Positions 1 to 64,000 of a DNA stretch of 64,000 bases are shown in pieces. Position 1 is the stretch's first letter, and each line of letters opens with the position of its first letter. The notes beneath the pieces are model-generated. The model ran no database searches. It saw nothing but the letters and a program-made list of their open reading frames with translations, and had not been told where the DNA came from. A program made the translations under genes and the position numbers. Source of the DNA: Pseudoalteromonas sp. H105. Its GTDB lineage: Bacteria > Pseudomonadota > Gammaproteobacteria > Enterobacterales > Alteromonadaceae. The stretch is taken from NCBI RefSeq assembly GCF_001469215.1, contig NZ_LOFH01000016.1, forward strand, positions 1 through 64,000. The letters are read 5' to 3'.

Positions 1-411
<411 letters not shown>

Positions 412-620
412 AAAGTTTTTTGTCTTTCGACAGCTCAATGAATTCTGAATTTATTTAATATCTTTCGATATTGAATTGACTGTGCTGCAATTCCTACCGA
501 AGTAGTTATTGCTGTTGGTCACTCAGTTTCAATTGAGACTCTAAATTTTTTTGCCTCACTACCTAAGTAGCTTGGCTGTTAGAACTCAATCTGTACGAGT
601 GCCCACACAGATGATTGCTT

Positions 621-637
621 TATATTGTTAAAGAACG
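621..637 (-). promoter_or_regulatory. rRNA leader boxA-like antitermination element
   Basis: On the minus strand the leader reads GTTCTTTAACAATATA, close to the boxA core TGCTCTTTAACAA of gammaproteobacterial rrn leaders. It lies between the promoter at 670-697 and the 16S start. boxA is known to load NusB/S10 for antitermination. The assignment is by motif only. Confidence 0.65.
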
Positions 638-669
638 TTTGAGTTGCTTTAGCGACTCAAGGGAAGCGA

Positions 670-697
670 AGTTTACGCTTTCCAATTTTTTTGTCAA
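670..697 (-). promoter_or_regulatory. rrn promoter (sigma70-type)
   Basis: On the minus strand there is a perfect -35 TTGACA (697-692), a 16-bp spacer and a -10 TAAACT (675-670), followed by a GC-containing discriminator. This is typical of a strong, stringently controlled rRNA promoter. It lies about 260 bp upstream of the 16S 5' end, leaving room for the leader. Further upstream, 698-850, is AT-rich and could hold UP or Fis elements, but I cannot point to one. Confidence 0.7.
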
Positions 698-852
698 CAC
701 TTAACTTAAAAAATTTTTAATGTTAAGTTTTACTCGACTCACTTACCGTTTGTTCAGCGCTTTTCATTGCTGCCTGCCGGGTCAGTGGATGCGCATTATA
801 GGGATTATTTGGAGGCGGTCAATGCTTTATTTTAGTTTTATTAAATTAATTG

Positions 853-908
853 CAATTTAGTATAATATCCATACAAGCAAAGGGCTGTAGAGACAATTTA
901 GTATAATA
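853..908. repeat. Two direct copies of CAATTTAGTATAATA
   Basis: The 15-mer CAATTTAGTATAATA occurs at 853-867 and again at 894-908, 26 bp apart, in the gene-free stretch between the rrn promoter and the lipoprotein gene. Each copy contains a TATAAT -10-like hexamer on the plus strand, but no gene follows on that strand. Role unknown. Confidence 0.6.
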
Positions 909-937
909 AACAAACAACAATATACTTATTTATGAGA

Positions 938-976
938 GAAAAAAAAAGCGATACATCATTAGCCATGCATCGCTCT
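938..976 (-). terminator. Terminator of the anchor-I lipoprotein gene
   Basis: An inverted repeat (AGCGAT at 947-952, ATCGCT at 969-974) is followed, reading the minus strand, by a run of T. It sits just after the stop codon at 994. Confidence 0.7.
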
Positions 977-993
977 TATTTTTTCATAGATTA

Positions 994-2787
994 CTATTGT
1001 GTACTAATTTCCCAAACCGCAATTGAACCTGAAATTTCGTTACCAACAATTAACAACGCTTGATTAGTTGCACTTTCAGCCGCGGGGATAAAACTCATCC
1101 CTTCTGGCGCAAGATCGCCGCTGACTTGTGATCCAGTTTCTAAGCCCCGATTGTAGAAGTAATCTTGAAACTTCACATCGTAAGGGTTGGTTATATCAAA
1201 TACCATTATCCCACCCATTCGCTCTAAACCTACAAAAGCAAATAATCGGTCATTTATTTCACCTAATGCTAAAGCCTCTGGTTCAGCACCTTTATCATCT
1301 GATCGAGTATCGCCTTTGTTTTCGTCTTCATTATTATTAAATGCGTCACCATGAACAGAAGCTGTAATACGACCTATCGTATCTCCCGAGTCAAATACCA
1401 CCAGCCCGTTACTATCCCAAATAGTAAACGAACGCGCGCCATACGCATAAAGTGCCTCGTATTGACCATCTTCATTATTATCGCCTTTTACCGTGGTTAC
1501 TTTTAAACGACCAATATCGTTATCATCGTTGTTTAAGTAATCAAAGTTGCTAGCAAGAGTTAAGTCTTCAACACGGCTTTCGTCTATATAAGCAAGGCAC
1601 CCATCGTCTTCATCATAATCTAGGCCACCTTTAGCTGTGCAATCTGCTTCATCAGTTGTATCAAAAAAGTACTCACGCGCATCGCCTTCATTCGCTGAAA
1701 CAATAAAGTTTGCACCTTTCCAGCTAAAGCTTGAAATTGTGTCTGGTTGATACATGCCATATAGACCTGGGTATGATTTTAAATTTACACCACCATCTTT
1801 ATCTGAGGCGTCAATTTGTAAATTAGCCCATGCTTTGAAGCCCAACCCTTTTAGCTCAAGGCTATTATCTTCAAGGTTAACAATAGCGAGGCCGTTATTT
1901 TCTTGAATTGATACATAAGCGTATTTATTATCTTTAGAAATGCTTACATATTCAGGCTCTAAATCCATCGCAACAGTGGTACTAATTAAATTGCCATTAA
2001 TAGTGCGACCCGTTGGATTTGCAAAAACGAGTCCTTTCGCTTCAAGTGCTGCTTGCTGGTTGTTATAAGCAGCAAAACCAATATTCGTGGCGGTATCTTC
2101 AATCACACCCTCTACGACATCGATGATACTAATTGAGCCTTCTGGATCAATACTGTAGTCACCATTCGGTTCACCTTCATTTGCAACAACCACTTTTGTT
2201 CCGTTATGAGTAAACGTAACCATATCTGGTAAAAAACCAGCCGTAACGTTCTTAATGAATACAGGGCTGTCGCCACTGATGTCGTAAAACGCAATATGAC
2301 CCGCTTCTCCAACGTTCTTTGCAGCCATCGCTACCGCGAGTAATTCATTATTTGAATCAATTGCTATGCTGTTTGCATCGCCTGGTGTATTTTCATTGAG
2401 GGAAAGTGTAATTGCAGTGCTCAAATTCGTGGTATTAATTATACCTTCGTTATCTTTTACAAGTGCGGCAGTATCAAAGGTATCAGCAGGGATAATATTT
2501 ATCACAGCGGCATCACCTGAACTATTTATTGCGTATATCCATTTTTTTGATTTTTGATATGCGACAATTTCAGCTGCGCCTTCAGGACTTTGTGCATTGA
2601 GCACCGCACGACCAACAAGATTTATATTGAGGCCTGAATTTGCATTAGTGCCATCTATACCATCTGTTCCTGCGATTCCTTGCGCACCGGGCTCACCTTG
2701 AATACCGTTTACCCCATCATCCCCCTCAAGAGAGCAACCTGTAAGTACCGATAGAATAGATAGCGCAAGTAGTGTTCTTCGTAACAT
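994..2787 (-). CDS. Lipoprotein with collagen-like stalk and choice-of-anchor-I beta-propeller domain
   Basis: The 597-aa protein begins with a lipoprotein signal peptide (lipobox LTGC, Cys18). Nine consecutive Gly-X-Y triplets follow (Gly at every third residue from 22 to 46), a short collagen-like segment. The rest has the repeats of the choice-of-anchor-I/mesenchyme-specific glycoprotein-like family: motifs such as DLEPEYVSIS, NEGDAREYF and PEGMSFIP, and many acidic, probably metal-binding, loops. It is probably exported and tethered to the outer membrane. The substrate is unknown; relatives are annotated as phytase-like or alkaline-phosphatase-like without firm evidence. The gene is monocistronic with its own terminator. 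Confidence 0.8.
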   Translation of the reverse strand: MLRRTLLALSILSVLTGCSLEGDDGVNGIQGEPGAQGIAGTDGIDGTNANSGLNINLVGRAVLNAQSPEGAAEIVAYQKSKKWIYAINSSGDAAVINIIPADTFDTAALVKDNEGIINTTNLSTAITLSLNENTPGDANSIAIDSNNELLAVAMAAKNVGEAGHIAFYDISGDSPVFIKNVTAGFLPDMVTFTHNGTKVVVANEGEPNGDYSIDPEGSISIIDVVEGVIEDTATNIGFAAYNNQQAALEAKGLVFANPTGRTINGNLISTTVAMDLEPEYVSISKDNKYAYVSIQENNGLAIVNLEDNSLELKGLGFKAWANLQIDASDKDGGVNLKSYPGLYGMYQPDTISSFSWKGANFIVSANEGDAREYFFDTTDEADCTAKGGLDYDEDDGCLAYIDESRVEDLTLASNFDYLNNDDNDIGRLKVTTVKGDNNEDGQYEALYAYGARSFTIWDSNGLVVFDSGDTIGRITASVHGDAFNNNEDENKGDTRSDDKGAEPEALALGEINDRLFAFVGLERMGGIMVFDITNPYDVKFQDYFYNRGLETGSQVSGDLAPEGMSFIPAAESATNQALLIVGNEISGSIAVWEISTQ

Positions 2788-2876
2788 TATTATTTCCTTA
2801 GTATTGTAATTGGTTAAATATCAACACAAAGGCATGACAACAATATGGCACTTTTATTTAATTACTTTTATGCAAT

Positions 2877-2907
2877 AAAAAAGCGAGTTTTTAAACTCGC
2901 TTTTTTA
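2877..2907 (-). terminator. glmU terminator
   Basis: The palindrome AAGCGAGT, short loop, ACTCGCTT is flanked by A and T runs, immediately downstream of the glmU stop. Confidence 0.8.
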
Positions 2908-2923
2908 AAAGAAGAATACTTAA

Positions 2924-4282
2924 TTACTTTTTAACGGGTCGCTTCCAACCATCTAGATTTCTTTGTTTTCCACGGGCTACAGCTAGTTGTTCATCTGCAA
3001 CTGAGTTTGTAATAACAGAACCGGCGCCTATAGTGGCTGTTGCACCGATATTAACGGGTGCGACAAGTGAGGTATTTGAACCAATAAATGAATTATCACC
3101 AATAATAGTTTTAGATTTATTCACGCCATCGTAGTTACACGTAATGGTACCTGCACCGATATTAACCTTTTCACCAATTTCAGCATCACCAAGGTAAGTT
3201 AAGTGATTTGCCTTAGAACCTTTACCTAGACGCGATTTTTTCATCTCAACAAAGTTACCGATGTGCGAATTTTCTTCCATAATCGCACCTGGGCGCAAAC
3301 GTGCAAAAGGACCCAGCGTACATTTATCAGCAACGCTTGCATCTTCAATTAAGGTATTTGCTTTTATAATCACATTATCGCCAACGGTACAGTTTTTAAG
3401 TACACAGTTAGGTCCCACCTCAACGTTATTACCTAAAGTAACTTTACCCTCAAATATAACGTTCACGTCAATCAGTACATCTTCACCTGTTCTCACTTCT
3501 CCGCGTACATCAATACGTGCAGGATCAGCAAGAGTTGCACCGTTTAGCATTAACTCTTCTGCTTGCCATGCCTGATAAGCACGCTCAAGACCTGCAAGTT
3601 GCACTCGGTTATTTGCCCCTTCAACTTCCATTGGGTGATCAGGTTGTGCAGAGCTTATTTCCACACCTTCGCTATGCGCCATGGCAACGATATCTGTTAA
3701 ATAATATTCACCTTGGGCATTCTCGTTAGATAGATTACCTAACCAGCTTTTTAATAGCTTGCCATTTACCGCCATAATACCGGTGTTTACTTCAGTAATT
3801 AATAACTGCTCTGGTGTTGCATCTTTTTGTTCAACAATACCAACCAATTTTCCATCAACACGTAACATACGACCGTAGCCATTTGGGTTTACTAAGTTAA
3901 CGGTTAATACTGCTAGGCCATTGCTAGGGGTTGCAGCAAGTAAACGCTCAAGGGTTGACTGCTTAGTTAGTGGCACATCGCCGTACAAAACTAAAACGGT
4001 GTCTTCGTCATGAATATGAGGATTGGCTTGCGCTACCGCGTGACCCGTGCCTAATTGTTCAGCTTGTAAAACCCAATTTACGTCGTTATCGGCTAGTTGT
4101 TGTTGTAATAATTCTCCGCCGTGACCATAAACTAAATTAGTTGAAGTCGCACCCAGTGCGTTGGCGTTATCAATAACATGTTGCACCATAGGTTTACCTG
4201 CAACTTTATGTAAAACTTTTGGAAGCGCTGAACGCATACGAGTACCTTTACCCGCAGCTAAAATAACTGTCGTGAGTGACAT
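2924..4282 (-). CDS. glmU: Bifunctional UDP-GlcNAc pyrophosphorylase / glucosamine-1-phosphate acetyltransferase
   Basis: GlmU acetylates glucosamine-1-phosphate and then uridylylates it to UDP-GlcNAc, the precursor of peptidoglycan and LPS; it is cytosolic. The 452-aa length matches E. coli (456). The N-terminal nucleotidyltransferase domain starts with [15 protein letters not shown] (residues 8-22). The C-terminal left-handed beta-helix has hexapeptide repeats from about residue 250, with the acetyltransferase signature GNFVEMKKS and [12 protein letters not shown]. As in E. coli, it lies just downstream of the atp operon. The atp terminator at 4519-4548 and a 280-bp gap suggest its own promoter. 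Confidence 0.97.
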
Positions 4283-4518
4283 TAAAACAATATCCTTCTT
4301 TCTTTGTTTTAGTTAACTAATGCAACCAACACCTCAGTTTATGTGGTGACGCATGCCACTTCATGTGCGCATACTCGCAACAAAACTAATCCTGTGCTAC
4401 GTACCTAAACTAGGTGAGTGTTTGCTTATATGCCTTTATTGTAGCGAGGTTTGGCGAAGGATATAAGTATAAGAAGTGATCTAATGCACTCTTTGCATCA
4501 ATAATTTATTTTAAGCAC

Positions 4519-4548
4519 AAAAAAGCCCACATAAAGTGGGCTTTTAAA
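4519..4548 (-). terminator. atp operon terminator
   Basis: The hairpin AAAAGCCCAC, loop, GTGGGCTTTT lies directly after the atpC stop. Confidence 0.85.
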
Positions 4549-4561
4549 AAACCAGATAGGC

Positions 4562-4984
4562 TTACTTATTACGTAATTGCTGAATAACACGTAGCTGGGC
4601 AATTGCCTCTGCTAGTTGAACAGCTGCTTGGTTATAATCTAACTCAGCAGTGCCACCTTGTGCCATTTGTTGTTCAGCGTCACGTTTAGCTTGCTCAGCA
4701 GCTTGCTCGTCAAGGTCTTCACCACGAACAGCTGTATCAGCAAGTACGGTCACTATGTTCGGTTGAACTTCTAGTGTACCACCTGCAATATAGATGAATT
4801 CTTCTTCACCAAATTGCTTAACTAAACGTACCATACCAGGTTTAAGGGCAGTTAGTAGTGGAGCGTGACCGGCATTTACACCTAACTCACCTTCACTACC
4901 ACTTACTTGAATAGATTCAACTAAACCAGAAAATAATTTCTCTTCAGCGCTTACTACATCAAGATGTACAGTCATAGCTGCCAT
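4562..4984 (-). CDS. atpC: F1F0 ATP synthase epsilon subunit
   Basis: This is the central-stalk and regulatory subunit of F1. At 140 aa (E. coli 139) it begins [20 protein letters not shown], matching the family N terminus. The beta-sandwich is followed by a C-terminal helical hairpin. A strong Shine-Dalgarno sequence (GGAGG) precedes the first ATG. It is the last gene of the operon, 13 bp after atpD, and is followed by the terminator. Confidence 0.97.
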
Positions 4985-4997
4985 ACTACCCTCCTAA

Positions 4998-6416
<1,419 letters not shown>

Positions 6417-7277
6417 TTAAACTGCTGCTGAACCAGAACAAATCTCACTAATTTCTTGTGTGATTGCTGCTTGGCGAGCCTTGTTATAAACAAGCTGTAA
6501 CTCGTCCATAAGGTCACCAGCATTATCAGTTGCAGCTTTCATTGCAACCATGCGGGCAGCCTGTTCAGAGGCAGCGTTTTCAACTACACCTTGGTATACT
6601 TGAGATTCAATGAAACGTACTAACAAAGACTCTAAAATAGCCTCTGGGTTTGGTTCATATAAGTAATCCCACGCATGTGTAGATACTTCTTCTTCAGCTT
6701 TTGGCAAAGGGAGTAACTGATCTACTATTGGCTCTTGCTTCATGGTATTAACAAAGTTGTTATATACCAGGAATAAACGGTCAATTTTGCCTTCTGAAAA
6801 TGCATCTAGCATTATTTTTACAGGACCAATTACATCCTGCACAGAAGGTGTATCTCCAAGACCTGCTTTTTTAGCAAGTACTTGACCACCAAAACGTTGA
6901 AAGAAGCCAGCTGCTTTACTACCTAAAGTAGCAAAATCAGCATCTACGCCTTTCTCTTTCCACGCTTTAATCTCTAATGCAACTTTTTTAAACTCATTTG
7001 AGTTTAAACCGCCACATAGACCACGGTCAGTAGAGATAACAATATAACCAACTCGTTTTACTTCACGCTCTTCTAAGAACGGGTGAGTAAAATCAAGATT
7101 TGCTTGAGCAACACGACCAATCACTTTACGTAATTTTTCAGCATATGGACGGCTTGAAGCCACTCGTTCTTGCGCCTTTTTCATTTTAGACGCAGCAACC
7201 ATTTCCATTGCGCTGGTGATCTTTTGAGTATTTTTAATACTGCCGATCTTGCTTTTAATCTCTTTTCCGCTGGCCAT
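6417..7277 (-). CDS. atpG: F1F0 ATP synthase gamma subunit
   Basis: This is the rotary central shaft of F1. The 286-aa protein (E. coli 287) starts [20 protein letters not shown], the family signature, and ends with the conserved C-terminal helix ([14 protein letters not shown]). The N- and C-terminal helices form the coiled coil inside the alpha3beta3 ring. It lies 33 bp upstream of atpD. Confidence 0.98.
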
Positions 7278-7337
7278 GACTCTCTCTCCGAATCAAGGTG
7301 AGCTTTAGCAAACTAAAGCGCACCATTAATAACTAAA

Positions 7338-8879
7338 TTACCAAGTTTGCGTAGACTTGAACTTCTCTAGAAGTTCTTTAAGCTGCGCTTCGATCTCGGC
7401 GTTGTAGTTACCTGTTTCATTGATTTGAGCCATAAGCTCTGCGTATGTGCTGTTTGCATAAGAAAGTAAAGCTGCTTCGAAATCCATGATTTTAGCGATT
7501 TCGATATCTTTCAGATAACCTTTCTCAGCTGCAAATAACGACAAAGACATTTCAGCAACAGACATTGGCGCGTACTGTTTCTGCTTCATTAGCTCTGTTA
7601 CACGCTCACCATGCTCAAGTTGAGCACGAGTAGCATCATCAAGGTCAGACGCGAACTGCGAGAACGCAGCTAATTCACGGTACTGAGCTAGGGCTAGACG
7701 GATACCGCCACCTAGTTTCTTAACGATTTTAGTTTGTGCAGCACCACCAACACGCGATACCGAGATACCAGCATTTACTGCCGGACGAATACCTGAGTTG
7801 AATAAGTCAGTTTCTAAGAAGATCTGACCATCGGTGATAGAGATAACGTTTGTCGGTACGAACGCAGAAACGTCGCCGCCTTGAGTTTCAATGATAGGCA
7901 ATGCCGTCAATGAACCTGTTTTACCTTTCACTTCACCATTAGTGAATTTTTCAACGTAATCAGTGTTTACACGTGATGCACGCTCTAAAAGACGCGAGTG
8001 AAGGTAGAATACGTCACCTGGGTATGCTTCACGGCCTGGTGGACGCTTAAGTAGCAATGAGATTTGACGGTAAGCAACAGCTTGCTTAGATAAATCATCA
8101 TATACGATTAATGCGTTTTCACCACGGTCACGGAAGTATTCACCCATAGTACAGCCCGAGAACGGTGCTAAGTACTGAAGTGCCGCAGATTCAGAAGCAG
8201 ATGCTACAACTACGATAGTATTTGCAAGTGCACCGTGCTCTTCTAATTTACGTACTACGTTAGCAATAGTAGATGCTTTTTGACCAACCGCTACGTACAC
8301 ACACTTAACGCCTGTGTCTTTTTGGTTGATGATTGCATCGATTGCTAGTGCAGTTTTACCTGTTTGGCGGTCACCGATAACAAGCTCACGCTGACCACGA
8401 CCAACTGGGATCATAGCATCGATAGATTTGTAACCAGTTTGTACTGGCTCATCTACTGATTGACGCTCGATTACACCTGGTGCAATTTTTTCTACAGGTT
8501 CAAAACCGTCGTTATCTAAAGCGCCTTTACCATCGATAGGAGCACCTAGTGTGTTAACAACACGACCAAGTAGACCCGCACCAACAGGAACTTCTAAGAT
8601 ACGACCAGTTGTGTATACTTTTACGCCTTCTGTAAGGTCAGCGTAAGGACCCATTACTACTGCACCAATTGAGTCACGCTCAAGGTTTAGTGCGATAGCA
8701 TAACGGTTGCCAGGAAGCTCAATCATCTCACCTTGCATACAGTCAGCTAGACCGTGGATGCGAATGATACCGTCAGTAACAGATACAATTGTACCTTCGT
8801 TACGAGCTTCACTTACAACTTCGAACTTCTCAATACGTTGTTTGATCAGATCAGAAATTTCAGTGGAATTAAGTTGCAT
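7338..8879 (-). CDS. atpA: F1F0 ATP synthase alpha subunit
   Basis: This is the non-catalytic nucleotide-binding subunit. The 513-aa length is identical to the E. coli protein. P-loop [13 protein letters not shown] is near residues 169-181, and the [17 protein letters not shown] segment with the arginine finger is near residues 365-380. It starts [17 protein letters not shown], as in the family. Confidence 0.98.
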
Positions 8880-8893
8880 GCTCTTTTTCCCAA

Positions 8894-9427
8894 TTACGAT
8901 TGTAGTGTTGTGGCTAAGCGGTTTAATTTTCCGCGTACTGAGCCGTCGATTACAGTATCACCAGACTTGATAATAAGTCCGCCAACAACTGTAGCGTCTT
9001 CACTACAATTCAGCTTAACTTTGCGTGCGAAACGTTTTTCAAGTGTCGCTGCCAATGATTCTTGCTGCTCTGCAGCAAGAGGAGTTGCCGAAATCACATC
9101 AACATCGATTTCTTTGTCATAGTCTGCTTTTAAAGCAGAAAATAACTGAGCAACATCAGGCAGTGCAATCAAACGTCCATTTTCAGCCATCACCTTCACT
9201 AGGTTCTGACCTTGTTCGTTGAGCTGCTCACCACATAAGTTAATAAATAACTCAGCTTGTGCTGAAGCAGTAGGCAATCCAGCTAAAATGCTTGATGCTT
9301 GTTCATTGCTGGCAACGTGGCCAGCAAAGAACAACATATCATTCCAGCTTTCAATGGTGCCTTTCTCAACGGCAAGTTCAAAAGCCGCTTTAGCGTATGG
9401 GCGAGCGATAGTAGTCAATTCAGACAT
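8894..9427 (-). CDS. atpH: F1F0 ATP synthase delta subunit
   Basis: This is the peripheral-stalk subunit that links F1 to b2. Two in-frame ATGs lie two codons apart (9433 and 9427). The GGAGGG ribosome-binding site is 1 nt from the first but 7 nt from the second. I chose 9427, which gives 177 aa, the E. coli length, and an N terminus [20 protein letters not shown] close to the family consensus. Confidence 0.95.
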
Positions 9428-9443
9428 GCTCATACCCTCCTAA

Positions 9444-9914
9444 TTACAGCTCAGCGACAAGTTTTTCAACGATGTCACTATGTGCGGCTTGATTGATTTC
9501 GCGCTCTAAAATACGTTCAGCACCAACCACTGCAAGAGTAGCTACTTGTTTACGTAGCTCTTCTGTTACACGGTTACGCTCTGCTTCGATTTCAGATTGC
9601 CCTTGAGCAATAATTTTTTCACGCTCTTGCTGACCACGAACAGTTTCTTCGTCAACAATTAGCACGGCACGCTTTTTAGCTTGTTCAATGATATCAGCCG
9701 CTTGAGCTTTTGCATCTTTAAGCTGATCAGCAGCTTTCTTTTGCGCAAGTTCTAAATCTTTTTCGGCTCTATCAGAGGCAGCTAAACCATCTTCGATTTT
9801 CTTTTGGCGAGCTTCAATTGCACCGTTTAGTGGTGGCCATACGAACTTCATACAGAATAGTACGAACACCGTAAACGCAATTAATTCACCGATAAGAGTG
9901 GCGTTTAAGTTCAC
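9444..9914 (-). CDS. atpF: F1F0 ATP synthase subunit b
   Basis: This is the peripheral-stalk subunit. The 156-aa protein (same length as E. coli) has one N-terminal membrane helix (about residues 5-25) followed by a long charged coiled coil rich in Ala, Glu, Lys and Gln. It starts [20 protein letters not shown], the family signature, with a GGAGG ribosome-binding site. Confidence 0.97.
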
Positions 9915-9955
9915 AACCGCTCCTCCTTAAATAGTAAGCTGTTCAAAAAATAAAA

Positions 9956-10216
<261 letters not shown>

Positions 10217-10248
10217 TTAAAGTTAAAGTAAAATTGTAAATCTAGTAA

Positions 10249-11121
<873 letters not shown>

Positions 11122-11502
11122 TTAATGTTTAAAAAAAACGGGTGCAAACAATCCAGTTAATAAAGCTAGTACATAAAGAGTAAAAAAAGGTAATAACATT
11201 ACCGTAAAATGCTTTAGTACCAGCGCAAACAATATGATTGTTAGCAAAAATTTTAGTGCGTTACCTCGTTTTAAGGAGCTATACGCTTGATTTACCCTAC
11301 TTGCACCCATATACCTGAATGCATAGATGGCAAATACACAGTGAGGAAGTACCGCAACAGCGCCTCCAGCTAATGCTGATAGACCGGCGTTGACTCCCCA
11401 ACCGATAAAAATAATGATGGCAGCAACCAATGCTACACTACCTTGCAAACAGATTAATTTAAATGCAGCCAATTGATAAGGCGCTGCTAACTTATTAGTC
11501 AC
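11122..11502 (-). CDS. atpI: ATP synthase protein I
   Basis: A 126-aa hydrophobic protein with about four membrane helices, first in the atp operon. AtpI proteins assist c-ring assembly and may help Mg2+ transport; they are poorly conserved. The call rests on position (15 bp upstream of atpB), size and hydropathy more than on motifs. Confidence 0.88.
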   Translation of the reverse strand: MTNKLAAPYQLAAFKLICLQGSVALVAAIIIFIGWGVNAGLSALAGGAVAVLPHCVFAIYAFRYMGASRVNQAYSSLKRGNALKFLLTIILFALVLKHFTVMLLPFFTLYVLALLTGLFAPVFFKH

Positions 11503-11554
11503 GTTTCGTTAACCTTATTAGCGTTCTATTTGTCAGGGTATGAAAACTGGCGAA

Positions 11555-11582
11555 ATTATACTGAATCCTGCCAGTTTTGCAA
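11555..11582 (-). promoter_or_regulatory. Candidate atp operon promoter
   Basis: On the minus strand TTGCAA (11582-11577), a 16-bp spacer and a perfect TATAAT (11560-11555) lie about 50 bp upstream of the atpI start, in the gap separating atpI from parB. Confidence 0.6.
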
Positions 11583-11644
11583 CTTGAGTCGGTGTATTGT
11601 GGTGCAAAATAGCGACAATTGTCTCATTTTGGACATGATATTAA

Positions 11645-12562
11645 TTAATGCTCGGAATAGTCTTGATTTATACGGTGTAAAATTCCATCTAACTCATCCA
11701 AATTAGTGTAGGAAATAACCAACTTCCCTTTGCCTTTTTTATTGTAGTTTATCTCAACTTTAGCACCTAAATTATCAGCTAGTTGCTGTTCTAACTGTTT
11801 GACATCTGGATCTTTTTCTACAGTCTCTTTTTTAGGTGCAGGCTCTAATATAGAACGGACTAACTTTTCGGTTTCGCGCACTGTCAGTGCTTTGGCAACG
11901 GCTAACCTGGCAGCATCAGATTGAGATTCACCTTCTAACGCTAATAAACAACGTGCATGACCCATTTCGATGTCACCATGCTCTAACAATATTTTAACAT
12001 CGTCGTTTAAGTTATTTAAGCGAAGTAAATTAGTCACCGTGGTGCGAGATTTACCTACTGCATCAGCCACTTGTTGGTGTGTTAATTCAAATTCATTTAA
12101 TAAACGGCTTAATGCAATGGCTTCTTCCATGGCATTTAAGTCTTCACGCTGGATATTTTCAATAAGCGCGATAGCAACAGCCGCTTCATCTGGCACATCT
12201 TTAATAATGCAGGGGACAACATCAAGTTTCGCTATTTGTGCAGCTCGCCAGCGACGCTCACCCGCTATAATTTCATAACTATTGTCTGCAACAGGACGCA
12301 CCACAATAGGCTGAATAATACCTTGAGAACGAATAGAGCTAGCTAATTCTTCAAGGGCTTCTTCAGACATGTCTTTGCGCGGTTGGTATTTACCTGAATG
12401 TAAGAACTCAATAGCCAACTTTTGTAATTCAGATTTTGAACCATCCACTGATTGCTCTATTGCAGGCGCTAATACAGTGGAATCTTGACTTACTGGTGCT
12501 GGTTTTGATGAACTAAGTAAAGCATCAAGCCCTCGGCCTAAACCGCGTTTTTTAGCAGACAT
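11645..12562 (-). CDS. parB: Chromosome-partitioning protein ParB
   Basis: ParB is a parS-binding CTP-dependent clamp that loads at the origin and works with ParA. The 305-aa protein has the N-terminal box MSAKKRGLGRGLDALLSS that contacts ParA, the CTP-binding motif GERRWRAA (about residues 100-107), an HTH domain (THQQVADAVGKSRTTVTNLL) and a C-terminal dimerisation domain. Two matching parS sites occur within recF (34888 and 35527). It lies 20 bp downstream of parA. Confidence 0.97.
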   Translation of the reverse strand: MSAKKRGLGRGLDALLSSSKPAPVSQDSTVLAPAIEQSVDGSKSELQKLAIEFLHSGKYQPRKDMSEEALEELASSIRSQGIIQPIVVRPVADNSYEIIAGERRWRAAQIAKLDVVPCIIKDVPDEAAVAIALIENIQREDLNAMEEAIALSRLLNEFELTHQQVADAVGKSRTTVTNLLRLNNLNDDVKILLEHGDIEMGHARCLLALEGESQSDAARLAVAKALTVRETEKLVRSILEPAPKKETVEKDPDVKQLEQQLADNLGAKVEINYNKKGKGKLVISYTNLDELDGILHRINQDYSEH

Positions 12563-12582
12563 GTTATTTTTTTACCTCAAAG

Positions 12583-13368
12583 TTAGGCGACAATAGGAGA
12601 TTTTTTTTCTTTTCTGCGAAGCATTTCACCAGCGAGGGCTAAATACGCTTTAGCACCACTTGATGCGCGATCATAGTACATAGCAGGTGCACCAAAGCTT
12701 GGCGCTTCTGCTAAACGAACATTACGTGGAATGACGGTGCGATATACTTTATCACCAAAGTGTTGTTTTAATTGCTCTGATACATCATTTGCTAATCGAT
12801 TCCGCGGATCATACATCGTACGTAGAATCCCCTCGATTTGTAGTTTTGGATTAACCATTTTTGCAAGTTGAGTAATGGTATCCATCAATGCTGTCAATCC
12901 TTCTAGTGCATAATATTCACATTGCATAGGCACTAAAATAGAATCTGCAGCAGCCATTGCATTTACCGTTAACATATTTAGAGAAGGTGGGCAGTCGATA
13001 AAAATAAATTCGTATTGGTCTGCTATTTTTTCTAATGCATTACGTAAGCGTACTTCTCGAGCAAAAAGCTCCATCAGCTTTACTTCAGCAGCAGTCACAT
13101 CACCATTAGCAGCAATTAAGTGATACTCACCAGAGGTTTCTTTGCATACAACTTCATCAATGGGTTTTTCTTCGATTAATAAATCATAGATAGTTGCAAC
13201 ATCACTGTATTTATCAACACCGCTTCCCATGGTTGCATTACCTTGTGGATCGAGATCGATTAATAGCACTTTGCGTTTTGTTGCTGCCATTGAAGCGGCT
13301 AAATTTACAGCCGTGGTGGTTTTACCCACGCCGCCTTTTTGATTTGCTATTGCGATGACTTTTGCCAC
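12583..13368 (-). CDS. parA: Chromosome-partitioning ATPase ParA
   Basis: This Soj-type deviant Walker ATPase drives origin segregation. The 261-aa protein has Walker A' KGGVGKTTTAVNLA (residues 10-23) with the signature lysine, Walker A region LLIDLDPQGNATMG and Walker B FIFIDCPPSLNML. It has no N-terminal HTH, so it is the chromosomal rather than the plasmid type. It lies 13 bp from rsmG. Confidence 0.97.
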   Translation of the reverse strand: MAKVIAIANQKGGVGKTTTAVNLAASMAATKRKVLLIDLDPQGNATMGSGVDKYSDVATIYDLLIEEKPIDEVVCKETSGEYHLIAANGDVTAAEVKLMELFAREVRLRNALEKIADQYEFIFIDCPPSLNMLTVNAMAAADSILVPMQCEYYALEGLTALMDTITQLAKMVNPKLQIEGILRTMYDPRNRLANDVSEQLKQHFGDKVYRTVIPRNVRLAEAPSFGAPAMYYDRASSGAKAYLALAGEMLRRKEKKSPIVA

Positions 13369-13381
13369 AGTGCTCTGATCC

Positions 13382-14002
13382 CTAGTCTTTAGAAAGAATA
13401 ATTAAATGTCTTTGTGCATCTAACTCTGGTACTTCCAATGCTATCTTTTGCTCAAATTTAATGCCTGCAGGTAATGATTCTAGCTCGTCACTAGGAAACA
13501 CACCCTTTAATGCTATAAATTTACCTGAATGATCAATCAAGTGCGAACACCAGTCAACCATATCTTGCAATGAAGCAAATGCACGACTTAACACACCATC
13601 TAATTTAACACTTGGTTGGTATTGTTCAACTCTAGACTGTACTGGGGTGACATTTTTAAGGCCAAGCTCATGTTTAACTTGCATTAAAAATCTTACTCGC
13701 TTGCCTAAACTATCTAATAAAACAAACTGAGTATCGGGTAGCGCTATCGCTAAAACAATACCTGGTAAGCCAGGGCCGGTACCAACATCAATATAATGAT
13801 GACCGGGTAGGTGAGGAGCAACAACTAAACTATCCATGATGTGTTTAATCATCATTTCCTCTGGCATACGCACAGACGTTAGATTATATGCTTTGTTCCA
13901 TTTGTTAAGTAGCTCAACATATTGAACGAGTTGCTGCTGTTGTTTTTCAGTTAGCGCAATATCAGTTTGCGCTAACAAAGAGGTCAATTGTTGCTGTAAC
14001 AC
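13382..14002 (-). CDS. rsmG: 16S rRNA (guanine527-N7)-methyltransferase
   Basis: RsmG methylates G527 of 16S rRNA using SAM. The 206-aa protein (E. coli 207) has the SAM-binding motif [18 protein letters not shown] near residues 70-87 and the [12 protein letters not shown] motif. It lies in the mnmG-rsmG-parA-parB cluster, 15 bp after mnmG. Confidence 0.97.
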
Positions 14003-14017
14003 AGTATTCCTTAATCG

Positions 14018-15907
14018 TTACGCAATTTTACGTAACAAGCCTTGCTTCTTTAGATACACTAATAATAGCGAAATCGCCGCAGGGGTGATACCAGAAATAC
14101 GCGATGCTTGACCGATAGTGTCTGGGCGGGCTTCTGTTAACTTAGCAACAACCTCATTTGATAACCCTGAAACAGTCGAATAATCATAATCTTTTGGTAA
14201 TACCGTTTCTTCGTGTCGTAATTGTTTATTGATCTCATCTTGCTGGCGTGCAATGTAACCAGCATATTTAGTATGGATCTCAACTTGCTCAAGTGCCGCT
14301 GCATTATCAAATTCAGATCCAAGGCCATCAATAGCCATTAGATCGTTATAACGAATTTCAGGACGACGCAAAAGATCTTCTAAACTTGCTTCACGTACCA
14401 ATGGTGTTTTCAATAAGTTATTTACTTGATCAATCACAGCATGATCTTTATGGATCCACATTTCTTTAATGCGTTGTGATTCTTTTGCGATCACATCCAT
14501 TTTTTCATTAAATGATTGCCAACGCTCATCATTGACTAACCCTAGTTCACGGCCTTTTGCAGTTAAGCGAATATCCGCATTATCTTCACGTAGTAATAAA
14601 CGGTATTCAGCACGGCTAGTAAACATGCGGTATGGTTCTTTAGTACCGAGTGTTGTTAAGTCATCAATAAGTACGCCCACATAGGCTTCGTCACGACGTG
14701 GAGTCCATGGTTCTTTACCTTGAACTTGAAGCGCTGCATTCATACCCGCAATTAAACCTTGTGCCCCCGCTTCTTCATACCCAGTGGTGCCATTGATTTG
14801 GCCAGCAAAGAATAAACCATCAATAAATTTAGTTTCGAGTGATTTCTTTAAATCGCGAGGATCAAAAAAGTCATACTCAATGGCGTAGCCTGGGCGACAA
14901 ATATGTGCATTTTCAAAACCAGCTATTGATTGGACGATTTCAAGTTGAACATCAAATGGTAAGCTAGTTGATATTCCATTAGGGTAAAGCTCATATGAGG
15001 TTAATCCTTCTGGCTCGACAAAAATTTGGTGTTTATCTTTATCTGCAAAACGAACGATCTTGTCTTCAATAGAAGGGCAGTAGCGTGGGCCAATGCCTTC
15101 AATTACACCTGAATACATTGGCGAACGGTGTAAATTATTACGGATCACATCATGCGTTTTTTCATTAGTGTACGTGATGTAACACGGGATCTGTTGTGGA
15201 TGATCTGATTGCTTACCTAAAAATGAAAATACAGGCGTCGGTGCATCACCGGGCTGTTCTTGCATTTTTGTAAAATCAACAGTACGTGCATCAATACGTG
15301 GTGGAGTTCCGGTTTTTAAGCGATCAACCCGAAATGGTAATTCACGTAAACGATCAGCCAAAGCAATTGAAGGTGGATCACCTGCACGGCCGCCTTTAAA
15401 GTTCTCTAACCCTATGTGTATTTGACCACCTAAGAAAGTGCCTACAGTCAATACAACGGAAGGTGCACTAAAGCGTAAACCCATTTGGGTAACAACGCCT
15501 TTAACTTGGTTATTTTCAACAATGAGATCATCACATGATTGTTGAAAGATCTTAAGATTATCTTGGTTTTGTAGAATGTCTTGAATGGCTGCTTTATATA
15601 AAGCACGATCTGCTTGTGCACGTGTTGCACGGACAGCAGGGCCTTTAGAAGAATTGAGTGTTCGAAATTGAATGCCCCCTTTATCAATGGCCTGAGCCAT
15701 TGCACCACCGAGTGCATCGATTTCTTTAACTAAATGACCCTTACCAATTCCACCAATGGCAGGGTTGCATGACATTTGGCCTAAGGTATCCATGTTGTGA
15801 GTTAGCAAAAGCGTATTCATTCCCATACGCGCAGCAGCCAATGCAGCTTCAGTACCTGCATGTCCACCACCAACAACAATAACATCAAAATTTTCATGAA
15901 AAATCAT
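14018..15907 (-). CDS. mnmG: tRNA uridine 5-carboxymethylaminomethyl synthesis protein MnmG
   Basis: With MnmE (also in this window), MnmG modifies U34 of certain tRNAs. The 629-aa protein matches E. coli (629). It has the FAD-binding motif [19 protein letters not shown] near residues 11-29, [11 protein letters not shown], and the family motif near the FAD site ([17 protein letters not shown]). Transcription runs away from the adjacent oriC, as in E. coli. Confidence 0.98.
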
Positions 15908-16013
15908 TTCAGGATCCTACTTAAATCAACCAGCAAACTACCAAGGGGAGCGTATTCTACCTATAAATTGACAGAAGATAAATGATTAAACAGTGGTCAA
16001 GATCTAAGTAAGT

Positions 16014-16058
16014 GATCTCTAATAATATAAAGGATCTTTTAAAGAGATCTTTTATTTC
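16014..16058. other. oriC DNA-unwinding element (13-mers)
   Basis: Three 13-mers, each starting with GATCT, lie at 16014-16026 (GATCTCTAATAAT), 16033-16045 (GATCTTTTAAAGA) and 16046-16058 (GATCTTTTATTTC). They match the E. coli L/M/R pattern GATCTnTTnTTTT in form. This is where DnaA is expected to melt the origin. Confidence 0.8.
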
Positions 16059-16271
16059 TATTACTACTACTGATCAGGTTTTCTGTTGATAAGGTTTAGT
16101 TCATATATAAAAACATAGACTTAGATCAGATCTAAAGGTGTTTATATGATCGGATCAACACGAATATAAGCTCTGATCAAAACAGTCACTTATACACAGG
16201 GGGTATTCAAATGGATCTTATCCCATGGATAATAACCCTTTAAAACGCAGTTAGATCATAGGTTATCCACA
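16014..16271. other. oriC: Chromosomal replication origin oriC
   Basis: This is a gene-free stretch between mnmG and mioC with the E. coli layout. At the left are three AT-rich 13-mers starting with GATC. DnaA boxes follow in order: TTATCAACA (complement, 16084-16092, R1-like), TTATACACA (16190-16198, identical to E. coli R2), ATGGATAAT (16225-16233, R3-like) and TTATCCACA (16263-16271, identical to E. coli R4). At least fourteen GATC (Dam/SeqA) sites fall between 15998 and 16331. Fis and IHF sites were not assessed. Confidence 0.93.
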
Positions 16272-16329
16272 AACCGATCTAAATTATAAATAAATTGTGC
16301 ATAACTTTAGCTGGTGGATTAGTATTAGA

Positions 16330-16785
16330 TCACAGTGATTTTAGGTTGTTTATTTCGATCCACTGTGGCAACCAAGCTAAAGCAGTCTCTTCAGGTAGGC
16401 TTTCGTCAAGGATATTCAGTTCAAGCCGTTGTGCCGTACAGTGTGCGCCTTTACTTAAAAGTAACGCTTCTAAATTGCGGCCTGCAAGATTGTAAGTGTC
16501 ATAGCTAGTATCACCTAAGCCAATAACACTAAATTTTAATCCTTTTAAATCAAGTGCTTGTTTAATACTTTCAATAAAAGGGAGTAAGTTTTCAGGGTAA
16601 TCACCAGCGCCGTATGTTGATGTACACAAAAGCCAGATTGTGTTGTCTTGGTTAATATCATTAAAGCTAGGCTGATCATGCACTTCAGTTGGAATTCCTA
16701 AACTAATTAGCTGTTCTGCCAATTGCTCACCAACATATTCGGCAGATCCCATTTGGCTGCCAATTATAATATTTACCGAACACAT
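16330..16785 (-). CDS. mioC: MioC flavodoxin-like protein
   Basis: A 151-aa FMN-binding flavodoxin-family protein. It has the phosphate-binding segment IIGSQMGSAEYVGEQLAEQL at the N terminus, LLCTSTYGAGDYPENLLPF, and FSVIGLGDTSYDTYNLAGR. MioC is linked to biotin synthase electron transfer in E. coli. It is transcribed toward oriC, as in E. coli. I chose the ATG at 16785; a GTG five codons upstream (16800) is possible and neither has a strong ribosome-binding site. Confidence 0.93.
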   Translation of the reverse strand: MCSVNIIIGSQMGSAEYVGEQLAEQLISLGIPTEVHDQPSFNDINQDNTIWLLCTSTYGAGDYPENLLPFIESIKQALDLKGLKFSVIGLGDTSYDTYNLAGRNLEALLLSKGAHCTAQRLELNILDESLPEETALAWLPQWIEINNLKSL

Positions 16786-17648
16786 AAATTTACTGATCAC
16801 TCACCTACTTAATTTGCAGCTATGATAGCTAACTTTATTGCTCAGTAAAGAGAATACTTTAACTTTGTATAACTTTTTGTGAGTGAAAACTATTCATTCT
16901 GCTTAGTTTTATCTTAATTTATTGAAATTTATGAACAAAATAAAATATTCCTAAATGTAATCATCTGATAAAGCTGTGTGTAATTAGTGTGGAACCCTTG
17001 GGTTTTTACGAGTTGAACAATATTATAAATGACTAAGTTATTGATATTTTATAAGTAATGATGTGTTTATTTATATTGATAAATCAATAAGCACTATGTG
17101 GATAGATCTGCTGTGAATAACGATCATTTACAATAGTAAAAAAAATTGATGACATTGAATATTTTTCGATTACAGCCAAATTTACAGCTATTTTTCTAAA
17201 AAACGTGAAATTAAGCTAAAAATAATAAGGATCCTTGCTTCTTTTTTATAAGAAATAGGGAGGTTTATTAGAAGATCGTCGATTTGTGGATAAGTTTTTT
17301 TGTTTTATTAAGTGATCCTTCGCACTGGTTAACGCATTTTTCACTTTAGGATCGATCAACACAGCTTATTCCTGAGGGTTAAATCAGTTTTAATATCGCT
17401 TAATTTGAAGCTTAAATATTATAATAAAGGCTAGAATTTGGTTTTATATTAACTTAAATACACGTAAATTTACGTTAATCAACTTGGTATCAGACGGCTT
17501 TTTGAACATTCGAGTGAAGAAATACAGCTTTAATTGGGGGAGAGAGTCTCGTTTTTTAAAGTCATCCACGAGTTGTACGATTCACATTTTGATTTTTGAA
17601 AAGGAATTCTGAGGGTTTTATGTAAGAAGTTTTAAACTAAAAAAGGTC
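16786..17648. promoter_or_regulatory. Gene-free region upstream of mioC with DnaA boxes
   Basis: About 860 bp of AT-rich DNA without a convincing ORF. It carries minus-strand DnaA-box matches at 17097-17105 (complement CTATCCACA), 17112-17120 (TTATTCACA) and 17285-17293 (TTATCCACA), plus scattered GATC sites. The E. coli mioC promoter also carries a DnaA box. This could be mioC control or an extension of the origin. Confidence 0.6.
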
Positions 17649-17674
17649 AAAAAGAGTGTATTCACACTCTTTTT
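17649..17674 (-). terminator. Terminator, probably the original mnmE terminator displaced by the island
   Basis: The palindrome AAAGAGTG, loop, CACTCTTT with flanking A and T runs lies just outside the left island repeat. Removing the island would place it about 17 bp beyond the mnmE stop codon, so it is probably the ancestral terminator of the rpmH-mnmE operon. Confidence 0.65.
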
Positions 17675-17690
17675 TACTACACAAAATAAC

Positions 17691-17707
17691 GTTATTTACC
17701 GATACAA
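17691..17707 (-). repeat. Distal attachment-site core (att, oriC side)
   Basis: On the minus strand it reads TTGTATCGGTAAATAAC, differing by one base from the copy at 27290-27306. Read in the mnmE frame it also encodes Cys-Ile-Gly-Lys-stop (ATC for ATT is synonymous), but no mnmE sequence precedes it. It is therefore the displaced half of the crossover. Confidence 0.85.
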
Positions 17708-17748
17708 TAAGTGAAAAAACCAATAAAAACAGTAGGTTTATATTTTTT

Positions 17749-17810
17749 AGGTGGGTCTGTGGTGGCCCACTTTCGCATTAGAAAATATCGTGCAAGTAAA
17801 CTAAAGGAAA
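17749..17810. repeat. Integrase arm-type repeats, left end
   Basis: This stretch contains AGGTGGGTC (17749-17757), GTGGCCCAC (17762-17770) and GTAAACTAAAGGAAA (17796-17810). All three recur near the right end of the island (27131-27286), the last one as a perfect 15-bp inverted copy. Shared end motifs outside the core are what arm-type integrase or excisionase sites look like. Confidence 0.6.
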
Positions 17811-17833
17811 GTAAGCCCGATCACCAAGTTTAA

Positions 17834-18166
17834 TCATCGATAGTTTATAGATGCTTTTCTGTTAAGAGCTTTTGCTGAATGTTTGATGAAATCACTCAGA
17901 TCATCAGCACTTTCAACCTTATTACTAAACAGCCAGTCATCTAGTTCTAATCGATTAAAGATGATTCTTCTGCCATTAGGCTTTGAATGAGGGATGATCC
18001 CTGCGTGAGTGAGTTTATAAATATAGCTTTTAGCTAACCCCGTATAGATCACGCATTCATCTACGGTTAGATTGGATACAGTACTTAGATAGCTTTTTAT
18101 CTGTACTTTTTCTAGTAAAGTCATCTTTTCAACATTGCTTGGTCTGTCATTATTGCTCACGTTCAT
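17834..18166 (-). CDS. Helix-turn-helix DNA-binding protein, excisionase/AlpA-like
   Basis: A 110-aa protein. Residues ~35-80 form an HTH_17-type winged helix (LTVDECVIYTGLAKSYIYKL followed by IPHSKPNGRRIIFNRLELDDWL), the pattern of excisionases and AlpA-like activators. It is the gene closest to the distal att site, a usual place for a recombination directionality factor. A cluster of TTTCCCA-type repeats (18186-18211, minus strand) lies between it and the DUF927 gene and could be its operator. Whether it is an excisionase or a transcription regulator cannot be decided from sequence. Confidence 0.75.
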   Translation of the reverse strand: MNVSNNDRPSNVEKMTLLEKVQIKSYLSTVSNLTVDECVIYTGLAKSYIYKLTHAGIIPHSKPNGRRIIFNRLELDDWLFSNKVESADDLSDFIKHSAKALNRKASINYR

Positions 18167-18185
18167 GGTCTACTCTCTAAAATCT

Positions 18186-18211
18186 TTGGGAAAACGGGAA
18201 TATTGGGAAAA
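18186..18211 (-). promoter_or_regulatory. TTTCCCA-type repeat cluster upstream of the HTH gene
   Basis: On the minus strand two TTTCCCA copies flank a degenerate ATTCCCG at about 9-bp spacing. Two more TTTCCCA copies overlap the 3' end of the DUF927 gene region (18235-18254). The same motif recurs at 19986-20001 and 25945-25968. Confidence 0.5.
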
Positions 18212-18229
18212 TCAAATTAATTCATCACG

Positions 18230-19921
18230 TTAAGTTGGGAAATAAACTTGGGAAAGTGTCTCATCTAAAGCTAAATCAGCCACAATTTGTTGTGGTAGCA
18301 CCTTAAAGTAGCGACCACCAGGTGGCCCACCTGCGATTACTTTCTTGAATGTTCCTCGACCTTCACGACTTTCCAACCAATGATTTTTACACATTAGTTT
18401 AATCGTATGAGAAATATCAGTTCTATAACTAACCTTTAAGCCTTCCATAAATGCATCACGAGTTACGAACCAAGCAAGCTGACCATCTTTTTCTATTGCG
18501 TAGCCGAAGTTATCACCCAAAAACTTACCTTCAGGTAATAATTTCCGTCGCCAAAGTTTTAATGCAGCTGGTAATTGTTTTATCAACTTGTCATCTTCTG
18601 AGTCACTAGAAGAGCCACGTATTTCGAGCCAAGCATCAAATGCTTCTTTTGCACTTTTTTCAGCAAGGCCTTTAGGCCAAGGCATAAGCCCAGCTGAAGC
18701 TGCTAACTCACCACTCACGCCATGTAACGCAAATCTTTTTGCTGCTTCAATAACCTGATTGCCATTATTTTCTTTTGTTATTTCCCAATGGGTTAACATC
18801 GCTTTGATATTGCGATTTAAAAGAGTAGGGAGATCATCAATAGTGCTTAAGTACTCAACCCATTGTGGCATGACCGTGCCGTGATTTTCGTTAACGGCTT
18901 TCCAAATAGATTCAGAGAAGTCATTCATGTTGTTATGACCATAAAGATCGTCATAAGCACCATGTTGCCTTTGGGCTGGTACTTCTAAGAAACGGATTTC
19001 TTGACCTGCTTTTACGCCTTTATGTATTGATGAAAGTTTTTCTTCAAGTCCCATTTCACCGGTACTTAAAAAGATAAGTCGCCACTTTTTTCGCTGGCTT
19101 TGGGAGCCATCTTTATTACTGCGTGATTTTGACATTCCATTAGCTATTGTATAAATGGACTGATCGACGACCTCAGGGTCTACCTGATGCAGTTCATCTA
19201 AGCAAAGCAGTAAGTTATTGTGTTCTACCGCTATTGCTTCTAACCCATTAGCGGTGCTTCTCCATGCATAATAGAAGTCAGTACCTGAGTACAAGCTTGC
19301 AGCCATGATTAAGATCGTTGTTTTAGATACTTTGGACTTACCAAACAGGTGAACACCACAACTGGGCCAATTTAACCAATGAAGCAGGGGGGCACACAAG
19401 CCTGTGCAAACAGTAAATGCAAGTAATGGGTTATTAATACAAAGAGTACCAACCTCTTTCTGCCAACTAGATAAGGTACCTGCGGAACTTAAAAAATCAG
19501 CTTCTTTTGTGCCTGAGTAAATAACTTGCTCTGCTCCATTACTTACGCACCAACTGGGTGTAACAAAGCTATTATTTAGCCAGCCTGTTTGAGTCGCGCT
19601 TTTATATCGTTTTTCTGGCCTTGCTTGAATCAGGTAAGATGTTATTGGGTCCCATATACCTTTACGACTTGAAAGTGCAAGGCCTGTATCTACAAGCAAT
19701 TCTTTTAACACTTTACCTTGATCATTAATAATGTGGCGTCGTGGTATTAGCTTGCGTATGCAAATACCGTCTAAGTTTTTCCACTCAACAAGCAAGCCGT
19801 AGTCTCGAGTACTATTACCTCCTCTTGAAATGCCAAGCACTTGAATTGGGCCACACAAGAACCTTGGTTCTGAATCGGCTGTTGGGGTGTAAAATAAACC
19901 TGTTTCTCTAAGCTCAAACAT
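18230..19921 (-). CDS. DUF927-family ATPase, putative mobile-element helicase/primase component
   Basis: A 563-aa protein. Residues ~90-330 match the DUF927 P-loop ATPase layout: Walker A-like HLFGKSKVSKTT (192-202), the family WRSTANGLEAIA segment (220-231) and Walker B LLLCLDE (237-243). The usual second glycine of Walker A (GxxxxGK) is Ser199 here. DUF927 proteins are common on prophages and islands, where they are thought to act in replication. The C-terminal third looks like a winged-helix primase/helicase tail ending GGPPGGRYFKV. The ATG follows AAAGGAGC. The motif pair TGGGATG/CTGGGAAA lies 65 bp upstream of the start. Confidence 0.8.
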   Translation of the reverse strand: MFELRETGLFYTPTADSEPRFLCGPIQVLGISRGGNSTRDYGLLVEWKNLDGICIRKLIPRRHIINDQGKVLKELLVDTGLALSSRKGIWDPITSYLIQARPEKRYKSATQTGWLNNSFVTPSWCVSNGAEQVIYSGTKEADFLSSAGTLSSWQKEVGTLCINNPLLAFTVCTGLCAPLLHWLNWPSCGVHLFGKSKVSKTTILIMAASLYSGTDFYYAWRSTANGLEAIAVEHNNLLLCLDELHQVDPEVVDQSIYTIANGMSKSRSNKDGSQSQRKKWRLIFLSTGEMGLEEKLSSIHKGVKAGQEIRFLEVPAQRQHGAYDDLYGHNNMNDFSESIWKAVNENHGTVMPQWVEYLSTIDDLPTLLNRNIKAMLTHWEITKENNGNQVIEAAKRFALHGVSGELAASAGLMPWPKGLAEKSAKEAFDAWLEIRGSSSDSEDDKLIKQLPAALKLWRRKLLPEGKFLGDNFGYAIEKDGQLAWFVTRDAFMEGLKVSYRTDISHTIKLMCKNHWLESREGRGTFKKVIAGGPPGGRYFKVLPQQIVADLALDETLSQVYFPT

Positions 19922-19985
19922 AATAAAGCTCCTTTACTTTGATTTCTTTTAGTTTCGTTTGGAGTTATTTGAGCAGGAAATTTCA

Positions 19986-20001
19986 TGGGATGCTGGGAAA
20001 A
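19986..20001 (-). promoter_or_regulatory. TTTCCCA-type motif upstream of the DUF927 gene
   Basis: On the minus strand TTTCCCAG is followed by CATCCCA. It is the same motif as at 18186-18211 and 25945-25968, and is a possible shared operator. Confidence 0.35.
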
Positions 20002-20114
20002 ACTAGGGGGAATTTCAGTGGGTTTTTCAGCCCTTTAAAAATGCGGTGTTGATATTATGGGTACTCCTTTTTTACATAAAATTGGCGTAAAAATGACGTT
20101 TTTGAACGTAAAAA

Positions 20115-20130
20115 ATTAGGCATGCCTAAT
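20115..20130. repeat. Palindromic cassette-boundary repeat, copy 1
   Basis: Perfect 16-bp palindrome ATTAGGCATGCCTAAT flanked by A and T runs. It lies 24 bp after the stop of the 33-aa gene. Identical to copies 2-4. Confidence 0.9.
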
Positions 20131-20153
20131 TTTTTCGCTAGAAATATTGGATA

Positions 20154-20255
20154 TCAGTCGAATTTATTGAGGTTGTCGCGATTAAAATGAAATAGCAAAG
20201 CAAAAAATATCACCAACGTTGGAACCATGGCGTATCCTGTAAGTAAAGGAGCCAT
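20154..20255 (-). CDS. 33-aa single-pass membrane miniprotein
   Basis: A short frame reading M-A-P-L-L-T-G-Y-A-M-V-P, then a hydrophobic stretch (TLVIFFALLFHF), then the polar tail NRDNLNKFD. Its ATG lies two bases after the stop of the 39-aa gene and is preceded by AGAGGGG, so it is translationally linked. One membrane helix is predicted. Function unknown. It is the last of a three-gene set flanked by two copies of the palindromic repeat. Confidence 0.6.
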   Translation of the reverse strand: MAPLLTGYAMVPTLVIFFALLFHFNRDNLNKFD

Positions 20256-20257
20256 TG

Positions 20258-20377
20258 CTATATTTTCCCCTCTTTAATTGCTTCAAATAAATTATGCTTC
20301 AGTATGTTGTAGTGCCGAGTAGAGCGAATAGCCAGCACCATTAACACCCACATTTGAAACCATTCATAATCAGTCAT
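20258..20377 (-). CDS. 39-aa membrane-associated miniprotein
   Basis: The frame starts MTDYEWFQMWVLMVLAIRST: an amphipathic/hydrophobic N-terminal helix, then a basic stretch and a charged tail ending EAIKEGKI. It lies 9 bp after the 119-aa gene and 2 bp before the 33-aa gene. This layout and the ribosome-binding sites support real translation. Function unknown. An alternative is a bicistronic small toxin or holin-like pair, which I cannot support further. Confidence 0.6.
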   Translation of the reverse strand: MTDYEWFQMWVLMVLAIRSTRHYNILKHNLFEAIKEGKI

Positions 20378-20386
20378 AAGTACACC

Positions 20387-20746
20387 TTAATGTCTCGTAT
20401 TACCTAAGTAGATATTACCTTCCCAATTACAAAGCTCTAAAATCCAGTTACTAATTTTCAAACGTTTAGTTGGGTTAATGCCTGTGAAAGGAAAGAAAAT
20501 TTGAGCGCTACGATTTTTGAACGTTGAAAAGGGTTCCAATCGAATATCCCAAATATCGTCATGTTCATTCATAACATCAAATGCAAACGCTTTTTGTGTG
20601 GTTAAAGCAATGAACATCTCTTTTTCCGTTTCATTGCGAAGATTAAGCTCTAAACCTAATGGTTCACACTCGCCCTCAATACCAGCTAAGCGAATCTTCA
20701 GCTCATCGTATACAGGCTTAAATGGCCAAAGCTCTTTATTTATCAT
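20387..20746 (-). CDS. Hypothetical 119-aa cytosolic protein
   Basis: No family recognised. The protein has a conserved-looking N terminus MINKELWPFKPVYDELKIRL, no signal or membrane segment, and several Trp and Phe residues. I chose the ATG at 20746, which follows AAAGGAGAA; an in-frame TTG at 20761 is less likely. First gene of a three-gene unit (119, 39 and 33 aa) enclosed by repeat copies 1 and 2. Confidence 0.65.
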   Translation of the reverse strand: MINKELWPFKPVYDELKIRLAGIEGECEPLGLELNLRNETEKEMFIALTTQKAFAFDVMNEHDDIWDIRLEPFSTFKNRSAQIFFPFTGINPTKRLKISNWILELCNWEGNIYLGNTRH

Positions 20747-20763
20747 TATTTCTCCTTTCAAAA

Positions 20764-20779
20764 ATTAGGCATGCCTAAT
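20764..20779. repeat. Palindromic cassette-boundary repeat, copy 2
   Basis: ATTAGGCATGCCTAAT, 16 of 16 identical. It abuts the stop codon of the 71-aa gene (stop at 20780-20782) and ends about 18 bp upstream of the 119-aa gene start. Confidence 0.9.
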
Positions 20780-20995
20780 TTATAGATGAGTATCGTAGAG
20801 CTCACCACGAGCCTGAGCATCCTCAGCCTCTTCACGAGTCATATGCTCTCCATCAGCGATAATATTTCCCATACCATCATCAAGTTTATCTAGTTGTTCG
20901 CTTTCATTTTTGGCTGTTTCGCTGCAACTAAAAAATGCACTTGCTACGAACAAAGCTACAACAACCAATATTCCCAAAAAGCCTTCGAATCCCAT
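20780..20995 (-). CDS. 71-aa small membrane or lipoprotein-like protein
   Basis: The N-terminal hydrophobic segment GFLGILVVVALFVASAFFSC (about residues 5-24) is followed by an acidic tail rich in Asp and Glu. The cysteine after AFFS could be a weak lipobox or simply follow a membrane anchor. The ATG at 20995 follows GGAGGT; an upstream TTG was rejected. The gene is exactly enclosed by repeat copies 2 and 3. No family recognised. Confidence 0.65.
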   Translation of the reverse strand: MGFEGFLGILVVVALFVASAFFSCSETAKNESEQLDKLDDGMGNIIADGEHMTREEAEDAQARGELYDTHL

Positions 20996-21011
20996 TTTTA
21001 CCTCCAAATAA

Positions 21012-21027
21012 ATTAGGCATGCCTAAT
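21012..21027. repeat. Palindromic cassette-boundary repeat, copy 3
   Basis: ATTAGGCATGCCTAAT, just upstream of the ribosome-binding site of the 71-aa gene. This copy is 5' to genes on both sides, so it is not simply a terminator. The following 250 bp (21028-21283) hold no gene I can support and are AT-rich. Confidence 0.9.
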
Positions 21028-21283
21028 CCGATCGATTCATTGTCTTACTTTTAGTTAAGCTAATAAGTTCTTTTAAATCAATATGGAGGATGTCTTACAC
21101 GTTAAAATTTGAAGCATTAAAAATAATAATTTTCATGTGGTTATAGTAAATTATTCAAAATATATACTTTTACTTTTCTCAAAAAATAAGAATAAATAAC
21201 TAGCTTTTTGCTCAATTATTGCCATCCTATTAATGCTTAACTTATAAGCGTTAATTTTTAAATCAATCTAATGGAGTAGAATT

Positions 21284-21433
21284 ATGGCTGTTAAACATGT
21301 GCCAACTGGAATTGTTCACAAAGGAAGTAAAGGTGGATCTACAGGGTGTGGTTTTGATACTAAAAAGGAAGCCACCCACTGGGTAGAATCCCACTCTAAA
21401 ATCAACTGCGATAAAAACGGATGTAAAAACTGA
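21284..21433 (+). CDS. 49-aa cysteine-containing small protein
   Basis: A plus-strand frame starting MAVKHVPTGIVHKGSKGGST and ending INCDKNGCKN, with GGAG seven bases before the ATG. It is polar and basic with three cysteines (STGCGF, INCD, NGCK), possibly a small metal-binding fold. It is the only plus-strand gene in the island. It lies between repeat copies 3 and 4 and converges with the recombinase gene. No family recognised. Confidence 0.6.
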   Translation: MAVKHVPTGIVHKGSKGGSTGCGFDTKKEATHWVESHSKINCDKNGCKN

Positions 21434-21485
21434 GGATTAGTAGAGCAATAAACTAGGGCGATGTTAGTGTATTCGCCCATTCAAA

Positions 21486-21501
21486 ATTAGGCATGCCTAA
21501 T
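21486..21501. repeat. Palindromic cassette-boundary repeat, copy 4
   Basis: ATTAGGCATGCCTAAT ends one base before the stop triplet of the second recombinase (21503-21505) and lies 52 bp after the 49-aa gene. Confidence 0.9.
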
Positions 21502-21502
21502 T

Positions 21503-22369
21503 TTAACTGCCCAAGTAAGCATAGGTTATTTTCAAACGTTCATGACCTAACTCTTGGCTAATTTGCTCACGAACTTTGGTATCGTGCTCATAATCAGTGG
21601 GCGACAACTCTCTTCTATGCGGGCCACCATCGGCAGGGCATTTCCAACCCGTAAGCTCTAAATAGCGCTCTCGAGCGTAATGATGACGCAGTCCGTGGTT
21701 TTTATTTAATCCAACTCGAATTGTTTCGCGGTCGTACTGTTCCATTTGTGACTTATAGTTTTTGTCAGGTTCGATAAGTGCGCCTTTAGTAACAGCTGCA
21801 ATATCACGAATAAGCTGTCGTTGAGATTCTTTTAAGATCGGAATTTTGCGGTATTTGCCACCCTTAGCCCATGAGCCTTTTATTTGCAGAGTGTTAGCGT
21901 CTATCAAAGCATAAGATAAGCTGAATTTCATACACTCCTCTTTTCTAAGCCCAAATTCTTGCTGCAAACGCAGGGAAAGCTTGATCAAGTCACTTTTGAT
22001 CTTGGCATGCTTATCCATGTCTAACGTTTTTGACTTGCCAATGGGGTTGTTGCGAACTCTGGGAATGCCGTAATCATCATTGCTGCGTGAACAGATATTA
22101 GGTTTACCTATTTTCTCAGCAATCCAACGCAAGGCCGCCATTCTGTTTTTAATCGTTTTTGGTGCTAAACCTTCATCTTGCCAACGCGTTACAAGGTGAT
22201 TGATATGTTTGGTTTTAAGACCTGATGGATCTCTTAATCTATAACCATGGCTTAGTAGCTGTGCTGCTGCAAGGTTTAAAACGTTGCTCCGGGTAGCTCT
22301 AGTACTAAAGCTGCTTTCGCGGTGTGTGTCGTTCACCATTTGGTGAAGACGATATCCTAATTGGCTCAT
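21503..22369 (-). CDS. Second tyrosine recombinase (Integrase_1-like, phage_int_SAM_2 N-terminal)
   Basis: A 288-aa protein unlike the main integrase. The N-terminal core-binding domain (to ~residue 105) includes HLVTRWQDEGLAPKTIKNRM. The catalytic domain has the Arg box FGLRKEE (Arg142), beta-hairpin Lys (KGGKYRKIPI, ~172-175), box II HGLRHHYAR (His225, Arg228), LGHERLK (His276) and the likely nucleophile Tyr285 in ITYAYLGS, at the usual +9 from the histidine. All catalytic residues are present. It ends three residues after the Tyr. The ATG follows GAGGAAC. Its 3' end abuts repeat copy 4. It may act on the palindromic repeats, or be a remnant of another element. Confidence 0.8.
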   Translation of the reverse strand: MSQLGYRLHQMVNDTHRESSFSTRATRSNVLNLAAAQLLSHGYRLRDPSGLKTKHINHLVTRWQDEGLAPKTIKNRMAALRWIAEKIGKPNICSRSNDDYGIPRVRNNPIGKSKTLDMDKHAKIKSDLIKLSLRLQQEFGLRKEECMKFSLSYALIDANTLQIKGSWAKGGKYRKIPILKESQRQLIRDIAAVTKGALIEPDKNYKSQMEQYDRETIRVGLNKNHGLRHHYARERYLELTGWKCPADGGPHRRELSPTDYEHDTKVREQISQELGHERLKITYAYLGS

Positions 22370-22784
22370 TTCATGTTCCTCATAAATTTAAAAAGTAATT
22401 TTGAAAGTATTGAGAAAAACACGAAACCGAAGACCAGGGGGCGAAACGCCAAAATAGGTAAGTTTTAAAGCCATATGAACGGTGCGTAACCGAGCATATT
22501 GTCGTAAGACATAAAGGCTAACTGGCCTAAAGCAACAAAGCTGAGCCGTGTGATTTCTGTTGAAATACAGCGCGAACTACTGTGGTTTATATTTGTGTTG
22601 TTTATAGTGGGGTGGTCGTGTGACCCATAATGCTGCGAGTGCAGCTCCTCAGGAACGTGTTGCGGGCAGTGAATACGCCCTTTTTCTTTATGCTCATTTC
22701 GAGCTAGTTCATAATTAAAATTATCACAGTGATCAGAGATTGCAACACCTTTTTGACGCGTTCAAATCTCCATCCCTCTTCTGG
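22370..22784. other. Gene-free region upstream of the second recombinase
   Basis: 415 bp with base composition richer in G and C than its flanks, and no convincing ORF on either strand. A short hairpin (GGGC at about 22665-22668 pairing with GCCC before a T run) lies inside it. It may be a long leader or a non-coding RNA. I cannot assign a function. Confidence 0.4.
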
Positions 22785-22890
22785 CCCTGCAATTTTTCAG
22801 GGTGGATTGGATGTCGAGGCATCATGAGCAGTAGCCTCGACGGGCGACTCTACGAGTCGTCCCTACCTCTTTCGAGTAGGGACGACTCGT
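22785..22890. other. Three consecutive inverted repeats, structured non-coding block
   Basis: Three hairpins in a row: CCCTG/CAGGG (22785-22789 and 22798-22802); GTCGAGGC/GCCTCGAC (22813-22820 and 22834-22841, 13-nt loop); ACGAGTCGTCCCTAC/GTAGGGACGACTCGT (22852-22866 and 22876-22890, 9-nt loop, 15 perfect pairs). They lie between the recombinase and the RelA/SpoT-like operon. Possible roles are a terminator or insulator for that operon, a small RNA, or a recombination or transfer site. A further 137 bp (22891-23027) shows nothing. Confidence 0.55.
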
Positions 22891-23027
22891 CACCAATATG
22901 TCTAAAAATACGTAAGTATTAAGCCCTAAAAGAAATTATTAAATAAAGATAATATGATTACGTTAATATTTTAGTTGGCAGTCTTTAGAGTTAGATATGA
23001 AATAGATGATAGAACTTTGTATCTAGC

Positions 23028-24017
23028 TTAACCGAAATCTTCTAGTGATACACCAATCTCTGCTGCTAGCATTTGGATTAAGCGACTGTCTAATGGCCAA
23101 TTATTTATAAGGGTTATTTTGTTTCTTTTTATTAGCCAATAAAGAAAAATTACTATGCTTTGGGAATAAAAAGGGTATTCATTTCTACCTTGCAAAATTA
23201 GTTCTACGATATGCTCATTTTTTTCAACAAAACTAGTCAGCTCACCAATAGTATTCTCGTTAATCAGAGTTTTGAATGCATCTAAGATTACGATTGAAGA
23301 TTTTTGTGCTTGAGTGCAGTTGAGACCAATTTTTGAATTATATAAATCATCTAAATGTTCTTGAAATGACAAGCTTTCCACCGTTCCACAGTTTAAAGAG
23401 TTATTTACTGTAGAAAAGAAATCATCAGTTGTTTCTATCAAAGCCATACTTTTAGCAACAGTCCGATGAACACTAGCTTGTACAAGTGTTTTCGCTTTAT
23501 AAACGGCATCATGAGTTAATTCAGCGTAAGCATGCTGTAACAATGTTCTAATCTGAATCTCGCATGGTGTGCCAGCAGATATATCAGTTCCATTATAATT
23601 GATATTATTTTTTGCTTTTACTACATAATGGACTGACTGATAAGTAAAAAGTAATGGCTCTTTATCCCTTTCACTTGAGAAATGTCGGCATTCTATAAAA
23701 TCCCAAAGACAACTTTTTTGTTTTATAACATTTGTAACTTCTTCTATATGTTCAACAAGTAGTACCACAAATCGGCAAGCAACTTTGTCCTCTATTTCAT
23801 CATAAGGATCTATATAACCTTTATCTCGATAAAAAGCTTTATCTATTAGTGAGTTTTCATCTTTTACTCTTGGATTAACTGGTTGTTTCAAAAAAGAAAA
23901 TAGATCATATCCCTTTTCCTTAAGGGTCGAATTAATCTCTGACACAACAAAATCACCCCATGTTTCATACATGGGGCGTTCTTCATTCCATTTAGATAAA
24001 AACTCTTTTTCATTCAT
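23028..24017 (-). CDS. Stand-alone RelA/SpoT-like nucleotide synthetase
   Basis: A 329-aa protein. The N-terminal ~175 residues have the RelA/SpoT synthetase pattern: Arg50 in NPRVKDENSLIDK, Asp77 and Arg82 (EDKVACRFV), YQSVH (126-130) for guanine stacking, and the catalytic-type Glu153 in CEIQIRT (152-158), then HAYAELTHDAVYK. The usual Gly of GYQS is Thr125 and the Gly of D-x-x-G-x-R is Ala80. There is no HD hydrolase domain, TGS or ACT. The C-terminal ~150 residues match nothing I recognise. Its ATG overlaps the stop of the upstream gene by 4 bp. Products could be (p)ppGpp or another pyrophosphorylated nucleotide or RNA. It is probably the signal or toxin component of the operon. Confidence 0.85.
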   Translation of the reverse strand: MNEKEFLSKWNEERPMYETWGDFVVSEINSTLKEKGYDLFSFLKQPVNPRVKDENSLIDKAFYRDKGYIDPYDEIEDKVACRFVVLLVEHIEEVTNVIKQKSCLWDFIECRHFSSERDKEPLLFTYQSVHYVVKAKNNINYNGTDISAGTPCEIQIRTLLQHAYAELTHDAVYKAKTLVQASVHRTVAKSMALIETTDDFFSTVNNSLNCGTVESLSFQEHLDDLYNSKIGLNCTQAQKSSIVILDAFKTLINENTIGELTSFVEKNEHIVELILQGRNEYPFYSQSIVIFLYWLIKRNKITLINNWPLDSRLIQMLAAEIGVSLEDFG

Positions 24018-25099
24018 TCTTGAGATACAATATTGTCTTTAACTAATATATTAGTCCAATTTACAGGATTACCGTTACTATCTTCAGAGATTGTTTCAAT
24101 TTCAACCAGTTCTTGAAAAACTTGTGATGGGGCGGAAACTTTTACATGTTTACTAAATGATAGCTTACGTGTTTTTAAGTTACTTTCAATATGTTTAATA
24201 TCTTTAGCAAAGGCGCTGGTTGGTAAGTCTTTATCTTCTAAGAAGTTAGTAAAAGAATCTCTAATACTTTCTTCAAAATGTCGGCCTGCAAATTCTACAG
24301 GGCTAATAGAATCTGAATTTTCTCGTAAATATGAATTTAATGAATTTCTTATATCGTAACGCTCTTCTTCCGTAACATCTAGTTCCTGAATGAACTCGCA
24401 GGTGGCATCATAAAATTCCTTTGTGGTTTTGGCACTGCTTTCTGGGTAACCAAACCCTAAAAAGTTTGCATAAAAATAACGGGCAGCGGCTTTACCATCG
24501 GTTTGACTTATTTGAGTATCACAAACTAAAGCATCCCATTTACTATTTAAATCACCATCAGTATCTAATTCTCCTTTTTCAAAGAAACCAGCTGTTTTAT
24601 AAAGTTTTGTAGCAGGAGTTAACAGTGCTTCTTCGATGTATTCTAATGTTATTTCGTTACTGTTTTCATTAGTAAGCTTTTGATATGCACTATAGATCTC
24701 AGCTTTCATTATACCTACGAATTTTTTTGGTGTTGCTCCGTATGTACCGCTAAAAACAACAACTATTCCGCCAGGGATATTTCTTTTCGTTTGGGCATCA
24801 GCGAGCTTGTTAGCTAAATTATATGATAACTGAACATACTCATCGCTGATTTCTGTTTCAGATAGCTGATTCACGATATAGGGCGTATCAGTTTGTTCTT
24901 GATTAATGATCGTCATTTCTACTGCTTTTGACTCTGCACCTAATGCATCAATAACACGAGATTTAAAGGTGAGCATGGCGTCAGCATCAAAGTTAATAAA
25001 ATCAAAACTTTGTTTAGGTGATATCTTGTTCCCATCAGGATCTCGCTGGTAAATTTGATGGATAATAATTTTATTAATTTGTAAATTTATAATATTCAT
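24014..25099 (-). CDS. 37-kDa nucleoid-associated protein, NdpA/YejK-like
   Basis: A 361-aa protein. The N terminus (NLQINKIIIHQIYQRDPDG) and overall length match the NdpA/YejK family (usually ~335 aa), whose E. coli member binds the nucleoid. Other segments such as SYNLANKLADAQTKRNIPGG fit but are divergent. No membrane segments. I use the ATG at 25099; a TTG at 25111 is possible. It is the middle gene of the operon, 20 bp after the SLATT-like gene and overlapping the synthetase gene. Inference: a DNA-binding sensor or regulator of the synthetase. Confidence 0.7.
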   Translation of the reverse strand: MNIINLQINKIIIHQIYQRDPDGNKISPKQSFDFINFDADAMLTFKSRVIDALGAESKAVEMTIINQEQTDTPYIVNQLSETEISDEYVQLSYNLANKLADAQTKRNIPGGIVVVFSGTYGATPKKFVGIMKAEIYSAYQKLTNENSNEITLEYIEEALLTPATKLYKTAGFFEKGELDTDGDLNSKWDALVCDTQISQTDGKAAARYFYANFLGFGYPESSAKTTKEFYDATCEFIQELDVTEEERYDIRNSLNSYLRENSDSISPVEFAGRHFEESIRDSFTNFLEDKDLPTSAFAKDIKHIESNLKTRKLSFSKHVKVSAPSQVFQELVEIETISEDSNGNPVNWTNILVKDNIVSQE

Positions 25100-25119
25100 T
25101 TTTATTTTCAACGTCCTAT

Positions 25120-25572
25120 TTATGACTTTTTATGCTCTAACTTTTGAGAAGAGAGAACAATACTCTTCCATGCATTTTGATCAATCTCCCAAATTTTTTG
25201 GTATTCTTCGAATAGATCGTCAATTTTTTGATTGTTTTTTGATTTTCGAAAGTCTAACTCATTTTTTAATTGATAAAGACTCAGAAGTGTTATTTTTTGT
25301 CTAACCCATAACTTCTTGTAATCAAATAAAACTCCCCAACCATTTATAATTGTTAATAGAGCTCCAACTATGAGTGCTAAGTTTTTCTGTAGTTGAGTAT
25401 TTTCATTAGATACATCAAAACCTAAGATTAGTGTTATGAGTGCTCCCAAAATTATTGAGAGCCCATTTATTAAACCTGTTTTAAACTTATTTTTTTTTGA
25501 TTTTTTTTTGATAATAGTAATGCTTGACTCTAGTACACTACTAAAGAAATCTTTTTTATTATTTTGTTCCAA
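25120..25572 (-). CDS. Two-TM SLATT-like membrane protein, putative effector
   Basis: A 150-aa protein. A basic N terminus is followed by two adjacent membrane helices (about residues 34-51 and 64-84) separated by a short loop. A cytosolic helical segment beginning FDYKKLWVRQKITLLSLYQL comes next, then a charged coiled coil. This is the layout of the SLATT (SMODS- and SLOG-associating 2TM) effector domains. The start is a TTG at 25572: an in-frame stop lies two codons upstream and no ATG follows near the N terminus. GGAA lies upstream at workable spacing. First gene of the operon. Confidence 0.6.
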   Translation of the reverse strand: MEQNNKKDFFSSVLESSITIIKKKSKKNKFKTGLINGLSIILGALITLILGFDVSNENTQLQKNLALIVGALLTIINGWGVLFDYKKLWVRQKITLLSLYQLKNELDFRKSKNNQKIDDLFEEYQKIWEIDQNAWKSIVLSSQKLEHKKS

Positions 25573-25720
25573 AATTTATGTTCCGATGTATCTGCAAATT
25601 AATAGAGTAAACTTCATGATCTAGACTAAAGTTACACAATAGATTAATACTATATAAAAACTATCGATAACAGAAGTTTATCTATAAATAAACCACTCCT
25701 TTCAAATCCTGTAAAGCCAT

Positions 25721-25866
25721 AAATCGGAACCCCGCAAGCGGGGCCCCCTTGCTTCGCAACCCTTCGGGCGATTTCTAGCTTGACTGGCTTTTCTCTGCGT
25801 AGTGAAGGTTATCCAAGAGGTATGCGGCGCTCTGAGTGGCAAGCACTCGACGCTTTCACACCTCTT
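25721..25866. other. Multibranched structured element between integrase and SLATT operon
   Basis: In 25721-25774 a 6-bp outer stem (AAATCG at 25721-25726, CGATTT at 25769-25774) encloses three hairpins: CCCCG/CGGGG (25730-25743), TTGC/GCAA (25749-25759) and CCC/GGG with a TTC loop (25760-25768). A second module has a 7-bp outer stem AAGAGGT/ACCTCTT (25815-25821 and 25860-25866) with inner GAGTG/CACTC (25834-25838 and 25844-25848). It is flanked by two copies of ACTGGCTTTTC (25783 and 25874). No gene is supported in 25573-25980. Candidate non-coding RNA, replication origin or transfer origin. Confidence 0.5.
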
Positions 25867-25944
25867 CGATACAACTGGCTTTTCAAATAAAAGCGGGGAA
25901 AGAGGGAAGGCAAATAAATTTATATTTATATGTTTTTATTATAT

Positions 25945-25968
25945 TTTCCCAGTTTCCCATATTTCCCA
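25945..25968 (+). repeat. Three tandem TTTCCCA repeats
   Basis: TTTCCCA occurs at 25945-25951, 25953-25959 and 25962-25968, with 8- and 9-bp periodicity, just downstream of the integrase stop codon. The same motif clusters upstream of the HTH and DUF927 genes. Confidence 0.6.
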
Positions 25969-25980
25969 ACCTAATATCCT

Positions 25981-27114
25981 TTATTGAAATAGGCTAGGTA
26001 AGGTGGTCATCGCCTCTTTTCGCTTACGATCTATGATGTCTGTATAGATTTGTGTTGTTTTTAACTCTGAATGACCAAGCAATTTTGAAACGGTATAAAT
26101 ATCGACATCATTAGTTAGCATACGTACAGCGAATGTGTGTCTCGCACAGTGAAAGGTAATGTGCTTTGTAATCCCCGCTCTGAGCATCCACTGTGTTAGG
26201 GCAACATTTGTATAGCTTGAGTATCTTAAACCTTTAAAAACACGTTCATGGGCTTCTCCTGGCGAATCTAAAAGCATAGTGGCATCAGATGGAAGGTATA
26301 AGTACTGAAGTTGCCCTGTTTTAATGTGATTAAAAGTTGCTCGTGGATCTATCATTGTGAGTTTTTCCCACGTTAGCTTTTGAATATCACTCCAGCGCAT
26401 ACCTGTGAGGCATCCGAATAAGAATGCTCGCTTCAGTACATCATACCGGCACTCTGTTTTATAAAGTGCAGTTACTTCTTCCTCTTCTAAGTAATTACGA
26501 GGGTTTTGTTCTATCTTGATGCTTTTTACTTCGTTTACAGGATTTCGGCGAATAATGCCTTCGTGAAATGCTTTGTTTAAAGCCGCTCTCACTTTATTGA
26601 AATAGCATGATGTAGTATTTGAAGAAAGTAGCTTATCTGATTTTGTTCGTGCATGTTTTATTAGGTATGTTCTGAACCCAAGTAATACATCAGCATCGAA
26701 GTCAGCAAAGGATAAAGGGTTACCCTCACAATATCTCTTTAGATGCATTAACGATGATTCCCACAATGATACGTTTGATGGGCTATCAGTGTGCTCTTTG
26801 TCATTAATTATTTGCTGCATGTAGCTATAAAAGCTTTCTTGCTGTTTTTCTGAGTCTTCAAAGTGGTGCTTGTTGTTAGCTAAATCGACAATCGCTTGCG
26901 CTCTTATCTTTTCTGAAATATCTAAGGTCTTTTTATTGTGGTCACGTTGGAACTTGTCCTTAGGGTTGGCATAAATGAACAAGTCCATTGATTGTCTTTT
27001 ACGGCGTTTAACTCGTTTGCCGTTTTCGTTTAGGTAAGAACCATAATTTCTGGTTAATAGTAGTTGTTGGCGGCCTGTGCTATCAGGTGACTTTTTCTCG
27101 ATAGTTAATTTCAT
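25981..27114 (-). CDS. int: Site-specific tyrosine integrase of the island
   Basis: A 377-aa tyrosine recombinase. It has an N-terminal arm-binding domain (residues ~1-85), a SAM-like core-binding domain (~90-190) and a catalytic domain with Arg240 (TGMRWSDIQKLTW), Lys265 (HIKTGQ), box II FHCARHTF (His322, Arg325), LLGHSELKTTQIYTDI (His348, Tyr357). The Arm and SAM_5-like style and the wording of these boxes resemble integrases typical of Bacteroidota elements. The ATG at 27114 follows AGGAAG; a longer frame to 27183 lacks a better start. It lies directly downstream of mnmE in the same direction, so readthrough is possible. It presumably recombines the 17-bp cores. Confidence 0.93.
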   Translation of the reverse strand: MKLTIEKKSPDSTGRQQLLLTRNYGSYLNENGKRVKRRKRQSMDLFIYANPKDKFQRDHNKKTLDISEKIRAQAIVDLANNKHHFEDSEKQQESFYSYMQQIINDKEHTDSPSNVSLWESSLMHLKRYCEGNPLSFADFDADVLLGFRTYLIKHARTKSDKLLSSNTTSCYFNKVRAALNKAFHEGIIRRNPVNEVKSIKIEQNPRNYLEEEEVTALYKTECRYDVLKRAFLFGCLTGMRWSDIQKLTWEKLTMIDPRATFNHIKTGQLQYLYLPSDATMLLDSPGEAHERVFKGLRYSSYTNVALTQWMLRAGITKHITFHCARHTFAVRMLTNDVDIYTVSKLLGHSELKTTQIYTDIIDRKRKEAMTTLPSLFQ

Positions 27115-27130
27115 AATAACTTCCTCTTTG

Positions 27131-27286
27131 GTGGACCAATAGTGGCCCACATCAAAGAAGTAGGTGGGCCGTTCAAGACCCATATTATGAAACTAAAGGA
27201 AACTATTGAAAGATAAAAAAGTTATTAAATGTATGAATAAATTAGGTTTTTTAACTTAAGTTGGATGTTTGTTTCCTTTAGTTTAC
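27131..27286. repeat. Integrase arm-type repeats, right end
   Basis: This stretch contains GTGGACCAA (27131-27139), GTGGCCCAC (27142-27150), GTGGGCC (27164-27170), AAACTAAAGGAAA (27190-27202) and the perfect inverse of GTAAACTAAAGGAAA (27272-27286). The counterparts at the other island end are at 17749-17810. The two AAACTAAAGGAAA copies here are inverted and could also form a hairpin downstream of mnmE. Confidence 0.6.
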
Positions 27287-27289
27287 CTT

Positions 27290-27306
27290 GTTATTTACCA
27301 ATACAA
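27290..27306 (-). repeat. Attachment-site core at the mnmE end
   Basis: On the minus strand it reads TTGTATTGGTAAATAAC, which is the last mnmE codons (TGT ATT GGT AAA TAA, Cys-Ile-Gly-Lys-stop). Its partner is at 17691-17707. Confidence 0.88.
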
Positions 27307-28655
27307 AATGAGCTGAATATTTTGCCAAGCAAATCATCAGAGGTAAATTCACCGGTTATTTCATTTAGGTAATGCTGGGTTAAACGTAGTTCTTCGGCGA
27401 GTATTTCACCGGCTATATGCATCTCTAATTGCTCTTTACCGGTATGTAAATGATGGGCGGCGTTGTCTAAGGCATCTAAATGACGACGACGTGCCATAAA
27501 ACCACCTTCACTTGCGCCATCAAAACCCATGCACTCTTTCAAGTGGTTACGCACGAGCTCTATCCCTTCTGCATTTTTGGCACTTAGGCTTATCACTGGA
27601 TATTGCTGCATGTCACTAATGCCGACAGTATCGCCAGATAAGTCGGCTTTATTACGAATTACCGTCACGCCCATACCATCAGGTAGTTTTGCCATAAATT
27701 CAGGCCATATAGCGTGTGGATCGGTATCGGCTGTATCGGTACCATCAAGCATAAATAACACGCGATCAGCTTGGTTTATTTCATCCCACGCGCGCTCTAT
27801 GCCTATTTGCTCCACTCGGTCAGGACTTTCTCGAAGGCCTGCAGTATCTATGATGTGCAGTGGCATGCCATCTATGTGGATATGCTCACGTAATACATCT
27901 CGTGTGGTGCCTGCAATCTCAGTCACAATAGCGGCTTCACGTCCTGCAAGGGCATTAAGTAAGCTTGATTTACCTGCGTTAGGACGACCAGCTATAACAA
28001 CACGCATGCCTTCTCGCATAATACTGCCTTGCTTGGCTTGATTGGTTACGTTGTTGAGTTGCTCAATAATGGTGTTTAAATCACCAGAGACTTTACCATC
28101 AGATAGAAAATCGATCTCTTCATCAGGAAAATCAATCGCTGCTTCAACATACATGCGCAAGTGAATGACTTTTTCGACGAGGGTATCAATATGCTTTGAA
28201 AACTCTCCTTGAAGCGATTGTAATGCGCTTTTTGCCGCTTGTTCACTCGTGGCATTTATTAAATCAGCAATGGCTTCTGCCTGGGTTAAATCCATTTTAT
28301 CGTTCATGAAGGCGCGTTCTGAAAATTCACCCGGCTTGGCAAGTCTTACACCGTCAATCTGGCTTATTTCCTTTAGAAGCATATCCAGTACGACTGGGCC
28401 GCCATGACCTTGTAGCTCCAGTACGTCTTCACCGGTAAATGAATTTGGACCCGCAAAGAAAATAGCAATACCTTGGTCAAGTTGTTTACCTGCAAGGCTA
28501 TTAAAAGGCACATAATCGGCATAGCGTACTTTGGGGCAACGACCAATAATATGTTCTGCAACATGCTTTGCTAAGCTGCCTGAAACGCGAATAATGCCTA
28601 CACCACCACGTCCTGGTGCGGTTGCTTGGGCTGCAATTGTGTCTTGATTGATCAT
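27291..28655 (-). CDS. mnmE: tRNA modification GTPase MnmE
   Basis: Partner of MnmG in U34 modification of tRNA wobble positions. The 454-aa protein (same length as E. coli) has an N-terminal formyl-THF-binding domain ([20 protein letters not shown]), a G domain with [22 protein letters not shown] and NKAD, and the C-terminal active-site motif CIGK with Cys451. The reading frame is intact although the island is inserted exactly at these last codons. It is last in the rpmH-rnpA-yidD-yidC-mnmE cluster. Confidence 0.98.
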
Positions 28656-28748
28656 GCTAATAATTTGCCAATTAAATGAATAATGATATGTGCGTATTGT
28701 AACCTATGGATTTATTTGTAGCGAATAGCAGTGGTGAAAAACAGGCAA

Positions 28749-28775
28749 TAAAAAAGGCGACCTAAGTCGCCTTTA
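28749..28775 (-). terminator. Terminator after yidC
   Basis: AAAGGCGAC, loop, GTCGCCTTT with an A run on the 5' side (T run on the minus strand), between yidC and mnmE. Confidence 0.75.
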
Positions 28776-28792
28776 TATAAGTAGTGGCTAAG

Positions 28793-30469
28793 TTAGCCTC
28801 TTACTTTTATTCCTTTTTTTTCCATACCACGGTAAATGTAGAGCATCTGCGCGATTGAAATAAGGTTTGATACTAACCAGTAAAGTACTAGGCCTGATGG
28901 GAACCATAAGAAGAACACAGAGAAGATAACTGGCATGTAAGTCATCATTTTTTGCTGCATTGGATCTGTTACTGTCATCGGCTGTAGTTTTTGCGTAATA
29001 AACATACTTGCGCCAAATAAGATTGGCAGGATGAAGTATGGGTCTTTTGCAGATAAGTCAGTTAACCATAGGAAAAACTCAGCATGGCGTAACTCTGTAG
29101 ATTCTAAAAATACATAGAACAAGGCTAAGAAAATAGGCATCTGTAGCAAAATAGGGAAGCAGCCACCCATTGGGTTTACTTTCTCTTTTTTGTACATTTC
29201 CATAGTTGCTTGACCGAATTTTTGACGGTCATCACCATATTTTTCTTTAAGTGCAGCCATTTTTGGTTGTAACGCACGCATCTTCGCCATTGAAGTATAT
29301 TGGGCTTTAGTAAGCGGGTACATTAATGACTTAACAATAATGGTAATGGCAATAATCGCCAGACCCCAGTTACCTAAACCACCAATGCTAATATCAAATA
29401 AACCAAAGAATGAACCTTCACCTGAGTATAAAAACTTAAGCAGTTCAAATAGTGGTTGCGAGATAAAAAATAACCAACCGTAATCAACCGTTAAATCAAG
29501 GTCAGGGTGAATTGCTTCTAACTTGTCAGACTCTTTCGGGCCCATGTAATAAGTAGCACCAATGCTGGCTTGTTGGTTCGCTTGAATATTTACCGGCTCA
29601 CCTTTTGCACCGATGATGGCCGCATTGCCTTTAGCAATTAAGCTATACAGAGTATTTTGCTGCTCTTGTACTGGTATCCAAGCACTGACAAAGTAATGCT
29701 GAATAAAGGCAACATAGCCACCTTGGGTATTAATACTTAGGTTTTTATCAGCCATGTCTGAAAAGCTGTACTTTTCATATTTTTCTTCGCTTGAACCATA
29801 GGCTGCACCAAGGTAGTTTTGGTCAACTAGGCTGCCTTTTTCTTGCACAGTACGCTTAATTTGCGTGTAAAGCTGCACTTGGATAGGGGCTGCGGTGTTG
29901 TTATTTACTGTGTATTCTAAAGCCACATCATATTGGCCTTTTTTGAATACATAGGTTTTTGTAAACGTCACACCGTTGTTATCAGTGAATGTCAAAGGAA
30001 CGCGAAGCTCATCGCCATTCATCGTGAAGCTTTTTTGCTCTGTGCTGTAAATTGGACGACCATTTGCTGATGCATCAGGGCCATTTAAACCAATTAAACC
30101 ACTTTGTGAGAAGTATTGATTACCCTCAAACTCACCCAAAAGCATAAAAGGGGTTTCATTACCTTTTACTTCTTCATATTGGATTAAGTCTGCTTCAACA
30201 ATATCACCACCGCGGGTATCAATTTTTACAGTGAATACGTCAGTTGTGATATCGATTACTGAACGTTTTGCACTGGTTGCTGCAGTTGGTAAGTCACCAT
30301 CTGTTGATGAGGGTACATAATCATCAGAATCAGGTGAGTTAGATTGTAGTGTTTGTGTGTTGGCACTAGGATCGGCTTTTGGTGCGTTGTAATCGTTATT
30401 CCATTCTTGGAACAATAAAAACGATACAAGCATCAAACCGATGAATAAAAACGTGCGTTGCGATTCCAT
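28793..30469 (-). CDS. yidC: Membrane protein insertase YidC
   Basis: YidC inserts proteins into the inner membrane alone or with Sec; substrates include AtpE and AtpB. The 558-aa protein has N-terminal TM1 (SQRTFLFIGLMLVSFLLF), a large periplasmic domain (~60-340), and the conserved C-terminal five-TM core with NWGLAIIAITIIVKSLMYPL (hydrophilic-groove region) and the PMGGCFPILLQMPIFLALF segment. Next to yidD and rnpA, as in other gammaproteobacteria. Confidence 0.97.
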   Translation of the reverse strand: MESQRTFLFIGLMLVSFLLFQEWNNDYNAPKADPSANTQTLQSNSPDSDDYVPSSTDGDLPTAATSAKRSVIDITTDVFTVKIDTRGGDIVEADLIQYEEVKGNETPFMLLGEFEGNQYFSQSGLIGLNGPDASANGRPIYSTEQKSFTMNGDELRVPLTFTDNNGVTFTKTYVFKKGQYDVALEYTVNNNTAAPIQVQLYTQIKRTVQEKGSLVDQNYLGAAYGSSEEKYEKYSFSDMADKNLSINTQGGYVAFIQHYFVSAWIPVQEQQNTLYSLIAKGNAAIIGAKGEPVNIQANQQASIGATYYMGPKESDKLEAIHPDLDLTVDYGWLFFISQPLFELLKFLYSGEGSFFGLFDISIGGLGNWGLAIIAITIIVKSLMYPLTKAQYTSMAKMRALQPKMAALKEKYGDDRQKFGQATMEMYKKEKVNPMGGCFPILLQMPIFLALFYVFLESTELRHAEFFLWLTDLSAKDPYFILPILFGASMFITQKLQPMTVTDPMQQKMMTYMPVIFSVFFLWFPSGLVLYWLVSNLISIAQMLYIYRGMEKKGIKVRG

Positions 30470-30477
30470 AACAGCTC

Positions 30478-30753
30478 TTATTTCTCGTGTTGGTGGTTAA
30501 TATGGGTTTTTTTATCAGGTACGGGATCGTCTCCGCCTGAATGTAAAGGATGACATTTTAATATGCGTTTGAGCGCTAACCAACTGCCTTTTAACGATCC
30601 ATGCAAATTAATTGCCTGAATAGCATAACTAGAGCAAGTGGGATTAAAACGACAATGCGGACCTAACAATGGACTTATCCACTTTTGATAACCGCGAATT
30701 AATAACACTAAACAGAACGTTGGAAAAGCAACAAGTGGTTTAAGTAACCTCAT
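30478..30753 (-). CDS. yidD: Membrane protein insertion efficiency factor YidD
   Basis: A 91-aa protein with the DUF37 signature: [20 protein letters not shown], then [15 protein letters not shown] and [19 protein letters not shown]. It has conserved cysteines and an amphipathic N-terminal helix and acts near YidC at the inner membrane. It lies 8 bp before yidC. A 125-bp gap separates it from rnpA, larger than the overlap seen in many genomes. Confidence 0.95.
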
Positions 30754-30878
30754 GATGTTCTATCCTCTGTGTATATTTAGTGGGTTGATACCATGAATTT
30801 AAACACCCAAAACGGACTTTTAAATGCATGATTAAAAGGTGAGCTAAAGATACCTTAAATAACCCTATAATTCTATTG

Positions 30879-31304
30879 CTATTGGCTTTGTTTATTTGAT
30901 TTAGCCGATTTATTAGGGCGTCTTTTAAATGGAGGTGGTTTAGGTGCACCCGGTTTGCAGCGTTCATTGATTTTACGCCACAATTTAGTTAATTGCTTAG
31001 TGAGCTCTTCATTTGACTGTTCATCAATGCCACTTTTAACCATTAACACAATATCGATGTTATCAATGGTGTGCTGATTTAAACGAAAACTTTCGCGAGC
31101 AAGTCGTTTAATACGGTTACGTTGGCAAGCTTTTTTAACGCGTTTTTTAGCAACAGTAAGTCCTAAGCGAGGTTTTGCTTGGTCATTAGGTTTTGCTAAT
31201 AAGGTAAAAAAAGGAGTTGCAGCCCGAGCGGGTTCATTAAATATGCGAGAGTAATGCGAGGGAGTTAACAGACGTAACTCCCTGCCAAAGTTAAAGTCTT
31301 CCAC
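30879..31304 (-). CDS. rnpA: Ribonuclease P protein component
   Basis: The protein subunit of RNase P, which matures tRNA 5' ends. The 141-aa protein has the signature KKRVKKACQRNRIKRLARESFR at about residues 53-74 (given here as its core, RNR). The Lys/Asn-rich tail after residue 110 is longer than in E. coli (119 aa). It directly follows rpmH. Confidence 0.96.
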   Translation of the reverse strand: MEDFNFGRELRLLTPSHYSRIFNEPARAATPFFTLLAKPNDQAKPRLGLTVAKKRVKKACQRNRIKRLARESFRLNQHTIDNIDIVLMVKSGIDEQSNEELTKQLTKLWRKINERCKPGAPKPPPFKRRPNKSAKSNKQSQ

Positions 31305-31311
31305 TTATATA

Positions 31312-31446
31312 TTAAGCAGAAAGAACTTTACGGCCTTTAGCGCGGCGACGAGCTAATACTTTACGGCCATTTACAGTTGCCATGCGAGCACGGAAACCGT
31401 GTGCACGTTTGCGTTTTAAAACGCTAGGTTGAAAAGTTCTCTTCAT
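31312..31446 (-). CDS. rpmH: 50S ribosomal protein L34
   Basis: A 44-aa protein beginning [20 protein letters not shown] and ending [14 protein letters not shown], essentially the family consensus. It heads the rpmH-rnpA-yidD-yidC-mnmE cluster and lies divergent from dnaA across a ~500-bp intergenic region. Confidence 0.98.
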
Positions 31447-31954
31447 AACAATTCCATCCGATCGGTTAAAGGTTAAAACATCCTATGCAGGTCGCGATCC
31501 TGGCACAGGTGCCATTGCGAGCGCGAGATATTATAGATGACGGCCCCGAAAGTCAATCATAATTACACAGATAATAAAGTACCAGCTAAACTATAAAGAG
31601 TAGGATCCACTAGGATCCTTATAATTAAGAAGTTTTCCACAGCCTCTGTATAAAAAGTGCATAAAAGCTTTGGGTAAGTAATTTAGATCGTATATTTCCA
31701 TCGCGATCCAGTCCATTTTTTGTTATGATCAGTGTGTAAGGTTGAAAATATATTTCTTTTATAATCAGTGTTTTATGTATTTTTTGTGCTGAGATCTTGT
31801 TTTTCAGAAAAATCAATATTGTACTTGTGGATAAAGTGCATTCATAATAGTCGGTCTTGGGTTAATAAATTGCCTAAATAATAGTAATAAAAGTATAATT
31901 TTCTGGTTGATTAAGATGGCCGGGAATAAAAACTAAATCTTTGGGAGTTTAACT
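31447..31954. promoter_or_regulatory. Divergent rpmH/dnaA control region with DnaA boxes
   Basis: 508 bp without a convincing gene. A DnaA box on the minus strand (TTATCCACA, 31826-31834) and a plus-strand variant (TTTTCCACA, 31633-31641) fit DnaA autoregulation of dnaA. Two GGATCC sites lie close together at about 31603-31620. I cannot assign the promoters securely. Confidence 0.65.
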
Positions 31955-33346
31955 GTGTATCTGTCGGTTTGGCAAAGTTGTTTATATGTATTGCAAGATG
32001 AATTGCCTTCGCAGCAGTTCAGTATGTGGGTTAGACCATTACAAGCAGAAAGTACCGAAGATACCCTGACTATTTATGCGCCAAATCGGTTTGTTCTTGA
32101 TTGGGTAAGAGAAAAGTACCTTAACCGCATTAATGAATTACTCGTCGAAATTTGTAAAGACGAGGCACCAGAATTGCGTTTTGATGTAGGCAGTAAACCT
32201 ATATTAAACACGCAGATGACAGCGCCAATGGCAGATAATTCTGCAGCACCTGTTAATCAACCAACCGCAAAGCAACAACCAAAAGCTGTTAAACAAGCTG
32301 TTGAGCCTGCACCAAAGTCTGGTTATAAATCTAACATAAAAGAAAACTATACGTTTGATAGTTTTGTTGAAGGTAAATCTAACCAGTTAGCTAAAGCTGC
32401 GGCAACGCAAGTTGCTGATAATCCTGGTGCTGCTTTTAATCCTGTATTTATATATGGTGGTACCGGCTTAGGTAAAACGCACTTATTGCATGCGGTCGGC
32501 AATGGCATTATGGCAAATAAGCCAGATGCAAAAATAGTGTATATGCATTCAGAACGATTTGTTCAAGATATGGTAAAAGCGCTGCAAAATAATGCGATTG
32601 AAGAGTTTAAACGTTACTATCGTAGTGTTGATGCGCTAATGATCGATGATATTCAGTTTTTTGCCAATAAAGAACGTTCACAAGAAGAATTTTTTCATAC
32701 TTTCAATGCCTTGCTTGAAGGTAATCAGCAAATAATTTTAACTTCAGACCGCTATCCTAAAGAGATCGAAGGGGTTGAAGACCGCCTTAAATCACGTTTT
32801 GGCTGGGGTTTAACCATTGCGATTGAGCCGCCAGAGCTAGAAACGCGCGTGGCTATTTTGATGAAAAAAGCACAGCAAAGTAAAATTAATTTACCGCATG
32901 AAGTGGCTTTTTTCATTGCGAAAAAACTTCGTTCAAATGTACGTGAATTAGAAGGTGCACTGAACCGTGTTATCGCCAATGCTAATTTCACTGGGCGCCC
33001 AATTTCAATTGATTTTGTAAAAGAAGCACTGCGTGACTTACTTGCTCTGCAAGACAAGCTTGTCACTATCGATAACATTCAACGTACTGTTGCTGAATAT
33101 TATCGTATCCGTGTATCTGACTTACTATCTAAGCGCCGTAGTCGCTCTATTGCACGACCGCGTCAAGTTGCAATGGCATTGTCAAAAGAATTAACTAATC
33201 ACAGTTTACCTGAAATTGGTGACGCGTTTGGTGGCCGTGACCACACAACTGTATTGCATGCGTGCAGAAAAGTTAAATCACTGCGTGATGAAAGCCACGA
33301 AGTGAAAGAAGATTATCAAAACCTAATAAGAACATTGTCATCTTAA
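31955..33346 (+). CDS. dnaA: Chromosomal replication initiator DnaA
   Basis: An AAA+ protein that binds the oriC DnaA boxes and loads DnaB. The 463-aa protein has domain I ([20 protein letters not shown]), a linker, the AAA+ core starting [13 protein letters not shown], Walker [14 protein letters not shown], Walker [10 protein letters not shown], and C-terminal DNA-binding domain IV with [11 protein letters not shown]. The start is a GTG preceded by GGGAG. Confidence 0.98.
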
Positions 33347-33359
33347 GGCTGACTTTATT

Positions 33360-34463
33360 ATGCAAATAACCATACCAAGAGATCAATTTTTAAAACCTTT
33401 AGTGCAGGTGTCTGGGGCTATTGAGCGCAAACATACCTTGCCGATTTTATCTAACGTTTTGTTAGAAGTCGTTGATGGTCAATTGGCCATGACAGGTACT
33501 GATCTTGAAATAGAGCTCGTTGCTAACGTATTTGTTGGTGATGATGTTGAAGACACAAAGTTAACTTTACCAGCTAAAAAGCTGCTGGATATTTGTAAAA
33601 GTTTACCAGATGGATGCGAATTAACATTATCTAGCCAAGATCATCAATTGCTATTAACCAGCGGGAAAAGCCGTTTTTCATTAACGACACTCGCAGCTGA
33701 AGACTTTCCAAATCTTGAACAGTGGGACGGCGAGGTTGAATTTCAGCTAACACGTATAGAGTTGCGTAAGTTATTAGAGAGCACACATTTCTCTATGGCT
33801 AACCAAGACGTGCGTTATTATTTAAATGGTATGTCGTTTGAAGTAGATAATGCCGATATTAAAACAGTTGCCACAGATGGTCACCGATTAGCAATTGCAC
33901 AAAAACAACTACCGCAATCGTTAAATACACAACGCCAGCTTATAATTCCGCGTAAAGGTGTTCAAGAAATTATGCGTTTGATGGTAGCCGATGATGAATT
34001 GGTGACGATTCAGTTCGGTGCTAATCATATTCGTATTATTGATACCGAATTTACTTTTACGAGTAAATTGGTTGACGGGCGTTTCCCTGACTATCGTCGT
34101 GTTCTTCCTCGCGGTGGTGATAAGGTGATTACAGCCAATCGTGAATGGTTACGCAGTGCTTTTCAACGTGTTTCTATCTTATCAAACGAAAAGTTTAGAG
34201 GCGTACGTTTAAACTTATCTAATGGTTTTTTAAAAATCACGGCTAACAACCCAGAACAAGAACAAGCAGAAGAAGTGGTTGAGGTTAATTATCAAGGTGA
34301 TGATTTAGAAATTGGTTTTAATGTTTCTTATGTACTCGATGTACTTAATACGCTTAAAACAGACGATGTATTATTTACGTTGGCCGATTCTAACAGTAGT
34401 GCATTAATAGAAGGTGCAGGTGACGAAGAAGCCATGTACGTTGTTATGCCAATGCGCTTATAA
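33360..34463 (+). CDS. dnaN: DNA polymerase III beta sliding clamp
   Basis: The processivity clamp. The 367-aa protein (E. coli 366) starts MQITIPRDQFLKPLVQVSGA and contains KHTLPILSNVL and the C-terminal YVVMPMRL. It lies 13 bp after dnaA, in the dnaA-dnaN-recF-gyrB operon order. Confidence 0.98.
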   Translation: MQITIPRDQFLKPLVQVSGAIERKHTLPILSNVLLEVVDGQLAMTGTDLEIELVANVFVGDDVEDTKLTLPAKKLLDICKSLPDGCELTLSSQDHQLLLTSGKSRFSLTTLAAEDFPNLEQWDGEVEFQLTRIELRKLLESTHFSMANQDVRYYLNGMSFEVDNADIKTVATDGHRLAIAQKQLPQSLNTQRQLIIPRKGVQEIMRLMVADDELVTIQFGANHIRIIDTEFTFTSKLVDGRFPDYRRVLPRGGDKVITANREWLRSAFQRVSILSNEKFRGVRLNLSNGFLKITANNPEQEQAEEVVEVNYQGDDLEIGFNVSYVLDVLNTLKTDDVLFTLADSNSSALIEGAGDEEAMYVVMPMRL

Positions 34464-34469
34464 GGTATT

Positions 34470-35564
34470 ATGAGTTTAAGTCATTTGAGCCTCAATAATT
34501 TTAGAAATATTGAGGCGCTTACATTAGAACCTGTAAACGGTATTAATGTAATTTACGGTGAAAATGGCAGTGGAAAAACCAGCCTCTTAGAGGCTATATA
34601 TTACCTTTCTCATGGCAAGTCTTTTCGTACACCAAAACATAAAAGTATTATCAAGCATCATCAGAGCAAGTTTACGATTCATGGTCGAAAGTCGCTTTAT
34701 AACCTTTCGATACCTATCGGTATTAGTAAAAGTACCAATGGTGATACAGAGCTTAAAATACAAGGTAAAACGAGCCGTAGAGTCTCTGAGCTCGCGCAAT
34801 TGATGCCTGTCCAAGTTATCACACCTGAGAGTTATTCTTTATTTTTTGGTGGGCCTAAAGAGCGACGTAAGTTTTTAGATTTAGGGTTGTTCCACGTGGA
34901 ACAAGACTTTTTTTATTTATGGCAATCATTTAATAAAGTATTAAAGCAACGTAATGCGCTATTAAAAACGAAACCGCGAAATTATTTTGACCAAATCAAG
35001 TTTTGGGATAAAGAATTTGTTAGACTGGCTGAACAAATAAATACGTTAAGAATTGCGTATATAAGTAGGTTTAAGCAACAGTTTTTTGATAAAATGTGCG
35101 CAGACTTGTCGCTTATTAGCGACCTAGAAATAAATTATCAAGCGGGTTGGAAAGAGACAGAGTCACTTAACGATGCTCTTGAGCAAAACTTTGAGCGCGA
35201 TAGTCGCCAAGGTTTTACAAGTAAAGGCCCACATAAGGCCGATTTTAATTTTAGTGTTTCTGGTAATAGCGTTGAAAATACATTTTCACGCGGTCAATTG
35301 AAGTTATTGCTTTATGCGTTAAAAGTAACGCAGAATAGTTTGATTGAGTCAGAAACTGAAAAGCAATCAATATTGCTAATAGATGATTTACCTTCAGAGC
35401 TTGGAGAGGATACGAAAGAGAAGGTTGGCCGATTATTGTCGCACTGCCACTCTCAAATATTTATTTCTGCAATTGAATCTGAAAGTATTTCTGCTGTGGT
35501 GGAACCCATGCAACGAGAACTAGAAATGTTCCACGTGAAACATGGCAACCTAATAACAAGATAA
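34470..35564 (+). CDS. recF: DNA repair and recombination ATPase RecF
   Basis: An SMC-like ATPase that helps load RecA at gaps. The 364-aa protein has Walker A YGENGSGKTSLLEAI, the signature FSRGQLKLLLYAL and Walker B LLIDDLPSEL. The gene carries two 16-bp parS sites, one in mid-gene and one at the very 3' end. The 3'-terminal one encodes part of the C-terminal tail FHVKHGNLITR. Confidence 0.97.
   Translation: MSLSHLSLNNFRNIEALTLEPVNGINVIYGENGSGKTSLLEAIYYLSHGKSFRTPKHKSIIKHHQSKFTIHGRKSLYNLSIPIGISKSTNGDTELKIQGKTSRRVSELAQLMPVQVITPESYSLFFGGPKERRKFLDLGLFHVEQDFFYLWQSFNKVLKQRNALLKTKPRNYFDQIKFWDKEFVRLAEQINTLRIAYISRFKQQFFDKMCADLSLISDLEINYQAGWKETESLNDALEQNFERDSRQGFTSKGPHKADFNFSVSGNSVENTFSRGQLKLLLYALKVTQNSLIESETEKQSILLIDDLPSELGEDTKEKVGRLLSHCHSQIFISAIESESISAVVEPMQRELEMFHVKHGNLITR
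34888..34903. promoter_or_regulatory. parS: parS site inside recF
   Basis: TGTTCCACGTGGAACA, a perfect palindrome matching the bacterial parS consensus bound by ParB (parB is at 11645). Confidence 0.9.
35527..35542. promoter_or_regulatory. parS: parS site at the recF 3' end
   Basis: TGTTCCACGTGAAACA, a parS consensus 16-mer with a single break in symmetry, 639 bp from the first. Confidence 0.9.
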
Positions 35565-38003
<2,439 letters not shown>

Positions 38004-38022
38004 TTACGAGTAATAATTTAAA

Positions 38023-38048
38023 TAAGGAGCCTAATGGCTCCTTTTTTA
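38023..38048 (+). terminator. gyrB terminator
   Basis: AAGGAGCC, loop TAAT, GGCTCCTT then T run, 20 bp after the gyrB stop. Confidence 0.9.
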
Positions 38049-38146
38049 TTGGCTGCAAGTGCACAAACTGCTTAAAACATGACTACGCACGAGGTATACT
38101 GAGGGTAATTTTCACGCTACATCACAGCAGATACTAAAAGCCAAAT

Positions 38147-39046
38147 ATGCAAAAATATGACGTTAAAACCTTTCAAGGTTTGATCCTGGCTTTACAGGAT
38201 TACTGGGCACAGCAAGGCTGTGTCATTATTCAGCCACTCGATATGGAAGTTGGCGCGGGTACATTCCACCCACAAACATTCTTAAAGTCTATTGGCCCAG
38301 AGCCAATGTCTAGCGCATACGTACAACCGTGTCGCCGTCCTACTGATGGCCGTTATGGTGAAAACCCTAACCGCTTACAACATTACTACCAGTTTCAAGT
38401 AGTATTAAAGCCATCGCCTGAGAACATCCAGGAGCTTTATTTAGGCTCTTTAGCTGCTGTAGGCATTGATACGCTAACTGATGAAGTGCGCTTCGTAGAA
38501 GATAACTGGGAGTCACCTACGTTAGGTGCCTGGGGGCTAGGTTGGGAGATCTGGCTAAACGGTATGGAAGTAACGCAGTTTACTTACTTTCAACAGGTAG
38601 GGGGCATTGAGTGCTCACCAGTGACCGGCGAAATTACTTACGGCTTAGAGCGTTTAGCAATGTACATTCAAGGCGTAGACAGTATTTATGACCTTGTTTG
38701 GGCTGACGGTCCAATGGGACGCGTTACCTATGGTGATGTTTTTCACCAAAACGAAGTAGAGCAATCAAAATACAATTTTGAGCACGCTAACGTTGAAGAC
38801 TTGTTTGCACAGTTTGATAAATGTGAAGCAGAAAGCCAAAAGCTCATTGAAGCTGGTTTACCATTACCTGCCTACGAGCAAGTAATGAAAGCATCGCACG
38901 CATTTAACTTGCTTGATGCTCGTCACGCTATTTCTGTGACAGAACGCCAACGTTATATATTACGTGTTCGTGCATTATCTAAAGCATGTGCACAAAGTTA
39001 TTATGATGCTCGTGAAGCGCTTGGCTTCCCGCTTTGTAAGGATTAA
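38147..39046 (+). CDS. glyQ: Glycyl-tRNA synthetase alpha subunit
   Basis: The catalytic subunit of the alpha2beta2 bacterial GlyRS. The 299-aa protein (E. coli 303) starts [20 protein letters not shown], with class II motifs [14 protein letters not shown] and [19 protein letters not shown]. It lies 2 bp from glyS. Confidence 0.98.
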
Positions 39047-39048
39047 GC

Positions 39049-41118
39049 ATGTCAGTACAAAACTTATTAGTAGAAATTGGCACCGAAGAGCTGCCACCAA
39101 AAGCACTGCGAAAACTTGCAGAAGCATTTGCTGAAAATCTAACAGCAGAACTTGAAGGGTTAGAGCTAGCTCATCAAGGCGTTAAATGGTATGCATCACC
39201 ACGTCGTTTAGGTTTACAAGTAACAGCGCTTGAAGCCAAACAACAAGATAAAGAAGTTGAAAAACGTGGCCCTGCAACAAAAGCTGCATTTGATAGCGAA
39301 GGCAATCCAACTAAAGCGGCCATGGGTTGGGCGCGCGGTTGTGGTATTGATGTTAAAGACGCACAAACTCTTGAAACAGATAAAGGCGCGTGGTTGTTAC
39401 ACATTGCTAAAGTAGCAGGTAAAGAAACCACCGCATTATTAAATGACGTAGTGAATAAAGCGTTAGCAAAACTGCCTATTCCAAAGCCAATGCGTTGGGG
39501 CGCGAATAAAACACAATTTATTCGTCCTGTGCATACCGCCACTATTTTGTTTGGCGATAAGCTCATTGAAGGCGAAGTACTTGGTAAAGCAATTAGTAAC
39601 CAACTTCAAGGTCATCGTTTTCATCATCCAGAAAAAATTAGTATTAACCACGCGGACGATGTTTTTGACGTACTCAAATCTGCGCACGTTGTTGCCGATT
39701 ACGAAGAGCGTAAAGCACAAATTCGCATCCAAATTGAAGCTGCCGCAAAAGCGGTTAATGCTGTGGTTGCTATGGACGAAGACTTACTAGAAGAAGTCAC
39801 TTCTTTAGTTGAGTGGCCAGTTACACTGACCGCAACGTTTGAAGAAGCATTTTTAGATGTACCAGCAGAAGCGCTGATCTACACCATGAAAGACGACCAA
39901 AAATACTTCCCGTTACTTGATCAAGACGGCAAGTTGCTTAATAAGTTTTTGTTTGTTTCAAACATTGAAAGCAAAAACCCAAGTGTTGTTATCGCGGGTA
40001 ATGAGAAAGTAGTCCGCCCACGTTTGGCGGATGCGCAATTCTTCTTTGAAACAGATAAAAAGAAAACCCTAGAAAGCCGTTTAGAGTCACTTGATAGCGT
40101 ATTATTTCAAAAGCAACTGGGTACGCTAAAAGATAAGTCTGAGCGTATTGCGGCACTTGCTGGTTACATTGCTGAGCAACTAGGCGCAGATAAAGCATTA
40201 GCAGAGCGTGCGGGCTTATTAAGTAAAACAGACTTAATGACCGAAATGGTGATGGAATTTACTGACGTACAAGGTGTTATGGGCATGCATTACGCACGCC
40301 ATGACGGTGAAGCTGAAGACGTAGCCGTTGCGCAAAATGAGCAATACATGCCACGTTTTGCAGGCGACAGCTTACCAACAAACTTAATCAGCTGTGCAGT
40401 CGCGATTGCTGATAAGTTTGACACGCTGGTGGGTATCTTCGGAATTGGTCAAGCACCAAAAGGCGATAAAGACCCGTTTGCACTTCGCCGTGCTGCAATT
40501 GGTGCATTGCGTATCATGGTAGAGAAAGAGCTGCCATTAGATATCCTAGACTTAGTTGCTAAATCACAAAGCTTATTTGGCGAAAAGCTAACTAACCTAA
40601 ATGTATCGACTGATGTGTTTGAGTTTATGCTTGGCCGTTTCCGCGCGTGGTATCAAGACGAAGGCATTCAAGTTGATGTTATTCAAGCCGTACTTGCACG
40701 TCGCCCAACTAAGCCTGCTGATTTTGACCGCCGAGTTAAAGCTGTAAGTCACTTCCGTACATTAGACGCCGCAGAAGCTCTTGCAGCGGCTAATAAGCGC
40801 GTAAGCAATATTCTCGCTAAGAATGACATTACGAGCCAAGGCAAGGTCGATGAGAGCCTATTAAGCGATGATGCCGAAAAGGTACTTGCTTCACAGGTTG
40901 CTAAGTTTGCAACTGAACTTGCACCACTTTATGCCGCCGGCGATTACCAAGAAGCATTAGCGCAATTAGCGGGTATCCGCGAAAGTGTTGATAACTTTTT
41001 TGATAACGTTATGGTTATGGCTGACGACGAAGCAGTTAAGCAAAATCGTTTAGCACTATTAAGCCAATTAAGTGGCTTATTTTTAGATATTGCTGATATT
41101 TCTGTACTACAGAAGTAA
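39049..41118 (+). CDS. glyS: Glycyl-tRNA synthetase beta subunit
   Basis: The tRNA-binding subunit. The 689-aa length matches E. coli (689). It starts [20 protein letters not shown] and contains an HD-like fold and a C-terminal anticodon-binding (DALR-type) region. A terminator follows at 41133-41161. Confidence 0.98.
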
Positions 41119-41132
41119 GTTCAGCGTAGCTT

Positions 41133-41161
41133 AAAAAGCCAGCAGCTATGCTGGCTTTTTT
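41133..41161 (+). terminator. glyQS terminator
   Basis: AAAGCCAGCA, short loop, TGCTGGCTTT then T run, right after the glyS stop. Confidence 0.9.
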
Positions 41162-41178
41162 GTATTTAAGGTTAACCT

Positions 41179-41628
41179 ATGAAACGTATTATAACGCTTG
41201 CGGTCGTTAGCTTATTAACCGCATGTTCGAGCCAAGTTCAACTTCCTAGTATTGATGATGTACTACCTAGTAAAGAGCTAGATAAAACCATGTACTTACG
41301 TGGCGATTTCACCTTATGGGATGCAGAGCCACAATATCAGTTTGAGAAAGTAGCACCTGGGATTTACCAAGCTAATGTTAAGTTTTCAACACCTGGCAAA
41401 GTATACGAATTTAAAATTGCCGATGCCGACTTTAGCGAAGGCTATAATTGTGGTTATAGCGAAGCTGCACCAGCAGGGCAGTCACTTACATTAGGACAAG
41501 CCTCATTGGCAGATTGTAATACTATTTATAATTATTTTAGCTTCACCCCAGCAGCAAAAGGTCGCTACATTGTTAGCATCGACTATCGAGACTATGATCA
41601 ACCGAAAGTGACGATAACGAAGAGATAA
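41179..41628 (+). CDS. Small lipoprotein with carbohydrate-binding-like fold
   Basis: A 149-aa protein. Signal peptide MKRIITLAVVSLLTAC with Cys16 as the lipidation site. The mature part (YLRGDFTLWDAEPQYQFEKV, YEFKIAD) resembles the pullulanase-associated/AMPK-like beta-sandwich seen in lipoproteins next to sugar or glycogen enzymes. Two further cysteines may form a disulfide. Function unknown. Monocistronic. Confidence 0.75.
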   Translation: MKRIITLAVVSLLTACSSQVQLPSIDDVLPSKELDKTMYLRGDFTLWDAEPQYQFEKVAPGIYQANVKFSTPGKVYEFKIADADFSEGYNCGYSEAAPAGQSLTLGQASLADCNTIYNYFSFTPAAKGRYIVSIDYRDYDQPKVTITKR

Positions 41629-41642
41629 TATTTGTAAGCAGC

Positions 41643-41773
41643 AGGTTGGGTATATGAAGCCCAACACAAAAGTTAGGCTAATACTTTTACTCAAACATAA
41701 ATCAACAATGTATTTAGGTTGTTAATGTGTGATGGTTACTTTTCTAAATGTTGGGTTTCGTAAGACCCAACCT
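41643..41773. repeat. 131-bp REP/MITE-like element with inverted hairpin ends
   Basis: The ends are perfect 9-bp inverted repeats: AGGTTGGGT (41643-41651) and ACCCAACCT (41765-41773). Each end is itself a hairpin: GTTGGG/CCCAAC (41645-41650 and 41660-41665) and GTTGGGT/ACCCAAC (41750-41756 and 41765-41771). No gene inside. Its right end nearly touches the tusA stop. Probably a paired-REP (BIME-like) element. Confidence 0.6.
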
Positions 41774-42011
41774 ACAGTCCTTTCTTCACCAAGTACCTAT
41801 ACGGTATTTCATCAACTTCTTTAGCCACCAGCGTGTGATCCATGAATGTGCAGAAGCTGGGAATGTCGCGGGTGGTTGAGGGGTCGTCGGCGGTGATCAA
41901 TAAGGTTTCGCCTTCTGCCATTTTGCGCACAGCACCGCGGATCATCATGACAGGCTCTGGGCAGCGAAGGCCGATGGCGTCTAATTGGTGATCGGGGTTA
42001 TCAAAACTCAT
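41772..42011 (-). CDS. tusA: Sulfur-carrier protein TusA
   Basis: A 79-aa TusA-family protein that relays sulfur as a persulfide on the conserved cysteine of the CPEPVMMIR motif (Cys18). It feeds thiouridine synthesis in tRNA and molybdopterin metabolism. Alone on the minus strand between two plus-strand genes; its stop overlaps the edge of the REP-like element by about 2 bp. Confidence 0.93.
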
Positions 42012-42208
42012 GGTGGTGACCTATATTTAGTGGCGTTTAACGATTAATTTAGGGTCGCTAGTTTAACGGCCTAAAGTTAAGAAATAAAGTAACACCACTT
42101 ATCACGTTGAAATTAGATTCAGCAAGTCATCAACGTATGTACGAAAAACAATTTTTCATACATAGTTGTGTTATTCGCATTTCATTATTTAAAAGCAAGG
42201 AATTGGCT

Positions 42209-42436
42209 ATGGCGCTAGTTTACTCTTTATTATGGATACCATTTTTAAATGTAGCGATACATTTTCTGATTAAGTTTAAACAGCTGAACAAGTACGACAT
42301 ATACATCTATTTCGTAATAAATGGTGTATTTATTTCTAGTATTCTTACAGGTGCAAAATCTATTTGGTGTGGTTGGCTGGTGGCTATGGTGTCTTATTTG
42401 CTAATTAGTAAATTAGCCTTTTTTAAAGGTAAATAA
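42209..42436 (+). CDS. Small membrane protein, unknown function
   Basis: 75 aa from the ATG at 42209, preceded by AGCAAGGAA. Two or three hydrophobic helices (ALVYSLLWIPFLNVAIHFL, YFVINGVFISSIL, LVAMVSYLLI). A longer frame starts at 42107, but its extra residues are polar and lack a ribosome-binding site. No family recognised. Confidence 0.55.
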   Translation: MALVYSLLWIPFLNVAIHFLIKFKQLNKYDIYIYFVINGVFISSILTGAKSIWCGWLVAMVSYLLISKLAFFKGK

Positions 42437-42466
42437 AAAGGCAAAGAGTTTAACTCTTTGCCTTTT
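42436..42466. terminator. Bidirectional terminator between the small membrane gene and fadA
   Basis: AAAAGGCAAAGAG, short loop, CTCTTTGCCTTTT: a 13-bp palindrome between convergent genes. Confidence 0.85.
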
Positions 42467-42510
42467 GTCACCAAGTAAAACATAACCTCTTTAGGGAGGA
42501 AGGTTACTAA

Positions 42511-45844
<3,334 letters not shown>

Positions 45845-45871
45845 TATTATTCTCCCTAGTTAGTGAACTAA

Positions 45872-45888
45872 GACTGGTACGATGAGTT
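45872..45888. promoter_or_regulatory. FadR-like operator upstream of fadB
   Basis: GACTGGTACGATGAGTT shares the CTGGTACGA half with the E. coli fadB FadR site as I recall it; the right half is degenerate. It lies 28 bp upstream of the fadB start. Whether this organism uses FadR or PsrA here is undecided. Confidence 0.45.
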
Positions 45889-46054
45889 TGCATTTCAATC
45901 AGTGTGCTTGCTTTAAATAAAAAATGCAACGAAAAATTTACTATGCTCTGTTACTACTGGTTAAAATATAGCTGGTTTGATGCTAAGGTGTAGGCGAAGT
46001 TTTTAGCTGAATTTATATTTTTATTTTTGAGTGCTTTTAATCCTAAAGGTCATC

Positions 46055-47941
46055 ATGAAAAAACATTTATTAGGTTGGACGGCGGCTGCATTATTTCTCC
46101 CTTTTCTTTCTGCCGGAGCCAATGACGAACACCGAGCTTTTTTAAGCGCAGAGAAACAAGCTCGTTCGAGTAATTACAACAAATTTAAAGAAGCAGTTGA
46201 TGTACTCGATCACCCTTTGAAGCCTTACGTTGAAAAGGCTTATTGGCAACGACACCCCAATATCAAACACCAAACGGAAATAGAAAACTATTTAACCATT
46301 TATCAAAATACACCTCTGGAGTGGCCTGTGCGTAAGGCATGGCTCAAGTATTTGAGCAAATCTAACCGTAAAGCCACCTTTATAAATAATTATAAGAAGA
46401 CCAGCAATAACGAATTAACGTGTACATATTTACAATATCAGCTTGATCTAGGTGCGCCAGAAAAGGCGATCCTTAATCAAGTAAGTGATTTGTGGGTGGT
46501 TGGTAAGTCACAGCCCAAAGAGTGCGACTCGTTATTTAGTTTGTGGCGTAAAAAAGGTTATTTAAACCAAGATCGTGTTTGGCAAAGAATTACGTTAGCT
46601 GCGCAAGGGGGAGATAGAAACCTACTGCCTTATTTAAAAACCTTACTGCCTAAAAAAGAGCAGTACTTAGCTGATCTCTATCGTAAGGTCAGAAGTGACC
46701 CTAGTGCATCTGCTGGACTCTACCGTTATAAAAATAAAACAGTGAAAGAAAGTGAAATTGCGCACTATGGCGTAAAGCGCCTAATCTGGCGTGATAGGAG
46801 CTTAGCACTCAAAGCGTGGGAAAAGCTTGAGAAAATGTTTGATTACTCTGACGAGCAAAAAGCCGATGTTTATTATACGTTTGCTTTGTCTTTAGCATCA
46901 AGTGGCCATCAGCAAGCTCGATTTTGGTTAAATAAAGTCCCTAAAGAGCGTCAAGATAGAAAACTAATGCAATGGCAGCTAGGCAACATGCTTAAAACAC
47001 AAGATTGGTCTGGCATTGTTGCGTTCTTCACAGGCAAAGAGAATTTGAGTCTTGGCCAGCAATATTGGTTAGCATATAGCTTAGAGCAGCGTGGTGATGT
47101 AGATCGCGCAAAAGCAATTTGGCAAACAGTGGCAAAAGAACGTGACTATTATGGTTTTTTAGCTGCAGCCCGATTAAATATTCCCGTGCAACTAAACTCA
47201 TTACCTTTGCAAGTGAGTGATAAGGTTGTCTCTGAGGTGGCAGAAGCGCCGGGCTTTAAACGTGCAAAAGCGTTGTATGAACTACAGCGTTTTGCGTCTG
47301 CGCGCCGGGAGTGGAATTATTTAACGCGTACTTCTAGCGAAAAAGAAAAATTAGCCGCATCAAAGCTTGCTGCTGAATTAGATTGGTATGACAGTACCAT
47401 ATACACCTTAGCGCAAATTAAGGCATGGGATTACGTTGAGTTACGCTTTCCATTTGCATTTCAAAACTTATTTGAGCGATACAGCAAGCGCAATCATATT
47501 GATGTCGCATGGAGTATTGCAATTTCTCGTCGAGAAAGTTCATTTGCGCCCGATGCACGTTCACATGCTAATGCACGAGGCTTGATGCAGTTATTACCGA
47601 GCACAGCTAAGTATGTTAATAAAAGTACGGTTTCAAGTCGGCGCTTAAACCAGCCACAAACGAATATTCGACTAGGAACTGAGTATTTGGGCTATTTGAA
47701 AAAGAAAAACAAGGGTAACGAAGTACTCGCTACAGCATCTTATAATGCAGGTTACCACCGCATTAAACGATGGATACCTGATGACGCAATGCCTGCCGAG
47801 CTGTGGGTAGAGCTCATTCCGTATCGTGAAACACGTAATTATGTAAAAAATGTTTTTGCGTATCGTCAGGTATACCATACTCGCATGGGCCGAGAAGGGA
47901 ATATACTTGCGCCGATACTGGATATGAAAATGGGCGAGTAA
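46055..47941 (+). CDS. slt: Soluble lytic murein transglycosylase
   Basis: A periplasmic enzyme cleaving peptidoglycan to 1,6-anhydro-muropeptides. About 628 aa: signal peptide (HLLGWTAAALFLPFLSAGA), a long alpha-superhelical U domain, then a C-terminal SLT domain with the catalytic Glu in AISRRESSFAPDARSHANAR, followed by GLMQLLPSTAKYV and ATASYNAGYHRIKRWI. The ATG at 46055 follows AAAGGT; the upstream frame start was rejected. Confidence 0.95.
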   Translation: MKKHLLGWTAAALFLPFLSAGANDEHRAFLSAEKQARSSNYNKFKEAVDVLDHPLKPYVEKAYWQRHPNIKHQTEIENYLTIYQNTPLEWPVRKAWLKYLSKSNRKATFINNYKKTSNNELTCTYLQYQLDLGAPEKAILNQVSDLWVVGKSQPKECDSLFSLWRKKGYLNQDRVWQRITLAAQGGDRNLLPYLKTLLPKKEQYLADLYRKVRSDPSASAGLYRYKNKTVKESEIAHYGVKRLIWRDRSLALKAWEKLEKMFDYSDEQKADVYYTFALSLASSGHQQARFWLNKVPKERQDRKLMQWQLGNMLKTQDWSGIVAFFTGKENLSLGQQYWLAYSLEQRGDVDRAKAIWQTVAKERDYYGFLAAARLNIPVQLNSLPLQVSDKVVSEVAEAPGFKRAKALYELQRFASARREWNYLTRTSSEKEKLAASKLAAELDWYDSTIYTLAQIKAWDYVELRFPFAFQNLFERYSKRNHIDVAWSIAISRRESSFAPDARSHANARGLMQLLPSTAKYVNKSTVSSRRLNQPQTNIRLGTEYLGYLKKKNKGNEVLATASYNAGYHRIKRWIPDDAMPAELWVELIPYRETRNYVKNVFAYRQVYHTRMGREGNILAPILDMKMGE

Positions 47942-48143
47942 TTGAAAAAGGTATATAACTAGCAGGCTCTGTAGTGCATCTGTAAGTTTTATAACTAAAC
48001 GCCCAGCAGGTTGTTTTAAAAAGATTTATACTGCGTTATTTATTTTAACATCAGAATCATTTTAAGAGGCAATCAATAGCACGCTTAAAGCGCTTTTAAT
48101 GCTAACTTAAACTCACATCTTGAGGTGGTTTGGGTATATATGA

Positions 48144-49514
<1,371 letters not shown>

Positions 49515-49531
49515 GTGATAAACCAGCGATA

Positions 49532-49558
49532 GAAGGGGCCTTTTGGCCCCCTTTTTTT
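49532..49558 (+). terminator. pepQ terminator
   Basis: AAGGGGCC, loop TTTT, GGCCCCCTT then T run. Confidence 0.9.
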
Positions 49559-49583
49559 GGTTGAATATTGGGTTAAATAAATT

Positions 49584-50198
49584 ATGTCAGAATATAAATA
49601 CCCCGCAGCCGATGTATTTCATCAAGAAGAAATAAAAAAAAGCACCTTTATTGTGCATATTGCCCACACTCCGGATTTAGCTGCAGCAAAAGCATTTATA
49701 AAAAGCATTGAAGAAAAGTACGCCGATGCACGGCATAACTGTTGGGCGCATGTAGCAGGTAACCCTGGAGGCAGTCATGTGTATGGTTTTTCAGACGATG
49801 GTGAGCCAAATGGTACCGCTGGCAAGCCCATGCTAAATGTACTTGTTGGCTCAGGTTTGGGTGAAATTACGGCAGTAGTGACTCGTTACTTTGGTGGTAT
49901 TAAGCTGGGAACGGGCGGGTTAGTGCGTGCTTATGGTGGTTCGTTAAATAACGCACTCACTCAATTGAGCACAGTGATTAAAGTCCCAAGCGCTATATTA
50001 ACAGGGGGTAGTGATTACAGTATTCAAGGTGCTATTGAGCAATTGTTAAAAACAAAATACCAGGTACTTGATATCGAAAAGCAATATACTGCTAATATTG
50101 AATGGATTATCACTATAGATAGCCGTGAAGCTGCGCTAGCGATTAAAGATATTTATGATTTGAGCCATGGCGCGGTTGAGTTAAAGATTAAAGAGTAA
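49584..50198 (+). CDS. yigZ: YigZ family protein (IMPACT/UPF0029)
   Basis: A 204-aa protein with the family motifs EEIKKSTFIVHIAH, ARHNCWAHVAG, SDDGEPNGTAGKPML and TRYFGGIKLGTGGLVRAYGG. Function in bacteria is poorly defined; homologues relate to eukaryotic IMPACT. The gene sits between pepQ and trkH, as in E. coli. Confidence 0.95.
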   Translation: MSEYKYPAADVFHQEEIKKSTFIVHIAHTPDLAAAKAFIKSIEEKYADARHNCWAHVAGNPGGSHVYGFSDDGEPNGTAGKPMLNVLVGSGLGEITAVVTRYFGGIKLGTGGLVRAYGGSLNNALTQLSTVIKVPSAILTGGSDYSIQGAIEQLLKTKYQVLDIEKQYTANIEWIITIDSREAALAIKDIYDLSHGAVELKIKE

Positions 50199-50248
50199 GA
50201 CAATAACAATAGTTAATAACGATACCTTAAAATAAAAGCGATAGCTCA

Positions 50249-51700
50249 ATGCAATTTCGTACCATAATAAAAATCTTAGGCCAGCTTGTTGTACTGTTTA
50301 GTATTACTATGGTGCCCCCAGCGGTTGTTTCGCTTATATACAAAGATGGTGGTGGTGTTCCTTTTGTCTTAGCCTTTATTTTTAGTGTTGTTATTGGTCT
50401 GATGGCTTATTACCCGAATAGGCAAGAAGATGGTGATTTAAAAGCACGAGAAGGCTTTTTAATTGTCGTCCTATTCTGGCTTGTACTGGGGGCATTCGCT
50501 TCAATTCCGCTTATTTTCTTGAGTGAACCCAACTTATCTTTAGCAGATGCTGTGTTTGAAGCCTTCTCAGGGCTTACAACCACAGGGGCGACCGTATTAA
50601 CGGGGATTGAGTATTTACCTAAATCGGTATTGTTTTATCGCCAACAGCTACAATGGCTTGGCGGTATGGGGATCATTGTACTTGCAGTGGCTGTGCTGCC
50701 AATGCTTGGTGTCGGTGGCATGCAGCTTTACCGTGCTGAAACGCCAGGTCCGGTAAAAGACTCTAAGATGACACCTCGGATAGCGGATACGGCAAAGCAC
50801 CTTTGGTACATTTATGTATTTTTAACTGCAAGCTGTTCAGTGGCTTACTGGGCTGCGGGTATGGATTGGTTTGATGCTATTTGCCATGCTTTTTCGACAA
50901 TCGCTATTGGTGGGTTCTCAACGTACGATGCATCTATTGGACATTTTGATAGCCCGCTTATCAATTTTATCTGTGTGGTGTTTTTAATCATCGCAGCAAT
51001 TAATTTTACTTTGCACTATGCTGCGGTCTCAAGCCGTAATATTGCGGTTTATATTCGTGACCCTGAATTTAAAGTATTTTTGTTTATACAGCTTGCGCTG
51101 GTGGTTATTTGTTTTACCGTTTTATCGTCCAATAACATTTATGCTGACGGTGATGAAACCTTAGATCAGGCATTATTTCAAGCTGTATCGATGAGTACCA
51201 CCGCAGGGTTTGCAACGGATAATTTTTCGGCTTGGCCATTGTTTTTACCTATACTATTAATCTTCTCTAGTTTTATAGGCGGGTGTGCAGGCTCAACCGG
51301 TGGGGGAATGAAAGTCGTACGTGTATTCTTACTATACTTACAAGGCGTGCGTGAACTGAATCGGCTTGTGCATCCGCGGGCAATATACTCTATTAAGTTA
51401 GGTAGAAAGGCATTACCAGATAAAGTTGTGGAAGCTGTATGGGGATTCTTTTCTGCGTATGCGCTTGTGTTTGTAATTATTATGTTGGCGTTAATGGGGA
51501 CGGGAATGGATAACATAACGGCTTTCTCTGCAACGGCGGCGTGTTTAAATAACCTTGGCCCTGGTTTGGGTGAGGTGGCGAGTCATTATGGTGCTGTCAG
51601 TGATACTGCGAAATGGCTGCTTACCCTTGCAATGGTATTTGGGCGGCTAGAAATATTTACTCTCTTGGTGCTATTTACACCCACATTCTGGCGTGGTTAG
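50249..51700 (+). CDS. trkH: Trk potassium uptake protein TrkH
   Basis: The K+-translocating membrane subunit. The 483-aa length equals E. coli TrkH. Four pore-loop repeats with selectivity-filter segments such as FSGLTTTGATVLTG and FSTIAIGGFSTYD, and GGCAGSTGGGMKVVR. Works with TrkA, encoded nearby at 53781-55157 on the other strand. Confidence 0.96.
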   Translation: MQFRTIIKILGQLVVLFSITMVPPAVVSLIYKDGGGVPFVLAFIFSVVIGLMAYYPNRQEDGDLKAREGFLIVVLFWLVLGAFASIPLIFLSEPNLSLADAVFEAFSGLTTTGATVLTGIEYLPKSVLFYRQQLQWLGGMGIIVLAVAVLPMLGVGGMQLYRAETPGPVKDSKMTPRIADTAKHLWYIYVFLTASCSVAYWAAGMDWFDAICHAFSTIAIGGFSTYDASIGHFDSPLINFICVVFLIIAAINFTLHYAAVSSRNIAVYIRDPEFKVFLFIQLALVVICFTVLSSNNIYADGDETLDQALFQAVSMSTTAGFATDNFSAWPLFLPILLIFSSFIGGCAGSTGGGMKVVRVFLLYLQGVRELNRLVHPRAIYSIKLGRKALPDKVVEAVWGFFSAYALVFVIIMLALMGTGMDNITAFSATAACLNNLGPGLGEVASHYGAVSDTAKWLLTLAMVFGRLEIFTLLVLFTPTFWRG

Positions 51701-51770
51701 CGTTGTTTTCAGGTTATATGTTTAGCAGCAATCATATAGATTATCGATATTAAAGAAGCGGTCTAAGGCA

Positions 51771-52451
51771 ATGCCAAAAACAATGCAATTACACAATTTA
51801 GAGAAGCTTGCGTTTATTACCGCAGGTACCTTAGTGGATATCGAGGTACTTACGCCTACAAATAGTAAGCGGATGAAAACCGAGTTTGTCGGACTGCTCA
51901 ATGATCATTTTGTTGTGCTCAATTACCCTTCGCCACGACGCTTAGGCAATGCAGGTGAGTACCTCAAAGATGGGACGGTAATTATAGTGCGCGCTGTGCT
52001 AGAAAGTGGCGGCGGGCAGGTGATTGCATTTCGTCAGCAAGTTATGTCTGTTACTTCCCATCCCAAAAGACTTATTTTTTTACATTTTCCCGACCAGGTT
52101 CAACTATTTAGCTTACGCTCGCAAACCCGCATACCTACTTTACTGCCTGCCTCGATCCAACTCAGCGATGAGCACAAGCTTCAAGGTATCATTAAAGATG
52201 TATCTGTTACCGGGGTAATGTTTGCGCTAAAAAGCGAAGATGATTTAAGTAACCTCAAAGATACACCATGTAAAATATTGCTCGATGAAAGAGATAATGA
52301 AGTGAACGAGTTTTCAGGACAAATTTGCAGTGTGCGAAGTTTAGCTGATGATACTCAGCTTGGTATTCAGTTGAACGTGAGTGAAGATGAAATGAATAAA
52401 TTTATGAAAGATCACTTAATCGACTTGTCTATTTTAGAGCCGTTAATTTAA
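51771..52451 (+). CDS. PilZ-domain c-di-GMP-binding protein
   Basis: A 226-aa protein. An N-terminal YcgR-like (PilZN) domain (residues ~1-100) is followed by a PilZ domain with both c-di-GMP motifs: SLRSQTR (RxxxR, near 117-123) and DVSVTGVMF (D/NxSxxG). Likely a flagellar-brake or motility-type effector. No neighbouring motility gene, so the target is unknown. Confidence 0.9.
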   Translation: MPKTMQLHNLEKLAFITAGTLVDIEVLTPTNSKRMKTEFVGLLNDHFVVLNYPSPRRLGNAGEYLKDGTVIIVRAVLESGGGQVIAFRQQVMSVTSHPKRLIFLHFPDQVQLFSLRSQTRIPTLLPASIQLSDEHKLQGIIKDVSVTGVMFALKSEDDLSNLKDTPCKILLDERDNEVNEFSGQICSVRSLADDTQLGIQLNVSEDEMNKFMKDHLIDLSILEPLI

Positions 52452-52535
52452 CCACACAGTTAATCGTAGCCGTGATAAATCAACCGATAGAAATACGTCA
52501 TCAAGCATAAGTACTTTGTTTTATAGCAAACAGAG

Positions 52536-52701
52536 TAATACCAATCCGCAATAATACTTAATCATTTTGCGGGGCTAAACGTGTCGCTACCTGCGTTAAA
52601 ACACTCTCATTTAGAACAACTAAACAGCGAATTTTTTGCCAAGCTATCAACACGTTTTTCCATCCTCAAAATAAATCACTTAATTAAGCGAATGGGTATA
52701 A
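52536..52701. repeat. MITE-like element with imperfect terminal inverted repeats
   Basis: The ends TAATACCAATCCGC (52536-52549) and, inverted, TTATACCCATTCGC (complement of 52688-52701) match at 11 of 14 positions. The ~166-bp interior has no ORF and includes a GCGGGG patch. It is the size and form of a non-autonomous transposable repeat. Confidence 0.5.
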
Positions 52702-53213
52702 AAATATAACAACCTAAATCTAACCACAAACAGCAAATGAAGGAGGCGACTTACTGATATTCGCTTATTTGCAACACATTTCTCTTTTTTCTCAAAATAC
52801 GTCACTAGTCCAAAATACAATGTTTAATTTAATTTTAAAGGGATATATATCAATTGCTTACAGGGTATTTTTTTATTTAAAAAATACGCTAAAAAAATGC
52901 TATTCAGTATGGATTTACCTCTTTTAAAAAAACGAACCTGAATAGTATCAACGCAGTCTGGCATTGTGTCTTTTTGCTTTATGGTAAGTTACTAAATATT
53001 ATAGATATTATTTATTCTTCATGGTGTCTGTTGCTAAAAGGCAACAGTACATGATGGTTTATTAAGTGTTTTATCTAAAATCCCTGCCTAAGCAACTGTT
53101 TTTATTTTGTTTATTAATATTGGCATCGAAGTTGTAATACTTAGCTCGAACGAACCGAGAACGTGATTAAGTATTTAATCGCAACGTACATAAACTTTGA
53201 AGGAAGATTGATT
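52702..53213. other. AT-rich gene-free region before the EF-hand genes
   Basis: About 510 bp with no ORF, tRNA or clear repeat that I can support. It presumably contains the promoter for the EF-hand genes near its right end. Confidence 0.5.
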
Positions 53214-53426
53214 ATGAACACATTAAAGAAAGCAGTAGCCCTAATTGCACTAGCCTCTTCATCAGCAGCCTTTGCTGCTACCAATTTCGATACACTCGAC
53301 GTAGACGGTAATGGTGCAATCAGCCAAAGCGAAGCATCCGTTGATTCTGCATTATTAAGTCAGTTCAAAATACTTGATACCGATGGTAATGGCGAGTTGT
53401 CAAAAGAAGAGTTTGCAAAGGCTTAA
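53214..53426 (+). CDS. Secreted EF-hand protein A
   Basis: A 70-aa protein: signal peptide LKKAVALIALASSSAAFA (cleavage after AFA), then two EF-hand loops, DVDGNGAISQSE and DTDGNGELSKEE, each a full 12-residue calcium-binding loop (D-x-D-G-N-G). The ATG at 53214 follows AAGGAAG; an upstream start was rejected. Tandem paralogue of the next gene. Probably a periplasmic or secreted calcium binder. Function unknown. Confidence 0.85.
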   Translation: MNTLKKAVALIALASSSAAFAATNFDTLDVDGNGAISQSEASVDSALLSQFKILDTDGNGELSKEEFAKA

Positions 53427-53497
53427 GAGCGCCGCAAGGATATTAGAAAAGGATTTTTTTAATTAACGCAATATTCAGAGATTGAAGGAATTTTATT

Positions 53498-53713
53498 ATG
53501 AGCACATTAAACAAGGCAGTAGCCCTAATTGCATTAGCCTCTTCATCAGCAGCCTTTGCTACGACAGGCTTTAACACCTTAGACGTTGATAGTAATGGCG
53601 TAATAAGCCAAAGCGAAGCCGCTGTTGATGCGAAGTTAATAAGCCAATTCAAAGAGCTTGATATAGATGGTAATGGTGAGCTTTCACAAGAAGAGTTTTC
53701 TAAAGCGAAGTAG
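53498..53713 (+). CDS. Secreted EF-hand protein B
   Basis: A 71-aa paralogue of the preceding gene: signal peptide LNKAVALIALASSSAAFA, EF loops DVDSNGVISQSE and DIDGNGELSQEE. The first loop has Ser in place of Gly. It lies 71 bp downstream with its own GAAGGAA ribosome-binding site. The signal-peptide DNA is nearly identical to copy A while the mature part has diverged. Confidence 0.85.
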   Translation: MSTLNKAVALIALASSSAAFATTGFNTLDVDSNGVISQSEAAVDAKLISQFKELDIDGNGELSQEEFSKAK

Positions 53714-53749
53714 TAAAGTGTTTTGCGGTTAATGTATTCGCACGTGTTT

Positions 53750-53776
53750 AAAGCAGCTTATCACTAAGCTGCTTTT
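53750..53776. terminator. Bidirectional terminator between EF-hand gene B and trkA
   Basis: AAAGCAGCTTA, loop, TAAGCTGCTTT with T run, between convergent genes. Confidence 0.85.
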
Positions 53777-53780
53777 TATT

Positions 53781-55157
53781 TTATAAGAAAATAGCGCTAA
53801 CCTGAAACAGCTTTTCAACAACGTGAATATGTTTTTTATCAATTAGGAACATGATCACATGGTCGCCAGTGTGGATGATTGTATCATCATGGGCAATAAG
53901 CACGTCGTCGTTTCTTACAATCGCGCCAATCGTTGTTCCAGCTGGAAGTTTGATGTCAGCAATGGCACGTCCAACCACTTTAGAGGTGTGTTCATCACCG
54001 TGTGCAACAGCTTCAATAGCCTCAGCAGCCCCTTTACGTAGTGAATAAACATTTACAATATCGCCGCGGCGTACATGAGTCAGTAGTGCCGAGATTGTTG
54101 CTTGTTGCGGCGATATTGCAATGTCAATTTCGCCGCCTTGTACTAAATCAACGTAAGCGCCACGCTGTATTAGCACCATGGTTTTTTGAGCGCCCATTCG
54201 TTTTGCAAGCATGGCAGACATAATGTTTGCTTCATCATCGTTAGTAACTGCTATGAACACATCTACTTGCTCAATGTGTTCTTCAGATAGCAGCTCTTGA
54301 TCGGATGCGTCACCACAAAACACAACGGTGTTATCTAGTAACTCAGATAATTGCTCAGCACGCTCTTTACTACGCTCAAGTAGTTTTACACTGTGGTTTT
54401 TCTCAAGTGACCGAGCAAGCCCTGCGCCAATATTACCGCCACCAGCGATCATGATCTTTTTGTATGAACGCTCTAGCTTTTGCAGTTCATTCATTACCGC
54501 GCGAATATGTTTAGTCGCGGCGAGGAAGAATACTTCATCATCGGCTTCTATTACCGTTGTGCCAAGTGGCTTGATGGCTTTACCTTGTCGGTAAATTGCG
54601 GCAACGCGAGTTTCAACGTTAGGTATATGCTCCTTTAAAGCAGAAAGAGCATAACCAACAAGCAGACCACCGTAATAGGCTTTAACAGCCACTAATGAAA
54701 GCATGCCATCGCCAAACTGCAGTACTTGCAACGCGCCGGGATAATCGATTAAACGGCGAATATACTTAGTCACCAATTGCTCAGGGGCAATATAGTGATC
54801 AACAGGTAAATCGTCGTTTTGGAATAGCTTTTCACGGTACTTTAGATATTGCTCAGAACGAATGCGGGCAATTTTAGTCGGTGTATTAAAAATACTGTAC
54901 GCCACTTGGCAGGCCACCATGTTAACTTCGTCTGAGCTGGTTACCGCAATGATCATATCGGCGTCTTCAGCGCCGGCCCTACGTAATACATCGGGATGTG
55001 CGCTGTGGCCAGTAACACCTTGAAGGTCGTACTTGTCTTGTAACTCACGTAAACGATTGCCATCTATATCAACAACCGTTATTTCGTTTTGTTCACCTAC
55101 CAAGTTTTCGGCGAGTGTGCCGCCTACTTGACCGGCACCGAGTATGATTATTTTCAT
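53781..55157 (-). CDS. trkA: Trk system potassium uptake protein TrkA
   Basis: The NAD-binding peripheral gating subunit of the Trk channel. The 458-aa length equals E. coli. Two tandem RCK modules, each starting with a Rossmann motif: [18 protein letters not shown] at the N terminus and [18 protein letters not shown] in mid-protein. It is last in the def-fmt-rsmB-trkA set. Confidence 0.97.
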
Positions 55158-55165
55158 TAGTTATC

Positions 55166-56464
55166 TTATGCGCTTTTTTTAACAAGCTTAGCGTAGTAAA
55201 AACCGTCACTCTCACCCGGAAGTAATTGCAGCCCAGGGGTTGTTACGGTGTCCTTATCGTGTAGCGGTATATGGTCAACATCAGTGTTATTGGCTAAAAA
55301 ATTGGCTACTTGCTGTTGATTTTCTTGAGGTAACACAGAGCAGGTAGCATAAATTAACGTACCACCAGGTTTTAATAATGGCCAAATGCTATCTAAGATA
55401 TCACCTTGCAGGGTGGCTAAGTCATTAATATCTGATGCACGGCGAAGCCACTTTATATCTGGGTGACGACGAATTACGCCAGTTGCAGAGCATGGAACAT
55501 CAAGTAAGATACGATCAAATTGCTGCTCATCCCACCATGTATGGGGTTGCGAGGCATCAGCACATTGTAAGTCGGCACCTAAGCCTATTCGGGTTAAGTT
55601 TTGTTTTACCCGTTCAAGGCGAGTTGCATCGCTATCAAGGGCAAGAACATCTGCATCAGCCAGTTCTAAAATGTGGCATGTTTTACCACCTGGGGCTGCA
55701 CATGCATCCAGTATGTGCTCGTCATCTTTTGGATCAAGCAAGCGAGCGGCTAGCTGTGCTGCTGCATCTTGCACTGAGCAAGCACCCGTATCAAATTCTG
55801 GCAGCGAGAAAACATCGCGCGGCTTATCAAGTTTAATACCATCGACAAAGTCAGGGTTTACAGTGTGTTCAATATCATTTGCGGTCAACATTTCACTGTA
55901 TTGAGCTGTAGTGTACTGTGCTTGATTCACACGTAACCACATAGGGGCTTGAAGCTGGTTCGCCTCTAAGATTTGTTCCCATTGCTCAGGATAGGCTTCT
56001 TTTACTTGTTTAATAAACCAGTTTGGGTGGTTGTATAAACACACCGGGATTTGTTTCGCTTTCTCTTCAAGTTCTGCTTGTTGGCGTTGAAAGCTACGTA
56101 AAATAGCATTGATCAACCCTTTTAATCCAAGTGCTCGCAGTTGCGCTAAAGCATTCACTGTTTCACTGATTGCAGCATGCGGAGGAACGCGCATATGCTG
56201 TAGTTGGTAAATACCAACATACAACAAGAACTGGAAAATACGGCGCTTTCCTTTAAGTGGCTGCTCCACTAAATGTTGGCAATAGTTTTCTAAACTAGGT
56301 AAATAACGTAATACGCCATAGCAAATTTGTTGTAGAAGGGCTTTATCTTTTGGCGATAAACCTTGGCTTGCGAATGGCAGTTCTTGATTTAGTGAAGCAC
56401 CTTTATCGACTACGTTATATAAAGTTTCAGCGGCTAGCGCACGTACGTTTGGAACATTACTCAT
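55166..56464 (-). CDS. rsmB: 16S rRNA (cytosine967-C5)-methyltransferase
   Basis: RsmB (Sun/Fmu) makes m5C967. The 432-aa protein has an N-terminal NusB-like domain, then the SAM site [16 protein letters not shown] and the catalytic Cys in [20 protein letters not shown]; motif [12 protein letters not shown]. Its start overlaps fmt by 8 bp. Confidence 0.97.
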
Positions 56465-57410
56465 TATTTTCGCCTAAGACGCAGCCTGGAGTAACCCAGT
56501 CACTGCGACCGTTTAAAAAGTCTGTCACAGCCATTGGTTTTTTACCTTGTGGCTGTAATTGGGTTATTTTTAGCGCCTGTGTGCCACAAGCGACTACAAT
56601 ACCGTGTTTGTCACTGTGTAAAATAGTGCCTGGTGTGCCTTGTTGTTCAACCACTTCACTTTGGTAAATTTTTACTGTGTTCTCGCCCATCAGGGTAAAA
56701 CACACAGGCCAAGGGTTAAATGCACGAATATTGCGTTCAATTTGCACAGCGTCCATTGACCAATCAATATTGGCTTCGTCTTTTGATAGTTTTTTTGCAT
56801 AATTTGCCAAGGCATCATCTTGCACCTGAGGTGTTAGTTCGTCATTGGCTAATTTTGTGATTGTATCAATCAGTGCGCTAGGGCCTAAATCAGCGAGTTT
56901 AGTGTATAAACTTGCACTGGTTTCATCAGTAGCAATAGGGCAGCGACTAATATGCAGCATATCACCGGTGTCTAACCCTTCGTCCATTTGCATTATGGTG
57001 ACACCTGTTTCATTGTCGCCCGCCCAAATAGCGCGCTGGATCGGCGCTGCACCACGCCAGCGTGGCAAAATTGAACCATGCACATTTAAACAACCAAGGC
57101 GAGGAGCCTCTAAAATTGCTTTTGGCAGTAATAGCCCATACGCAACGACAATCATTATATCTGCATTTAAGCTGCTTAATTCAACTAATGCATCGTCACT
57201 TTTTAATGATGCAGGTTGAAAGACAGGTAAGTCATTGGCTAAAGCAAGCTCTTTAACCTCGCTGGCTTTTAGTTTTTTACCTCGCCCAGCAGGGCGGTCT
57301 GGCTGACTATAAACACCAACAATTTGATGTTCAGAATCAATAAGAGCTTGTAAATGGCGCGCAGCAAAGTCCGGCGTACCAGCAAAAATAATGCGTAGTG
57401 GTTTTGTCAC
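56457..57410 (-). CDS. fmt: Methionyl-tRNA formyltransferase
   Basis: Formylates initiator Met-tRNA. The 317-aa protein has [17 protein letters not shown] at the N terminus, the catalytic [20 protein letters not shown] and the [15 protein letters not shown] segment, plus a C-terminal OB fold. Next to def, its functional partner. Confidence 0.97.
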
Positions 57411-57431
57411 TGAGTTTTCCTAAGGTGCTTA

Positions 57432-57938
57432 TTACTGTGCTGCAAATTTAGCTTCTTTTTCAAGCTTTTTACGAATACGTTGACGCTTTAATGGTGATAA
57501 GTAATCAATAAATAATTTGCCTTTAAGGTGATCCAGCTCATGCTGAATACAAATAGCCAAAAGCTCATCGGCATCTAGGCTATATTCTTCACCTTTTTCA
57601 TTGAGGGCTGTGACAGTGACTGTTTCTGCGCGATCTACTTTTGCGTAAGAATGCGGCACCGATAAACAGCCTTCTTCACTGACTGTTTTACCGTCTTGCT
57701 TGCTGATCACTGGATTGATTAGCACGATAGGCTCATCACGTTCTTCTGATACGTCGATCACCACAATGCGTCGATGAATATCAACTTGTGTGGCGGCAAG
57801 GCCAATGCCATTTTCGTCATACATTGTTTCTAGCATGTCTTTAACTATTTGACGAACTTCGTCGTCAACGTTTGTGACGTCTTGTGCGACAGTACGTAAA
57901 CGTTCATCTGGAAATCTTAAAACTTCTAACCTAGCCAT
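57432..57938 (-). CDS. def: Peptide deformylase
   Basis: Removes the N-formyl group from new proteins. The 168-aa protein has the three family motifs [15 protein letters not shown] and the metal-binding QHELDHLKG. First gene of the def-fmt-rsmB-trkA unit, divergent from the LysM gene. Confidence 0.98.
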
Positions 57939-58054
57939 AGTAACCTTTTCACTTGTGCATAATATAGGGTATTGTATGCTCTTATTTTAGCCATTCGCGT
58001 TCACCTTTAACAGGTTTTGGTTGATAATAATGAAAAAACTCACAAGGAAGCCTA

Positions 58055-59176
58055 ATGAAATACCCGTTTTTAGCTGCTGTGCTGATATTAAGCACGGCAT
58101 TCTCATCTCATGCCGATGTTTTATCTATTAAAAAAGATGCGCCTAAACAATATGTTGTGAAAAAGGGTGATACATTATGGGATATTTCGGGCATCTATTT
58201 GAGCGAACCTTGGTTATGGCCTGAACTTTGGCAGATGAATCCGCAAATAAATAATCCACACTTGATCTATCCAGGTGATGCACTTGCTTTAATTTACGAT
58301 GATCACGGAAACCCACGATTAATTATTAATAGCGGTTTTAAAAAACTTTCTCCGCAAGGGCGAATGATTCCCAAAGGTAAGAACGCGATTCCTACATTAC
58401 CCCTTGAGCTACTGCGTCCATATTTAACATACGAACAAGCGATTAGTGGTGAAGAGATTGATGATTTACCTTATATTTTGGGCGCTAATGAAAATACGAA
58501 GATGAATACCTTAGGCCACATTGTTTATGTTAAAGGCAATCTGAAAAAACACGAAAGTTACGCTATCTACCGTAAAGGTAAACCTTATAAAGATATTAAC
58601 AGCGATAAAGTGCTTGCGTATAAATCTGTATTAGTGGGTGTGGGCCGTGTATTTAGAGCCGGTGATATTGAAAAAGCCGTACCCGCCTCAGTAAAAATTG
58701 AAAGCGTTAAACAAGAGATTAGAGCCACAGATTTTTTGCTGCCTGCAATGGAGGGGCAAACACTTCCTGCATTTTTTAATATGAAGCGCCCAGTGCAACC
58801 TGTTGAAGGAAATATTATTTCTGCGGTCACTGAACTGCGAGAATTTAGCACAATGGATATTGTAGTGCTAAACTTAGGGTCTGAGCAGCAAATAGCGGCA
58901 GGGCACATTTTAGATATTGAGCGCCGCTCTCCCACTGTATTTGATGGTCGAAATGGCCCAAGGTATAAAGAAGATTCAAATAGCCTTGAAAAGCTTATTA
59001 CAGATACGAGTGAATTTTTTGGCGTTGAGGCAGATAAAGATGCCACTGTATGGCATATGCCAAGAGAAAAAGTCGGTGAGCTAATGGTGTTCAAAGTATA
59101 TGACAATGTTAGCTATGCCTTAATCGTAAAAAACCAGCACCCAATCCGCGTCGGTGATTTTGCAGTAATAAATTAA
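58055..59176 (+). CDS. LysM peptidoglycan-binding protein
   Basis: A 373-aa protein. Signal peptide YPFLAAVLILSTAFSSHA, a LysM domain at about residues 31-78 (YVVKKGDTLWDISGIYL, then WPELWQMNPQINNPHLIYPG), and a C-terminal ~290-aa region of unknown fold conserved in this position next to dprA. Likely periplasmic, cell-wall associated. The ATG follows AAGGAAG. Confidence 0.92.
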   Translation: MKYPFLAAVLILSTAFSSHADVLSIKKDAPKQYVVKKGDTLWDISGIYLSEPWLWPELWQMNPQINNPHLIYPGDALALIYDDHGNPRLIINSGFKKLSPQGRMIPKGKNAIPTLPLELLRPYLTYEQAISGEEIDDLPYILGANENTKMNTLGHIVYVKGNLKKHESYAIYRKGKPYKDINSDKVLAYKSVLVGVGRVFRAGDIEKAVPASVKIESVKQEIRATDFLLPAMEGQTLPAFFNMKRPVQPVEGNIISAVTELREFSTMDIVVLNLGSEQQIAAGHILDIERRSPTVFDGRNGPRYKEDSNSLEKLITDTSEFFGVEADKDATVWHMPREKVGELMVFKVYDNVSYALIVKNQHPIRVGDFAVIN

Positions 59177-59205
59177 TACAGGTTTGAGTGCTCTAAGGAG
59201 AGAGC

Positions 59206-60294
59206 ATGGAACAGTCTTTTGGCAAGCTAACAGATTGGCTTGCCTTTTATTTATGCAAAGGTCTGGGTGTTAAAACGCTGCTAGCACTCGCTGAAAAAGT
59301 GCCATTAGATGACCTCGTTAATTTATCGTATCAACAATTACTTGAATCGGGCCTCAGTCAACAAGTCGCCACAAATTTGGTGGCCACGGATTGGCAGCGT
59401 GTTGAGCATTACGAAAAATTAATAACAGCGTCTGGCATCGATGTTATAAGCTATTTTGATTCGCGTTATCCTCCATTACTCAAAGAAATTGCCAGTGCCC
59501 CTTTATTACTATTTTGTCGCGGTAATTGCGCTCTTTTAACGAGTCCGCAAATTGCTATTGTTGGCAGCCGTAATGCAACCCCTATTGGGCTTGAAATAGC
59601 CGCTCAATTTGCACATCAGCTCAGTGAAGCCAATTTAACCGTTACATCAGGTATGGCGTTAGGTATTGATGGCGCTGCGCACAAAGGCGCCCTTGCAGGA
59701 ACGGGAAACACCATTGCCGTTCTGGGTACTGGTGTGGATGTTTACTACCCTAAGCGACATAGATTACTAACTGATCACGTATTGAACGCTGGTTTGTTAG
59801 TTAGTGAATTTTTACCTGGAACAGCAGCTAACGCTAATAACTTTCCGCGTCGTAATCGCATTATATCTGGATTATCCTTAGGGGTTTTGATTGTGGAAGC
59901 TGAGATTAAAAGTGGTTCGCTCATTACTGTGAGGTATGCGCTTGAACAAAATAAAGAGGTCTTTGCAGTGCCGGGTTCGATTAAAAATCCGCTTTCTCAA
60001 GCAAGCCATTTTTTGATAAAACAAGGAGCAAAACTGGTCGAAAATGTTAGCGATATTTTGGAAGAAGTGAGCTTTTTCAGCGAAAACAGTCTATATAGTA
60101 TAGATGAGCCTGTTGAAAATAAGCCTGAGTGCGCCGTACTGAAGAGCGTTGGTTTTGAAGTTACACCGGTTGATGTGATTGCTCGACGCTGCCAATGGTC
60201 GATTGACAAAGTACAGACTCGTTTACTTGATTTGGAATTAGATGACAAAGTAGAGCGAGTTTTAGACGGCTATATCAAGTTGGGAGGACGCTAA
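59206..60294 (+). CDS. dprA: DNA-processing protein DprA
   Basis: Loads RecA on incoming single-stranded DNA in natural transformation. The 362-aa protein has an N-terminal helical region, a Rossmann-like domain with [29 protein letters not shown] and [12 protein letters not shown], and a C-terminal winged helix ([20 protein letters not shown]). 1 bp before smg. Confidence 0.97.
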
Positions 60295-60295
60295 T

Positions 60296-60769
60296 ATGTT
60301 CGATATCCTCATGTATTTATTTGAAAACTATATTCACAGTGATGCTGAAGTCTTCGTAGAGCAAAATGAACTCACTGATGAGCTACTACGTGCGGGCTTT
60401 AATAAACCTGAGATCTATAAAGCACTTGATTGGTTAGAGCAATTGGCTGATCTACAACATTGTGATGAAGTGCCTTACCTTAATGCTTACCCTCAACATG
60501 CCGTTCGTATTTTTACCGACAGTGAATGCCAAATGCTAAGCACGGAATGCCGTGGTTTTTTGATGTTTATTGAGCAAATAGGTGTGATTAATAATGAAAC
60601 AAGAGAAATGGTAATGGATCGCTTGTTCGCCCTCGATAAGCCTTATATAGGGTTGGATGACTTAAAGTGGGTTGTATTAATGGTGCTATTTAATGTCCCT
60701 GGTTCGGAGCTTGCCTACTCGCAGATGGAAGAGCTCATTTTTGACGAACCAGCCGAAGTGTTGCATTAA
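60296..60769 (+). CDS. smg: Smg family protein
   Basis: A 157-aa protein of the Smg/DUF494 family: starts [20 protein letters not shown] and contains [16 protein letters not shown] and [16 protein letters not shown]. Acidic; function undefined. Conserved next to dprA in gammaproteobacteria. Confidence 0.95.
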
Positions 60770-60843
60770 CCTCAGTACGGTGCTTGTAACTTTAATTAGT
60801 TTGGGTATATTAAGCGAAAATTAGCCAATTGCTTTGGAACTAC

Positions 60844-61416
60844 ATGAGTAAAATAGATCATTCGCTTTTCTCTGCTAATCAGCATGCCCTCGAAAAAGAA
60901 TACGAAGTTTGCCCTCAATGTGGTTCTGAATTAGTGATACGCAACAGTAAAAGCGGGCCTTTTCTAGGTTGTGCAAGCTACCCTAAATGTGATTTTATTC
61001 GGCCTTTAGCTCAACACGATACTCAGCAAATTAAAGTACTTGATGATAGTCCGTGTCCAGAATGTGGCAATCCGCTGGTGGTTAAAAATGGCCGCTACGG
61101 TATGTTTATTGGCTGTACCGGTTACCCCGAGTGCCATTACATTGTTCACGATGAAAAAGAGCCCGATGCTGAAGTGTTACCCGCTTGCCCTAAATGCAAA
61201 AAAGGGCAGTTAGTTGCGCGTAGTAATAAATTTGGCAAAACGTTTTATTCTTGTGATAGCTACCCAAGTTGTAAATACACCCTTAATTTTAAACCTATTG
61301 AGCATACTTGCCCCGAGTGCCAGTGGCCAGTCATGATGCAAAAGCAAATGACCAACAGTGTTGTGTTACAATGCCCACAGAAAAGTTGCTCGCATAAAAT
61401 CACTGTCAGCGAGTAA
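60844..61416 (+). CDS. Topoisomerase I-type zinc-ribbon protein (YrdD-like)
   Basis: About 190 aa with four zinc ribbons of the TopA C-terminal type, beginning CPQCGSEL, CPECGNPL, CPKCKKGQL and CPECQWPV, each followed by a second Cys pair (e.g. GCASYPKC, GCTGYPEC, SCDSYPSC). No topoisomerase domain. Probably nucleic-acid binding. The ATG at 60844 was chosen over an upstream TTG. Between smg and tsaC, as in E. coli (yrdD). Confidence 0.9.
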   Translation: MSKIDHSLFSANQHALEKEYEVCPQCGSELVIRNSKSGPFLGCASYPKCDFIRPLAQHDTQQIKVLDDSPCPECGNPLVVKNGRYGMFIGCTGYPECHYIVHDEKEPDAEVLPACPKCKKGQLVARSNKFGKTFYSCDSYPSCKYTLNFKPIEHTCPECQWPVMMQKQMTNSVVLQCPQKSCSHKITVSE

Positions 61417-61449
61417 AACGCTTAACTTTTATTGTATTTGGAGATTTGT

Positions 61450-62016
61450 GTGACAGATCCAATCCCTTCACCTTTAACTGTTGTTGATGCCTTACAACAA
61501 GGTGGTGTCATTGTTTACCCAACTGAAGCTGTATTTGGTTTAGGGTGCGACCCAGATAATAGGCAAGCCGTAGAAAGCTTATTGGCGATAAAGCAGCGTC
61601 CTGTAGAAAAAGGATTAATTTTAATTGCTGATAATTATGGCCAGTTACTAAAATATATCGATGATGCAAAAGTTCCGATGGACAAACGTGCTGATATATT
61701 TTCTAGTTGGCCAGGGGCTATAACTTGGGTGATGCCTGCGGCTAAAAACACACCAAAATGGCTAACAGGTCAGTTTGATACGATAGCAGTACGGGTGACA
61801 AACCATCCAACAGTAAAACAGTTATGCCAGGAGTTTGGTAAGCCTTTAGTCTCTACTAGTGCTAACTTATCAGGGCAAGATACTGTAACGAGTATTGCTC
61901 AGGCTAAAAACGAGTTTGGTGAACAGGTTGCGTTTTATGTTGATGAAGCGCTAGGTGGAAATACGCAACCGAGCACAATTAAAGATGTTATGACAGGCAA
62001 AGTGTTTAGAGGATAA
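61450..62016 (+). CDS. tsaC: Threonylcarbamoyl-AMP synthase TsaC
   Basis: First step of t6A37 tRNA modification: makes threonylcarbamoyl-AMP from Thr, bicarbonate and ATP. 188 aa from a GTG at 61450 that follows GGAG; an upstream TTG was rejected. Motifs GGVIVYPTEAVFGLGCD, AIKQRPVEKGLI, and PLVSTSANLSGQ. Confidence 0.95.
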   Translation: MTDPIPSPLTVVDALQQGGVIVYPTEAVFGLGCDPDNRQAVESLLAIKQRPVEKGLILIADNYGQLLKYIDDAKVPMDKRADIFSSWPGAITWVMPAAKNTPKWLTGQFDTIAVRVTNHPTVKQLCQEFGKPLVSTSANLSGQDTVTSIAQAKNEFGEQVAFYVDEALGGNTQPSTIKDVMTGKVFRG

Positions 62017-62970
<954 letters not shown>

Positions 62971-62981
62971 AATCAAATTAT

Positions 62982-63009
62982 AAGGCGCTAACGCATTAGC
63001 GCCTTTTTT
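62982..63009. terminator. Bidirectional terminator, hemF and chemoreceptor gene
   Basis: AAGGCGCTAA, loop CGCA, TTAGCGCCTT with T run, between convergent genes. Confidence 0.9.
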
Positions 63010-63031
63010 ATTTTACTCAGTTATCTAACGT

Positions 63032-64000
63032 TCAGGTTAGTTTAAAAGAACGTACTTGCTCGTCTAAAGATCGTGCGAGAGATAATAACTCTTCACTGAC
63101 TTTTTGATTATCTTTAGCATCCACTAATGAACGTTCCGCATTATCGCTAATAGCCACTACACTTTGGTTAATTTCTTCAGCAGCTAAGTTTTGTTGCTCA
63201 GTGGCATTGGCTATTTGAACATTAAGCTGATTGATTTCGTTCATTTGAGAAGATATGTCCTGTAGAGCTTGGGCTACTTTTTTAACCTGCAATGCTCGTT
63301 CATCTGCTTCCTCACAAGAACTGCTCATCATCGTGACTGTATTGGCCGCTTCAGCTTGGAGTTTATCAATTGTACGGCGAATTTCATCCGTTGAATCATG
63401 TGTACGAGTTGCTAAGGTACGCACTTCATCTGCCACAACAGCAAACCCTCTACCTGTATCGCCTGCACGAGCAGCTTCGATTGCTGCATTAAGTGCCAGT
63501 AAGTTAGTTTGCTCAGCAATACTACTTATCACCTCTAGTACATTTCCCACTTCTATCGTTTGTGCCTGTAATTGACTTACTTGCGCTGCGGCACTGCGAA
63601 CATCTTCGGCAAGTTGATTGATGCTTTGCTCTGTATGTGTCGCAACTTGTAGACTTTGTTGAGCGAGAGAATTGCTGCTTTGCGATTTTTCAGAAGCAAA
63701 ATGTGTTGTATTTTTCACCTCACTAGATGAACTTTCAAGTTCATTTATGGCAGCTGCGACCGAATCAGTCCCTTGTTTTTGACTTAAAATTGCATGTTCT
63801 GTTGCATCTGCAGAGGTATAAATCGCTTCAGCACAATGAATCAGCACTTTCGATGAGTGGGATACTTGAGTAATATTTTCTTTAAATGAATCTATCATTT
63901 GGTTAAAACTATCGGCTAAAGAGCTAAGTTCATCATTGTTTTTGTCATCAATCGTTAAGCTCAAATCATTATTGCTGGTGGCTAAATGAATAACTTGATT
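63032..64000 (-). CDS. Methyl-accepting chemotaxis protein, C-terminal part (N terminus beyond window)
   Basis: The frame is open to the window edge, so the N-terminal sensor is missing. Visible parts are a HAMP-like segment ([20 protein letters not shown]), the adaptation helices, the signalling tip [19 protein letters not shown] followed by [15 protein letters not shown], and the C-terminal helix. No CheR-binding pentapeptide at the C terminus. Signal unknown. Confidence 0.95.

What the first reader, a model, noticed from the sequence alone, without database searches (positions are those of the whole stretch)
25721..25866. Compact multibranched structured element in the gene-free gap
A 6-bp closing stem encloses three hairpins (25721-25774), and a 7-bp stem with an inner hairpin follows (25815-25866). 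An 11-bp direct repeat flanks the second. This much perfect pairing in 150 bp is unlikely by chance in AT-rich DNA. It lies just upstream of the SLATT-NdpA-Rel operon. It may be a non-coding RNA, an oriT or a replication origin.
Basis: seen in the sequence. Interest (0 to 1): 0.52.

Follow-up and report, generated by a model that had tools for sequence, protein, structure and literature searches.

The report
Filamentous-phage replication hairpin on defence island
The folded DNA element next to this bacterial defence island is a relative of the hairpin that filamentous phages such as M13 use to turn their single-stranded DNA into double-stranded DNA, which suggests that the island travels between cells as a single strand.

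Summary
The structure is real, conserved, and not an RNA gene. Its core (25711-25784, "B") is homologous to the minus-strand (complementary-strand) origin stem-loop of filamentous phages. A covariance model built only from Alteromonadales copies finds f1 and fd (E 2e-8), the stem-loop that the IKe record labels "minus-strand origin" (E 3e-4), inovirus prophages, a microvirus, and plasmids that place it beyond repA. Pairing is kept by double changes (29 two-sided against 5 one-sided cells). The second hairpin (25815-25866, "A") also covaries and sits where Ff phages have their packaging hairpin.

The host element is a 9.6-kb integrative island at the mnmE 3' end (17691-27306): integrase, A-B, exchangeable defence cargo, tyrosine-recombinase-like protein, DUF927 helicase. 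The cargo boundary is exactly at the element (25690).

Best explanation: a single-strand initiation site (ssi) that primes second-strand synthesis when the island is single-stranded, templated by the minus strand. Identity is strong. Function on the island is inferred.

What is different: B has three inner hairpins instead of one, and the classical second origin hairpin C is missing (motif in 0 of 15 three-hairpin loci, 9 of 15 one-hairpin loci). Packaging in filamentous virions is possible but unproven.

The parts
25690..25884 (-). whole conserved element, hairpins A and B; the minus strand is the presumed template
   Evidence: homology in related loci starts at 25689-25691
25711..25784 (-). 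hairpin B, homologue of the filamentous-phage minus-strand-origin stem-loop; outer stem 25711-25717/25778-25784, inner stem 25721-25726/25769-25774
   Evidence: model R1: f1 E 2.1e-8, fd 2.3e-8, IKe annotated minus-strand origin 3.3e-4; covariation
25730..25743 (-). inner hairpin H1 (CCCCGC AA GCGGGG); its two loop-proximal pairs covary (GC/AT/CG)
   Evidence: helix 3
25749..25768 (-). inner hairpins H2 (TTGC-TTC-GCAA) and H3 (CCC-TTC-GGG), absent from Ff/IKe, present in the Alteromonadales type
25815..25866 (-). hairpin A (AAGAGGT/ACCTCTT with inner GAGTG/CACTC); position of the Ff packaging hairpin
   Evidence: 4 pairs with two-sided changes in 17 sequences; DNA hairpin z -4.4
25783..25793 (+). 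11-bp direct repeat, copy 1
   Evidence: end point of the hairpin-A deletion in L066 and L023
25874..25884 (+). 11-bp direct repeat, copy 2
25981..27183 (-). tyrosine integrase (PF13102 + PF00589); homology suggests the start is nearer 27108
27290..27306 (+). island end at the mnmE 3' end, direct repeat GTTATTTACC(A)ATACAA
17691..17707 (+). other island end, direct repeat GTTATTTACC(G)ATACAA
   Evidence: homology to L070 also starts at 17692
23028..25572 (-). exchangeable cargo: RelA/SpoT-domain, NA37 (NdpA-like) and SLATT proteins
   Evidence: backbone homology breaks between 22888 and 25690
22548..22888 (.). region X, structured non-coding segment at the other cargo edge, upstream of int2; candidate oriT (inferred)
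   Evidence: retained in L016, L017, L066
21503..22369 (-). int2 (PF12834/PF12835); relatives on 211 plasmid records, many small; candidate MobK/MpsA-like relaxase (inferred, not tested)
18230..19921 (-). DUF927 protein, replicative helicase/primase-like
17834..18166 (-). helix-turn-helix protein of AlpA type
   Evidence: PF12728 above and PF05930 below cut-off; phrog_66

Best explanation
It is a DNA element: a filamentous-phage-type single-strand initiation site (complementary-strand origin) carried by an integrative, probably mobilizable, defence island at mnmE. When the island's minus strand is exposed as single-stranded DNA (most likely after conjugative transfer, or during rolling-circle replication), it folds into hairpin B, which a host enzyme (RNA polymerase as in M13, recalled, or primase) uses to start an RNA primer and make the second strand, running left to right in window coordinates. 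Hairpin A beside it is kept as a second cis element, a terminator or a packaging signal. Shown: homology, structure, orientation, conservation, island anatomy. Inferred: that the island passes through ssDNA, the priming on the island, the priming enzyme, the role of A.
For: (1) Model R1, built from 12 Alteromonadales copies with no Ff phage, matches f1 (E 2.1e-8), fd (2.3e-8) and IKe (3.3e-4) exactly at the stem-loop that the IKe record labels 'minus-strand origin stem loop'. In a blind search of 108 genus genomes it hit an f1 origin in a contaminating vector. (2) All E<=0.01 genome hits lie on such islands or their remnants, IncFII-RepA elements, ssDNA-type replicons or that vector: genus 11 of 108, order 5 of 394, family 17 of 395 (overlapping samples; contexts). 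(3) A microvirus also carries B (L078, PF02305), so it is not specific to filamentous packaging. (4) The f1 hairpin has relatives in 434 of 72,556 plasmids, e.g. 2.1-kb plasmids with II/X-family Rep and IncF plasmids about 650 bp beyond repA. The Alteromonadales RepA-type loci have the same layout and orientation. (5) Orientation agrees: zot/pI and repA contexts both make the window minus strand the template. (6) 8 pairs and 29 cells with two-sided changes, 0 of 500 shuffles; sliding the partner destroys the signal. (7) In pIGRK an ssi palindrome, when deleted, gave multimers and instability (PMC6854812, passages seen).
Against: Hairpin C, which carries the M13 primer start (recalled) and is the second 'minus-strand origin' loop of IKe, is absent from the island: motif found in 0 of 15 three-hairpin loci tested against 9 of 15 one-hairpin loci. 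That int2 is a relaxase and X an oriT is inference; no test against MpsA or MobK sequences was made. No direct evidence of ssDNA or transfer. B is decaying in L066 and partly lost in L017, both remnants without integrase.
Confidence: 0.7

Rival explanations
1. The island is a natural phagemid: A is a packaging signal and B the minus-strand origin, and helper inoviruses export the excised island in filamentous virions.
For: On the template strand the order A then B is that of Ff phages. A strong hairpin stands beside B in fd and in inoviruses L025, L072, L075, L077 as well as in W, L018, L021, L024, L026, L042, L134 (z -3.3 to -11.7), but not in plasmid copies L135, L136, L137. A covaries. The own genome holds a Zot gene.
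Against: No viral-strand origin in the element. Inovirus prophages L062, L063 lack A beside B, and IKe gives only z -1.3 within 170 nt. Carriers are not enriched for Zot: 3 of 10 carriers against 22 of 98 others in the genus. The A hairpins share little sequence. The RepA-type elements also have A.
Confidence: 0.15
2. It is a dead relic of an inovirus insertion, kept only because it lies in a conserved backbone.
For: No inovirus genes nearby; degenerate copies exist (L066, L017).
Against: Compensatory changes in A and B. The ten examined island loci with an integrase match and the element inside the locus (W, L021, L022, L033, L036, L039, L043, L064, L069, L070; some are the same genome twice) keep A and B, while loci that lost the integrase show the decay.
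Confidence: 0.07
3. It is an oriT or relaxase target, like the three-stem-loop oriT of SGI1-type islands that also sit at trmE/mnmE.
For: SGI1-family oriTs have three conserved stem-loops and MpsA is tyrosine-recombinase-like (PMC6414798, PMC8409611, passages seen); int2 has that kind of domain.
Against: The element is over 3 kb from int2; SGI1 oriT is next to mpsA. Homologues occur in phages and RCR plasmids, not tied to int2. Region X beside int2 is the better candidate.
Confidence: 0.05
4. It is a non-coding RNA or leader that regulates the cargo.
For: Stable RNA fold on both strands; lies between cargo and integrase.
Against: Cargo is unrelated from island to island and faces either way, e.g. 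converging on the element in L037, L033, L036, L039. Few G-U changes (5 one-sided against 29 two-sided cells). No Rfam match. Phage and plasmid homologues are replication sites.
Confidence: 0.03

Closest known systems
M13/f1/fd/IKe minus-strand (complementary-strand) origin, hairpin B
   Same: Same outer stem (GTAAAGC...GCTTGAC), same inner stem AAATCG/CGATTT, same GGAACCC hairpin start, same strand logic
   Different: Three inner hairpins instead of one; hairpin C missing; sits on a chromosomal defence island with no inovirus genes
B-type ssi of small rolling-circle plasmids (II/X-family Rep) and of IncF RepA plasmids
   Same: Same stem-loop, and in RepA plasmids the same side of repA
   Different: Plasmids use the one-hairpin form; the C motif is in 3 of the 5 fetched (L135, L137, L139); no A in L135, L136, L137
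Frpo-type ssDNA promoters in leading regions of conjugative plasmids (PMC11541004)
   Same: Folded ssDNA thought to be read by a host polymerase early after transfer; a small conserved ORF (orfS) lies directly downstream in many copies
   Different: No sequence comparison with Frpo was made; no good -10 element was seen by eye; orfS is absent from this window
SGI1-family islands at trmE/mnmE (PMC8409611)
   Same: mnmE 3' end target, tyrosine integrase, tyrosine-recombinase-like candidate relaxase; some relatives carry IncFII_repA
   Different: No SGI1 genes recognised here (not searched one by one); replication protein is of DUF927 type; SGI1-type oriT not identified

Membership tests
Ff-type complementary-strand (minus-strand) origin | Homologous stem-loop B on the template strand | tested here: met
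Ff-type complementary-strand (minus-strand) origin | Second stem-loop C carrying the primer start | tested here: not met
   no C motif within 110 nt 3' of B in the window; so it is filed as homologous to the B half and as working like this origin, not as a full member
Ff-type complementary-strand (minus-strand) origin | Primes second-strand synthesis on SSB-coated ssDNA by a host polymerase | not testable with these tools
   needs a bench assay
Ff packaging signal (hairpin A) | Long imperfect hairpin 5' of B on the packaged strand | tested here: met
Ff packaging signal (hairpin A) | Recognised by tip proteins pVII/pIX, drives packaging | not testable with these tools
   function described in PMC10175506 (passages)
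G4-type primase G site / R100 G site | Sequence or structure match to the R100 site downstream of repA | tested here: not met
   R1 found nothing at E<=10 in R100 80000-94281; the exact G-site position is recalled only
oriT of SGI1/MpsA type | Located beside the mpsA-like gene | tested here: not met
   element 25690-25884, int2 21503-22369; region X lies beside int2
Rfam RNA family | Match above gathering score | tested here: not met
   only 16S rRNA and AsdA in the window

The most novel reading that the evidence does not exclude
Defence islands of Alteromonadales are natural phagemids: they carry the filamentous-phage packaging hairpin and minus-strand origin in cis, so that helper inoviruses export them as circular single strands, delivering restriction, Gabija, Lamassu or SLATT cargo to new hosts. 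The three-hairpin head is a new type of complementary-strand origin that needs no hairpin C.
Probability: 0.15. Interest if true: 0.82.

Novelty: new variant of a known kind. Interest (0 to 1): 0.52.

Why it matters
How defence islands without transfer genes move is an open question. Finding a single-strand replication site, kept by compensatory change at the cargo boundary of such islands across several genera, predicts that they pass through a single-stranded stage, and says which strand. It gives a small cis-acting sequence to delete. The three-hairpin, C-less form also offers a natural test of what a complementary-strand origin minimally needs.

Tried and rejected
G4/DnaG-type G site: my first hypothesis, from the IncFII-RepA contexts. 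R100 gave no match and no conserved primase start triplet was seen by eye. The f1 hit replaced it.

attC or other cassette recombination site: considered because the cargo changes exactly at 25690. No second copy at the other cargo edge; rejected.

5' leader of the cargo operon: rejected by cargo orientation.

Helper co-occurrence: Zot was found in 25 of 108 genus genomes. Excluding G713, whose hit is a vector, 3 of 10 carriers had Zot (G000, G655, G657) against 22 of 98 others; no association.

Two Vibrio inoviruses (L031, L032) had no R1 match at E<=10; If1 (L082, partial) none at E<=10.

A viral-contig scan for the three-hairpin form found 0. The looser pattern found 9, of which 2 (L071, L076) are tailed-phage coding sequence (by eye) scoring 14.4 bits.

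orfS: no PHROG match and none above a Pfam cut-off. AlphaFold model pLDDT 83; no Foldseek match at E<=0.001 in PDB or viral structures.

No paper found in the held library that reports inovirus origin hairpins on integrative defence islands.

Full report
WHAT IS THERE. The window is a chromosomal-origin region: atp operon, parAB, mnmG on the left and mnmE, yidC, dnaA on the right; mnmE and dnaA were identified by models, the rest named from gene order and recall. Between a flavodoxin-like ORF (16330-16800) and mnmE lies an integrative island of 9.6 kb. Its ends are direct repeats GTTATTTACC[A/G]ATACAA at 17691-17707 and 27290-27306, the latter at the 3' end of mnmE, and homology to a related island (L070) begins at 17692. 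Inside: tyrosine integrase (25981-27183), the element, cargo (SLATT, NA37/NdpA-like, RelA/SpoT-domain), region X, int2 (PF12834/PF12835), small ORFs, a DUF927 helicase/primase-like protein, and an AlpA-type regulator.

THE OBSERVATION. The fold exceeds shuffled sequence (z -3.4 and -2.9 on the two strands), though by DNA energy it ranks only 7th of 639 windows. The 6-bp stem continues outward after a 3+3 internal loop as GTAAAGC/GCTTGAC.

HOMOLOGUES. blastn in 295 family genomes gave 14 with a match, the own genome included. A covariance model (R1, 12 sequences) gave 5 of 394 order genomes, 11 of 108 genus genomes and 17 of 395 family genomes at E<=0.01; the samples overlap. I looked at the context of all of them. 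Family sample: 8 mnmE/integrase-type islands or remnants, 5 islands with a small ORF (orfS) beside the element, 2 elements with an IncFII_repA gene about 390 bp upstream (G015, G125), 1 inovirus prophage (G033: Zot, Rep_trans), 1 element with a Phage_GPA replication gene (G044). Order sample: three islands and two inovirus prophages (G594, G558). Genus sample: ten islands or remnants and one vector contaminant (G713). A pattern scan of genome contigs gave 15 loci, all from Alteromonadales-type genera by their titles.

IDENTITY. The vector contaminant was the clue: R1 had found the f1 origin. Tested directly, R1 matches f1 (E 2.1e-8), fd (2.3e-8) and IKe (3.3e-4) in 7.1 kb. The IKe match, locus L083 428-483, coincides with the feature 6333-6385 that the record calls "minus-strand origin stem loop structure". 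Of 9 IMG/VR contigs found with a loose pattern, 7 score 28.9 bits or more and 2 do not. Six of the seven carry inovirus Zot/pI or pIV relatives and one (L078) is a microvirus with a PF02305 capsid protein. The f1 hairpin also has relatives in 434 of 72,556 PLSDB plasmids and in 318 of 5,426 E. coli genomes, 331 of 349 places there on plasmids. Those opened include a 2.1-kb plasmid with II/X-family replication protein, a 5-kb rep plasmid, and two IncF plasmids with the hairpin about 650 bp beyond repA; a fifth has no rep gene in the stretch shown. All five fetched plasmid copies match R1 at 26-35 bits, R100 does not.

STRUCTURE UNDER SELECTION. On 31 distinct sequences the 24-pair structure is formed in 92.3% of cells. 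Eight pairs show two-sided changes, 29 cells, reached by 0 of 500 shuffles, and sliding partners by 1-3 columns drops pairing to 25-53%. One caution: the alignment was fitted to part of this structure; the outer stem was not in the model. A first count with the outer stem placed one column off gave a weaker result (83.5%) and was corrected. Hairpin A has 4 pairs with two-sided changes in 17 sequences. Two-sided changes outnumber one-sided (G-U type) ones 29 to 5 in B and 19 to 5 in A, as expected of a DNA hairpin more than of an RNA (inference).

STRAND AND MECHANISM. In inovirus contexts the coat and zot genes run so that the viral strand is the complement of the window + strand; in RepA contexts replication running away from repA (recalled for IncFII) uses the same strand as leading-strand template. 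Both make the window minus strand the template. On it the order is A, then B, as in Ff phages. I infer that when the minus strand is single (conjugation by the int2 module, rolling-circle replication, or packaging), B is the site where a host polymerase lays the first primer. Which polymerase is unknown. In many copies orfS (about 70-80 aa, conserved) lies just downstream in the direction of that synthesis, which recalls leading-region genes behind Frpo promoters (PMC11541004, passages). orfS is lost in this window and its fold matches nothing known.

WHAT IS DIFFERENT. Ff, IKe, the inovirus and microvirus contigs and the plasmids have one inner hairpin. Next to it 9 of 15 have the hairpin-C motif, and 14 of 15 have some hairpin there with z of -2.4 or lower. 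Of 15 three-hairpin loci 0 have the C motif and 2 have a hairpin at that threshold, which was set after seeing the numbers. One three-hairpin locus, L025, is itself an inovirus prophage. So the extra hairpins appear where C is missing. That is a new sub-type, and it is why I do not file the element as a full Ff-type origin.

CARGO BOUNDARY. Backbone homology to related islands stops at 22888 and resumes at 25690. Other islands hold Gabija (GajA, GajB), an LmuA-like protein, type I and type II methyltransferases and others in the same slot; 8 of 10 cargo proteins tested hit PADLOC models at E<=1e-5. In L016, L017 and L066 the integrase is gone but the element (damaged in two) and region X remain around three different cargoes.

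RIVALS. Packaging by helper inoviruses is the boldest reading. It is favoured by A and its order; it is weakened by the missing viral-strand origin, by A being absent beside B in two inoviruses, and by no enrichment of Zot in carriers (3 of 10 against 22 of 98). Precedents exist: a plasmid as inovirus satellite (title seen only in the reference list of PMC11389934) and transduction by a jumbo phage of islands with integrase, AlpA and defence genes (PMC12595487, passages). oriT, ncRNA and relic are less likely for the reasons given in their entries.

VERDICT. Identity of B as a homologue of the filamentous-phage minus-strand-origin stem-loop: about 0.93. Function on the island as a single-strand initiation site: about 0.7. 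Packaging: about 0.15.

Noticed in passing
window 22500-22900: Region X upstream of int2 holds several hairpins, one with a long near-perfect stem at about 22800-22888, and forms the other cargo edge; candidate oriT.
   Followed up: partly
L021, L018, L042 and others, directly right of hairpin A: A small conserved ORF (orfS, 70-80 aa, 31-94% identity to the L021 copy) follows the element in many copies and has no known family or fold.
   Followed up: partly
L016, L017, L066 (G202, G267, G657): A lineage of mini-islands at mnmE that lost integrase, int2 and helicase but keeps the element, region X and different cargo; possibly non-autonomous elements.
   Followed up: partly
L067 (G713 contig C65, 3970 bp): Cloning-vector contamination (f1 origin, T7-terminator-like and His-tag-like sequence, aminoglycoside phosphotransferase by eye) in a public genome.
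   Followed up: no
window 32453-32533, minus strand: Rfam AsdA, antisense RNA of the dnaA mRNA, 71 bits, overlapping dnaA.
   Followed up: no
G000:C2:434886-435647: A Zot-family gene in the same genome suggests an inovirus prophage; the genome search with R1 reported no match there at E<=0.01.
   Followed up: partly
L024 and L026 (G015, G125): Integrated elements near a mutY-like gene (by eye) with IncFII_repA, hairpins A and B; L026 also has a NikA/MobC-like gene. Their A hairpins end in a GTGATAA motif also seen in inovirus L025.
   Followed up: partly
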